Source: Gammaproteobacteria bacterium RIFCSPHIGHO2_12_FULL_63_22
GTDB lineage: Bacteria; Pseudomonadota; Gammaproteobacteria; Xanthomonadales; Xanthomonadaceae
Reading direction: 5' to 3'
NCBI GenBank assembly: GCA_001801685.1
Contig: MGYJ01000099.1
Coordinates: forward strand, 1-51,583
Length of the DNA: 51,583 bases
Below the pieces are notes generated by a model that did no database searches, had not been told where the DNA came from, and saw only the letters and a list, made by a program, of their open reading frames with translations. Numbering within the stretch: position 1 is the first letter of the stretch; each line of letters starts with the position of its first letter. The position numbers and the translations under genes were made by a program. Below, piece after piece: positions 1-51,583 of the stretch.

Positions 1-78
1 AGCGACGGGCTACCGAAACTTATCGCGCTGCGTTAAGGTCAAGACTGAACAACGTATTTCCTCCGATCCGGGTAGCAC

Positions 79-588
79 ATGAATCTCAATCCCTTTTCCT
101 GGCCGTTCCGGTCCCAGTTCCTGTTCGGCTTCGTTGCCTGTGCGAGCCTGCTGGCCTACGCCGGCTTCGCGCAATACGGCCAACTGTTCGAACCGTGCCC
201 ACTGTGCATCTTCCAGCGCGTGGCCATGGCCGCAACGGCAGTCGTGGCCCTGATCGGCGCGTTGCACTCGCCGCGGTCTGCGGGCGGTCGTCGGACCTAC
301 GGCCTGCTCGCGTTCCTGGCGGCCGGCACGGGCGCCGCGATTGCCGGGCGCCATGTCTGGCTGCAGCATCTGCCCCCCGACCAGGTGCCTGCCTGCGGCC
401 CAGGCCTGTCGTACATGGTCGAATCCATGCCCAGCTATCTGGACGTGGTGAAGAAGGTGCTCCAGGGCTCCGGCGAATGCGCGAAGGTTGACTGGACCTT
501 CGTCGGATTTTCGATGCCGGAATGGACCCTGCTTTGCTTCGTCCTGCTCGCCGTTGGCGCGCTAGTCGCCGGTTTCCGCAAGCGATAG
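79..588 (+). CDS. dsbB: Disulfide bond formation protein DsbB
   Basis: Inner-membrane quinone reductase that reoxidises periplasmic DsbA and passes electrons to ubiquinone. The 169-residue length is normal for DsbB. The first redox pair is visible as CPLC (C40/C43) just after TM1. The second periplasmic pair is C106 and C134 in the loop before the last membrane segment. Four hydrophobic segments can be read (about 14-31, 46-63, 75-92, 143-163), and the C-terminus is basic (FRKR). The ATG at 79 has no strong Shine-Dalgarno sequence, but the next Met is inside the protein core. It is a single gene at the left edge; its promoter would lie in the short stretch 1-78. The CPLC motif and the second cysteine pair leave little doubt about the family. 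Confidence 0.95.
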   Translation: MNLNPFSWPFRSQFLFGFVACASLLAYAGFAQYGQLFEPCPLCIFQRVAMAATAVVALIGALHSPRSAGGRRTYGLLAFLAAGTGAAIAGRHVWLQHLPPDQVPACGPGLSYMVESMPSYLDVVKKVLQGSGECAKVDWTFVGFSMPEWTLLCFVLLAVGALVAGFRKR

Positions 589-619
589 GTGGATTACTCC
601 ACTTCGACGGCCCATGAAT

Positions 620-640
620 ACGGGCTGTAAGATAACCAAA
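620..640 (+). promoter_or_regulatory. Candidate promoter of the class II DAHP synthase gene
   Basis: A -10-like TAAGAT lies at 628-633, with a poor -35-like TTCGAC at 603-608 (19-base spacer). It would give a start near 640 and a leader of about 25 bases to the ATG at 665. It is weak by consensus. Its position argues for the ATG at 665 rather than the one at 614. Confidence 0.3.
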
Positions 641-664
641 ACCCGAGCAAACGACAGATACGTG

Positions 665-2059
665 ATGAACGCGACCGACCGACCGATGCAGCCTGTTTCC
701 GTTCCCGCCGGATGGAGCCCGGACAGCTGGCGCGTACATCCCGCCACGCAGCAGCCGCAGTATCCCGACGCGGCCGCCCTGGCGGCGGTGCAGGCCGAAC
801 TCGGCGTATTGCCCCCGCTGGTGACGTCCTGGGAAATCCTCGCGCTCAAGAAGCAGATCGCCGAAGCGCAGGAAGGCAAGCGCTTCCTGCTGCAGGGCGG
901 CGATTGCGCGGAGAGTTTCAGCGATTGCGAGTCGGGCCTGATTTCGAACCGCCTCAAAGTGCTCCTGCAGATGAGCCTCGTGCTGTTGCACGGGTTGCGC
1001 CTGCCCGTCGTTCGCGTGGGTCGATTCGCCGGGCAGTATGCCAAGCCGCGTTCGACCGATACCGAGACCCGTGGCGAAGTCACCTTGCCCAGCTATCGCG
1101 GCGATTTCATCAACCAGCCGGATTTCAGTGTCGAAGCACGCACGGCTGATCCGCGACGCATGGTGAAAGGCCACGCCCGTTCGGCTATGACGATGAATTT
1201 CGTACGTGCCTTGATCGACGGCGGTTTCGCCGACTTGCATCACCCCGAATATTGGGACCTGGGCTGGGTGCGGCACTCGCCCCTGTCCGAGGAATACCAC
1301 CGGATGGTAGCCGCGGTCGCTGATGCGGTTCGATTCATGGAAACCATTTCCGGCGAATCGCTGCACAACCTCAACCGTGCCGACTTCTACACGTCGCACG
1401 AGGCTTTGCTGCTCCCGTACGAAGAGGCGCTGACGCGGCAAGTGCCGCGCCAATGGGGTTGGTTCAACCTGAGCACGCACTTCCCGTGGATCGGCATGCG
1501 GACTGCGGCGCTCGACGGCGCGCACGTGGAATATTTCCGCGGGCTGCGCAATCCAGTGGCGGTGAAGATCGGCCCGTCGGTGAATGTCGACCAGCTGTTG
1601 CGCCTTGCAGACGTATTGAATCCCGACAACGAGCCAGGCCGCCTGAGCTTCATCCAGCGCATGGGTGCCGGCAAGGTCGAGGAGAAATTGCCGGCGCTGG
1701 TCCAGGCGGTGCAACGCGAGGGCAAGCGGGTGCTTTGGATCTGCGATCCCATGCACGGCAACACCGAGTCCACGTCGAACGGTTTCAAGACCCGCCGGTT
1801 CGAGAACATCCAGGCCGAGCTCGATCGCAGCTTCGATATCCACGCCGGACTGGGTTCGCGCCTGGGTGGCGTCCATCTGGAACTGACGGGTGAGAACGTG
1901 ACCGAGTGCCTTGGCGGCGCGCGTGAGCTGACCGAGACGGACCTGGAGCGTGCCTACCGGTCGACGGTGGACCCGCGTCTCAATTACGAGCAGTCGCTGG
2001 AGATCGCGATGCTGATCGTCCGCAAGCAGTCAGGATTGGCCCGCCCCAGGCAGGCGTGA
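665..2059 (+). CDS. Class II 3-deoxy-7-phosphoheptulonate synthase (DAHP synthase)
   Basis: First step of the shikimate pathway: condenses phosphoenolpyruvate and erythrose 4-phosphate to DAHP, in the cytoplasm. From the ATG at 665 the protein has 464 residues, the usual length of the plant/actinobacterial-type (class II) family. Family features are the N-terminal W-S/T-P-x-S-W block (residues 17-22), GGDCAESF around C81 (metal-binding Cys), a GQYAKPRS block and, near the C-terminus, the GGxHxELTGxNVTEC block. An in-frame ATG at 614 would add 17 residues with no family similarity and lies upstream of a possible -10, so I chose 665. It is unrelated in sequence to E. coli AroF/G/H. The next gene is convergent. 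No feedback-inhibition site can be judged by eye. Confidence 0.93.
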   Translation: MNATDRPMQPVSVPAGWSPDSWRVHPATQQPQYPDAAALAAVQAELGVLPPLVTSWEILALKKQIAEAQEGKRFLLQGGDCAESFSDCESGLISNRLKVLLQMSLVLLHGLRLPVVRVGRFAGQYAKPRSTDTETRGEVTLPSYRGDFINQPDFSVEARTADPRRMVKGHARSAMTMNFVRALIDGGFADLHHPEYWDLGWVRHSPLSEEYHRMVAAVADAVRFMETISGESLHNLNRADFYTSHEALLLPYEEALTRQVPRQWGWFNLSTHFPWIGMRTAALDGAHVEYFRGLRNPVAVKIGPSVNVDQLLRLADVLNPDNEPGRLSFIQRMGAGKVEEKLPALVQAVQREGKRVLWICDPMHGNTESTSNGFKTRRFENIQAELDRSFDIHAGLGSRLGGVHLELTGENVTECLGGARELTETDLERAYRSTVDPRLNYEQSLEIAMLIVRKQSGLARPRQA

Positions 2060-2072
2060 GGCGGGCAAGCGT

Positions 2073-2102
2073 GACGCGGACGAAGCGGAGTACATCCGCG
2101 TC
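2073..2102. terminator. Hairpin between convergent genes
   Basis: An 8-bp inverted repeat, GACGCGGA (2073-2080) and TCCGCGTC (2095-2102), with a 14-base loop, sits between the converging DAHP synthase and amidase genes. No T-run follows on either strand, so it is at best a weak or Rho-assisted terminator. Confidence 0.3.
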
Positions 2103-2126
2103 GGCCGAATCGGGTAATCAGCCAGA

Positions 2127-3719
2127 TCAGGGGGCGAGCGTCGGCCGATATTGCGGTGGCTTGCGGGCCTTGGTCGCCTGCTCGAAGGCGTAGGCGAAGC
2201 CGAGCAACTCCGGCTCGCTGTACGCGCGGCCCATGAAGGCCAGTCCGATTGGCAATTCGCGAACGTCACCCATCGGCACAGTAATGCTGGGCGTACCCGC
2301 GACTGCGGCGACGCCATAGCCGGCGCCGACGAAGTGGTCGGCCAGCACCGGGTCCGTCGGCCACGCAGGCGACATGCTCGGCGCGATGAGCGCATCGAGT
2401 TTGTTCTTGTCGAGTACGGCAAGCAGGCCTTCCTTGCCGGCGAGACGTCGCGCGTCGTTGCGAGCCTTGATATACGCGGCGTCGGTGAGCGGGCCCTTGG
2501 ACTGCGCAAGCTCGAAGATTTCCTGTCCGAAGATCGGCATCGCCTTGTCGGCGTTGGTCTTGTTCCAGGCGATCAGCGCCTCCAGCGACGCATGCGGCGA
2601 GCCGGAATTCTTCAAGTAGGAATTTAAGCCATCCTTGAATTCGTACAGCAGCACTTCGTATTCCGGTGCATTCCATTTGTCGTAAGTGTCGATCTTCACG
2701 TCGATCACCTCGGCGCCGGCGGCCTTCAACGCCGCGATGGATTTTTCAGTGGCTGCGTCCACATCCGGGTGATAGCCCATCGCCTGGCGTGTCAGGCCGA
2801 AGCGCTTGCCTTTGAGGCTATCGGCCTTGAGGAACGCGCTGTAGTCCTCGGGAATGTTCCCGGCCGCCGCATGTCCGGCGGGATCGGCTTCGTCCACGCC
2901 CGCGAGTGCATTCAGCAGCATCGCCACGTCGGCAACATTGCGGCCCATCGGGCCTGCGGTGTCCTGGCTTATCGAAATCGGGATGATGCCGTTGCGACTG
3001 ACCAGGCCCACCGTCGGCTTCAGCCCAACCAGGCCGCTGACGGATGCCGGGCAAATGATGCTGCCATCGGTCTCGGTGCCGACGCCGATGCTGGCCAGGC
3101 TCGCCGCGATGGCGGTGCCCGTGCCGGCACTGGAGCCGCAGGGATTGCGGTCAAGCACATAGGCATTTCGCGTCTGCCCGCCGCGCGAGCTCCAGCCGGA
3201 CGTGGACCGGGTAGAGCGGAAATTCGCCCATTCGCTCAAGTTGGTCTTGCCCAGGATGATGGCACCTGCGGTGCGAAGCCGCGCGACGATGAAGGCATCC
3301 TTCGTGGGCCGATTGTCCGCCAGCGCGAGGGAGCCCGCGGAGTTGGCCATGCCGACGGTATCGATGTTGTCCTTCAACAACACCGGGATGCCATGCATGG
3401 GGCCACGCACCTTGCCGGCCTTTCGCTCGGCATCCATCGCATCAGCATCCTTCAACGCATCCGGATTCAATTCGATGACTGAATTGAGCGAAGGCCCGGC
3501 CTTGTCCACGGAGGCAATACGGTCGAGGTAGGCCTGGGTCAGCGCGCGTGAGGTGAGTTCGCCGGATTCGAGTTTCTTGCGCGCGTCGGTGGCGCTGAGT
3601 TCGGCGACATCCAGGGCTGGCGCGGCGCTGGCGGCGCCCGGTGTGGCAGGCATCGGAGTCGGCTCCGGCTTGCAGGCGGCAAGGACGGAGAGGGCGAGCA
3701 ACAAGACCAGGCGGCGCAT
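2127..3719 (-). CDS. Amidase-signature family lipoprotein
   Basis: Amide hydrolase of the amidase-signature family, probably anchored in a membrane facing the periplasm. The 530-residue protein starts at 3719 (MRRLVLLLALSVLAAC), giving a clear lipobox with C16 as the lipidated residue; a longer reading upstream adds a non-signal extension and was rejected. The Ser-cisSer-Lys triad is visible: K116 in PVLLKDNID, cis-Ser S197 in CGSSAGTG and nucleophile S220 in TETDGSI. The substrate is unknown; the family includes enantioselective amidases, peptide amidases and, in cytoplasmic form, GatA. Export argues against GatA. The gene lies downstream of typA on the same strand, but a terminator separates them, so it probably has its own promoter at about 3720-3757. 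Confidence 0.9.
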   Translation of the reverse strand: MRRLVLLLALSVLAACKPEPTPMPATPGAASAAPALDVAELSATDARKKLESGELTSRALTQAYLDRIASVDKAGPSLNSVIELNPDALKDADAMDAERKAGKVRGPMHGIPVLLKDNIDTVGMANSAGSLALADNRPTKDAFIVARLRTAGAIILGKTNLSEWANFRSTRSTSGWSSRGGQTRNAYVLDRNPCGSSAGTGTAIAASLASIGVGTETDGSIICPASVSGLVGLKPTVGLVSRNGIIPISISQDTAGPMGRNVADVAMLLNALAGVDEADPAGHAAAGNIPEDYSAFLKADSLKGKRFGLTRQAMGYHPDVDAATEKSIAALKAAGAEVIDVKIDTYDKWNAPEYEVLLYEFKDGLNSYLKNSGSPHASLEALIAWNKTNADKAMPIFGQEIFELAQSKGPLTDAAYIKARNDARRLAGKEGLLAVLDKNKLDALIAPSMSPAWPTDPVLADHFVGAGYGVAAVAGTPSITVPMGDVRELPIGLAFMGRAYSEPELLGFAYAFEQATKARKPPQYRPTLAP

Positions 3720-3757
3720 GCGGATTCCCCTGTAACGGCGATGGAGGCGATGGCAAG

Positions 3758-3794
3758 AAAAAGGCCCGGTGGCGTCATGCGCCATCGGGCCTTT
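3758..3794 (-). terminator. Rho-independent terminator of typA
   Basis: A 12-bp stem with one mismatch (GGCCCGGTGGCG at 3763-3774 against CGCCATCGGGCC at 3780-3791) has a 5-base loop. On the minus strand it is followed by a run of five T (3762-3758). It follows the typA stop by about 60 bases and separates typA from the amidase gene. Confidence 0.75.
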
Positions 3795-3856
3795 CAAGTA
3801 TTACGCTTCGCCGCTGGCGCCGCAATCAACGGCGCGTGACGACTAGCTGCCGGCCA

Positions 3857-5698
3857 TCAACCGCGATTGGACTTCTTGCGCTCGTTTTCGGTGCGGTCCT
3901 TCTTGCGAAGGCGGATCGCGACCGGTGTGACTTCCACCAGCTCGTCGTCCTCGATGAATTCCAGCGCCTGCTCGAGCGACATCTTGATCGGCGGGATCAG
4001 GCCTTCATCGTCATCCTTGCCCGAGGCGCGGAAGTTGGTGAGCTGCTTGGCGCGCAAGGCGTTGACGGTAAGGTCGTTGTCCTTGGAATGGATGCCGACG
4101 ATCTGGCCTTCGTAGATTTCCTCGCCCGGATCGATCATCAGGCGGCCGCGTTCCTGCATCATCATCTGTGCGTACGGCGGGGAAGGGCCGGTGCCGTTGC
4201 TGATCATCACGCCGTTCTGGCGTTCGGCGATGGCGCCTTCCGAGCGCGGACCAAAATGGTCGAACACGTGGAACAGCAAGCCAGTGCCAGCAGTAATCGT
4301 GCGGAACTCGGTCTGGAAACCGATCAGGCCGCGGGCCGGGATCATGAAGTCGATGCGGACGCGACCCTTGCCATCGGGTTCCATGTTGGTGAGTTGCGCG
4401 CGGCGCTCGCCCAGGCGCTGCATGACGCCGCCCTGGTACTGCTCTTCAAGATCCACCACCAACGCTTCGATCGGCTCCATCTTCTGGCCGTCGATCACCT
4501 TCACGATGACTTCCGGACGGGAGACGGCGAGTTCGTAACCTTCGCGGCGCATGGTTTCAATCAGGATCGACAGGTGCAATTCGCCGCGGCCGCTGACCTT
4601 GAACTTGTCGGCGTCGTCGGTTTCTTCAACCTTCAGCGCGACGTTGTGCAGGGCTTCGCGCATCAGGCGGTCGCGCAACTGGCGCGACGTGAGGAACTTG
4701 CCACCGCTGCGATCCTTGACGCCGGCGAACGGGGAATTGTTCACCTGGAAGGTCATGCTGATGGTCGGTTCGTCGACGGTAAGCACGGGCAGCTGCTCGG
4801 GCTTGTCCACGGCGCATATGGTGTCGGAGATGCCGAGGTTTTCGATGCCCGAGATGGCGATGATGTCGCCCGCGTTGGCTTCTTCAACTTCCAGGCGCTC
4901 GAGGCCCAGGAAGCCCATGACCTGCATGACCTTGCCCTGGCGGACCTTGCCTTCGCGATCGACGATGGAGACCTGGGTGTTCGGCTTGATGCGACCGCGC
5001 TGCACGCGACCGATGCCGATGATGCCGACATAGTTGCTGTAGCTGAGCGAGGTGACGCGCATCTGGAACGGGCCTTCCATGTCCACCGGCGGCGGCGGGA
5101 CGTGGTCGACGATGGCCTGGAACAAGGGGGTCATGTCGCCGCTTCGCACGTCCGGCTCGAGGCCGGCGTAGCCCTGCAGCGCCGATGCGTAGACGGTGTG
5201 GAAGTCGAGCTGGTCGTCGGTGGCGCCGAGGCGGTCGAACAGGTCGAAGGTCTGGTCGAGGACCCAGCCCGGACGCGCGCCCGGACGGTCGACCTTGTTG
5301 ACCACGACGATCGGCTTGAAGCCCATCGCGAAGGCCTTCTGGGTGACGAAGCGGGTCTGCGGCATCGGGCCGTCCATCGCGTCGACCAGGATCAGTACGG
5401 AATCGACCATCGACAGCACGCGCTCGACCTCGCCACCAAAGTCGGCGTGGCCTGGGGTGTCGACGATGTTGATGCGGTATTCCTCGCCGGCAGGCGACTT
5501 CCAGCGGATGGCGGTGTTCTTGGAAAGGATGGTGATGCCGCGTTCCTTTTCCAGGTCGTTGCTGTCCATCATGCGGTCGGTGGTGACCGTGCGCTCGCTG
5601 AACGTGCCGGACTGCTTGAGCAGCTGGTCGACGAGGGTGGTTTTGCCGTGGTCGACGTGGGCGACGATGGCGACGTTGCGAAGCTTTTCGATGGACAT
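3857..5698 (-). CDS. typA: Ribosome-associated GTPase TypA/BipA
   Basis: Translational GTPase that binds the 70S ribosome and helps 50S assembly and stress or cold adaptation. From the ATG at 5698 the protein has 613 residues, as expected (about 605-615). N-terminal G domain: P-loop AHVDHGKTT (residues 13-21), switch region ending in [13 protein letters not shown], and [10 protein letters not shown]. Domain II, the EF-G-like domains III/V and the BipA-specific C-terminal domain follow in order. The same frame stays open upstream to about 6166, but that part runs antisense to the cyclophilin gene and was excluded. It is divergently transcribed from the cyclophilin gene, with a shared promoter region of 123 bases. 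Confidence 0.97.
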
Positions 5699-5749
5699 GG
5701 GTCTAGGCGCACCGGTGCCGGGCGCACTGTCTGATGAGGGAAGCCGAAT

Positions 5750-5755
5750 ATTATA
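5750..5755 (-). promoter_or_regulatory. Consensus -10 element upstream of typA
   Basis: Read on the minus strand, 5755-5750 is a perfect TATAAT, about 50 bases upstream of the typA ATG. No good -35 lies at 16-18 bases (the closest TTGGAG-like hexamer is 21 bases away). The element lies in the divergent typA/cyclophilin interval. Confidence 0.5.
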
Positions 5756-5821
5756 GCCCAGACGCGGAGCTGGCGCTCCAATATGGCATCCTAGGCGGCT
5801 AGACCCACCCGGAGCACGTCC

Positions 5822-6328
5822 ATGTCTGAACTGATTGCGACCTTCAACACCTCCCGCGGCCCCATCCGCACCCGCCTGCACGCCGACAAGACGCCGGTTA
5901 CCGTGGCCAGCTTCGTCAACCTGGTCAAGCGCGGCTATTACGACGGCCTGAGCTTCCACCGGGTCATCCCCGACTTCATGATCCAGGGCGGTTGCCCGCA
6001 GGGTTCGGGAACCGGCGGTCCGGGTTACCGGTTCGAGGACGAACCGCGCGCCGACCTGCGCCATGACAAGCCTGGTGTGCTGTCCATGGCCAATGCCGGT
6101 CCGCGCACCAACGGCAGCCAGTTCTTCATCACGCATGTGGCCACACCATGGCTCGACGGCAAGCACACCGTGTTTGGCGAAGTGCTGGGTGCGGAAGACA
6201 TGGCGGTCGTCAACGCGATCCGCGGTGGCGACAAGATCGAGAGCGTCACCCTGAGCGGCGATGCAGACACCGTGCTGGCCGCGCAGGCACCCCGCGTTGC
6301 CGAGTGGAACCAGGTGCTGGGCGCCTGA
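5822..6328 (+). CDS. ppiB: Cyclophilin-type peptidyl-prolyl cis-trans isomerase
   Basis: Catalyses proline cis-trans isomerisation during folding. 168 residues with no signal peptide, so cytoplasmic (PpiB-like rather than PpiA). Cyclophilin motifs: [14 protein letters not shown] with the catalytic Arg, then [17 protein letters not shown], and a W/HTVFGEV-like region (KHTVFGEVL). The start at 5822 is supported by GGAG at 5811-5814, seven bases upstream. Single gene, divergent from typA; a weak GC hairpin without a T-run follows the stop. Confidence 0.93.
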
Positions 6329-6336
6329 TACACGGG

Positions 6337-6360
6337 CCGGGGCTGCTTTTGCCGCCCCGG
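6337..6360 (+). terminator. GC-rich hairpin after the cyclophilin gene
   Basis: A 7-bp perfect stem, CCGGGGC (6337-6343) and GCCCCGG (6354-6360), with a 10-base loop, begins nine bases after the stop codon. It has no T-tract, so termination would be inefficient or Rho-assisted. Confidence 0.4.
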
Positions 6361-6376
6361 TCGCTGGAACTGGCTA

Positions 6377-6385
6377 TGTTATAAT
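6377..6385 (+). promoter_or_regulatory. Extended -10 promoter of the aminotransferase gene
   Basis: A perfect extended -10, TG-N-TATAAT, spans 6377-6385. No clear -35 is needed for this class. The start would be near 6392, leaving a leader of about 55 bases to the ATG at 6448. It stands out as one of the best promoter matches in the window and probably drives the aminotransferase and mdh. Confidence 0.7.
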
Positions 6386-6447
6386 TTTGCGGTTTTCCGG
6401 GCTGTAAATGCGCCCGATTCAACCATCCAGTCCAGCAGAGGTCCACG

Positions 6448-7647
6448 ATGCCCCAACTCGCTAGCCGCATGGGCCGCGCCAAGCCCAGTGCCATCATGGC
6501 CGTTGCCGAAAAAGCAAAGGCGCTCAAGGCCGCGGGCCGCGACATCATCAGCTTCTCCATCGGCGTGCCGAATTTCCTGCCTGGCGACCACGTGTACGCC
6601 GCCGCGCGCGCCGCGCTGGACAAGGACTCCGGCCAGTACGGGTCCAACCGCGGTTCCGATGCGCTGCTGGACGCTTTCCTTGCGCATATCGAAGCCGTCG
6701 GCCTGACCGGATACACCCGTGCGAATTGCTCCACGGGCATCGGCGCCAAGCACGTCCTGTTCAACCTTGCGGAAGCATTGCTCGATGAGGGCGACACCAT
6801 CGCCTACGCCGTTCCGTACTGGACGACCTACGCCGACATCGCCGACATCAGCAATGCGAAGCGCCTCGAGTTGCCGTGCCCCGCCAGCCAGAATTACAAG
6901 CTGACGCCGGCGCAGCTGGAAGCGGCCCTGGCTACCAAGCCCAAGATTTTCCTGTTCAACAATCCGAACAATCCAACCGGCATGGTCTATACCCGCGAGG
7001 AAGTGGCGGCGCTGGCCGACGTGCTGGTTCGCTATCCGGATACCTGGATTGTCGCTGACGACATCTACAACCGCATGGTGTTCGACGGCCTGGGTTATCA
7101 CAATTTCCTGCACACGCAGCCCGCGCTGCGTGACCGGCTGGTCTTCGTCGACTCCTTGTCGAAGACTTACGGCATGCCTGGCTGGCGCGTTGGTTTCATG
7201 GTCGGGCCCGAATCGGTGGCCAAGGCCGTCACCACGCTGAATTCCAACCACATCACCAACATCCCCGAAGTCGTTACCGCTGCCGCGATTGCAGCGCTGA
7301 CCGGTCCGCAGGATGTGCCCACGATGCGCAACGCCGAATTCCAGGCCAAGCGCGACAGCGTGATGGCGGTGATGAATTCGATCCCCGGCGTCATCTGCCC
7401 GCGGCCGCAGGGTGCGTTCTACGTGTTCCCGGACATTTCCTGTGCCTTCGGAAAGTCGCACGGCAGCATGCGCATCGACAACGACGTGGACTTCTGCAAC
7501 GCGTTGCTCGAGGCCAAGGGCGTCGCCTGCGTGCCGGGCTCGGCCTTCGGCGAGCCGCGCGCGCTGCGCATTTCGTACACCTGCCCAAGCGCCCAGTTGC
7601 CGGAAGGCATGCGCCGCTTCCAGGAATTTTTTGCCGAACTCGCCTGA
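6448..7647 (+). CDS. PLP-dependent class I aminotransferase (aspartate aminotransferase-like)
   Basis: Fold-type I aminotransferase, probably interconverting aspartate/2-oxoglutarate and oxaloacetate/glutamate. 399 residues. The PLP Lys is K239 in DSLSKTYGMPGWRVG; NNPNNPTG (171-178), ADDIYNRM (Asp for the PLP nitrogen) and the carboxylate-binding Arg in LRISYTC are all visible. AGAGG lies about nine bases upstream of the ATG. An extended -10 precedes it, and mdh follows after 45 bases, so the two probably share a transcript and meet at oxaloacetate. The exact amino-donor specificity (aspartate versus aromatic or alanine) cannot be read from the sequence. Confidence 0.88.
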   Translation: MPQLASRMGRAKPSAIMAVAEKAKALKAAGRDIISFSIGVPNFLPGDHVYAAARAALDKDSGQYGSNRGSDALLDAFLAHIEAVGLTGYTRANCSTGIGAKHVLFNLAEALLDEGDTIAYAVPYWTTYADIADISNAKRLELPCPASQNYKLTPAQLEAALATKPKIFLFNNPNNPTGMVYTREEVAALADVLVRYPDTWIVADDIYNRMVFDGLGYHNFLHTQPALRDRLVFVDSLSKTYGMPGWRVGFMVGPESVAKAVTTLNSNHITNIPEVVTAAAIAALTGPQDVPTMRNAEFQAKRDSVMAVMNSIPGVICPRPQGAFYVFPDISCAFGKSHGSMRIDNDVDFCNALLEAKGVACVPGSAFGEPRALRISYTCPSAQLPEGMRRFQEFFAELA

Positions 7648-7692
7648 TCGGCGCATCCGTCAAATCCAAACTCAAGACCCAAGGAATCCACG

Positions 7693-8679
<987 letters not shown>

Positions 8680-8693
8680 TCGAACACTTGATG

Positions 8694-8713
8694 AGGCGGC
8701 CTGCGGGCCGCCT
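8694..8713 (+). terminator. Hairpin between mdh and prpB
   Basis: A perfect 8-bp stem, AGGCGGCC (8694-8701) and GGCCGCCT (8706-8713), with a 4-base TGCG loop. Only a short T/C-rich stretch follows. It ends eleven bases before the prpB Shine-Dalgarno, so it could end the mdh transcript or reduce read-through into prpBC. Confidence 0.5.
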
Positions 8714-8734
8714 TCGTCATTGCGAGGAGGAATG

Positions 8735-9625
8735 ATGGACAAGCAACTTTCCGCGGGCGCGCGTTTTCGCGCCGCGGTCCAGGCCGAGCACCCGCTGCAG
8801 GTCGTTGGCACGATCACCGCGTTTGCCGCATTGATGGCCAAGCGCAGCGGCTTCCAGGCGATCTACCTTTCGGGTGGCGGTGTTGCCGCCAATTCGCTCG
8901 GCATGCCAGACCTCGGCGTCAGCACGATGGAAGACGTGCTGATCGACATTCGCCGCATCACCGACGCCTGCGACCTGCCGCTGCTGGTCGACGCCGATAC
9001 CGGCTGGGGCGGCGCGTTCAACATCGCGCGCACCGTGCGGTCCTTCATCAAGGCCGGCGCGGCCGGCATGCACATCGAGGACCAGGTCGGTAACAAGCGC
9101 TGCGGCCACCGGCCCGGCAAGGCCCTGGTGTCGCGCAATGAAATGGTCGATCGCGTAAAAGCTGCGGTGGATGCGCGCACGAACGACTTCGTCATCATGG
9201 CGCGCACCGATGCGATCGCCGTGGAAGGCATAGAGCCCGCCATCGAGCGCGCGGTAGCATGCGTCGAAGCCGGCGCCGACATGATTTTCCCGGAGGCGAT
9301 CTACACGCTCGAGCAGTATCGCCAGTTCAAGGATGCGGTGAAGGTGCCGATACTCGCGAACATCACCGAATTCGGACAGACGCCGTTGTTCACCACGGAC
9401 GAACTCGGCGGCGCAGGCGTGGATATCGTGCTGTATTGCTGCGGCGCATATCGCGCCATGAACAAGGGCGCGCAGACCTTCTACGAAACCGTGCGCCGCG
9501 AAGGCACGCAGAAGTCGGCCGTGCCCATCATGCAGACGCGCGCCGAACTCTACGATTTCCTCGACTACCACCAATACGAAGACAAGCTCGACCAGTTGTT
9601 CGCCAAGGGCGACGGCGAGGAATAA
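8735..9625 (+). CDS. prpB: 2-methylisocitrate lyase
   Basis: Last step of the 2-methylcitrate cycle: cleaves 2-methylisocitrate to pyruvate and succinate. 296 residues from 8735. Isocitrate-lyase/PEP-mutase fold, with the metal-binding DADTGWGG (87-94), HIEDQ, and the catalytic loop KRCGH with C123. Two ATG codons lie in tandem (8732, 8735). AGGAGG at 8725-8730 is better placed for the second; the first would leave one base. prpC follows after 13 bases with its own AGGAG, so the two form one unit. No prpR-type regulator and no dehydratase gene lie beside them. Confidence 0.95.
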
Positions 9626-9638
9626 TCAGGAGCACATG

Positions 9639-10790
9639 ATGAGCGATACCCCGAGCAACCTGCCGAAGCCGAAGAAGTCCGTTGCACTCAGTGGCACTGC
9701 CGCGGGCAATACCGCGCTGTGTACCGTGGGGCGCAGTGGCAATGACCTGCATTACCGCGGCTTCGACATCAAGGACCTCGCAACGCGGTCCACCTTCGAG
9801 GAAGTGGCGCATTTGCTGGTGCACGGCAAGCTGCCGACGGCATCGCAGCTCAAGGCCTATCGCACCAAGTTGAAGCGCCTTCGCGGCCTGCCGGCCATCG
9901 TCACCGATGCACTGGAACTAATTCCCGCAAACGCGCATCCCATGGATGTCTTGCGCACCGGTTGCTCGGTGCTGGGCACCGTGCTTCCGGAGCGCGAAAC
10001 CCATCCGGAATCGGAAGCGCGCGATATCGCCGATCGCCTGATGGCGAGCTTCGGTTCGATGCTGCTTTATTGGTGGCATTTCACGCGCAACGGCCGCCGC
10101 ATCGAATGCGAGACGGACGACGACACGATTGCCGGGCACTTCCTGCACCTGCTGCACGGCCACATGCCGAGCAACCTGCACGAGCGCGCGCTGGACCGTT
10201 CACTCATCCTGTATGCCGAGCATGAATTCAACGCGAGCACGTTCGCCGCGCGCGTGATCGCCGGCACCGGATCGGACATGTTCAGTTGCATCACCGGCGC
10301 CATCGGCGCGCTGCGCGGGCCGAAGCACGGCGGCGCCAATGAAGTTGCGATGGACATCATCAGCCGCTACGACAATGCCGATGACGCCGAGGCGGATATT
10401 CGCGCCCGCGTGGAACGCAAGGAAATCGTGATCGGCTTCGGCCATCCGGTTTACACCATCGGCGATCCGCGCAATCCGATCATCAAGGAAACCTCGCGCG
10501 AACTTTGCGCGCAGGGCGGAAACCAGAACTTGTTCGATGTCAGCGAGCGAATCGAAACGCTGATGTGGGATTTGAAGAAGATGTTCCCGAACCTGGACTG
10601 GTTCAGCGCGTCGGCCTACCACATGATGGGAATCCCGACCGCCATGTTCACGCCGCTGTTCGTGATCGCGCGCACCAGCGGCTGGTCCGCGCATGTCATC
10701 GAGCAACGCATCGACGGCAAGATCATTCGTCCCAGCGCGAACTATGTCGGACCGGAAGACCGCGATTACGTGGAACTCGACAAACGCTGA
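9639..10790 (+). CDS. prpC: 2-methylcitrate synthase
   Basis: Condenses propionyl-CoA with oxaloacetate to 2-methylcitrate. 383 residues, the short citrate-synthase type without the N-terminal extension of GltA, which together with adjacent prpB supports PrpC rather than citrate synthase. The catalytic triad regions are visible: His in GPKHGGANE, His in GFGHPVY and Asp in LDWFSASAY. Tandem ATG codons occur at 9636 and 9639; AGGAG at 9628-9632 gives six bases of spacing to 9639, which I chose. The next gene is convergent, so the prp unit in this window is only prpB-prpC. Confidence 0.94.
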
Positions 10791-10823
10791 TCAGAATCGC
10801 AGGCCAAGCCGGCGATCCTTGAT

Positions 10824-11273
10824 TCAGCGGGACAGGCGATCCACCCGGAAGAAGGTGTGGTCGCCGATGGTCGCCACGGCCGGATAGCTGCGCCATGCCG
10901 GCTGGGCAATGCCCAGGGCCGCGAAGTGGCTCGCGCCGGGGACGATTTCCTTTCGATCGGCGGCGGGCAGCTGCCAATTCTCCTGGGCCTGGAAGGCGAC
11001 GTCGATGGCTTCCTGCCAGGCTTCGATCGATCCGAGGCGCAGGTTGGGATTCACCAGCGACGGCGCGAACTGCTTCGGCGCGGTGACGACCTCACATACG
11101 GAGTCTCCCCAGCGACCGTCCTGCTGGCGGCGCAGGGCGACTTCGGCGACGGCACGCTGGCCGAGTTCGGACTGGTCACGCGCTTCCAGGTAGACCGTGG
11201 TCGCCAGGCAAAGTGAATCGGCTTGGGACTGGGGAAGGAAACTCGCCAGCCACATCAGGAACGAAAGCTTCAT
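10824..11273 (-). CDS. SleB-type cell wall hydrolase
   Basis: Small exported protein with the SleB/CwlJ (Hydrolase_2) fold, expected to cleave glycan strands of peptidoglycan as a lytic transglycosylase. 149 residues: a short hydrophobic N-terminus (about 1-18, likely signal peptide), then the family motif CLATTVYLEAR with candidate catalytic E30, followed by GQRAVAEVALRRQ. The usual Asn of the VxLNR motif is Arg here. The C-terminal GASHFAA and the Phe/Trp-rich end fit the family. There is no separate peptidoglycan-binding domain. It lies downstream of fadH on the same strand but 300 bases away, so it probably has its own promoter. The family call is moderately sure; activity is inferred. 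Confidence 0.8.
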   Translation of the reverse strand: MKLSFLMWLASFLPQSQADSLCLATTVYLEARDQSELGQRAVAEVALRRQQDGRWGDSVCEVVTAPKQFAPSLVNPNLRLGSIEAWQEAIDVAFQAQENWQLPAADRKEIVPGASHFAALGIAQPAWRSYPAVATIGDHTFFRVDRLSR

Positions 11274-11573
11274 TGGCCTTTCCTTGCTCTAGGAGGGCGC
11301 GGAAACCTGGCGCATGAGGCCAGCTGCAAGGCACAAGGCCGGGCAGTGTGATTCCGAACGACACCAGGTTGGGGGAGGGGACGAGCGGGGCTCGCATTCC
11401 AGGCGGCAACGGACTATTGGGCCTGCCTGGAAACTCCCTGATGCCATGTCGGGGAGCCGTGGATGAGGCCCTTGCCGGCGCCAATCGAGGCGAACTATAC
11501 CTGAACCGGCTTTATCTTTCCTGAACGGCTTTTGATAAGCCCTTGATTCGGTTTGGAATGTTTACTCAGGAAG
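11274..11573. other. Gene-free 300-base interval upstream of the SleB-like gene
   Basis: I find no convincing gene here; open frames across it have unnatural composition. Read on the minus strand it holds a pair of direct repeats (11533-11500), followed at once by a -10-like TATAGT (11499-11494). That would leave a leader of about 215 bases before the SleB-like ATG. No hairpin with a T-run stands out for the end of fadH. Confidence 0.5.
11500..11533 (-). repeat. Tandem 13/14-bp direct repeats upstream of a possible promoter
   Basis: Plus-strand copies CCTGAACCGGCTTT (11500-11513) and CCTGAACGGCTTT (11520-11532) differ by one C and start 20 bases apart, roughly two helical turns. On the minus strand they lie immediately upstream of TATAGT (11499-11494). 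This is the spacing expected for a dimeric regulator with tandem sites. The repeat is direct to see; the operator role is inference. Confidence 0.5.
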
Positions 11574-13692
<2,119 letters not shown>

Positions 13693-13923
13693 CACTTCAC
13701 GAACGGCACCAGCGTTGGGGGGAGGAACCAGGTGACCAAAAACCGGGGGCGGGCGAAAACGCCGGAAACAGGGCCCTCACGCGCTTTCGTGACGTCCATC
13801 GAGGCAGGCGCGGGCGGCCATCTGGGGCGCGGCCGCAGTCCAATCAGCCCTCTCCGCCCAGCTGAGCCCGCCCGCAAAGCTCGCTGCCCACCCCTTCCTC
13901 AGGCTTTTCGATTGCAAACGTCC

Positions 13924-13952
13924 TTGTGTCATTTAGTTGGACTTGTTATATT
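13924..13952 (+). promoter_or_regulatory. Promoter of the OmpA-like gene
   Basis: -35-like TTGTGT (13924-13929), a 17-base spacer, and an extended -10 TG-N-TATATT (13944-13952). Start expected near 13959, giving a leader of about 98 bases that ends in an AT-rich stretch and GGAG at 14047-14050, six bases before the ATG at 14057. A strong promoter fits an abundant outer-membrane protein. Confidence 0.65.
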
Positions 13953-14056
13953 CAGGTTAACGCCCCCTGGAACTCGGACGTTGAGTGGTATGGCATGGCA
14001 ACAGCCGGGCCGATTACCGAAGTGAACTTTTTTAATTAGTACATATGGAGTTGAAC

Positions 14057-14863
14057 ATGAAGAAGAAACTTCTGTGCTGCGCCTTGCTTGCTGGCATGAG
14101 CATGGCCCAGTCCGTAATGGCCCAAGACTATGACGACCGTTTCTACGTCACCGCAGGCGCTGGCGTCGGTTTTTTTGACGAAGACCGTGATGCAGCTGAC
14201 GATCTGTACGGCATGATCGGTTTTGGTCGTTTCATCACCCCGAACATCTCGATCGATGCCGAACTCTGGCACTCGAATCCGGACCTTAACACCCCCGGCG
14301 TCGCCGGCAGCGGCCTGAGCTCCGAAGTCGTCGAGCGCAACTGGGAAATCACCACCCTGTCCGTTGTTGGTCGTTATCACTTCATCAGTGAAGGCCGCAG
14401 CTGGAACCCGTACCTGGCGTTGGGCGTTGGAGCCAGCGAGCACCATGACGGCACCCGCACGCAGCCGCAGGCACTGGGCTTCAACAAGAGCCGCGTCGGC
14501 ACGAACCTCGGCCTGATGGTTGGCGCCGGCATTCAGAAAGACCTGGGTTATGCGAGCCTGCGTGCCGAAATCGGCGCCAAGTTCGACATGGACGATGAAG
14601 GCCTGAGCAACGACTATTACACCGACGGCTATGCCGGTTTCTCGTTCCTGTTCCCGATCGGTGCAGAAGCTGCCCCGGCCCCGGAGCCGGTCGTGGTTCC
14701 GGAGAAGACCTGCGCCGACCTCGATGACGATGGTGATGGCGTCAACAACTGCAACGACAAGTGCCCGGGCTCCGCGCCTGGTGAAGCTATCGGCGCAGAC
14801 GGTTGCCCGGTCCCCGCTCCTGAGCCGGAGCCGGTCCCCGAGCCGAAGCCCTTCCGCGGCTAA
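14057..14863 (+). CDS. OmpA-like beta-barrel protein with calcium-type repeat, lacking the OmpA C-terminal domain
   Basis: Outer-membrane protein of 268 residues. Signal peptide MKKKLLCCALLAGMSMAQSV with cleavage after VMA (about residue 22). An eight-stranded-barrel-like region rich in alternating aromatic and polar residues follows to about 205. Then come an Ala/Pro/Glu linker and one thrombospondin type-3-like Asp-rich repeat with paired cysteines (DLDDDGDG, NDKCPGS, DGCPVP, about 219-252). The protein then ends in a Pro/Glu tail and FRG. In family members a peptidoglycan-binding OmpA domain normally follows DGCPVP; here TAATAA follows, and a perfect terminator comes within 25 bases. An upstream ATG at 14045 is less likely because GGAG overlaps it. 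The truncation looks settled rather than a recent frameshift. Confidence 0.85.
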   Translation: MKKKLLCCALLAGMSMAQSVMAQDYDDRFYVTAGAGVGFFDEDRDAADDLYGMIGFGRFITPNISIDAELWHSNPDLNTPGVAGSGLSSEVVERNWEITTLSVVGRYHFISEGRSWNPYLALGVGASEHHDGTRTQPQALGFNKSRVGTNLGLMVGAGIQKDLGYASLRAEIGAKFDMDDEGLSNDYYTDGYAGFSFLFPIGAEAAPAPEPVVVPEKTCADLDDDGDGVNNCNDKCPGSAPGEAIGADGCPVPAPEPEPVPEPKPFRG

Positions 14864-14888
14864 TAATCGCAGCTGCATTGCGATGCTC

Positions 14889-14918
14889 GAAGCCCGGCGA
14901 AAGCCGGGCTTCGTTTTT
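14889..14918 (+). terminator. Rho-independent terminator of the OmpA-like gene
   Basis: A perfect 10-bp stem, GAAGCCCGGC (14889-14898) and GCCGGGCTTC (14903-14912), with a GAAA tetraloop, is followed by G and five T. Textbook terminator 26 bases after the stop codon. Confidence 0.93.
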
Positions 14919-15138
14919 GCGGGTCTCCGGAAGACCGGGCCAAGAGCCGACGCGTTGAATCGAACGCGCAAGGCCAGGACAAATTGGCCGCGCCGGTAAG
15001 GTTTAGGGGCGGGAAGTTACAAGGGAAGGATTCCGCTTCCAGCGGATTTGTTGCCGCGAGCAGCCGTTCAACAGCGTCGCTGCAGGCACCACGAGAATCA
15101 TCGCTGGGCTTCAGCGCCTGGGGCGGCGCGAGGCGAGC

Positions 15139-15951
15139 TTACCTGGCGACGGGAGCCGCCGCGGCCGGCACTGCCGGTGCTGCCGGTTGGACGGCCCGCG
15201 GGTCCGCAGCTTTCGCGCCTTGTTGTTCCGCGGCGACTGCTTCGCCGGCCGGTTGAATTCCGAACAACGCACTCGCCGGGCTAGTCTCTGGCAGAACGTA
15301 GACGATGCCTTTGGTCCTGGTGAAGGCGGGGCTGACGATCTTCGAGTAGAACTCGACCGGAACATTGATACAGCCGAAAGAGATGCGATTGTCTTGCGGC
15401 GAGGGGCTCTTTAGGCGCTCGGCGCGTCGTTCTTTCGGCGTGCCCTTGACCACTGCATGCAGCGAAAGCGATGCGTCGTAGTCGAGGACCAGCAGTTCCT
15501 TGCCATGCGAGTCGATCGCGAGTCTCGACACGAAGCGACCCGCGGGCGTAATGCGAACCTGCGGCGGCATCGCCGACATCGGCGCGTCGTTGGGCGCAAG
15601 CATGCGATCGCCGCGCGCCATGCCGAGCAGCGCAGGCGTCGCGCCCAGGAGCTGGCCGGCCGGACTGAAAACGAGTACCTGGGCGTTGACCTTGTCGATC
15701 AGCAGGAACGGCATGCGGGCGTTGTCGCCGGAGTTGACGACCCAGCGCGCGACGCGCTTCACTTCTTCCGAGGCCGACTGCAACAAATCGACCGGGGCCG
15801 ATTGCGGTGCCGTTGCCGGTTGCAGCGACGTTGCCTGGTTGATTGGCAGCGCAGCTTCTGGAGCTTCCGGTTGGGCGTGAACGGCCGTTGCAGTGCACGA
15901 AAACAGCAGGCCGAAGATGATCGTCCGAGTTGGAATTTGCCTCTGATTCAT
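15139..15951 (-). CDS. Exported L,D-transpeptidase (YkuD-like) domain protein
   Basis: Periplasmic protein of 270 residues with a signal peptide (1-26, cleavage after VHA-Q). It resembles YkuD L,D-transpeptidases, which cross-link peptidoglycan or attach lipoproteins to it. The core shows GRFVSRLAIDSHGKELLVLDY, then H165 and the candidate catalytic C194 in SFGCINVP. Two departures from the classical HxxxxxxxxxxxxxxSHGC pattern are visible: the His before Gly is Phe (F192), and the gap from H165 to S191 is about 25 residues, longer than usual. The C-terminal 35 residues are Ala/Pro-rich and low complexity. It is a single gene in the convergent space after the OmpA-like gene. Family likely; activity less sure. 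Confidence 0.75.
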   Translation of the reverse strand: MNQRQIPTRTIIFGLLFSCTATAVHAQPEAPEAALPINQATSLQPATAPQSAPVDLLQSASEEVKRVARWVVNSGDNARMPFLLIDKVNAQVLVFSPAGQLLGATPALLGMARGDRMLAPNDAPMSAMPPQVRITPAGRFVSRLAIDSHGKELLVLDYDASLSLHAVVKGTPKERRAERLKSPSPQDNRISFGCINVPVEFYSKIVSPAFTRTKGIVYVLPETSPASALFGIQPAGEAVAAEQQGAKAADPRAVQPAAPAVPAAAAPVAR

Positions 15952-16103
15952 TGCCGCCAGGCCGCAGTTGTCCAGTCAGTGGCCATCATACGTTATGTCT
16001 TCGTTGCGTGGTCCAGGGGGGATTTTCGTATTCATTTTCACGCAGCCGCGAACATGGACGTCAAACGGTGTGACAGCGCCAGGGGACGCGGGCCCTGGCG
16101 AGT

Positions 16104-17135
16104 TCAGGCCTTGCTGAACCGGTAGTGGGCAACCAGCCATTCGCGCCCGCCGTCGTAGCCGAACAGTTCGGCGCAGGACATCCAGAACATTCGCCAGCGT
16201 TGGTGCCAGCGCGCGGCCTCTTCCGGCCCGTAGGCTGCGCCAAGCACAGCCATTACTTCGTCGCGGTTGGCGTCCTGGTTGGCAAGCCAATGGTCGGATG
16301 TCTTCTGGTAGTGCGTGCCAGGCAGCAACCAGCGTTGCTCGATCCGTAGCTGACGCTGGAAATGCAGCAATGTATCGGCCGCAGGCATCAGCCCGCCAGT
16401 GAAAAAGTACCGGCCCATCCAGTTGTCGTCGCCCGTCGTCTCGAACGGATACATCAGGTTGCGATGGCAGAAGATGTGCACGAACAGCTGCCCACCCGGC
16501 CGCAGCCACGAGGCGATCCTGCCGAGTAGCAGGTCGTAATTGCGCATGTGTTCAAACATCTCCACCGACACGCAGCGATCGAACGATGCCGACCCGAGTT
16601 CGAGGTGGTTGACGTCGCGGGTAAGCACGGTGACATTCTTCCAGCCGCGCCGGGCGCATGTCGCTTCGATGTGCGCGCGTTGCGTGGCGGAATTGGATAC
16701 TGCCGTGATCCGCGAATTCGGATATCGCTCGGCCATCCACAAGGTCAGCGAGCCCCATCCGCAGCCCAGTTCCAGGATGTCCTGTCCGTCGGCGAGCTCG
16801 GCGCGTGCACCGTACAGCGCAAGCATGGCTTCTTCTGCTTCGTCGAGGGTTTCGTTTCCCGTTTCGTAGAAACAACTGGAATACTTCAGGCGCTTGCCCA
16901 GGCAAAGCTCGAAGAAACGGGTCGGCAATTCGTAATGCTGCTCGTTTGCCGCAGCGGTTTCTATCGCGACTGCGCTATGCCGCAGCTCGTCGAGCAGGCT
17001 GCGAAATCGCGCGTCGGCGAGCGCGGCATCGTTGGCGCCTTCCGAGGCGAGCCGTTGCCTGCACAGCCGGCGGATCCCATGGCGGGTCAGCGCGTCCGGC
17101 ACCAGGCCGCGTTCTACAAGGTCGATCAGGGACAT
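16104..17135 (-). CDS. Second CFA-synthase-like SAM methyltransferase
   Basis: Class I SAM-dependent methyltransferase of 343 residues, last gene of the seven-gene lipid operon. The SAM motif is LELGCGWGS (121-129), preceded by NEQHYELPTRFFELCLG (substrate or bicarbonate pocket region in CFA synthases) and followed by SVEMFEHMRNY. It lacks the N-terminal lipid-binding domain of the CFA synthase encoded three genes upstream, and from memory it looks closer to the bacterial coclaurine N-methyltransferase-like branch. It could act on a fatty acyl chain or on an amine headgroup. Start at 17135 (MSLIDLVERG); the open frame extends further upstream but overlaps the DUF1295 gene. The gap to that gene is 14 bases, so the two are co-transcribed. 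Confidence 0.82.
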   Translation of the reverse strand: MSLIDLVERGLVPDALTRHGIRRLCRQRLASEGANDAALADARFRSLLDELRHSAVAIETAAANEQHYELPTRFFELCLGKRLKYSSCFYETGNETLDEAEEAMLALYGARAELADGQDILELGCGWGSLTLWMAERYPNSRITAVSNSATQRAHIEATCARRGWKNVTVLTRDVNHLELGSASFDRCVSVEMFEHMRNYDLLLGRIASWLRPGGQLFVHIFCHRNLMYPFETTGDDNWMGRYFFTGGLMPAADTLLHFQRQLRIEQRWLLPGTHYQKTSDHWLANQDANRDEVMAVLGAAYGPEEAARWHQRWRMFWMSCAELFGYDGGREWLVAHYRFSKA

Positions 17136-17149
17136 CGTGACTCCATGGG

Positions 17150-17929
17150 TCAGCCGCGCCGTGGCGGCCATGGGAAGAAGGCGCTGACCTCGCGCTGGTA
17201 GCGCAGGTAGTCGTCGCCGCGCGAACGCAATGCCTGCGCCTCGGTCCAGGGAATGCCGCTGACCCGGTACAGGAACAGGAACATCACGACCGGTCCGACC
17301 AGGCTCAGCCAGAACAAGTGGCCACCTATTGCCAGGAAAACGTAGGTGAACCAGTGCAGCCACTCGAAGAAATAGTTCGGATGGCGCGACCACGCCCACA
17401 ATCCGTCGCGGCAGGTCTTGCCGCGATTCGCGGGATCGGCTCGGAACCGCGCCAACTGGCGATCGGCAATCGCTTCCCCGCCGACGGACGCGATCCAGGT
17501 GAGGATCGCGATGATGGTCCAGACATGGAACTCGCGACCGGGATGGCCGGCGGCCGCGATGAAAGGCAGCGCGAACAATGCGACCACCACGGCCTGCAAC
17601 TGGAAGAACACGAAGAATCGGACCGGGCTGCCCTGCCATTGCTGGCGAAGCGCCTGGTAACGGCCGTCTTCGGGTTCATGCAGTACGCGCTGGAGAAGGT
17701 GCAGGCAGAGCCGCGTGCCCCACAGCGCCCCCAACACGGCGACCAGGCCCCGATGCAATTCCGCGCCTTCACCCAGCGTGCCAGCCATCAGCGCGGCAAT
17801 CGCCATCAGGCCGGCCCATACCACGTCGACGTAGCCGACGTTGGACACGCGCATGGAAACCACCCAGGCCGCTGCCATGGTCAGGGCGGATACCAGCCAG
17901 ATCAGTGCGAGCAGAGTCATGACGCTCAA
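17150..17929 (-). CDS. DUF1295 membrane protein (steroid 5-alpha-reductase-like fold)
   Basis: Integral membrane protein of 259 residues with about six hydrophobic segments. The C-terminal part carries DGLWAWSRHPNYFFEWLHW, a signature shared with steroid reductases and isoprenylcysteine/phospholipid methyltransferases, where it binds a nucleotide or SAM cofactor. In DUF1295 proteins the reaction is not established. Its ATG overlaps the stop of the DUF2878 gene by four bases (17926-17929), so translation is coupled. Context (desaturase, two CFA-type methyltransferases) suggests a reductive or transfer step on a membrane lipid. Confidence 0.82.
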   Translation of the reverse strand: MSVMTLLALIWLVSALTMAAAWVVSMRVSNVGYVDVVWAGLMAIAALMAGTLGEGAELHRGLVAVLGALWGTRLCLHLLQRVLHEPEDGRYQALRQQWQGSPVRFFVFFQLQAVVVALFALPFIAAAGHPGREFHVWTIIAILTWIASVGGEAIADRQLARFRADPANRGKTCRDGLWAWSRHPNYFFEWLHWFTYVFLAIGGHLFWLSLVGPVVMFLFLYRVSGIPWTEAQALRSRGDDYLRYQREVSAFFPWPPRRG

Positions 17930-18447
17930 GTTTGCGCTTCCACGAGCTGGGTGTGCCGGTCAAGGGCAAACAACAGGGGCAACAGGATGGCCCAGCAGAG
18001 GCCTACGACCACCAGGGTCGTGACCGCGGGCTGCGCAAAGTCAATGACGCCGAAGGCCCTGGAAGCGCCCCAGTAGGCCAGGGGGCCACCTGCCAGGCCG
18101 AGCAGGGCGGACAGTGCGCGGTGCCGACGCAGGAAGGCGAGCGAGTGGTTGAGCGTAAAGGCGAACGCCAGCCAGATGGCGGCAATCCAGACCGGGGCCA
18201 GGAATTGCGACGGTCCGGCCGGCGTGTAGGAGATCCAGCCCGAGGCGACCAGGCCGCTGTCGACCACGAAGCCGAGTGGCAACACGATCGCGAGCGTGCG
18301 CAAGTCGGCGGCGGGCCGGCCGGCGAGCGCCAGAGTTGCGATCGCGAAGACCAGCGAAGCGATCACGCCGGGCCAGGCCAGCCCCGAGGCTGCCCCACCC
18401 ACGCAGGCGAACCAGACAGCCTGGTAACCGAGCACGTTGGCCAGCAT
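17926..18447 (-). CDS. DUF2878 membrane protein
   Basis: Small polytopic membrane protein of 173 residues with about five hydrophobic helices and few charged residues outside loops. The family (DUF2878) has no assigned function but recurs beside CFA-synthase and DUF1365 genes in proteobacteria. Start taken at ATG 18447 (MLANVLGYQAVW), 24 bases after the CFA-synthase stop. The open frame continues upstream into the CFA gene, without family-like sequence. It could be a scaffold or transporter for the lipid-modifying enzymes; this is inference from position only. Confidence 0.75.
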   Translation of the reverse strand: MLANVLGYQAVWFACVGGAASGLAWPGVIASLVFAIATLALAGRPAADLRTLAIVLPLGFVVDSGLVASGWISYTPAGPSQFLAPVWIAAIWLAFAFTLNHSLAFLRRHRALSALLGLAGGPLAYWGASRAFGVIDFAQPAVTTLVVVGLCWAILLPLLFALDRHTQLVEAQT

Positions 18448-18470
18448 TGGCAATGCAGGACGCAAGACCG

Positions 18471-19742
18471 TCAAAGGCCCGGCAGGTACTGGTCGCGGCG
18501 ATTCCCGCCGCGGGCGAACAATAGTTGCACGTCGCTGATGGAGCGCTCCAGGAATCCGCCTTCGCAATAGCACAGGTAGAACTCCCACATGCGGATGAAT
18601 CGCTCGTCATAGCCCTGGCTGCGAACCCGGTCGAGCTTCGCCATGAATCGCGAACGCCAGTGGTTGAGCGTGGTGGCGTAGCTGTCGCCGAAGTCCTCGA
18701 GGTTGACCAGGCGCAGCTTGCCCGCGCGCGCAGCGGCATCGACCATCGCGCTGACGCAGGGGATGAAGCTTCCCGGAAACACGTGGCGCTTGATGAAATC
18801 GACGGAGTGCAGCGCCTGGTGGTAGCGGTCATCCTCGATGGTGATCGCCTGGACCAGCGCCATGCCGTCGGGTCGGAGCAAGCTGGCGCATTTCTCGAAA
18901 TAGGTGTCGAGGTACTGATGGCCGATGGCTTCGATCATCTCGATTGAAACCAGCTTGTCGTACTCTCCCTGCAGGTCGCGATAGTCCTCCATCAGGACGG
19001 TGACGCGATCGCCCAGTCCCGCTTCCTGTATCCGCGTGCTTGCAAGGGCGTGTTGTTCGCGGGAAATGGTCGTGGTCGTGACGCGGCAGCCGAACTTTTG
19101 TGCCGCATGCAGGGCCATGCCGCCCCAGCCCGTGCCGATCTCGACCAGATGGTCGTCGGGATGCAGGTCCAGCTTCTGGCAAATCCGGTCGAGCTTGCGT
19201 TGCGAAGCCTGCTCTAGCGTATCGCCCGGCGCGAACATGGCCGATGAGTACATCATGCTCGAGTCGAGGAACAGGCTGAAGAATTCATTGCCCAGGTCGT
19301 AATGCGCGGAGATGTTGCGTCGGCTGCCTGATCGGGTATTCCTGCGCAGCGCGTGCCAGGCATTCATCGCCAGGCCGCCGATGCGCGCGACGCCCGTCTC
19401 CACGCCGTCCAGCAGGTCGCGGTTGCGGACGAGCAGGCGCACGAGCGCCACCAGGTCGTCGCTGTCCCAGGCGCCGTCCATGTAGGCCTCGCCCGCGCCG
19501 ACCGACCCATTGCTCGCAACCTGCCGGTAAAAATCCGGGTGCTGGACCCGCAGGCTAACCCGCAGTGCATCGGGCGTGCTGGCGTCGCCCAGCAAGACGT
19601 CGCCGGCCGGGTCCTGGATCAGTAGCTGGCCGCCGCGCAACCGGGACAGCCGGGCATGCAGTTGTCCGCGAAGGAACCGGTCTATGCCGCCCATCGCCTG
19701 GCTTGTGGCGCGGCCGTCCAGGGATTCAGCGGGACTGCTCAT
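18471..19742 (-). CDS. cfa: Cyclopropane-fatty-acyl-phospholipid synthase
   Basis: Transfers a methylene from SAM to the cis double bond of membrane phospholipid acyl chains, giving cyclopropane rings that harden the membrane against stress. 423 residues. The N-terminal domain (about 1-140) is the acyl-lipid-binding part. HYDLGNEFFSLFLD (148-160) and YSSAMF contribute the bicarbonate and substrate pocket. The SAM motif is VEIGTGWGG (200-208), then SIEMIEAIG, and near the C-terminus FYLCYCEGGF. The stop of the upstream DUF1365 gene overlaps its start by 17 bases. The desaturase at the head of the same operon could supply its unsaturated substrate. Confidence 0.92.
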   Translation of the reverse strand: MSSPAESLDGRATSQAMGGIDRFLRGQLHARLSRLRGGQLLIQDPAGDVLLGDASTPDALRVSLRVQHPDFYRQVASNGSVGAGEAYMDGAWDSDDLVALVRLLVRNRDLLDGVETGVARIGGLAMNAWHALRRNTRSGSRRNISAHYDLGNEFFSLFLDSSMMYSSAMFAPGDTLEQASQRKLDRICQKLDLHPDDHLVEIGTGWGGMALHAAQKFGCRVTTTTISREQHALASTRIQEAGLGDRVTVLMEDYRDLQGEYDKLVSIEMIEAIGHQYLDTYFEKCASLLRPDGMALVQAITIEDDRYHQALHSVDFIKRHVFPGSFIPCVSAMVDAAARAGKLRLVNLEDFGDSYATTLNHWRSRFMAKLDRVRSQGYDERFIRMWEFYLCYCEGGFLERSISDVQLLFARGGNRRDQYLPGL

Positions 19743-20523
19743 CAGGACTCCTGGTCATTTCATTCGAATCGGGGTGGGCGTGGAACGGAATCCGCTTGAG
19801 CCACAGTCGAGCGGCTTGCCAGTAGATCGCCACGGCCACTTTCGCGGTGAGCCATGGATACCGCGCCAGGCATGAAGCCAGCGTGTTCGCGTTGAACGGG
19901 CGACGGCGCATCACCAGCGTCGCGTCGAATTCGTGGTGGGTCCCATCGCTGACGTCCATGTGCACGTGAAGGGTTTCCCCGGGCGGCGCCAGGCTCCAGT
20001 GGTAGCGCCGCGCCATCGGAATGAAGGGCGACACGTGGAATCGCTTGTCGAAGTCCCAGTGCATCGCGCGGCCATGCATCTGCGCGGCACTGGCGGGCAA
20101 CAGATAAGCGTGCCGCTCGCCCCAGGGCGTGTTGGTGATTTCGGCCAATACCCAATCGAGCGTCTCGCCGTCTTCCAGGAAGCCGTAATAGAAACTGACG
20201 GGATTCATCAGCACGCCGAAATAGCGACCGTGCGTGAGCAGGCGGATCGGACCGAGCGGACGCATCCCGGTCTGGGCATGGACGTGGTCGCGCACGGCGG
20301 TATCGAGCGGAACCGTGGGGTCGCCAAAGTAGTCCGACCGGCGAACCTGCGCCACGTTGCGCCGATCGAAGGACCACAGCCAACGCTTTTCGAAGAGTAG
20401 CGGAAGTTCTTCCAGGTCCAGGTATAGCTGGAACATGCGGTAGCGGAATGAGTGCGCACGCGGCGACGACCGACGGTGGCGCACCCATCCTTCGTAGATG
20501 AAGCTGGCCCTGGCGGCTGTCAC
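19726..20523 (-). CDS. DUF1365 family protein
   Basis: Soluble or peripheral protein of 265 residues; function unknown for the family, which is nearly always next to the FAD oxidoreductase and CFA synthase. Visible family features are the N-terminal YEGWVRHRR, then HSFRYRMFQLYLDLEELP, MNPVSFYYGFLEDG, and the His-rich MHWDFDKRFHVSPF. I read a GTG start at 20523 that overlaps the TGA of the upstream oxidoreductase gene (GTGA); the frame stays open upstream, but only as antisense-like sequence. The coupling suggests a fixed ratio with the oxidoreductase. Confidence 0.82.
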   Translation of the reverse strand: MTAARASFIYEGWVRHRRSSPRAHSFRYRMFQLYLDLEELPLLFEKRWLWSFDRRNVAQVRRSDYFGDPTVPLDTAVRDHVHAQTGMRPLGPIRLLTHGRYFGVLMNPVSFYYGFLEDGETLDWVLAEITNTPWGERHAYLLPASAAQMHGRAMHWDFDKRFHVSPFIPMARRYHWSLAPPGETLHVHMDVSDGTHHEFDATLVMRRRPFNANTLASCLARYPWLTAKVAVAIYWQAARLWLKRIPFHAHPDSNEMTRSPDEQSR

Positions 20524-21761
20524 CAGGATGCACCCAGGGCGCGAGCCACGTCCACGCCGCTGCGCAAGCCGTCCTCGTGGAATCCGAAACCCCAGTACGC
20601 GCCCGCGAACCAGGTGCGCCGGACACCATTGATGTCGCCGCGCCGGGCCTGCGCGGCGACGCTTGCATGGTCGTAGACCGGATGCCGGTAGTTCATGCGC
20701 GCGAGTACCTTGCCCGGATCGATGTCGTGACTGCGGTTGAGGGAAACGATGAAGGGGTCGGGCGAATCGATCGACTGCAACAGGTTCATGCAATAGCTGA
20801 CTGTGCAATTCGCCTGTGGCTCGGCAGGCACGTAGGCATTCCATGCCGCCCAGGCCGCGCGTCGCCGCGGCAACACGCGTGCATCCGTGTGCAGCATCGT
20901 ATCGTTGTCCTGGAATCGCATGGCGCCCAGTACGCTGGCTTCATCGGCACTGGCATCCGACAACAGGGCCAGGGCGTCATCCGCGTGGCAGGCGAGCACG
21001 ACCTGGTCGAAAGTTTCCTCGCCGGCCGTGGTCGCGAGCACCACGGATTCGCCATCGCGGCGAATGGCGCGCACCGCGGTGCCCAGTCGGACCTGCGTTT
21101 TCCAGGTTGATTCCAGCGCGCGAATATAGCTGGACGAACCGCCGCTGACGACACGCCAGCCGGGGCGGCCCTGCACCTGCAGCATGCGATGGTTGGCCAT
21201 GAAGCGGACCAGGTACTTCGCCGGGAAATCCAGTATTCGCCCCGAAGGCGAAGACCACAATGCACAGGCCATCGGCACCAGGTGGTCGTGCACGAACATT
21301 TTCGAATAGCCGTTGGACGACAGGTAGTCACCCAGGCTCGGACCGTCGCCAGCTTCGTCGAGCAGTGCCGGACACTCGCGGTAGAAGCGCAGGATTTCCC
21401 CGACCATGCGCAGGAAGCGCGGCGACAACAGGTTGCTGCGCTGGCAGAACATCGCATTGAGGTTGGTGGCGTTGTACTCCAGCCCGCTGGCGCCATCGTG
21501 TACCGAAAAACCCATGGTCGTCGGTTGGGATTCCACGCCCAACTCGTCGAACATGCGGGTCAGCAGCGGGTAATTTTCCGGGTTGAAGACAATGAACCCG
21601 GTGTCGATCGAATATTCCTTGCCCTGTTGAGCCACGCGATGCGTGTGCGTGTGCCCGCCCAGCCGATCCTGGCCTTCGAACAGCACGACTTCGTGGTGGC
21701 GAGACAACAACCAGGCCGCACCCAGGCCGGCGATGCCACTGCCCACGATCGCGATCTTCAT
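20520..21761 (-). CDS. FAD-dependent amine-oxidase-like oxidoreductase (COG2907 type)
   Basis: Flavoprotein of 413 residues with an N-terminal FAD-binding motif GSGIAGLG (7-14), then LFEGQDRLGGH for the ribose, and a C-terminal WFAGAYWGFGFHEDG flavin-contact block. The fold resembles phytoene desaturase and amine oxidases. The family is the regular partner of DUF1365 and CFA synthase; its reaction is not known to me, though an oxidation or desaturation of a methylated acyl chain is plausible. The ATG at 21761 overlaps the desaturase stop by four bases (ATGA). No signal peptide. Confidence 0.85.
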   Translation of the reverse strand: MKIAIVGSGIAGLGAAWLLSRHHEVVLFEGQDRLGGHTHTHRVAQQGKEYSIDTGFIVFNPENYPLLTRMFDELGVESQPTTMGFSVHDGASGLEYNATNLNAMFCQRSNLLSPRFLRMVGEILRFYRECPALLDEAGDGPSLGDYLSSNGYSKMFVHDHLVPMACALWSSPSGRILDFPAKYLVRFMANHRMLQVQGRPGWRVVSGGSSSYIRALESTWKTQVRLGTAVRAIRRDGESVVLATTAGEETFDQVVLACHADDALALLSDASADEASVLGAMRFQDNDTMLHTDARVLPRRRAAWAAWNAYVPAEPQANCTVSYCMNLLQSIDSPDPFIVSLNRSHDIDPGKVLARMNYRHPVYDHASVAAQARRGDINGVRRTWFAGAYWGFGFHEDGLRSGVDVARALGASW

Positions 21762-22657
21762 TGTCGTTGCAGGCGCGATTCGCGCATCGAAGCCGGCATG
21801 GCCTTCAGGTCCCAGACCAGGCCGACCCAGGACATGGCCTTCAGCACGTAGTAGGTCAGGTCGTATTCCCACCACTTGAAGCCCTGTCGCGCCGAGCCGG
21901 GGAAGTGGTGGTGGTTGTTGTGCCAGCCCTCGCCAAATGTGAGCAGGGCGAGCAACCAGTTGTTGCGGCTGTCGTCGTTGGTGGCGAAACGCCGGCTTCC
22001 CCAGCGATGCGCCAGCGAGTTGATCGTGACGGTGACATGGAACAGAACGACGGTGGAGATGAAGAATCCCCAGACGAGCATTTGCGCGCCGCTCGTCTCC
22101 AGCCCTGGGAAACGCGCATCGAGCCACGCGCCGAATCCGTAAAGGCCGGCTGCGAGGATGACGGGCACGAGGATGTCGAACCGGTCCAGCAGGCGTAGTT
22201 CCGGGAATTGCGACAGGTCCTTGATGGCGTCGTGATTGGTGGCGAAGCTGCGTTCGGTCATGAACCAGCCCATGTGGCTGCGCCAGAAACCGTGCCGCGG
22301 CGAATGGATGTCGAGGTCGGTGTCGGCGTGCCGATGATGGTGGCGGTGGTGCGCCGCCCACCATAGCGGTCCGCGTTGCACGCTGGCGGCGCCGAGCACG
22401 GCGAATCCGAATTGCATCGCGCGCGAAGTGCGGAATGCCTTGTGCGAGAAGTAACGATGATAGAAGCCGGTGATGGCGAACATGCGTGCTGCATAAAGCG
22501 CCGCGGCAACTGCTACGGCCGCCCAGGAAACGCCGACCCAGATGACGCCGAGGCAGGCCAGGTGCAGGCCGACGAATGGAAAGACGCGTAGCCAGTCGAT
22601 GCGATCGGGCGCGGATGGCTCCACGACTGCCGCGGAGGTGTCGAACCAACGCAGCAT
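21758..22657 (-). CDS. Membrane acyl-CoA desaturase (delta-9-type)
   Basis: Di-iron membrane enzyme that inserts a cis double bond into acyl chains using O2. From 22657 it has 299 residues. The three His boxes are clear: HRYFSH (67-72), HHRHH (103-107 region) and HNNHH (246-250). Hydrophobic helices occur in two pairs, as in stearoyl-CoA desaturases. The start is uncertain: ATG codons at 22714 and 22657 and a TTG at 22723 are in frame, and none has a clear Shine-Dalgarno; I prefer 22657 because codon use becomes typical there. It heads the lipid operon, is coupled to the FAD oxidoreductase by ATGA, and is divergent from the pseudouridine synthase gene. Confidence 0.88.
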   Translation of the reverse strand: MLRWFDTSAAVVEPSAPDRIDWLRVFPFVGLHLACLGVIWVGVSWAAVAVAAALYAARMFAITGFYHRYFSHKAFRTSRAMQFGFAVLGAASVQRGPLWWAAHHRHHHRHADTDLDIHSPRHGFWRSHMGWFMTERSFATNHDAIKDLSQFPELRLLDRFDILVPVILAAGLYGFGAWLDARFPGLETSGAQMLVWGFFISTVVLFHVTVTINSLAHRWGSRRFATNDDSRNNWLLALLTFGEGWHNNHHHFPGSARQGFKWWEYDLTYYVLKAMSWVGLVWDLKAMPASMRESRLQRQ

Positions 22658-22813
22658 CGCCGCCACGGGGCGGAAAAAGCGCGAGGAACTTCGATTCTGG
22701 CAAGGGCTTGGCATGGGCGGCAATGGTCGCGGCGAAACGGTGATGGGAGGGTGAACCGGTTCTGCGGCGCCCGGACGCTGGTCTTAATCCTTACGCTGCG
22801 ACATGCTTGGCGG

Positions 22814-23593
22814 ATGCAATCGAAGTTCGTTTCGCGCCCCAAGACACTGCCTCCGCGGCACGGCCTTGCGCGGGTGATTTCCAAGCTGGGAATCGGCTCG
22901 CGATCGCAAGCGGCGGCCTGGATCGCTGACGGCCGCGTGCGTGTCAACGGTCGCCTGGTGACCGACGCGGAATTCCCGGTGCGCCAGGGCATCGACCGGA
23001 TCGAGATCGAGGGCAGCCAAGCCGCGCGCGGTGAACGGATCGTGTTGATGCTCAACAAGCCGCGTGGGTTGGTCACTACGCGCGCGGACGAGAAAGGACG
23101 CGATACCGTCTATTCCTGCCTGGATGGCGCCGACTTCGGATGGCTCGCCCCGGTCGGTCGGCTGGACAAGGCGAGCGAGGGGCTCCTGTTGTTCAGCAAC
23201 GACCCGGAATGGGCTGCGGCAATCACCTCGCCCGATTCAGGCCCGGAGAAGATCTATCACGTACAGGTGGACCGGATACCGGAGGCGAGCCTGCTCGATG
23301 CCCTGGTGGCAGGCGTGGAGGCGGACGGCGAGCGACTCTCGGCCCGTTCCGCAACCTTGCTGCGACAGGGCGAGCGAAATTCATGGCTGGAAATCGTGCT
23401 GGACGAGGGCAGGAACCGGCAGATCCGGCGCCTGTTGCAGGCCTTCGACGTGCGCGTGCTGCGACTACTGCGGATCGGCATCGGTCCGCTCCGGTTGGGA
23501 AAGCTTGCCAAGGGCGCCTGGCGCCGATTGCAGCCCGACGAAATCGAGTCGCTGCCGGGGCCGGGCGCTCAGCAGGCTTTGCCTAGGCCTTGA
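22814..23593 (+). CDS. rRNA pseudouridine synthase of the RsuA/RluB family
   Basis: Converts a specific uridine of rRNA to pseudouridine. 259 residues from ATG 22814. N-terminal S4 RNA-binding domain ([29 protein letters not shown], about 19-70), then the catalytic region with D118 in [14 protein letters not shown] and the C-terminal [10 protein letters not shown] motif. This could be RluB or RluE/RluF-like; the target base cannot be assigned by eye. The stop overlaps the convergent kbl gene by 11 bases. The 156 bases between its start and the desaturase gene must carry both promoters. Confidence 0.88.
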
Positions 23594-24782
23594 TGACGCC
23601 GAGGCGCTTGCCAACCTTGGTGAACGCCGCGATGGCCCGGTCCAGGTGCTCGCGAGAATGTGCCGCGCTGACCTGGGTACGTATGCGGGCCTGGCCCTTG
23701 GGCACGACCGGAAAGAAGAAACCGATCGCGTAGATGCCTTCGTCCAGCAAACCTGCGGCAAACGATTGCGCCAGTTCTGCGTCATACAACATCACCGGAA
23801 CGATGGGATGCACGCCAGGCTTCAGGTCGAAGCCCGCTTCGGCCATGCGGGTGCGGAAATACACGGTGTTCTCGGCAAGCTTCAAGCGCAGGTCCACGGC
23901 GCCTTCCAGCATGTCCAGCACCTTGATGCCGGCCGCTACCACGTGCGGAGGCAGCGAGTTCGAGAACAGGTACGGCCGCGATCGTTGCCGAAGCATCTCG
24001 ATCACTTCCTTCGGCCCCGCCGTGAAGCCGCCCAGGGCGCCGCCGAGCGCCTTGCCCAGGGTGCCGGTGAAGATGTCGATCTTGTCGAGCACGCCCTTGA
24101 CCTCCGCCGAACCGCGGCCGCCGGCGCCCAGGAACCCGGTGGCATGGCATTCGTCGATGTGCACCAGCGCGCCGTACTGGCGCGCAAGATCAGTGATGCG
24201 GTCGAGCGGGGCGATGAAGCCGTCCATCGAGAACACGCCGTCCGTGGTGATCAGGATGTCGCGGACGCCGTCGGCGCGCGCCTGGATGAGCTGTTGTTCG
24301 AGGTCTGCCATGTCGCAGTTGGCGTAGCGGTAGCGCTTGGCCTTGCACAGGCGAACGCCGTCGATGATGGAGGCGTGGTTGAGCGCGTCGGAGATGATTG
24401 CATCCTCTTCGCCCAGCAGTGGCTCGAAAAGGCCGCCGTTGGCGTCGAAGCAGGCGGCATAGAGGATGGCGTCGTCGGTGCCGAAAAACGTGGCGAGCTT
24501 TTGCTCCAGTTGCTTGTGCAAGTCTTGGGTGCCGCAGATGAAACGCACCGAGGCCATGCCGAACCCATGGCTGTCGAGCGCCTCCTTGGCTGCCTGGATC
24601 ACTGTCGGATGGTCGGCGAGTCCCAGGTAGTTGTTGGCGCAGAAGTTCAGGACGCGCCGGCCGTCGGCCAGTTCGATTTCGGCCGATTGCGGGCTGGTGA
24701 TGACCCGTTCGGACTTGAACAGCCCGTCGGCGCGGATGGAAGCCAGGCTGTCGCCCAGTCGGGAAAGGGTGGGATTGGTCAT
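23583..24782 (-). CDS. kbl: Glycine C-acetyltransferase (2-amino-3-ketobutyrate CoA ligase)
   Basis: PLP enzyme that splits 2-amino-3-ketobutyrate with CoA into glycine and acetyl-CoA, the second step of threonine breakdown after Tdh. 399 residues against 398 in E. coli. The PLP Lys is K244 in GTLGKALGG, at the E. coli position; [10 protein letters not shown] (210-219) and the N-terminal [14 protein letters not shown] are typical of alpha-oxoamine synthases. Start at 24782 (MTNPTLSRL); upstream frame extension rejected. Its partner tdh is 1.1 kb away on the same strand, with a porin-like gene on the other strand in between, so the two are not a simple operon. Confidence 0.95.
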
Positions 24783-25026
24783 GTCGTAAGGCCGAAGGGG
24801 CAGGGCCGGATTATCGTCCATCGCCGGGGTTGGCCCAAGGATTCGGGCCAGACAGCTCCATACGCTTGCGTATCGCAATTTGTGCTAATAGTGTGTTAAA
24901 AATTCAACAAGCCGCGACCGGGGAAAGTCCGGCCCGCCCAGGCCAGGGTGGACCGACGCGGCCCGCGAAGGACGACGCATCCACTACCACCAATAGTCGC
25001 TTGCCTAAAAAAACGGAGATCCAATC

Positions 25027-25800
25027 ATGAAATTGAACAAAATTGCGCTTGCCCTGAGCCTCGCCGCCTTCGCCATGCCACTCACCGCCCTGGCGCAGGA
25101 AGCGGCCGCGCCCGCCGAGGAGACCACCGAAGCCGCTGCGCAGGAAGAGGCGCCCGCCGCCGAAGCTGCCGCAGAAGAAGAGGCAAGCTCCAACCTGAGC
25201 TGGAACCTGGCCGTTACGTCCGATTACGTGTTCCGCGGCATCACACAGTCCAATTTCAAGCCCGCGCTGCAGGGCGGCCTTGACTACGCGTTCGGCGACA
25301 CCGGCTGGTATGTCGGTGCATGGGCTTCCAACATCGACTTCAACGACGGCGATGGTCCGGATATCGAGCTCGATACGTATGTCGGTTACAGCGCCGATGT
25401 TGCCGAAGACTGGAACATGGACGTGCACCTGGTGCGCTATACCTATCTTGGCGAACAGGACGTATATGGCAGCATCGACTACAACGAACTCTTCGTCTCG
25501 GCCACCTATGCCGAAATGCTGACCTTCACCGTGGCTTATGCCAATGACTACGCCAACCTCGACTTTTCCAGCCTCTATTACAACCTCGGCGGCACATGGG
25601 ACGTGGGCAACGATTTCGCGCTGAACGCCGGTGTCGGCCGCACGAACTTCTCTGATGACAACGGCAGCTACACCGACTGGAATGTCGGCATCAGCCGCCA
25701 GTTCGGCCCAGTGAATGCCGCGCTGAATTACCACGACACCAACATCGAAGGTGATCGCGTTTCCGACCGAGTGGTACTGACCCTCGCGCTCGGCGGCTGA
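25027..25800 (+). CDS. TorF-type putative outer-membrane porin
   Basis: Exported protein of 257 residues. Signal peptide 1-23 (cleavage after ALA-Q), then an Ala/Glu-rich acidic linker (24-55) and a beta-barrel region. That region begins with SWNLAVTSDYVFRGITQS, the hallmark of the Gcw_chp/TorF family of conserved proteobacterial outer-membrane proteins, and ends in the typical barrel C-terminus. Role unknown; a small porin is inferred. It sits on the plus strand between kbl and tdh, with an AT-rich leader (24877-24905) and a strong terminator after the stop. Confidence 0.82.
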   Translation: MKLNKIALALSLAAFAMPLTALAQEAAAPAEETTEAAAQEEAPAAEAAAEEEASSNLSWNLAVTSDYVFRGITQSNFKPALQGGLDYAFGDTGWYVGAWASNIDFNDGDGPDIELDTYVGYSADVAEDWNMDVHLVRYTYLGEQDVYGSIDYNELFVSATYAEMLTFTVAYANDYANLDFSSLYYNLGGTWDVGNDFALNAGVGRTNFSDDNGSYTDWNVGISRQFGPVNAALNYHDTNIEGDRVSDRVVLTLALGG

Positions 25801-25820
25801 TCGCACTCCAGGGCTACATG

Positions 25821-25849
25821 AAAAAGGGCGCCTCGGCGCCCTTTTTTTT
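25821..25849. terminator. Bidirectional terminator between the porin-like gene and tdh
   Basis: AAAAAGGGCGCC (25821-25832), a short TC loop, and GGCGCCC (25835-25841), followed by eight T on the plus strand; on the minus strand it is followed by five T. Serves both the plus gene and tdh. Confidence 0.9.
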
Positions 25850-25867
25850 CGTCCCGTCCACCCTTCG

Positions 25868-26905
25868 TCAGGTCCAGCTGCAGACCACCTTGCCGCAGTT
25901 GCCCGCGTCCATCAGGTCGAAGCCTTTCTGGAAATCGTCGATGTGCACCTGGTGCGTAAGCACCTTCTGCAGCGGGAATCCGGTCAATACCATCTGCGTC
26001 ATCTTGTACCAGGTCTCGTACATCCGCCGGCCATAGATGCCCTGCAGCGTGAGGCCCTTGAAGATGACCTTGTCCCAGTCGATGCCGGCGCCGCGCGGCA
26101 GGATGCCGAGCAAGGCGACCTTGCCGCCGTGGTACATGCAGTCGAGCATGTCGTTGAAGGCCGCCTGGTTGCCGCTCATCTCCAGGCCCACGTCGAATCC
26201 TTCGATGTGCAGGTCCTTCACGACGTCGCGCAGCGATTGTTTCGACACGTTGACCACTCGCGTCGCGCCCATGTCGGCGGCCAGTTTCAGGCGGTAGTCG
26301 TTGACGTCGGTGACCACCACGTTGCGCGCGCCGATGTGCTTGCAGATGCCCGCCGCGATGATGCCGATCGGGCCGGCGCCGGTGATCAGCACGTCCTCGC
26401 CGATCACGTCGAACTCCAGCGCGCAATGCGCGGCGTTGCCGTAGGGGTCGAAGAAGGCCGCGAGTTCGGAAGGAATCTGGTCCGGGATCGGCCACAGGTT
26501 CGATGCCGGCATCGCGATGTATTCGGCGAACGCGCCGGCGCGATTGACGCCGATGCCAACCGTGTTCGGGCACAGGTGCTGGCGGCCGGCGCGACAATTC
26601 CGGCAATGGCCGCAAACGATGTGTCCCTCGGCCGACACGCGATCGCCGATCTTGTAGCCGGTGACGCCACCGCCGAGCTCGACGATTCGCCCAACGAATT
26701 CATGGCCGATCACCAATCCCGGCTTGATCGTGCGCTGGCTCCACTCGTCCCACTTGTAGATATGCAGGTCGGTGCCGCAGATCGCAGTCTTTTCCAGCTT
26801 GATCAGGACTTCATTGGGTCCGGGGCTGGGGACCGGTACCTGTTCCATCCAGATGCCTTTCTCGGCGTGGCGCTTCACCAGCGCCTTCATCATTGTCGCA
26901 GCCAT
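25868..26905 (-). CDS. tdh: L-threonine 3-dehydrogenase
   Basis: NAD-dependent zinc dehydrogenase oxidising threonine to 2-amino-3-ketobutyrate, the substrate of Kbl. 345 residues from ATG 26905 (E. coli 341). Catalytic zinc Cys C43 in [11 protein letters not shown], then GHEFVGRI; the structural zinc cysteines are in [15 protein letters not shown]; the NAD motif is [11 protein letters not shown]. Further in-frame ATGs at 26893 and 26890 match the E. coli start better (MKAL), but the start at 26905 has a GGA-containing stretch at a plausible distance; either is possible. The monoheme lipoprotein gene is next on the same strand; tdh lies downstream of it. Confidence 0.95.
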
Positions 26906-26968
26906 GGCTGATTTCCGTTTCGCGCCGTCGGGCGGCTTCGGCGCATTATACGCGCCGATCAAATCGCC

Positions 26969-27493
26969 TCAGGGAGCAGCCTTCAGGTTGTCGAGCATCG
27001 GCGACTGCGGACGCTGGATCACCAGGAAGCCGTGGTCGGCAGAGGCGTGGCAGTCCGTGCAAGCCTTCGATACTTCGTCGTAGGCCTTGTCGAAGGCCGG
27101 GCCGTCCTGCGTGTCGATGGCGGCCTGCATCTGCTTGAGCGCAGGATCCATGAAGGTGGGCAGCACTTCTGCCAGTCGATTCGGCTGCAAGGCGGCATGG
27201 TCGCCGTTGAGCTCGACCACGCCATTCAGGGACTCGCGCAGTTCGGCCAATTCGAATTGCGTCAGCATCCAGTTGCGGGCGGCACCCGGTTGCCAGAGCC
27301 GCGCGTGGCGAATCTGCAGTTCGAGCATCTGCTGGCCCAGTTCGGGCGCAGCGGGGACGGCGGCTACAGCCGCCGAGGCCGGCGCCGCCTTCAGGCTGGC
27401 TACCTGGGCTTTGAGATCGGCGATTTCTGCGCTTTGGTCGGTGTTGCCGCAGGCGGCGAGAAGCAGGAGCGGCAACAGGAGGAACTGGCGCAT
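26969..27493 (-). CDS. Lipoprotein with one c-type heme site
   Basis: Not recognised as a named family. 174 residues: signal peptide with lipobox LLLAAC (C15), a short heptad-like stretch (SAEIADLKAQVASLK, 21-35), an Ala/Pro linker, a helical domain, then CTDCH (145-149), the covalent heme c attachment motif. A single-heme, membrane-anchored electron carrier or sensor is likely. The distal ligand cannot be read. The gene lies 63 bases upstream of tdh on the same strand, so they may share a transcript, though no link to threonine metabolism is known to me. Confidence 0.72.
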   Translation of the reverse strand: MRQFLLLPLLLLAACGNTDQSAEIADLKAQVASLKAAPASAAVAAVPAAPELGQQMLELQIRHARLWQPGAARNWMLTQFELAELRESLNGVVELNGDHAALQPNRLAEVLPTFMDPALKQMQAAIDTQDGPAFDKAYDEVSKACTDCHASADHGFLVIQRPQSPMLDNLKAAP

Positions 27494-27548
27494 CGGTTGT
27501 TTCCACGGATGAGAATGGTTCTCATCCTAGCATGGCAATTGGCGGCCG

Positions 27549-27950
27549 TCAGCGGGTCCGCTGGCAGCTAACGTTGTTCACCATTTGCTGCCCGTCGAAT
27601 TCGAAACGAAGTTCCGGAACCCCGGGCGGGTAGTCCGCGTCGGGCTTGGGCCCGAAGAAATAGGACCACGCAGCGGAACTGCCCTCGCGTTCAGCGGCGG
27701 CCGTCAAGTCGGGTGGACCGAGCGACTTGACGATGCGCTGCTTGCTCGCGCCCAGCAAAGCCTTGGTGTCGCGCGGGCAGACAAAGGTGGTGCGGGTGGA
27801 GGGCGACAGGTTTCGCGCGTAGCGCAATTCCACCGACAGCGACCCGAGCAGGCTGGCGCAATTGTCGATCGGCTCCTGCGCCGACACGACCAAGGCCAGC
27901 ATCAAGCCGATGCCCGCGACGGTCGAACGCATCACCGATTGCCTGGTCAT
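27549..27950 (-). CDS. Small exported protein with BamE/SmpA-like motif
   Basis: 133 residues. N-terminal signal peptide (about 1-24, cleavage near VSA-Q), two cysteines (C31, C58) that could pair and a third near the end. A segment of the form LLGASKQRIVKSLGPPD resembles the G-x-S-x-x-x-V-x-x-x-LG-x-P motif of BamE/SmpA-fold proteins and is followed by WSYFFG. I infer a periplasmic small domain; function unknown. The ATG at 27950 overlaps the stop of the YhhQ-type gene by four bases, so it is the last gene of a coupled unit. Confidence 0.7.
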   Translation of the reverse strand: MTRQSVMRSTVAGIGLMLALVVSAQEPIDNCASLLGSLSVELRYARNLSPSTRTTFVCPRDTKALLGASKQRIVKSLGPPDLTAAAEREGSSAAWSYFFGPKPDADYPPGVPELRFEFDGQQMVNNVSCQRTR

Positions 27951-28711
27951 TCCCGCGCTGCCTCTTCCATCATCCGCTTCGCCTGATCGTGGCCGAGATA
28001 GGAGTGGATGATGCCACGCATGATGTAAAGCAGCGGAATCAGCGCCAGTGCCGCGCCCATCTTGTACGCGTAATTCAGGGAACCGACTGCAAGGAACAGG
28101 TTGGTCGGCCACTGTTGCGGCCCCAGCACGAATGCGATGTACAGCACCACGAAACTGTCGATGAATTGCGAGATGGCAGTCGAGCCCGTCGCGCGCACCC
28201 AGACGAAACGTTGCCCCGTGGCCTTGCGGATCCGGTGGAACACCGACACGTCGATCAGCTGGCCGATCAGGAAGGCGACCACCGAACCGCCGATCGTCCA
28301 CAAGCCCTGGCCGAAGATCGCTGCGAAGGCCGCCTGCAAGTCGGGAACGCCCTGGTCCTGGGCGGCGCCCACCCACCAACTGGCCGGCGCGAGGTGGATC
28401 GCCGCGAACGCGAAGATGAAACCGTAAACGATCAGTCCGACGGCGAGCCAGCTGATGAAACGCACGCCACGCCTTCCGTAATACTCGTTGACCGTATCGG
28501 TCATGATGAACACGATCGGCCACAGCAAGGTGCCGGCGGTGAAGTTGAGCGAGCCCGACTGGCCGAACAGGTTCCATTGGAATGGCTGCAAGCCCAGCGT
28601 GTCTTCCAAGGCGAAGATCTTCACGCCGATGAATTCCGCCAGCACCGCATTCACCACGAAGAACGCTGCCAGCACGACAAAGAGTTTTTGTCCGCGCAAG
28701 TCTCCGATCAC
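27947..28711 (-). CDS. Queuosine precursor transporter (YhhQ/VUT family)
   Basis: Inner-membrane protein of 254 residues with about six to seven hydrophobic helices. Family features are LAEFIGVKIF near the N-terminus, FIMTDTVNEYYGRRGVRF in the first third and AIFGQGLWTIGGSVVAFLIGQ in the middle. The E. coli member YhhQ imports the queuosine precursors preQ0 and preQ1 for tRNA modification. It is coupled by four-base overlaps to both neighbours (28708-28711 and 27947-27950). The link to a kinase and DUF502 in one unit is unusual and unexplained. Confidence 0.88.
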   Translation of the reverse strand: MIGDLRGQKLFVVLAAFFVVNAVLAEFIGVKIFALEDTLGLQPFQWNLFGQSGSLNFTAGTLLWPIVFIMTDTVNEYYGRRGVRFISWLAVGLIVYGFIFAFAAIHLAPASWWVGAAQDQGVPDLQAAFAAIFGQGLWTIGGSVVAFLIGQLIDVSVFHRIRKATGQRFVWVRATGSTAISQFIDSFVVLYIAFVLGPQQWPTNLFLAVGSLNYAYKMGAALALIPLLYIMRGIIHSYLGHDQAKRMMEEAARE

Positions 28712-29355
28712 GGCTTGGGCGCTCGCTGGAACGGAATCTTGTCCGGGCTGACCGCGCCGCCGGAGATGATGAAAGTCATCGCCTGGTCCACGGTCCAGTC
28801 GGTCGGCGTTAGCCGCTCGACGGGCACGACTTCCAGGTAGCCCGAGGTCGGATTGGGCGTGGTGGGCACATAGACTGCCGCCAGTTCCGCGCCGGTGAGC
28901 TCGTCGTGCAGGATGCGGGTGACGAAGCCGACCGATTTCATTTCGTTGTGCGGAAAATCGATGAGCACAACGCGCTGCGTGCCGTCAGGCTTGGTCTGCA
29001 ACAGGTCAAGCAGTTGCCGCGCGCTGCCGTAGATGGTCTTCGCCAACGGGATGCGGGCGATCAGCAATTCCAGCCAGGCGATGATCTTCTGTCCGACCAC
29101 GCGCCGGGCCAGCAAGCCGACCAGCATGATGAAGAGCACGGTCGCCGCGAGCGCGATCGCCGTCTGCACCCAGGCGTCGGCCAGCCAGCCGAACATCGCC
29201 GGGTCGCTGGCAGCTATGGAACTGGTGACCGGGCCGATGATCGGCGTGCTCAATCCCGACAGCAGGCCGAAGACGAACTTGAACACGATCCAGACCAGCC
29301 AGATCGGCAGCAGCGTGAGCAATCCGGTGAGGAAGTATTTCTGCAGCTTGCCCAT
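28708..29355 (-). CDS. DUF502 membrane protein
   Basis: 215 residues with two N-terminal hydrophobic helices (about 7-30 and 62-86), followed by a cytoplasmic or periplasmic domain with IPLAKTIYGSARQLL, VVLIDFPHNEMKSVGFVT and VPTTPNPTSGYLEVVP, all typical of DUF502. Function is not established; the family is widespread in Gram-negative bacteria and plants. It starts at 29355 in one-base overlap with the stop of the kinase gene (TGATG-type coupling) and overlaps the next gene by four bases. Confidence 0.85.
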   Translation of the reverse strand: MGKLQKYFLTGLLTLLPIWLVWIVFKFVFGLLSGLSTPIIGPVTSSIAASDPAMFGWLADAWVQTAIALAATVLFIMLVGLLARRVVGQKIIAWLELLIARIPLAKTIYGSARQLLDLLQTKPDGTQRVVLIDFPHNEMKSVGFVTRILHDELTGAELAAVYVPTTPNPTSGYLEVVPVERLTPTDWTVDQAMTFIISGGAVSPDKIPFQRAPKP

Positions 29356-31700
29356 CAGTTGGGACTGACTTCGCGAACCAGCCGGAAGCCGACGTCGTCA
29401 AAACCGACCGAGGCATCGAAGCCGCTGCTGCGCGTGGGTTCGGCCTTGCCGGCGTTGTCACGCCAGCCCAGGCCGCTGACCAGATGCTGGCGGCATCCGC
29501 CGGCGCAATCGCTCAGCCACTCGCGTGCATTGCCGCGCACGCCGACGATGCCCAAGGGGCTTGCGGGGCCGGATCCGGCGGGCACGGTGCCATCCTGCCC
29601 GCAATTCACGCGCCCATCCTGGCAGGCGTTGCCGCTGCCCTTGTAGTTCGCGATCTGCCGCCATTCCGAGGCCGATGGCAGGCGATAGGTCTCGCCCGTG
29701 CGCGCACTGAGCCACTGGGCGTAGGCGCGCGCGTCTTCGTAACTGACGCAGACTGCCGGGTGGCTGTCGGTCTGGTTGAACCCGGGCGCAGACCAGGTGC
29801 GCTTCTTGATGGTGATCGGCGCCAGCCGGTTCCTGCAGCGCGCCGTCGGGCGGCGGGTGGCATTGGCGAACGCCGCATAGTCGGCCTTGGAAACTTCTTC
29901 GCGCATGAAGGCGATGCCGGGTTTTCCGCCGCTGCCGGGCTGCACCAGCACCGTGGTGGGGCCATTGCTGCGCAGGACTTTGCCCGGGCGCGCTTCGACC
30001 ACGGTGCGGGACCACGCTGGTTCAAGCGCCTGGGCAGGAACGTCGAGCGTGCGCGCCAGTGCCTTGGTCGCTTCGAAGCCGGGTCGATCCGATGCCTGAG
30101 CCGATTTGTCGAGACGCGTGGCAAGGGCCGGCACCAGGGCGTCACGGAATTTCTTCCAGGCGTCGGATTTGAGCCGGCCGCTGTCGCGGGCGAAATCGCT
30201 GCTGCGCTTGTAACCGGTGCGAGCCGTGTCGTCGCGGCCTGCAGCGAGTGCGGACACGATGTTCTTGCCCATCGCCGTGATCACTTCGTCGCTCAAACGG
30301 ACCAGGTCTTCGGCGGGCGCACCTGCGCGCCGCGCGGCGGTGAGCGATTCGATGGCGTTGTCGCCCGCTGGCGTGCTCAGGCGCTTTGCCTTGACCTGCC
30401 GGGGCACCGCATGAAGTTCGCGCGCGCCGGGCACGCTCGGATCGAATGCGAGTTCGATCGAAGTGACGCTGGCTTCGACCGCGCCAAATGGCGCCAGGGG
30501 CTCGGCCGGCAAGGGTGCTTCGGCGACCACTTCGGGCACTGCTTCAGGCGTGGATTCCGGCATCGGCGCCACCGGTGTGTCGGAGGTCGCAACGGTGTCG
30601 ACGGGGGTCTCGGCTGACGCAGGAACCGCATCGCCCGCAGGTGAGGAGGCATCGGCGGCCGCAACCTCGGAGCCCGTGAAGAAATCATTGCTCGCCACTA
30701 TGGGTGCGGGCGGCGTGCGCAACAACAATACGGTCATCACAAGGATGGTGGCGGCCGCCACGGCGAACAGCGCCGGGCGCAGCCACGGCCGCTGCAGCAG
30801 GGGCACTACGGGCGCTACCGGTGCGGCCTCGTGCGCAGTGACGGCGACGCGTTCGCGAATCGCCAGCTGGCTCAGCGCGCTGAGCATCTGTTGCGCGTTG
30901 CGGAACCGGTTGTCGGGGGACTTGGCCATGGCCCGGTCGATGAAGCCTTGCCAGTGCTTGCGCTCGGCCGGCAGGCGCGGGATGGGGTCCTGCGCGTGCA
31001 TCAGGGCGAGGCCCAGCGGGTCGGACGACAGGTAGGGCAAACGGCCGTTGAGCAGTTCGTAGGCGAGCACGCCAACGCTGTACAGGTCGGCCCGACCGTC
31101 CACGGCTTCGCCGCGCGCCTGCTCCGGCGCCATGTAACCGCCGCTGCCCACGGCCAGCCCAGCCGTGGTGATGCGGCTGGTGTCGGTGCGTTGCAGCGCG
31201 ATGCCGAAATCGGTCAGCAAGGGTCGGTCGGCGTTGTCGAACAGGACGTTCTCGGCTTTCACGTCGCGATGGACGATGCCGCGCGTATGCGCGTACTCGA
31301 GTGCCGACAGCAGCGCGCGCAGCACTTCGATGATGCGCGGTTCGTCATTGGTGAAGTCGCGCTGGCCCAGGTGGCCGCGGGCGAGGTAGGGCAGCACGTA
31401 ATACAACAGTCCCTGGGGCGTGCGTCCCACCTCATGCACGCCGACGATGCAGGGATGCTCGAGCTTCGCAATCGTGTGCGCTTCCTGTTCGAAGCGGGTC
31501 TTGCTCTTTTCGTCCTTCAGCGCTTCCGGCGACATCACCTTGATGGCAACCTGGCGGTCCAGCGAAATCTGCACGCCGAGATAGACGAAGGACATGCCGC
31601 CCTTGCCGATGCGGCGAATCACCCGATAACCCGGGATGTCCGGCGTATAGCTGGTCAACAGGGTGGACAGTTCTTCCGGGGACAGCTCTTCAGATTGCAT
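29355..31700 (-). CDS. Membrane-anchored Ser/Thr protein kinase with C-terminal FGE-sulfatase-like domain
   Basis: 781 residues. The Hanks-type kinase domain (about 24-285) has P-loop IGKGGMSFVYLG (31-42), K54 in VAIKV, the HRDVKAEN catalytic loop with D146, DFG with D164 and APEQ at 191-194, so it should be active. A single transmembrane helix follows (about 308-327). Then come an Ala/Pro/Val-rich linker, a helical segment and, from about 590, a domain with the FGE/sulfatase-modifying fold. Its features are FMREEVSKADYAAF, HPAVCVSYEDARAYAQWL, YRLPSASEWRQIANY, GNAREWLSDC and DDVGFRLV. The FGE catalytic-cysteine block RGGSW...C is not visible, so this domain is probably a non-catalytic periplasmic sensor. 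First gene of a four-gene overlapping unit. Confidence 0.9.
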   Translation of the reverse strand: MQSEELSPEELSTLLTSYTPDIPGYRVIRRIGKGGMSFVYLGVQISLDRQVAIKVMSPEALKDEKSKTRFEQEAHTIAKLEHPCIVGVHEVGRTPQGLLYYVLPYLARGHLGQRDFTNDEPRIIEVLRALLSALEYAHTRGIVHRDVKAENVLFDNADRPLLTDFGIALQRTDTSRITTAGLAVGSGGYMAPEQARGEAVDGRADLYSVGVLAYELLNGRLPYLSSDPLGLALMHAQDPIPRLPAERKHWQGFIDRAMAKSPDNRFRNAQQMLSALSQLAIRERVAVTAHEAAPVAPVVPLLQRPWLRPALFAVAAATILVMTVLLLRTPPAPIVASNDFFTGSEVAAADASSPAGDAVPASAETPVDTVATSDTPVAPMPESTPEAVPEVVAEAPLPAEPLAPFGAVEASVTSIELAFDPSVPGARELHAVPRQVKAKRLSTPAGDNAIESLTAARRAGAPAEDLVRLSDEVITAMGKNIVSALAAGRDDTARTGYKRSSDFARDSGRLKSDAWKKFRDALVPALATRLDKSAQASDRPGFEATKALARTLDVPAQALEPAWSRTVVEARPGKVLRSNGPTTVLVQPGSGGKPGIAFMREEVSKADYAAFANATRRPTARCRNRLAPITIKKRTWSAPGFNQTDSHPAVCVSYEDARAYAQWLSARTGETYRLPSASEWRQIANYKGSGNACQDGRVNCGQDGTVPAGSGPASPLGIVGVRGNAREWLSDCAGGCRQHLVSGLGWRDNAGKAEPTRSSGFDASVGFDDVGFRLVREVSPN

Positions 31701-31786
31701 GGGAACCGAAGCGCAGGGACAGGTCGGTCAGCATAAAGCAGCCGGTGCGCAGCGTGAACAGGCAATTTCAGGGACTGGAACGGCCG

Positions 31787-32656
31787 TCAGAACAGCAGCG
31801 ATGCCATCTTCCGCCGGTAGTCGCCGACCAGGTCGGCGTCTTCGATGACCCGGAAGGCATCGATGAGGGTGCGCTTGGGCAACTGGTCCTGCCAGGTTTT
31901 ATCGCGCCGCAGCATTTCCATGAACTGCTGCAGCGCAGGCTCGCTCTCGCCTTCCACGAGCAGGCGAACGCCGAGCAGGTGTCGTGCGCGCAGGTCGCCT
32001 GGATCGGCTGCGATGGCTGCCAGCAGGGGCTCGCGGGGTGGCGCGTCCTTCAGCAGCGAGGCAAAACCCAGCCGCGCACGCGCCTTCACGGCGCGCTCGT
32101 CCGTCGCCAGGTTGGCCGGCAGCGCATCGAGCAGGGCTTCGGCTTCCGCCACCCCGCCGGTCGCCAGCAGGGCCAGGGCCAGGTCGAGCTTTAGTTCGGG
32201 CTTGTCGGGATCGGCGTGCACGGCGGCCCGGACATGGACCAGGGTTTCATGCGGATCCACGACAACCGGGGCCGCCTCGGCCTCAGCCTGCGCCGGTTCT
32301 TCCGGCAAGCGCGGTTCGATGCCGTGGTGCTTCAGGAATTCGCGCAGTTGGCCTTCAGGCAGGGCGCCGGGGAAGCCGTCGACGATCTGGCCGTCTTTCA
32401 GAAGCATCACGGTGGGGATCGACTTGATCTGGAAATAGCCCGCGAGCTGCTGCTCGGCATCCACGTCGACCTTGGCGAGCACGAAGCCGCCCGCGAATTC
32501 GGCGGCCAGTTTCTCCAGGATCGGCCCCAGGGTCTTGCAGGGTCCGCACCAGGCCGCCCAGAAATCGACCAGTACCGGAACTTCCTTCGATTTCAGGATG
32601 ACTTCGGGTTCGAAGGCAGCAAGGGTCGCGTCGAATACGTAGGCGTTGGCGTCCAT
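31787..32656 (-). CDS. cnoX: Thioredoxin-fold co-chaperone CnoX (YbbN)
   Basis: 289 residues: an N-terminal thioredoxin domain (about 1-110) with WCGPC (36-40), then a TPR-like helical C-terminal domain (about 140-285), the layout of YbbN/CnoX. The E. coli protein holds substrates under oxidative stress and hands them to GroEL or DnaK. E. coli YbbN has lost the active-site pair (SxxC), whereas this one keeps both cysteines and may be redox active. Start at 32656 (MDANAYVFD); upstream codons in frame show no similarity. Gap of 86 bases to the kinase gene downstream; 73 bases from the ABC permease gene upstream. Confidence 0.9.
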   Translation of the reverse strand: MDANAYVFDATLAAFEPEVILKSKEVPVLVDFWAAWCGPCKTLGPILEKLAAEFAGGFVLAKVDVDAEQQLAGYFQIKSIPTVMLLKDGQIVDGFPGALPEGQLREFLKHHGIEPRLPEEPAQAEAEAAPVVVDPHETLVHVRAAVHADPDKPELKLDLALALLATGGVAEAEALLDALPANLATDERAVKARARLGFASLLKDAPPREPLLAAIAADPGDLRARHLLGVRLLVEGESEPALQQFMEMLRRDKTWQDQLPKRTLIDAFRVIEDADLVGDYRRKMASLLF

Positions 32657-32729
32657 GGGATTTCCTGCAGGGGTTACCTGCCCAGATGGTGCCACCGCGC
32701 TGTGTAATCAAGCCGATCGGGACGACGGT

Positions 32730-33491
32730 TCAGGAAAATTCGCGGCGCAGGAACTCGGCGAGGCCCAGGCCCGCGACCACGATTCCGCCCAATAGCCCGG
32801 CGAGCATCACGAATGCAATGTGTTCGCCTTGGCCCGCCAGGACCTGCATCGGCATCGACCACGGATACCAGTGGCCGAAGCGGTTGGACTGGCCGACCAG
32901 GAAACCGATGACGGTCGCGCTCATGCCGACCGACACGGCCACGGTGAAACTGCGCCAGCGAATGGCGATCCAGTTCTGCAGCGCGATGACCAGCAGCGAG
33001 GCGACGAAGCCGGCGCCGGCGAGCGTCGCCAGCCGGATCCAGTCCGGGGCGCCGGCCAAGCCGAAGCTGGGCTTCACCCACATCAGCACCAGGCCGCCAA
33101 GCGGAATCAGCAGGGTCAGAATCGCAAACGAGGCGAACACCATCGCGGCGAGCATGATCAGCTTGGCCAGGTAGTGCACCGAACGAGGCACGGGCAATGC
33201 AAGCAGGTGCTTCCACTGGCGTTCGCCGTGTTCCAGCCCGGCGAGCAGCGCCGATTGCAGCGTGATGAACAAGGGCAGCATCAGGAACAGCCACAACACC
33301 AGGATGCTCTGCGAAAACGCGAACCAGGCCTTGGCCGGGTCGCCGCCCGTGCGCATGCCCAGCTTGCTGAAACTTACCTGCAGCACATACAGCGCGACGA
33401 CGGTGGCAGGCGCGATCAGGCACATCCACAAGGCCAGCGTGCCGCGCATTTTCAGCGACTCGGCATGCAGTGCGCGGAGCAGGGCGCTCAT
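32730..33491 (-). CDS. ABC-2-type transporter permease
   Basis: Integral membrane protein of 253 residues with about six helices. It resembles the short permeases of lantibiotic-immunity/bacitracin-type exporters: an N-terminal AESLKMRGTLALW and a GERQWKHLLALPVPR cytoplasmic loop are family hallmarks. Its ATG overlaps the stop of the ATPase gene by four bases, so the two form a complete two-gene ABC exporter. The substrate is unknown; no biosynthetic or peptide gene is nearby. Confidence 0.85.
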   Translation of the reverse strand: MSALLRALHAESLKMRGTLALWMCLIAPATVVALYVLQVSFSKLGMRTGGDPAKAWFAFSQSILVLWLFLMLPLFITLQSALLAGLEHGERQWKHLLALPVPRSVHYLAKLIMLAAMVFASFAILTLLIPLGGLVLMWVKPSFGLAGAPDWIRLATLAGAGFVASLLVIALQNWIAIRWRSFTVAVSVGMSATVIGFLVGQSNRFGHWYPWSMPMQVLAGQGEHIAFVMLAGLLGGIVVAGLGLAEFLRREFS

Positions 33492-34429
33492 GCTGCATTC
33501 TCCAGCGATCGATCGATAGTCAGGTCGAAGAACAAGGACTCCAGCGACGCATGCTCCATGGCGAGGTGGCTGACTTCCAGGCCGTGGCCGACCAGCAGGC
33601 GATTCACCTGCGCTGCCGACTTGCCGTCCAGGCTCAGCACCAGCGTGCCGTCGTCGAGCCAGCCTACGTCTTCACCGACGCCGGCCAGCAGGGCGCGGGC
33701 GCGCAGCGGCTCGTCGCAGCGCACGAGCAGGCGCGGTTTCACCCGGCCGCGAAGTTCTTCCAGGCGACCCTCGAAGCAAAGCCGGCCAGCCTGCAGCACG
33801 CCCACGTGCGTGGCGACCAACTCGACTTCGCTCAGTAGGTGGCTGGACACGAAAATGGTGATTCCCTCGTCGGCCAGCGATCGAAGCAACTGGCGCATGT
33901 CCTGGATGCCGGCCGGGTCCAGGCCGTTGCCAGGCTCGTCGAGAACCAGCAAACGGGGGGCGCCGATCAACGCAAGGGCAATGGCCAGGCGTTGCCGCAT
34001 GCCCAGCGAATAGTCGCGGACCCGGCGCCCGGCGGACTCAAGGAGGCCGACTCGCTCCAATACCGAATCGATCCGCGCACGTGGCAGATCCAGCAGGCGG
34101 CGCGTGACTTCCAGGTTCTCCCGGCCGGTCAGGTGGCCGTACAGCGAGGGCGATTCGACCAGGGCGCCAACCAGGCCCAGCGTCTGCCGGGTGTTCCGGT
34201 CCAGGCGCCGTCCGAACAGTTCGATGCTGCCCGACTGGGGGCGCAGCAGATCGAGCAACAGGCGGATGGTGGTGGTCTTGCCGGCGCCATTCGGGCCGAG
34301 GAACCCGTAGATCGAGCCGGCAGGCACGTTGAGGTCGAGATCCCGAACCCCGAATCCGCCGGGAAACTGGCGGGTCAGGCCGCGGGTCAGGATGGCGGGG
34401 GCAGCGACATGGGCTGGTGATGTAGGCAT
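33488..34429 (-). CDS. ABC transporter ATP-binding protein
   Basis: Cytoplasmic ATPase of 313 residues from ATG 34429. Walker A GPNGAGKT (45-52), Q-loop region, ABC signature YSLGMRQRL, Walker B LLVLDEPGNGLDP, and the switch His in SSHLL. A C-terminal extension of about 90 residues is typical of the ABC-2 drug/peptide class. Several in-frame ATGs lie upstream (34438, 34447, 34465, 34483) without a clear Shine-Dalgarno; I chose the one nearest the conserved region. Partner of the permease that follows in four-base overlap. Confidence 0.88.
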   Translation of the reverse strand: MPTSPAHVAAPAILTRGLTRQFPGGFGVRDLDLNVPAGSIYGFLGPNGAGKTTTIRLLLDLLRPQSGSIELFGRRLDRNTRQTLGLVGALVESPSLYGHLTGRENLEVTRRLLDLPRARIDSVLERVGLLESAGRRVRDYSLGMRQRLAIALALIGAPRLLVLDEPGNGLDPAGIQDMRQLLRSLADEGITIFVSSHLLSEVELVATHVGVLQAGRLCFEGRLEELRGRVKPRLLVRCDEPLRARALLAGVGEDVGWLDDGTLVLSLDGKSAAQVNRLLVGHGLEVSHLAMEHASLESLFFDLTIDRSLENAA

Positions 34430-34524
34430 GGTGCGCATCTTGGGCATTAGTCGCAGCGATGCCATGTGCCAATGGTTCACCAACCTGATGCGCGCTGGCT
34501 GCCGCGTCGCCGCGGAGCGGGTTT

Positions 34525-34551
34525 TTGCCTGCGCGCCCGCTGCGTTACCCT
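34525..34551 (+). promoter_or_regulatory. Candidate leuS promoter
   Basis: TTGCCT (34525-34530) and TACCCT (34546-34551) with a 15-base spacer; start expected near 34558, leader of about 30 bases. The spacer is short, so this is a tentative call. It lies between leuS and the divergent ABC ATPase gene. Confidence 0.3.
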
Positions 34552-34553
34552 AG

Positions 34554-37232
<2,679 letters not shown>

Positions 37233-37236
37233 TCCG

Positions 37237-39330
37237 ATGGCAGGTGAACCGGCGTCGCTGGAGCAGGCACTGCAATTGCTCCGCCAGGGCCAGGTCGAGC
37301 AGGCGCACGTGCTGCTGGGCGTGCTGCTGCAGTCGGAACCATCCAATGCGGCGGCACGGCACCTGATGGGCATCGTGTTGCTGCAACGAAGCCAGCCGCA
37401 GGCGGCGCTCGAGCAACTCGACCTGGCGCTGCGCGGAACGCCAGGCGTTGCCGCCATCGAGTACAACCGCGGCAATGCGTTCGCCGCCCTGCGACAGTTC
37501 GGCGAAGCGGTCGCGGCCTTCGACGCCGCCATCGCGATCAAGCCAGACTTTGCGGAAGCCTGGTTCAACCGTGGCAACAGCCTGCGCAACCTGGGCCGGG
37601 ACGAGGACGCCATGGCCAGCTTCAACCAGGCGCTTCGCCACCGCCCCGGCCTGTACCAGGCGCACAACGCCATCGGCAGCATCCACTTGCGGCACGGTCG
37701 ACATGACGAAGCGCTTCCCGCGATTGATCTGGCGCTGCTGGTCGAGCCCCGGCAGGTGGAAGCGCTCAACAACCGCGGCCTGGTATTGCGGGCACTGCAA
37801 CGGCACGTCGACGCACTCGCGGATTTTGACCGCGCGCTCGCGCTCGAGCCTGGACGGGCGCTGCTGCACAACAACCGTGGCCTGGCCCTGCAGGATCTGG
37901 GTCGGGCCGCACCCGCCCTGCAAAGCTACGATCGCGCCGTGGAACTCGATCCGGCGTCAGCGGATGCGTGGAGCAACCGGGCCAGCCTGCTGACCGAGAT
38001 GCATCGCTTCGACGATGCGCTCGACAGTGCTGCGCGTGCGACGGCCCTCGATCCCGACCACGCGCAAGCGCACAACAATCTCGGCATCGCCCTGCACGGC
38101 CTGGGCCGCATCGCCGACGCCCTGGCCAGTTACGAGCGGGCCATCGCGCTCAAGCCGGGCTTCCCGCAGGCCTGGAACAACCGGGGCAATGCCTTGCATG
38201 ACCTTCGCCGGACCGATGATGCCCTGGCGAGTTTCGAGCGCGCGATCGAATTGCAGCCGGGCTATGCCGAAGCCATCAACAATCGCGGCATGGTCAAGCA
38301 GGACCTGTCCCGATTCGACGAGGCGCGCGCCGATTACGATGCCGCCATCGCATTGCGTCCCGCTTATCCGGAGGCGCACCAGCGCAGGGCCGCGCTGAGC
38401 CTGTTGCAGGGCAGGCTTTCCGAAGGCTGGGCCGACTACGAAGCAACCCATGCGCGCCCGCAGAACGCCGTGGAAGGCGCAGCCGCCATACCGTTCTGGC
38501 AGGGGCAGGAACTGCGCGGCAAGTCCATCCTGCTGTCGGAGCCGAACGGGCTGGGCGATACGCTGCAGTTCTTCCGGTTCGTGCCGGAGCTGGTGCGGCG
38601 CGGTGCCCGCGTGACGTTCCTGGGGCCACGCTCGTCGTTCCGGATACTGGACGCGTTCGCCGCGCAGGTGCAGTTCATCGAGCGGCTGGACGAGTCGCGT
38701 CATGACTTCCAGTGCTGGCTGTGGAGCCTGCCGCACTACCTGCGCATCCATTCCATGGACCAATTGGCTACCGCTACGCCGTATCTTCGCGTCGATGATG
38801 CGCGCGTCCGCCAGTGGGCTTCGCTGCTCGATCCGCAGCGCTTCAATATCGGAATCTGCTGGCAGGGCAATCCGGCGCGGAAGATCGATGCCGGACGATC
38901 GATTCCCTTGCGCATGTTCGAACCGCTGGCCCGGGTGCCGGGCGTGCGCCTGGTGAGCTTGCAGAAGCAATTTGGCCTTGAGCAACTGCAGGACCTGCCG
39001 GGCACGATGCAGGTGCAGCAGCTCGACGGGTTCGACGAGGGTCCCGATGCGTTCGTGGATTCGGCGGCGGCGTTGCAGTCGCTTGATTTGCTGGTGACCG
39101 CCGATACATCCATCACGCACGTCGCTGGCGCCACCGGCAGGCCGGTCTGGCTGGCGCTGAACACGGTGCCCGACTGGCGGTGGATGCTGGACCGGAGCGA
39201 CTCGCCCTGGTACCCGACCGTCCACCTGTTCCGGCAGGCACGTGCAGGCGACTGGTCCACGGTGTTCAACGACATGGCGGCATCACTCGAGCTGCTGGTT
39301 CCCGGGCGCCTGGCGCTTCGCGCCGGCTGA
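37237..39330 (+). CDS. TPR protein with C-terminal glycosyltransferase-like domain
   Basis: 697 residues from ATG 37237, four bases after the leuS stop. Residues about 5-400 are roughly eleven tetratricopeptide repeats of the form AxxxxxRGNAxxxLxRxxxAxxxxxxAxxxxPxxA, several nearly identical. The C-terminal domain (about 425-690) resembles the GT9/GT41-like domain seen in many TPR proteins: LLSEPNGLGDTLQFFRFVPEL, GICWQGNPARKIDAGRS, TADTSITHVAGATGRPVW and PDWRWMLDRSDSPWYPT. It may be an O-linked sugar transferase acting on proteins or a non-catalytic relative; the donor and acceptor are unknown. Its place inside an otherwise conserved housekeeping run looks like an insertion. Confidence 0.85.
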   Translation: MAGEPASLEQALQLLRQGQVEQAHVLLGVLLQSEPSNAAARHLMGIVLLQRSQPQAALEQLDLALRGTPGVAAIEYNRGNAFAALRQFGEAVAAFDAAIAIKPDFAEAWFNRGNSLRNLGRDEDAMASFNQALRHRPGLYQAHNAIGSIHLRHGRHDEALPAIDLALLVEPRQVEALNNRGLVLRALQRHVDALADFDRALALEPGRALLHNNRGLALQDLGRAAPALQSYDRAVELDPASADAWSNRASLLTEMHRFDDALDSAARATALDPDHAQAHNNLGIALHGLGRIADALASYERAIALKPGFPQAWNNRGNALHDLRRTDDALASFERAIELQPGYAEAINNRGMVKQDLSRFDEARADYDAAIALRPAYPEAHQRRAALSLLQGRLSEGWADYEATHARPQNAVEGAAAIPFWQGQELRGKSILLSEPNGLGDTLQFFRFVPELVRRGARVTFLGPRSSFRILDAFAAQVQFIERLDESRHDFQCWLWSLPHYLRIHSMDQLATATPYLRVDDARVRQWASLLDPQRFNIGICWQGNPARKIDAGRSIPLRMFEPLARVPGVRLVSLQKQFGLEQLQDLPGTMQVQQLDGFDEGPDAFVDSAAALQSLDLLVTADTSITHVAGATGRPVWLALNTVPDWRWMLDRSDSPWYPTVHLFRQARAGDWSTVFNDMAASLELLVPGRLALRAG

Positions 39331-39399
39331 ACAGGGCCATCGCAGGCAGTCTTCGCGGTAACATGTGGGCGGGCAGATCGTGCCCTGGCGGAGTCGACC

Positions 39400-39891
39400 A
39401 TGCGTGGTGTCCTGATCCTGTTCTCGCTCGTGCTGTTGTCGGCCTGTGGATTTCATCCGCGCGCCCAGCTGAACTTGCCCGCGACGCTCGGCCCGGTTTC
39501 CGTGCATACCGCCGATCCCTACAGCCCGCTCGGGCTTGAGCTCGCCACTGCGCTGGAACGCGCCGGTGCGACCGCTGCCGTGGAAGGTTCGCCTTCGTCG
39601 GCGTTGAAGGTCACGGCGGAAGGCTGGAGCACCCTGCCGTTGTCGGTCGACCAGTTCGCCCGCGTCCGCGAATACATTACCCGTTACCGCGTGGATTTCG
39701 TGCTGGTGGATGCCGATGGAAAATTGTTGATAGAGCCGCAGAGCATCGAGCTGTCGCGTGAATACACTTACGACATCAACGCCTCCGCCGGTAGCCCGGC
39801 CGAGCAGGAACTGATCCAGCGCGAGCTGCGTCGCGACATGCAGGCCGCGATACTGCGTCGCCTGGACGTCGTGTTGCGTCCCAAGGCCTGA
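39400..39891 (+). CDS. lptE: LPS-assembly lipoprotein LptE
   Basis: Outer-membrane lipoprotein that plugs the LptD barrel for lipopolysaccharide insertion. 163 residues with signal peptide and lipobox LLSAC (C16), followed by GFHPR as in family members. C-terminal half with an amphipathic barrel-plug-like region and a helical end (QELIQRELRRDMQAAILRRL). Position between leuS and holA is the conserved one. Stop overlaps the holA start by one base. Confidence 0.92.
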   Translation: MRGVLILFSLVLLSACGFHPRAQLNLPATLGPVSVHTADPYSPLGLELATALERAGATAAVEGSPSSALKVTAEGWSTLPLSVDQFARVREYITRYRVDFVLVDADGKLLIEPQSIELSREYTYDINASAGSPAEQELIQRELRRDMQAAILRRLDVVLRPKA

Positions 39892-40922
39892 TGGAACTGC
39901 GGGCCGACCGCTTCGAGCGGCAGCTTGCCAGCGAGCCACTGCGTCCCGCCTACCTGATTGCAGGCACCGAGCCGCTGATCGTGCAGGAATGCGCCGACGC
40001 GGTGCGCGCGAAGGCGCGCGCGGAAGGTTACCTGGAACGCGAAGTGCTGGAGGTATCGGGCCGTGAATTCGACTGGAACGACCTGACCATGGGCGTGGCT
40101 TCGCTCAGCCTGTTCGCGACCCGTCGCCTGTTCGACCTGCGCCTGCCCAGCGGAAAACCGGACAAGGACGGCAGCAAGGCCATCACCGATTTTTGCGACA
40201 ACCCAGCGCCCGACACGATCCTGATGATCACCTGCCAGGACTGGAGCAAGAAGCACGCCGGCAAGTGGAGCGAAGCCATCGCTCGAATTGGTCACGTCGT
40301 TACGGTGTGGCCGGTGAAGACTTCCGAACTGAATGACTGGCTCGATCGCCGCCTGCGCAGCCGTGGCCTGTCGGCCGAGCCGGCCGCCGTGCAACTGCTT
40401 GCCGAGCGGATCGAAGGCAATCTGCTGGCAGCCGCTCAGGAAGTCGAGAAACTGGCGCTGCTTGCACCCGGGGCGAGACTGGACGCCGGCCGGATGGAAG
40501 CCCTGGTTGCGGACTCCGCGCGTTACGACGTTTTCAAGCTCGTGGAGGCATCGTTGGCGGGTGAGTCGCAACGCGCCGTGCGGATGCTGCGGTCACTGCA
40601 ACTCGAGGGTGAACAAGTGCCGGGACTGGTGCCGATACTTGCGATGGAGTTGCTCAAGATCGCGAGCCTCGCGCGGATTGCCGCCACCGGCGGCAACGTG
40701 GCCAATGCGATGCGCGATGCCCATGTCTGGGATACCAAGCAGGCGCTATATCGGCGAGCGCTGGAAAAACATCCGGCGTCGCGTTGGGAACTGTTCGTCG
40801 CCGAGGCGGGTCGCATCGACCTGATCGCGAAGGGCCGTCTCGGCGGCGATCCGTGGCTGGCCCTGGAACGCCTGCTGGTCGCCATGGCCCAGCCCAAGGC
40901 GCGCGTCCTGCTGGCCGGCTGA
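39891..40922 (+). CDS. holA: DNA polymerase III delta subunit
   Basis: Clamp-loader subunit that opens the beta sliding clamp. 343 residues, normal length. The N-terminal domain begins RPAYLIAGTEPLIVQECADAV (clamp-binding region); the middle has DTILMITCQ and TVWPVK; the C-terminal helical domain has EGNLLAAAQEVEKLALL and FKLVEASLAG. Start overlaps the lptE stop, and its stop overlaps the nadD start (TGATG), so translation is coupled along the run. Confidence 0.95.
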   Translation: MELRADRFERQLASEPLRPAYLIAGTEPLIVQECADAVRAKARAEGYLEREVLEVSGREFDWNDLTMGVASLSLFATRRLFDLRLPSGKPDKDGSKAITDFCDNPAPDTILMITCQDWSKKHAGKWSEAIARIGHVVTVWPVKTSELNDWLDRRLRSRGLSAEPAAVQLLAERIEGNLLAAAQEVEKLALLAPGARLDAGRMEALVADSARYDVFKLVEASLAGESQRAVRMLRSLQLEGEQVPGLVPILAMELLKIASLARIAATGGNVANAMRDAHVWDTKQALYRRALEKHPASRWELFVAEAGRIDLIAKGRLGGDPWLALERLLVAMAQPKARVLLAG

Positions 40923-41584
40923 TGCCGCGGATCCTGTATGGCGGCACCTTCGATCCGGTGCACCTCGGACACCTGGCTATCGCCCGTGCCGTTGCCGACG
41001 CCTTCGGCGAGCCGGTCTTCCTGCTTCCCGCGGCCGACCCGCCGCATCGCCCGCCACCGGGCGCCAGCGCGCATCAGCGCGCGGCGATGCTCGAACTCGC
41101 TTCCGCGGGCGACCCCCGGATCAAGGTGGATCGCCGTGAACTCAACCGACTCGGTCCTTCCTACACCGTCGACACCCTCGCCGAAGTGCGCGAGGAGTTG
41201 GGCCCGGAGGCGTCGATCATCTGGGTGATGGGCATCGATTCGCTGCAACAGCTTGATACCTGGCGCCAATGGAAACGCTTGTTCGAACTCGCCCATGTGC
41301 TGGGCGTCGAGCGACCGACGGGACCCGCGGACCCGGAATGGCTGGTCAGGCATGCACCCGCCGTCGCCTCCGAAGTGGCGACGCGCCAATGCAGGGTGCC
41401 TGAACTCGCGCAGGCGCCTGCGGGCGGCTACGCTGCCTTGCCGATGAATCCGCTCCGGCATGAATCGGCTACCCAGGTGCGCTTGCGGCTGCGCCAGGGT
41501 GGCGACTGGCAGTCGCTCGTGCCGGCGTCCGTGGCCGCGTACATTCAGGAAAACGGCCTTTACCGGCTTGGGGACGCCGGCTAG
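40922..41584 (+). CDS. nadD: Nicotinate-nucleotide adenylyltransferase
   Basis: Adenylates nicotinate mononucleotide in NAD synthesis. 220 residues from 40922. The nucleotidyltransferase motif GGTFDPVHLGHL lies at 6-17; PPHRPPP matches the PxHK-type loop, and the C-terminal ESATQVRLRLRQG is the adenylyl-binding motif (normally ISSTxIR). Coupled to holA by a one-base overlap. rsfS follows after 42 bases with its own -10. Confidence 0.94.
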   Translation: MPRILYGGTFDPVHLGHLAIARAVADAFGEPVFLLPAADPPHRPPPGASAHQRAAMLELASAGDPRIKVDRRELNRLGPSYTVDTLAEVREELGPEASIIWVMGIDSLQQLDTWRQWKRLFELAHVLGVERPTGPADPEWLVRHAPAVASEVATRQCRVPELAQAPAGGYAALPMNPLRHESATQVRLRLRQGGDWQSLVPASVAAYIQENGLYRLGDAG

Positions 41585-41587
41585 GGG

Positions 41588-41593
41588 TATAAT
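41588..41593 (+). promoter_or_regulatory. Consensus -10 upstream of rsfS
   Basis: Perfect TATAAT just after the nadD stop, with only a weak -35 (TTGGGG at 41568-41573, 14-base spacer). A start near 41600 would let rsfS and rlmH be transcribed apart from the leuS run. Confidence 0.5.
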
Positions 41594-41626
41594 TCCGGCG
41601 CGGCCAGAGCCGCCTACCGAGATAGC

Positions 41627-42037
41627 GTGTTGACCACAAAAGCCCAGGTCATCAAGACCAAGATGCCCGTGCCGGCGCCGACGCCGGAATCCCTGCTGAA
41701 GCAAGTGCATGCCGCCCTCGATGAAATGAAGGCCAAGGACGTGATCGAGATCGACGTCCGTGGCAAGACCAGCATTGCCGATTACCTGGTGGTCGCGTCC
41801 GGAACATCGACCCGCCACGTGAAGTCCGTGGCCGACGAAGTCGTGCAGTTTTCGAAGAAGTGCGGCGTGATGCCGCTCGGCGTAGAAGGCGAGCGCGAGG
41901 CGGAGTGGGTGTTGGTCGACCTCGGCGATGTGATCGTGCACGTGATGTTGCCGCGCGTTCGCGAGTTCTATGCGCTCGAGCGCCTTTGGACTGTCGGCGA
42001 CCAGCCGCCCGAGGCCGAGGTCGAGCCCGAAGCCTGA
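41627..42037 (+). CDS. rsfS: Ribosomal silencing factor RsfS
   Basis: Binds 50S protein L14 and blocks subunit joining when nutrients are scarce. 136 residues from GTG 41627. The conserved core is DVRGKTSIADYLVVASGTSTRHVKS, LGVEGEREAEWVLVDLGDVIVHVM and REFYALERLW. The start is open: GTG 41627, TTG 41630 or ATG 41663 (124 residues). I keep the GTG because Xanthomonadales homologues, as I recall them, have an N-terminal extension resembling VIKTKMP. Followed after three bases by rlmH, its common partner. Confidence 0.92.
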   Translation: MLTTKAQVIKTKMPVPAPTPESLLKQVHAALDEMKAKDVIEIDVRGKTSIADYLVVASGTSTRHVKSVADEVVQFSKKCGVMPLGVEGEREAEWVLVDLGDVIVHVMLPRVREFYALERLWTVGDQPPEAEVEPEA

Positions 42038-42040
42038 GCC

Positions 42041-42511
42041 GTGAAGGCCGTCCTGATCGCGGTCGGCGAGCGGGCCCCTGACTGGGTAGCGGCGGGTTTT
42101 TCCGAATACCAGAAACGACTTTCCCACTGGCTGCCGATGGCGCTGGTGGAGATTGCGCCGGGCATCCGCGGCAAGGGTCGCGATGCGGCGCGCGCGACCA
42201 GCGATGAGGGTGTCCGCGTGATCGCCGCGCTGCCGAAGCAGGCGCACGTGGTTTGCCTGGATGGCCGGGGCAAGGCCTACAGTTCCGAGCAACTCGCACA
42301 ACGAATGGAAGCCTGGCGGCAGGGTGGTCGCGACCTTGCCTTCCTGATCGGCGGGCCCGAGGGCCACGCACCGGACGTACTCTCAGCCGCGCACGAAAGT
42401 TGGTCGCTGGGACCGATGACCTTGCCGCACATGCTGGTGCGCCTGGTGGTCGCCGAGCAGTTGTACCGGGCGGCCAGCCTGCTCGCCAATCATCCGTATC
42501 ACCGCGCCTGA
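42041..42511 (+). CDS. rlmH: 23S rRNA pseudouridine-1915 N3-methyltransferase
   Basis: SPOUT-class SAM methyltransferase acting on helix 69 of 23S rRNA in 70S ribosomes. 156 residues from GTG 42041. Knot motifs: FLIGGPEGHAPDV for SAM, LGPMTLPHMLVRLVVAEQLYRA and the C-terminal NHPYHR, diagnostic of RlmH. Starts three bases after rsfS. Its end overlaps the convergent alkaline phosphatase gene by 13 bases. Confidence 0.95.
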   Translation: MKAVLIAVGERAPDWVAAGFSEYQKRLSHWLPMALVEIAPGIRGKGRDAARATSDEGVRVIAALPKQAHVVCLDGRGKAYSSEQLAQRMEAWRQGGRDLAFLIGGPEGHAPDVLSAAHESWSLGPMTLPHMLVRLVVAEQLYRAASLLANHPYHRA

Positions 42512-44214
42512 CCCGGGCGACGGATCGACTTCAGCGAGTCGTAGGTCGGACGCCGCACCGGCACGCCTTGTTCGCAATCGCCCATCGCGCAAAGCAACCG
42601 CACCAGGTCGGGCTGCGCCTGCACGAGGATGTGGAAGATCACGTTCTGCTCGAGTGATCCGCGCACGGCGCCGGAGCCCGGGCCGCGCGCCCAGATGCCG
42701 ACGTCATCACCGCCGTGGGTTTCCGAACCCAGGGGCATCGTAGATTCCTGCAGGTAGTCTGGATCCTGGGTGTCCACGTCGCGGAGTTGTGGTCGGCCGT
42801 TGGCTGCCAGCGCGCCCGATACGCCGTGGGGAAAGTGCTTCGGTCCCTCGGGTTGCTGGTCTGTCGCGCCAGCGTAGCCAGGGCCGTTGGCATACGTGAG
42901 CGTTGTGTACGGCAACCCGGTTGCGTCGCTGGCAAGTCCTGCGGGCGAATCTTCGGTGCTGCCTCCGATCACTTTGCCCAGGATGGGGTTTCCCCGCGCG
43001 GGATAGCCGACCAGCGAGAGTGTGTGCGAGTGATCCGCTGTCACCAGCACCAACGTGTCGGAATCATCCGTCATCTCGGTCGCGGCACGCACGGCATCCG
43101 AAAAGGCAATGGTATCGCCCAACGCGCGGAAGGCATTGCCGGCATGATGCGCGTGGTCGATCCGGCCGCCTTCCACCACCAGCACGAAGCCCTTGGAATT
43201 GCGCCGAAGCACCGTGATGGCGGCGCGCGTCATTTCTGCGAGGCTCGGTTCACCGGCGCGATCCTGGCCGCGATCATGTTCGTAGTTCATGTGGTCGGAT
43301 TCGAACAGGCCCAGCAGCTTGTCGGTCCGGGCCAGGTCGAGGGACGCCAGCTGGCTGTGATTCCAGACGAACTTCCCTTCAGGATGCTTGCCCTGCCATT
43401 CCTGTGTCAGGTCGCGGCCGTCAAGCCGCCGACCCGTGAGCGTGGCGTATTCGGGGTCCGGCGCGCCCGCGGGCAGGAACTCCCTTCGGCCCCCGCCCAA
43501 GACCACTTCGATTCCGTCACCCAGGTCGAATTCCGTCAACTGCCTTGCGATGTCACGACAGCCGGCGGCACGTGCAGCTGCAGGCAAGTCGGTATCGTTT
43601 TCCCACTCGCGTTCCGGAGTATGGGCGTAGCTCGCCGCGGGCGTGGCATGCGTGATCCTCGTCGTGGTGACCACGCCTGTTGCAAGCCCGGCTAGCTCCG
43701 CAAGCTCGATGGCAGTCGTTAAACCCTCATCGCGGGAGCCATCGCAATCGCCTCGGGCCGAAGCCTGCGCGACGCTGATCATTCCCGATCGAGTCTTGGC
43801 GCCGGTGATCATCGCCGTCATCGTGCTTGCCGAATCGGCCGTCTGCCGATCAGTGCTGTAGGTGCGGCTGAAGGCAGTGTGTGGAAAGGCCTCGAAGCTG
43901 AGCAGGTTCTCCTCGCCAGGCTGGCCTCGCTTCTGGCCTTCCAGGATTCTCGCTGCCGCCACGGTGGTCATGCTCATGCCATCGCCAACGAACAGGATGA
44001 TGTTGCGCGTTCGGGCGGGACCCGAGGCGCGCTGGTGTGCGGCGATGCTTCCGGCGCGAAACCACCAGTCCGCAGTTTCCGAATCGGGGTGCTTTATGTT
44101 CGGGACGACGAGCGATCCCCCCTGCGGCGCGCTCGGAGCCACTGCCAGGGGCGTCACGGCTGCGCAGCCAGCCAACAGGCAAGCCAGAAGCGCAGTCGAC
44201 AAATTTTGACTCAT
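42499..44214 (-). CDS. Alkaline phosphatase lipoprotein
   Basis: Metal-dependent phosphomonoesterase of the PhoA superfamily, 571 residues. The signal peptide ends in lipobox LLAGC (C17), so it is probably lipid-anchored. Metal and catalytic residues: D78 in FVGDGMS, nucleophile S128 in TADSAST, VEGGRIDHAHHAG (Asp/His zinc ligands), VTADHSHT and TMPLGSETHGG with a final His ligand. The length and the SETHGGDDVG ending fit the larger PhoA-type enzymes. One Pho-box-like heptamer (CTGTCAT on the minus strand, 44267-44261) lies about 50 bases upstream, but its repeat partner is missing. Confidence 0.92.
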   Translation of the reverse strand: MSQNLSTALLACLLAGCAAVTPLAVAPSAPQGGSLVVPNIKHPDSETADWWFRAGSIAAHQRASGPARTRNIILFVGDGMSMTTVAAARILEGQKRGQPGEENLLSFEAFPHTAFSRTYSTDRQTADSASTMTAMITGAKTRSGMISVAQASARGDCDGSRDEGLTTAIELAELAGLATGVVTTTRITHATPAASYAHTPEREWENDTDLPAAARAAGCRDIARQLTEFDLGDGIEVVLGGGRREFLPAGAPDPEYATLTGRRLDGRDLTQEWQGKHPEGKFVWNHSQLASLDLARTDKLLGLFESDHMNYEHDRGQDRAGEPSLAEMTRAAITVLRRNSKGFVLVVEGGRIDHAHHAGNAFRALGDTIAFSDAVRAATEMTDDSDTLVLVTADHSHTLSLVGYPARGNPILGKVIGGSTEDSPAGLASDATGLPYTTLTYANGPGYAGATDQQPEGPKHFPHGVSGALAANGRPQLRDVDTQDPDYLQESTMPLGSETHGGDDVGIWARGPGSGAVRGSLEQNVIFHILVQAQPDLVRLLCAMGDCEQGVPVRRPTYDSLKSIRRPGQAR

Positions 44215-44352
44215 CTCGATCCGCCCTCAAATCCGGGACAGCTAGTTTCGCCCAACGAACATGACAGTTGTACAACCGGACCTGCTTCACGTTCCACAGG
44301 GCGGGACCAGGCCGGCAGGCTTAACTTCAGCTCCACCGGTTATGCTTGGGGA

Positions 44353-44946
44353 ATGCTCTACCTTGCCTCGAAATCCCCCCGGCGCCTCGAGCTCCTCCGC
44401 CAGCTGGGCATTGATCCCGAGCTGTTGGACGTGGATGTCCCCGAGCTCCGGCAGCCGGGTGAACCCGCAGCCGATTACGTCAACCGCGTCGCCCGCGAAA
44501 AGGCGGGTGCGGGCTTGCTGGCAGTGATGTCCACACCCGGTGCGCTGGTGCTTGGCGCCGACACGGAAGTGATCATGGGCGACGTGGTGTATGGCAAGCC
44601 TGCCGATGCAGCCGACGCAGCGAGAATGTTGCGCGAGTTGTCGGGCCGGACCCATCGCGTGGTCACCGCCGTCTGGCTGATGAGCGCCGACCGTGAAGAG
44701 CACGCCATCCAGCAATCCGAAGTGTGCGTTGCCATCCTGTCCGAAGCGGATATCGCTGCCTACCTCGACAGTAGCGAATGGCAGGGCAAGGCCGGCGCTT
44801 ATGCCATCCAGGGCCGCGCCGGTGCATTCGTCGCCCACCTCGACGGCAGTCATTCCAGCGTCATGGGCCTGCCGCTGCACGAGACCTGGGAACTACTTCG
44901 CAAATTCGACGCACTGCCGACAGGCAAGGGAACTTCCAGTGTCTGA
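44353..44946 (+). CDS. maf: Maf-type nucleotide pyrophosphatase
   Basis: Nucleoside triphosphate pyrophosphatase of the Maf/YhdE group, thought to remove non-canonical or methylated nucleotides (dTTP/UTP type in YhdE). 197 residues. Motifs: LASKSPRRLELL (4-15), VLGADTEV, GKPADAADAARML and YAIQGRAGAFV. A -10-like TATGCT at 44341-44346 ends seven bases before the ATG, so the message could be leaderless. The end overlaps rng by eight bases, in the conserved maf-rng-yhdP-tldD order. Confidence 0.93.
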   Translation: MLYLASKSPRRLELLRQLGIDPELLDVDVPELRQPGEPAADYVNRVAREKAGAGLLAVMSTPGALVLGADTEVIMGDVVYGKPADAADAARMLRELSGRTHRVVTAVWLMSADREEHAIQQSEVCVAILSEADIAAYLDSSEWQGKAGAYAIQGRAGAFVAHLDGSHSSVMGLPLHETWELLRKFDALPTGKGTSSV

Positions 44947-46423
44947 AGAGATCCTCATCAACGTGACCCCGCGCGAGACGCGCGTGGCGCTGGTCGAGAA
45001 CGGAATGCTGCAGGAACTGCACATCGAGCGCGCGACCCGTCGTGGCGTGGTCGGCAACGTGTACAAGGGCCGGGTGCAGCGCGTGATGCCCGGCATGCAG
45101 GCGGCGTTCGTGGACATCGGCCTGGATCGCGCGGCCTTCCTGCATGCCTCCGACATCCTGCGCCTGCCGCTGGACCAGTCCGAGCCGGCCGAAGACGCGG
45201 TTCCGTCCAACCTGCCGCCACCGGCGATTTCATCGCTGGTGCATGAGGGCCAGGAAATCGTGGTGCAGGTGGTGAAGGATCCGATTGGCGGCAAGGGCGC
45301 TCGCCTGACCACGCAGATCTCGATCCCCTCGCGTTACCTGGTGTTGCTGCCGTACTCGCGCGTCATCGGCGTATCGGCACGCATCGAGGACGAGGCCGAG
45401 CGCACCCGCCTCAAGACCATCATGGCAAGCCTCATCAACGGCGCGGGGCTCGGTTACATCGTGCGCACGAATGCCGAAGGCCAGACCGCCGAGGCGCTGT
45501 CAGAGGATGTGGATTACCTGCGCCGCGCGTGGCAGATCATCCGCGATGCGAGCAATGGCACGCCCATCGGCCATTCCATCTACGACGACCTCTCGCTGCC
45601 GCTGCGCGCCATGCGCGACCTGATGAGCCACGACGTGGACAAGGTGCGCGTGGATTCACGCGAAACTTTCGAGAAGTTGATGGGCTTCGCGCGGCAGTTC
45701 ATGCCCGACCTTGCCGACCGGGTCGAACATTACACGGGTGAGCGACCGGTCTTTGACCTGTTCGGTGTGGAAGACGAAATCCAGCGCGCGATGTTGAAGG
45801 AAGTGCCCTTGAAATCCGGCGGCCACCTGATCGTGGACCAGACCGAAGCCATGACCACGGTGGACGTGAACACCGGTTCCTTCCTCGGCCAGCGCAACCT
45901 GGAAGAGACGGTTTACCGCACCAACCTCGAGGCGGCGCAATCGGTGGCGCGGCAACTCCGGCTGCGTAACCTCGGCGGCATCATCATCATCGACTTCATC
46001 GACATGACCGATGAAGAGCACAAGCGGCAGGTGCTGCGTACGCTCGAGAAGGGCCTGGCGCGCGACCATGCCAAGACCGCCGTCCATGATTTTTCGCCCC
46101 TGGGCCTGGTGGAGATGACGCGCAAGCGCACCACCGAAAGCCTGGAGCGGCAGTTGTGCGAACCCTGCCATGAGTGCGGGGGTCGCGGCAGCCTGAAGAC
46201 CTGCGAAACGATCGTGTACGAAATTTTCCGCGAGATCACCCGGGCGGTGCGGCAGTTCGAGGCGTCGCAGTTGCTCGTCATCGCATCGCCGATCGTGGTC
46301 GGCAAGATCACCGAAGAAGAATCGGCTTCGGTCGCCGAGCTGGAAGAATTCCTGGGCAAGAGCATCCGTTTCCAGGCGGATGAACAATACGCGCAGGAGC
46401 AATTCGACGTGGTGCTGCTCTAG
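44939..46423 (+). CDS. rng: Ribonuclease G
   Basis: Endoribonuclease of the RNase E/G family that matures 16S rRNA 5' ends and degrades mRNA. 494 residues from GTG 44939 (SEEILINVTPRETRVALVEN). S1 domain (VGNVYKGRVQRVMPGMQAAFVDIG), 5'-sensor and RNase H-like regions, catalytic Asp in TTVDVNTG and IIIDFIDM, and the zinc-link CEPCHECGG. It lacks the long C-terminal scaffold of RNase E. Overlaps maf by eight bases; yhdP starts three bases after its stop. Confidence 0.96.
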   Translation: MSEEILINVTPRETRVALVENGMLQELHIERATRRGVVGNVYKGRVQRVMPGMQAAFVDIGLDRAAFLHASDILRLPLDQSEPAEDAVPSNLPPPAISSLVHEGQEIVVQVVKDPIGGKGARLTTQISIPSRYLVLLPYSRVIGVSARIEDEAERTRLKTIMASLINGAGLGYIVRTNAEGQTAEALSEDVDYLRRAWQIIRDASNGTPIGHSIYDDLSLPLRAMRDLMSHDVDKVRVDSRETFEKLMGFARQFMPDLADRVEHYTGERPVFDLFGVEDEIQRAMLKEVPLKSGGHLIVDQTEAMTTVDVNTGSFLGQRNLEETVYRTNLEAAQSVARQLRLRNLGGIIIIDFIDMTDEEHKRQVLRTLEKGLARDHAKTAVHDFSPLGLVEMTRKRTTESLERQLCEPCHECGGRGSLKTCETIVYEIFREITRAVRQFEASQLLVIASPIVVGKITEEESASVAELEEFLGKSIRFQADEQYAQEQFDVVLL

Positions 46424-46425
46424 AA

Positions 46426-49400
46426 GTGACGACAGTCCTGCGCCGACGGATCCGACACGCGCGTCGCTGGACGGGCTACGGCGTATTGGTCGTGCTGATT
46501 GCCGTCGCGCTGATGGTCGGCATCGCCAACCAGTTGTTGCCGATGGTGGAACGGCATCCGGACAAAATCGCTGCGTGGCTCAGCGCGCGGGTCGGCGAGC
46601 CAGTCAGTTTCTCCAAGGCGCATGGCGAGTGGACGCGGCGCGGACCGCGTTTCATCCTGGACGACCTGCACGTGGGCAAGGGCGCGACCGAGCTGGCCAT
46701 CGGCCGCGCGCAATTGCAGGTGGCGATGTATTCGGGGCTGCTCCCGGGGCATCCGCTGACCGAACTCAAGATTCGCGACCTGCTGCTGACCCTGGTGCAG
46801 GATGCCGACGGCCGTTGGAAAGTCGTGGGCCTGCCGGGACAGACAGAAGCCGATCCGCTCGACCGCCTGGAAGGATTCGGCGAACTGCAGATCGAGCGCG
46901 CCCAACTGACGATCCGCGCACCCAAACTGAAAGTGGACATGCACGTGCCTCGCGTCGATGCGCGTATCCGCGTGAACGGCCCCCGATTGCGCGTGGGTGT
47001 CTCGGCCTGGGCGGAGTCGGGCGACCTGCCGCTGTCGGCGGTGCTGGATGTGCATCGGGTCACCGGCAACGGATTGCTCTGGGTCGGTGCCGACAAGCTC
47101 GTGCTTTCCCACTGGCACCGCGCGCTTGCTTCGGTGGGCGCCGTGCCGGAACAGGGCACGGCCAAGCTCGGCGTCTGGGCGAAACTGCAGGACCGTCGAA
47201 TCCGCGAGTTGACGCTCGAGGCGGAAATCCAGCAGGCGCGCATGCACTCGGCCCAGCCCTTGCGGCTGAGTGACGGCAGCAGCCGTCCCGCGCGAATGGA
47301 TTTCGACAAGTTGGAAGCAAGTGCCCGTTGGCGCGTGACGGCGAATGGCTGGCAGTTGATCGCACCGCGCCTGAACATCGCCAAGGCAGGCAAGGTGGCG
47401 CACCTCGACCAACTGGTGATCGATGACGGATACCAGTTCAGGCTGTCCGGTCCGCAACTGGACCTGGCGCCGCTGGCTGCCGTGGTTTCATTGAGCGACC
47501 GGTTTCCTGACCCTGTTCGTGTGTTCCTGCAACAGTCCAGCCCGCAGGCCCTGCTGCGAGACGTGCGAATCCTCGGTCGTCGCGAAGGTCCGCTGACCGG
47601 TTCGATGACGGTGTCGCACCTCGAACTGCAACCCTTCGCCAAGCATCCTGGCGTGTCCGGCCTGGCGGGAAAAATCCAGTTCGACGAGCGCGGCGGCGTG
47701 ATGCGCATCGAGCCGGGCGCGGTGCGGGTCGATTGGCCGGGTGGGTTGCGCCAGCCCGTCGACGCCCAGCTGAGCGGAACCGTCGCCGCCTGGAAAGCCG
47801 GGCCTGGCTGGACCGTCGGATTCGACCGCCTGCGATTGCGGGGCAGCGATTTCGGCGCCGATGTGCGGGCCGAACTCGGTTTCCAGGGCGACGGCACTGC
47901 GCCCACGCTGGACCTGGCTGCAGACCTGGCGCCAGCCAGTTTCGCGACGGCGAAGAAGTTCTGGATCCTCAACAAGATGCCGGAGTCCACCGTCCGCTGG
48001 CTGGACAAGGCGCTGGTCGAAGGCCAGGTGCTGGACGGGCGGGTCACCATCGGCGGCGATCTCGACGACTGGCCGTTCCGGAACAACACCGGGCGTTTCG
48101 ATGCGCACGCACGCATTCGAGGTGCAACGCTGAAGTTCAACGACAACTGGCCCGCAGGCGAGGCGATGGATATCGACGTCGCTTTCGATGGCCCGGGCAT
48201 GGACATCGCCGGTGTCGGCGTGCTTCGTGGCAACGCCATCAAGCGGGTGGTCGGTGGCATCGCCGATTTCCACGCGCCTGTGCTGAAACTCGAAATCGAT
48301 TCGGACACGCGCGGTGAACCGTTGCGGCAGTTGATGATGGAAAGCTCGTTGAATCGCGAGTACGGCGAACACCTGAAGGCCGCGACCATCAGTGGCGTCG
48401 CAAGAGTGGCGCTGTTGCTCGACTTGCCGCTGCGCGAGGGCCTGGGCGAAAAACGAATCGAGGGCACGCTGGATCTTGAACGCGCCAGTCTTTCGGATTC
48501 GCGTTGGGACATCGCCTTCACCCAGGTCAGCGGCCAGACCCGGTTTTCGCAACAGGGATTCGCCACGCAGGATTTGCGCGTGCTGTTCGACAACCAGCCG
48601 GGCGTGTTCAACTTGCGCGTCGGGCAGCAGGCTGGCGATGCCACGCTGGCGGCGCTGGCAACGCTTGACGGCCGTTTCGCCGGGCCTGCGCTGGTGGACA
48701 GATACGAGGACCTGGCCTGGCTCAAGCCGTGGATGACCGGCAACAGCAACTGGAAACTGGCGGTGCGGGTTCCCAAGGCCGTGGGCAAGCGGCAGCCGCC
48801 CTCGCAGTTGCGAGTCACGTCCGACCTGGTCGGCACCAGCCTGTCCATGCCTGAACCCTTCCGCAAGCCTTCGGGCGAAGCGCTGCCGCTGGACCTGCAG
48901 TTGGCCCTGCCGATCGAACAGGGTGAGATGAACCTGCGGCTGGGCGACTTGATGCGAATGCGGGCGCAGTTGCGCAAGAACCAGCCCATTGCAGGCGCGA
49001 TGCAGTTCGGCGCGGGCGCGATGCCCGCGATTCCCGCGAAAGGCATCACCGTGCGTGGCGCGGCGCCGGTCGTGGACGCTACGGGCTGGGTTGCGTTCTC
49101 CGGCAAGGGCAGTAGTGCTTCCACCATCAACGACGTGAACCTGCAGGCGGGCCAGCTGATCTTCCTGGATCGCGCGTTCGCTGATTCCCGGCTTGAACTC
49201 AGCAAAAGCGCGGCAATGACCGTGGCCGCGATCAAGGGCAAGGGCATCGAAGGATCGATCGAGATTCCAACGGAATCCTCGCGGGCCGTGATGGGCCGGT
49301 TCGTGCGGCTGCACTTGCCCTCGGACACCGGCCCGGAAGAACAGGCATCAAGCGATCCTGGTGCAGGCGCGGCGGATTCCAGCATGGCGGTCGAGGATCC

Positions 49401-50322
49401 GGCATCCCTGCCGCCGCTGCGGTTTTCCATTGCCGACTTGCGCATCGGCCAGGCGCAACTGGGCAAGGCCGAATTGGCGACGTCGCCGATGCCCGGCGGC
49501 ATGCGCGTGGAAAAATTCCAGACCCAGGCCAGGAATCTCAACCTCAATGCCGCAGGCGAGTGGGTGCGCACCAGCGGCGGTACGCGCTCCAATTTCCGTC
49601 TTGAATTCGCAGCCAACAGCCTGGGCCAGATGCTCGATGCGCTCGGCTACAAGGACATGGTGCAAGGTGGCAAGACCAAAGCGACGCTGGCGGGAAGCTG
49701 GCCGGGTTCGCCCGGCGATTTCGCCTTGGCGACCCTCGGGGGCTCGCTGAAGCTCGATGTCGGCGAAGGACGCTTGCTGGACGTCGAGCCGGGAGGCTCC
49801 GGCCGCATCCTGGGCCTGATCAGCCTCGCCGAAATCCCAAGGCGCCTGTCGCTGGATTTCAGCGATTTCTTCAAGAAGGGTTTTTCTTTCAACACCGCGC
49901 GCGGTGATTTCACGTTCAATGATGGCAAGGCGCGCACCGACAACTTGCGGATCGACGGCCCGGCGGCGGAAATCCGCGTCAGTGGCGAGACCGGCCTGCG
50001 CGAACAGGTTTATGACCAGCGCGTGGAAGTGCTGCCCAAGGCCGGCGGCATCCTGCCGGCGATCGGGCTGCTCGCCGGCGGACCGGCGGGCGCGGCAGTC
50101 GGCGCGATGGCGCAGGCCGTCCTTCAGCGTCCGCTAAAGCAGACAACTCGCGTCGTGTACAAGGTTGGCGGGCCATGGGCGAAGCCGGTGGTGAAGATCA
50201 TCGAGCGCGGTCCCGAGCGATCGCCTGCGCTGCCGGCGAAGCCCGCCACGCCGGCAGTCACCACCACGCCTGCCACCACGCCACCGATCCAACCGGCGCC
50301 GACCCCGCCCGCGCCGCCTTGA
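46426..50322 (+). CDS. yhdP: YhdP-type AsmA-like phospholipid transport protein
   Basis: Large inner-membrane-anchored periplasmic protein of 1298 residues, expected to form a long beta-groove bridge that moves phospholipids to the outer membrane, with TamB and YdbH as relatives. GTG start at 46426. One N-terminal helix (about 17-40), then repeated beta-rich sequence (DUF3971/AsmA-like). The conserved C-terminal YhdP block has GRILGLISLAEIPRRLSLDFSDFFKKGF and FNTARGDFTF, followed by LPAIGLLAGGPAGAAVGAMAQ. The last 40 residues are Pro/Ala/Thr-rich and look unstructured. Starts three bases after rng. Confidence 0.93.
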   Translation: MTTVLRRRIRHARRWTGYGVLVVLIAVALMVGIANQLLPMVERHPDKIAAWLSARVGEPVSFSKAHGEWTRRGPRFILDDLHVGKGATELAIGRAQLQVAMYSGLLPGHPLTELKIRDLLLTLVQDADGRWKVVGLPGQTEADPLDRLEGFGELQIERAQLTIRAPKLKVDMHVPRVDARIRVNGPRLRVGVSAWAESGDLPLSAVLDVHRVTGNGLLWVGADKLVLSHWHRALASVGAVPEQGTAKLGVWAKLQDRRIRELTLEAEIQQARMHSAQPLRLSDGSSRPARMDFDKLEASARWRVTANGWQLIAPRLNIAKAGKVAHLDQLVIDDGYQFRLSGPQLDLAPLAAVVSLSDRFPDPVRVFLQQSSPQALLRDVRILGRREGPLTGSMTVSHLELQPFAKHPGVSGLAGKIQFDERGGVMRIEPGAVRVDWPGGLRQPVDAQLSGTVAAWKAGPGWTVGFDRLRLRGSDFGADVRAELGFQGDGTAPTLDLAADLAPASFATAKKFWILNKMPESTVRWLDKALVEGQVLDGRVTIGGDLDDWPFRNNTGRFDAHARIRGATLKFNDNWPAGEAMDIDVAFDGPGMDIAGVGVLRGNAIKRVVGGIADFHAPVLKLEIDSDTRGEPLRQLMMESSLNREYGEHLKAATISGVARVALLLDLPLREGLGEKRIEGTLDLERASLSDSRWDIAFTQVSGQTRFSQQGFATQDLRVLFDNQPGVFNLRVGQQAGDATLAALATLDGRFAGPALVDRYEDLAWLKPWMTGNSNWKLAVRVPKAVGKRQPPSQLRVTSDLVGTSLSMPEPFRKPSGEALPLDLQLALPIEQGEMNLRLGDLMRMRAQLRKNQPIAGAMQFGAGAMPAIPAKGITVRGAAPVVDATGWVAFSGKGSSASTINDVNLQAGQLIFLDRAFADSRLELSKSAAMTVAAIKGKGIEGSIEIPTESSRAVMGRFVRLHLPSDTGPEEQASSDPGAGAADSSMAVEDPASLPPLRFSIADLRIGQAQLGKAELATSPMPGGMRVEKFQTQARNLNLNAAGEWVRTSGGTRSNFRLEFAANSLGQMLDALGYKDMVQGGKTKATLAGSWPGSPGDFALATLGGSLKLDVGEGRLLDVEPGGSGRILGLISLAEIPRRLSLDFSDFFKKGFSFNTARGDFTFNDGKARTDNLRIDGPAAEIRVSGETGLREQVYDQRVEVLPKAGGILPAIGLLAGGPAGAAVGAMAQAVLQRPLKQTTRVVYKVGGPWAKPVVKIIERGPERSPALPAKPATPAVTTTPATTPPIQPAPTPPAPP

Positions 50323-50373
50323 TTACGCGCGGCATGGCCGCACCTGATACCTGTACGCCACCCTGAGAACGCA

Positions 50374-51583
50374 ATGACCCAAACGCTTGAACTCGCCCAA
50401 TCGCGGCTGCTGACGCCGACTGGTATGGGATTGTCTGAAATCGACCAGGCGTTCTCCCGCCTGATGGGCCCGGGCGTGGATTTCGGCGACCTGTATTTCC
50501 AGCACAGCCGGCGCGAAAGCTGGACGGTGGAAGACGGCATCGTCAAGGACGGTGCCCATTCCATCGAGCAGGGCGTGGGCGTGCGCGCGATCAGCGGCGA
50601 GCGGACCGGCTTTGCCTATTCCGACGACATCCGCAGCGACGCGCTGATCGATTCGGCAGCTGCCGCGCGTGCAATCAGCCGCGACGGCGGAACCCACGCA
50701 GCCGGCCATCGCATCGCGGTGGCAGGGCGGCAGCTGTACGCACCTGAAGATCCCATTGAAGGCATGGCGCCAGAGACGAAAGTGGCGGCGCTGCGCGAGA
50801 TCGACGCCTTCCTGCGCGCGGCTGATCCGCGCGTGAAGCAAGTGGTGGTGAGCCTGATGGGCGCGGTGGACACGATGCTCGTGGCGCGCAGTGACGGCGT
50901 TCTTGCCGCGGATGTGCGGCCGCTCGTGCGCTTCAACGTGCAGGTGTACGTCGAGGAAAACGGACGCCGCGAATCGGGCTATGCCGGCTGCGGTGGTCGT
51001 TACTCGTACGGACACTTGTTCCAGGACGACAAGCCCAGGGCGACCGCGCGTGAAGCCTTGCGCCAGGCCCTGGTTAGCCTGGAAGCGGAAGATGCGCCGG
51101 CCGGCGTGATGCCGGTCGTGCTTGGCCCGGGCTGGCCCGGCGTGCTGCTGCACGAAGCCGTCGGCCACGGCCTGGAAGGAGATTTCAATCGCAAGGGCAC
51201 GTCGGTCTATTCCAATCGCATCGGCCAGCGCGTCGCCGCGCCCGGCGTGACCATCGTTGACGACGGCACCCTGGCGGGCCGACGCGGGTCGCTCAACGTG
51301 GACGATGAAGGCACGGTCACCCAGTGCACCACGCTGATCGAGGACGGCATCTTGCGCGGCTACCTGCAGGACACCTTGAACGCGCGGCTGATGGGAATGG
51401 CGCCGACCGGCAACGGGCGTCGCGAAAGTTTTGCCCACCTGCCGATGCCACGCATGACCAACACCTACATGCTGGCCGGCAACCACGATCCCGCCGAGAT
51501 GATCGCATCGGTCGAGCGCGGGTTGTACGCGCCGAATTTCGGTGGCGGCCAGGTGGATATCACCAGCGGCAAGTTCGTGTTCT
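50374..51583 (+). CDS. tldD: Metalloprotease TldD (partial, cut by the window edge)
   Basis: Zinc protease subunit that with TldE(PmbA) processes peptides such as microcin precursors and the CcdA antitoxin. About 403 codons are present; the full protein is about 480. Start at 50374. The metal motif HEAVGHGLEGD at 260-270 (HExxxH) and the preceding LGPGWPGVLL are diagnostic, followed by FAHLPMPRMTNTYM and APNFGGGQVDITSG. Follows yhdP by 51 bases, as in many gammaproteobacteria. Confidence 0.95.
   Translation, partial: MTQTLELAQSRLLTPTGMGLSEIDQAFSRLMGPGVDFGDLYFQHSRRESWTVEDGIVKDGAHSIEQGVGVRAISGERTGFAYSDDIRSDALIDSAAAARAISRDGGTHAAGHRIAVAGRQLYAPEDPIEGMAPETKVAALREIDAFLRAADPRVKQVVVSLMGAVDTMLVARSDGVLAADVRPLVRFNVQVYVEENGRRESGYAGCGGRYSYGHLFQDDKPRATAREALRQALVSLEAEDAPAGVMPVVLGPGWPGVLLHEAVGHGLEGDFNRKGTSVYSNRIGQRVAAPGVTIVDDGTLAGRRGSLNVDDEGTVTQCTTLIEDGILRGYLQDTLNARLMGMAPTGNGRRESFAHLPMPRMTNTYMLAGNHDPAEMIASVERGLYAPNFGGGQVDITSGKFVF

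Follow-up and report, generated by a model that had tools for sequence, protein, structure and literature searches.

Which acyl chain would be made by seven minus-strand genes that encode two methylases resembling cyclopropane fatty acid (CFA) synthases, alongside a desaturase, an FAD enzyme and three DUF families? An unusual chain beyond a cyclopropane had been proposed from the window (the whole stretch of DNA analysed here, 51,583 nucleotides), and our results not only bear this out but find it too cautious, as the pathway can be named: the operon probably encodes a complete dimethyl furan fatty acid pathway acting on membrane phospholipids, and not one for cyclopropanes. Homology, active-site residues, gene order and co-occurrence form the basis of this assignment, from which we infer the same activity in the host; the assignment of the product to furan fatty acids is new here. 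Furan fatty acids are membrane lipids thought to protect against light-made reactive oxygen. The UfaM, UfaD, UfaO and FufM steps were demonstrated in 2020 for homologues (PMC7380195). In the proposed route, the desaturase would make or top up a cis monounsaturated acyl chain, to which the UfaM-type methylase would add a methyl group while shifting the double bond; UfaD, the FAD enzyme, would then form a conjugated diene with a methyl branch, which UfaO, the DUF1365 enzyme, would close to the furan ring with oxygen from O2, and the FufM-type last methylase would put on the second ring methyl. DUF1295 probably works as a C=C reductase in the membrane, where DUF2878 probably acts as a helper.

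Layout and conservation of the seven-gene unit

The open reading frames place all seven tightly spaced genes where the initial annotation had put them, and Pfam, run on all seven proteins, returned every score above its family cut-off. The unit is headed by a stearoyl-CoA-type fatty acid desaturase (21758..22714, 318 aa; PF00487, 92.5 bits), followed by a putative ufaD-type FAD-dependent fatty acyl desaturase (20520..21761, 413 aa; PF01593, 96.9 bits), a putative ufaO-type furan-forming oxygenase of family DUF1365 (19726..20523, 265 aa; PF07103, 270.9 bits) and a SAM-dependent fatty acyl methylase (18471..19742, 423 aa; CMAS, 273.0 bits) assigned to the UfaM clade by tree and active-site signature. 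Downstream lie DUF2878, a small helical protein (17926..18474; PF11086, 133.5 bits) of 182 aa from TTG or 173 aa if started at ATG 18447, a DUF1295 membrane protein (17150..17920, 256 aa; PF06966, 243.4 bits) and a predicted FufM-type SAM-dependent methylase (16104..17135, 343 aa; PF02353 (CMAS), 132.4 bits). The desaturase and FAD genes overlap by ATGA (21761-21758), the FAD and DUF1365 genes by GTGA (20523-20520), and the DUF1365 and UfaM-clade genes by 17 bases (19742-19726); the next junction is a 23-base gap (ATG 18447) or a 4-base overlap (TTG 18474), with 5 bases between DUF2878 and DUF1295 (ATG 17920) and 14 before the last methylase.

Of 20 loci from the same order of bacteria, all of them carriers of the last gene, around which they were fetched, 16 have these seven genes with their arrangement unchanged, and such conservation argues that the grouping is not due to chance. 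The unit with its overlaps is thus confirmed by reading frames, Pfam, junctions and conserved loci, and its earlier description as a lipid-modification grouping that recurs in other bacteria is likewise supported. Between 15900 and 22900, neither sigma-70-type promoters (1 vs 1.0 expected from shuffling) nor terminators (5 vs 4.4) were in excess; the corresponding genes of Stenotrophomonas maltophilia go up and down in concert (PMC11832516, section 3.6, Table 1). Elsewhere in the window, Pfam matched no family at 15139-15951 or 26969-27493.

The furan core and the last methylase

At least three of the enzymes had been regarded as lacking an assigned reaction, which still applies to DUF2878 and DUF1295 but not to the FAD, DUF1365 and last methylase proteins, whose homologues were assigned in 2020; there, UfaD has the role of a fatty acyl desaturase and UfaO is a DUF1365 protein (PMC7380195). 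The UfaD-type and UfaO-type genes are adjacent in the window, and UfaD adjoins UfaO on the same strand in 117 of 120 UfaO-bearing loci. The FAD protein shares 45% identity with its homologue from a Bradyrhizobium-type cluster (L179). DUF1365 was counted at the family cut-off in 152 genomes (153 at E 0.001), from which 80 regions, one per genus, were sampled as neighbourhoods.

We identify the last gene, on sequence grounds, as the counterpart of Rhodopseudomonas FufM and predict that it methylates furans. FufM (RPA0924) makes dimethyl furans in Rhodopseudomonas (PMC7380195), and the window protein is 49% identical to the FufM counterpart of one Rhodopseudomonas genome (G556). The match to RPA0924 itself is indirect, drawn from identity values and gene count. 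At E 1e-20, three CMAS genes are present in each of two Rhodopseudomonas genomes (G517 and G567), and the G517 proteins are 52% (the cluster copy), 38% and 26% identical to a UfaM-clade protein of family f65, which we took to be Rhodobacteraceae; against UfaM, the published values are 38% for RPA3082 and 26% for RPA0924 (PMC7380195). The window gene has the 26% protein as its counterpart. Two other f65 proteins gave 53, 36 and 25-28%, whereas the canonical CFA protein of f65 gave 39, 49 and 30%, with no fit to the published values. The window's second methylase, earlier called CFA-like, is indeed a CMAS methylase, but its nearest PDB relatives and the identity values (about 26% to UfaM, with RPA0924 represented by its counterpart) make it one of the plant N-methyltransferase/FufM type, which points to dimethyl furans.

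Co-occurrence is consistent with this prediction. DUF1365 is present in 30 of the 33 genomes of the phylum with the last gene vs 122 of the 365 others (Fisher 7e-11, a value that overstates independence since the genomes are related); a thirty-fourth, G301, was removed (34% identity, E 6.7e-31). Among 61 relatives, both genes occur in 48 and neither in 11, with one mixed case each way, the last gene being counted at ≥53% identity because a weaker methyltransferase match occurs in every one of these genomes.

Weighing the possible products

Were both CMAS proteins CFA synthases, the unit would make cyclopropane or methyl-branched chains while its other genes adjusted redox state or saturation, which we consider highly improbable. 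The best NCBIfam match of both methylases is a CFA synthase model, albeit at 286.9 and 131.3 bits, below its cut-off of 400, and both are named CfaS in S. maltophilia (PMC11832516). The gene at 18471-19742, however, is probably a UfaM-type methylase: its protein groups (support 0.993) with the UfaM counterpart from the Rhodopseudomonas cluster in a tree where such counterparts stand in for RSP2144 and RPA2569, and its active-site signature is S-E-E-A-Q-I-Y vs C-G-E-H-H-I-Y in canonical CFA synthase. At the compared sites, E-E-A-Q-I-Y occurs in 117 of 118 UfaM-type proteins (the remaining one is gapped), while all 11 canonical CFA synthases compared have G-E-H-H-I-Y. Of the bicarbonate-site residues of CFA synthase, which we take to be Cys, Glu, His, Ile and Tyr, Cys is replaced by Ser and His by Gln, and on these residues and the tree we rejected a CFA synthase role for the first methylase. 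Two canonical CFA synthases are moreover encoded elsewhere in the host genome, and the FAD and DUF1365 homologues have published furan-forming reactions (PMC7380195). The residues that separate UfaM from CFA synthase are new to this analysis, and the signature, if the furan assignment is right, would allow such methylase genes to be re-labelled by anyone. A second possibility, that the desaturase, UfaM, UfaD and UfaO act as they do in Rhodobacter, the pathway stops at a monomethyl furan and the last methylase acts elsewhere, e.g. on an amine head group like its plant N-methyltransferase relatives, strikes us as unlikely. The best solved relative of this methylase is coclaurine N-methyltransferase (6gkv, 264.8 bits), with pavine and tetrahydroprotoberberine N-methyltransferases also near, and three of the 33 last-gene genomes (G094, G422 and G441) are without DUF1365, suggesting that FufM-type enzymes may have other substrates. 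Against this, the Rhodopseudomonas counterpart matches the FufM identity values, the gene is both co-present and co-absent with DUF1365, and FufM itself resembles a plant protein of that type, being 37.9% identical to Arabidopsis LIME1 (PMC10940516, in extract).

A related but different oxygenated chain (iso-branched or C16-17 furans, or a methyl-diene at which the route stalls), as determined by where the desaturase puts its bond, seems to us very unlikely, and would be a variant of the dimethyl furan pathway and not its opposite; the bond position is not readable from sequence. In the window's order of bacteria and on an Acinetobacter piscicola plasmid, the desaturase is the first gene of the unit, and in genus g48 of family f23 (L297) it is close to UfaD; this distribution suggests a substrate not required by the core cluster elsewhere. 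It carries an FA_desaturase domain with histidine boxes seen in the alignment, and its best solved relatives are acyl-CoA desaturases (4ymk, 94.2 bits; 4zyo, 88.2 bits). Relatives at 50-54% identity in eight other sampled genomes accompany DUF1365 in only four and are never adjacent to it. Since FabA (303.9 bits) and another two FA_desaturase genes are also present in the host, the cell may manage without the operon desaturase, whose place in the dimethyl furan pathway is proposed.

Related clusters, control and the DUF1295 and DUF2878 proteins

As in the window, UfaD and UfaO homologues share a cluster in Rhodobacter sphaeroides (operon RSP1091-1087, plus ufaM) and Rhodopseudomonas palustris (RPA2571-2569, with the UfaM homologue; the fufM counterpart, RPA0924, is also present, and RPA0923 was deleted as well), but the window differs from both in having all steps, including FufM and a desaturase, in a single operon (PMC7380195). 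If the assignment holds, a single unit that covers every step to the dimethyl form would ease production of these lipids. The initial annotation had named an unchanged fatty-acid profile in all mutants except cfa as contrary evidence; for R. sphaeroides ufaD and ufaO such an outcome is contradicted, whereas deletions of RSP1087-1089 changed nothing (PMC7380195), including that of RSP1089, the third operon gene, which is not required and which we took, from length and place, to be CFA-like.

A close parallel in gene order is S. maltophilia smlt2375-smlt2367, with a desaturase, FAD oxidoreductase, cytosolic hypothetical, CfaS2, two inner-membrane hypotheticals and CfaS1 in the order seen here, together with an adjacent sigmaEc-ChrR and two extra genes (2375 and lipocalin 2367) that the window's operon lacks (PMC11832516). 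Judged by order and location, the three hypotheticals would be DUF1365, DUF2878 and DUF1295, and this sigmaEc-ChrR target appears to be the same operon. The cluster rose 197-507 fold in a chrR mutant, in a transcriptome run once (PMC11832516, Table 1), and the paper annotates the methylases as CFA synthases, with 0 occurrences of 'furan'. If our reading is right, 'cyclopropane synthase' genes, including this pair from the sigmaEc-ChrR target cluster with the strongest induction, would be furan fatty acid enzymes. On the mobilizable A. piscicola plasmid pYH12207-1 (L376), acyl-CoA desaturase, FAD, DUF1365, CFA, DUF1295 and methyltransferase genes are consecutive, near a lipocalin and a photolyase; DUF2878 is absent from its gene table, which is incomplete. 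A literature search pairing furan fatty acids with Xanthomonas returned only seemingly unrelated matches.

Control by ECF sigma factors or light, suggested earlier for relatives, is supported by S. maltophilia sigmaEc-ChrR and by Pseudomonas mendocina, where the FAD oxidoreductase and ufaM share one region, as here, and ufaM and its neighbours are light-induced (PMC9758184, in extract). The class II LitR of P. mendocina binds TGTACA-N12-TGTACA; by eye, this consensus is missing from 22690-22830, and we rejected control through it. Upstream of the operon lies a conserved 11-bp direct repeat and putative operator, TTCACN7TCACCG (22738..22755, minus strand; 1 match in the window vs 0.02 expected), which lies ahead of the desaturase gene in 11 of the 19 sequences compared from this order of bacteria. 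A weak GCATCC-N16-CGTA (22792..22817, minus strand) overlaps the likely ATG of a divergent gene and resembles sigmaE/ChrR-type promoters, with elements TGATCC ... CGTA (PMC4336711, in extract). Both patterns were picked by eye from the same 19 sequences and then counted, so the counts expected from shuffling (0.002 and 0.029 of 19, swapping two-base blocks, not true dinucleotides) are no independent test. ChrR exceeds its cut-off in four of 61 genomes of relatives and not in the window's genome (best 36.6 bits vs 124.5; an assembly in 99 contigs). These patterns, new here, suggest that one of two motifs lies upstream: where ChrR is close by, an ECF-type promoter, and in other relatives and the window, the 11-bp repeat.

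DUF1295 was modelled with AlphaFold at pLDDT 92.2 as a putative sterol-reductase/5-alpha-reductase-like fold, its best PDB fold matches being 4quv, 7bw1 and 7c83, none below E 0.001. This model and the pairing of FufM with DUF1295 are new to this analysis, and a literature search found no co-mention of DUF1295, a methyltransferase and an operon. DUF2878 is probably a membrane protein; its single-sequence model was poor (pLDDT 54.2). Singlet oxygen opens furans, leaving an ene-dione, and DUF1295, which accompanies FufM, might reduce this reactive product and so clear it from the membrane; the operon would then be a self-contained furan antioxidant cycle, with dimethyl furan chains built on a double bond of its own, an idea we hold to be improbable. 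Placement in the furan pathway, if correct, would give these two orphan families a pathway for testing. We thought it unlikely that DUF2878 and DUF1295 are the dispensable RSP1088 and RSP1087: locus L357 (family f65) has DUF3833 and short-chain dehydrogenase genes after the CFA-like gene, with lengths close to RSP1088 and RSP1087, so DUF2878 and DUF1295 were probably not among the R. sphaeroides genes tested. At L341, a chalcone isomerase-like gene follows the CFA-like one.

Layout and recurrence of the operon

The seven genes lie at 22714-16104 on the minus strand of the window. Both the gene junctions and the family names given in the initial annotation were borne out, the former in the window sequence and the latter by a Pfam match for each gene. 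Desaturase, FAD gene, DUF1365, CFA-like gene, DUF2878, DUF1295 and methylase follow in exactly this order in 16 of 20 loci of 16-20 kb each, centred on the last gene and taken from relatives within the window's order, which is probably Xanthomonadales to judge by the similar arrangement of these genes in S. maltophilia. In this set DUF2878 was not seen in L081 or DUF1295 in L084, L082 has neither desaturase nor FAD gene, and the last gene is solitary in L073; in genome G046 the FAD-to-DUF1295 genes sit on a separate contig. Downstream of the operon on the same strand (11574-13676), the window encodes a 700-aa NADH:flavin oxidoreductase fused to a FAD/NAD-binding part (Oxidored_FMN, 255.9 bits).

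The accessible text of Lemke et al. (2020, PMC7380195) assigns UfaM, UfaD (the FAD enzyme) and UfaO (DUF1365) to consecutive steps from cis-vaccenate to monomethyl furan, and the dimethyl furan step to FufM (RPA0924). UfaD adjoins UfaO on the same strand in 117 of 120 loci with a UfaO match; it is on the opposite strand in L345 and L347, and L082 yielded none. Among 80 loci centred on DUF1365, one per genus, the CFA-like gene adjoins DUF1365 in 66, DUF2878 was found in 15 and a window-like desaturase is nearby in one (L297). One DUF1365 copy (genome G006, C2:403735-404466, in L070) carries a single in-frame TGA, with the rest of its cluster complete.

Across the 398 genomes of the phylum sample, the last gene occurs in 33 (one weak match having been dropped) and DUF1365 exceeds the cut-off in 152, the two being found together in 30. 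In three Bradyrhizobium-family genomes (G094, G422 and G441) the last gene is not accompanied by a DUF1365 match, which may reflect a different substrate or decay. Among the 61 relatives, 48 have both genes and 11 neither; G039 has the last gene only, and G053 only DUF1365, split into two pieces.

Two distinct methylases

In the CMAS tree, the first methylase of the window groups with the cluster-borne Rhodopseudomonas UfaM counterpart and proteins of family f65, taken to be Rhodobacteraceae (support 0.993). The compared columns, which we take to be active-site positions after E. coli CFA synthase, read SEEAQIY (n = 104), AEEAQIY (n = 11), CEEAQIY (n = 1) or GEEAQIY (n = 1), with one sequence gapped, and CGEHHIY in 11 canonical CFA synthases. 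Elsewhere in the window genome, contigs C61 and C26 encode two canonical CFA synthases.

The nearest solved relatives of the last methylase are coclaurine and related N-methyltransferases (6gkv, 264.8 bits), compared with 86.0 bits for the best CFA synthase structure; Arabidopsis LIME1 and FufM reportedly share 37.87% identity (PMC10940516). Rhodopseudomonas genomes G517 and G567 (the latter including L183, Rhodopseudomonas sp. AAP120) have three CMAS genes each, and G556 and G538 two each. With f65 UfaM-clade proteins standing in for UfaM, one such protein shares 52%, 38% and 26% identity with the three CMAS of G517 and 52%, 39% and 24% with the G567 set, and two others gave 53, 36-37 and 24-28% against the Rhodopseudomonas sets. 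The values given for UfaM in the accessible text of PMC7380195 are 38% for RPA3082 and 26% for RPA0924, and by these identities RPA0924 probably corresponds to the low-identity Rhodopseudomonas CMAS. That CMAS is the counterpart of the window's last methylase, to which the G556 copy is 49% identical.

Desaturase and DUF1295

Desaturase copies of at least 57% identity occur in 10 of the 398 phylum genomes, and by coordinates all ten have DUF1365 about 4 kb or less away. Copies at 50-54% identity occur in eight phylum genomes, of which four have DUF1365, in no case near the desaturase. Because the window genome also encodes FabA and two more FA_desaturase genes, we can only infer that the operon desaturase supplies the first double bond.

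DUF1295 shares a strand with the last gene and lies within 400 bp of it in 18 of 20 loci from the window's order, in 30 of 36 from the rest of the phylum and in 57 of the 80 named loci, mostly from Rhodopseudomonas, Bradyrhizobium and their kin; L189 is the only one of the other 23 named loci whose sequence is clearly insufficient to tell. Its structural model (pLDDT 92.2, built with 31 aligned sequences) has delta(14)-sterol reductase 4quv as top Foldseek match (TM 0.52, E 3.2e-3), followed by 5-alpha reductases, with no match attaining E 0.001; the modelled fold points to a reductase as its likely chemistry.

Control, prior reports and plasmid-borne relatives

In L170, from a Bradyrhizobium-family genome, Pfam-confirmed ECF sigma and ChrR genes separate UfaD from the DUF1295-methylase pair. 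At 6047-8478 of this locus, these two genes and one for an alpha/beta hydrolase immediately precede DUF1295 and the FufM-type gene; the hydrolase may belong to the pathway. By sequence comparison ChrR is present in 62 of 119 UfaD-bearing loci; it exceeds the cut-off in four of the 61 relatives and nowhere in the window genome, and G003 has a split copy.

Two patterns were derived from the same 19 upstream sequences in which they were counted. The ECF/ChrR-like motif G[ACG]ATCC-N15-17-CGTA precedes the desaturase in nine: L071, L080 and L081, which have ChrR in the locus; L077, with ChrR elsewhere in its genome; L078, whose genome (G047) has no ChrR match; L065, L069 and L074; and the window, where it overlaps the likely start of a divergent pseudouridine synthase gene. 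The direct repeat TTCACN7TCACCG occurs in 11 of the 19, which do not include L071, L080 or L081, the loci with ChrR; L072, L079 and L084 have neither pattern. Among 378 loci searched, 14 contain the repeat: 11 upstream of the operon, including the window copy (L374), L047 and L090 at one other place, and L171 at another. The distribution of the two motifs across ChrR and non-ChrR loci is read as a possible switch of control from sigmaE-ChrR to some other regulator.

In a Stenotrophomonas maltophilia study (PMC11832516), what appears to be the same operon is the strongest sigmaEc-ChrR target and is reported as one contributor to the increase in MD tolerance seen in a chrR mutant; its methylases are termed CFA synthases there, and the word 'furan' is absent from the paper. 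Judged by titles and abstract openings, none of the publications listed, in a search whose coverage excluded most subscription journals, ascribes furan fatty acid synthesis to a comparable operon headed by a desaturase.

On the Acinetobacter piscicola plasmid pYH12207-1 (L376, 2900-9026), desaturase, FAD, DUF1365, CFA, DUF1295 and methyltransferase genes are consecutive, with no DUF2878 listed in this furan-type operon. The plasmid is mobilizable and carries lipocalin and photolyase genes near the operon, and six further listed Acinetobacter plasmids have last-gene matches at ~56-57% identity. On a Cupriavidus sp. plasmid (L377, 1956-12018), a single neighbourhood combines photolyase, CFA-like, DUF1295, methylase, DUF2878, lipocalin, chalcone isomerase-like, DUF1365 and FAD genes.
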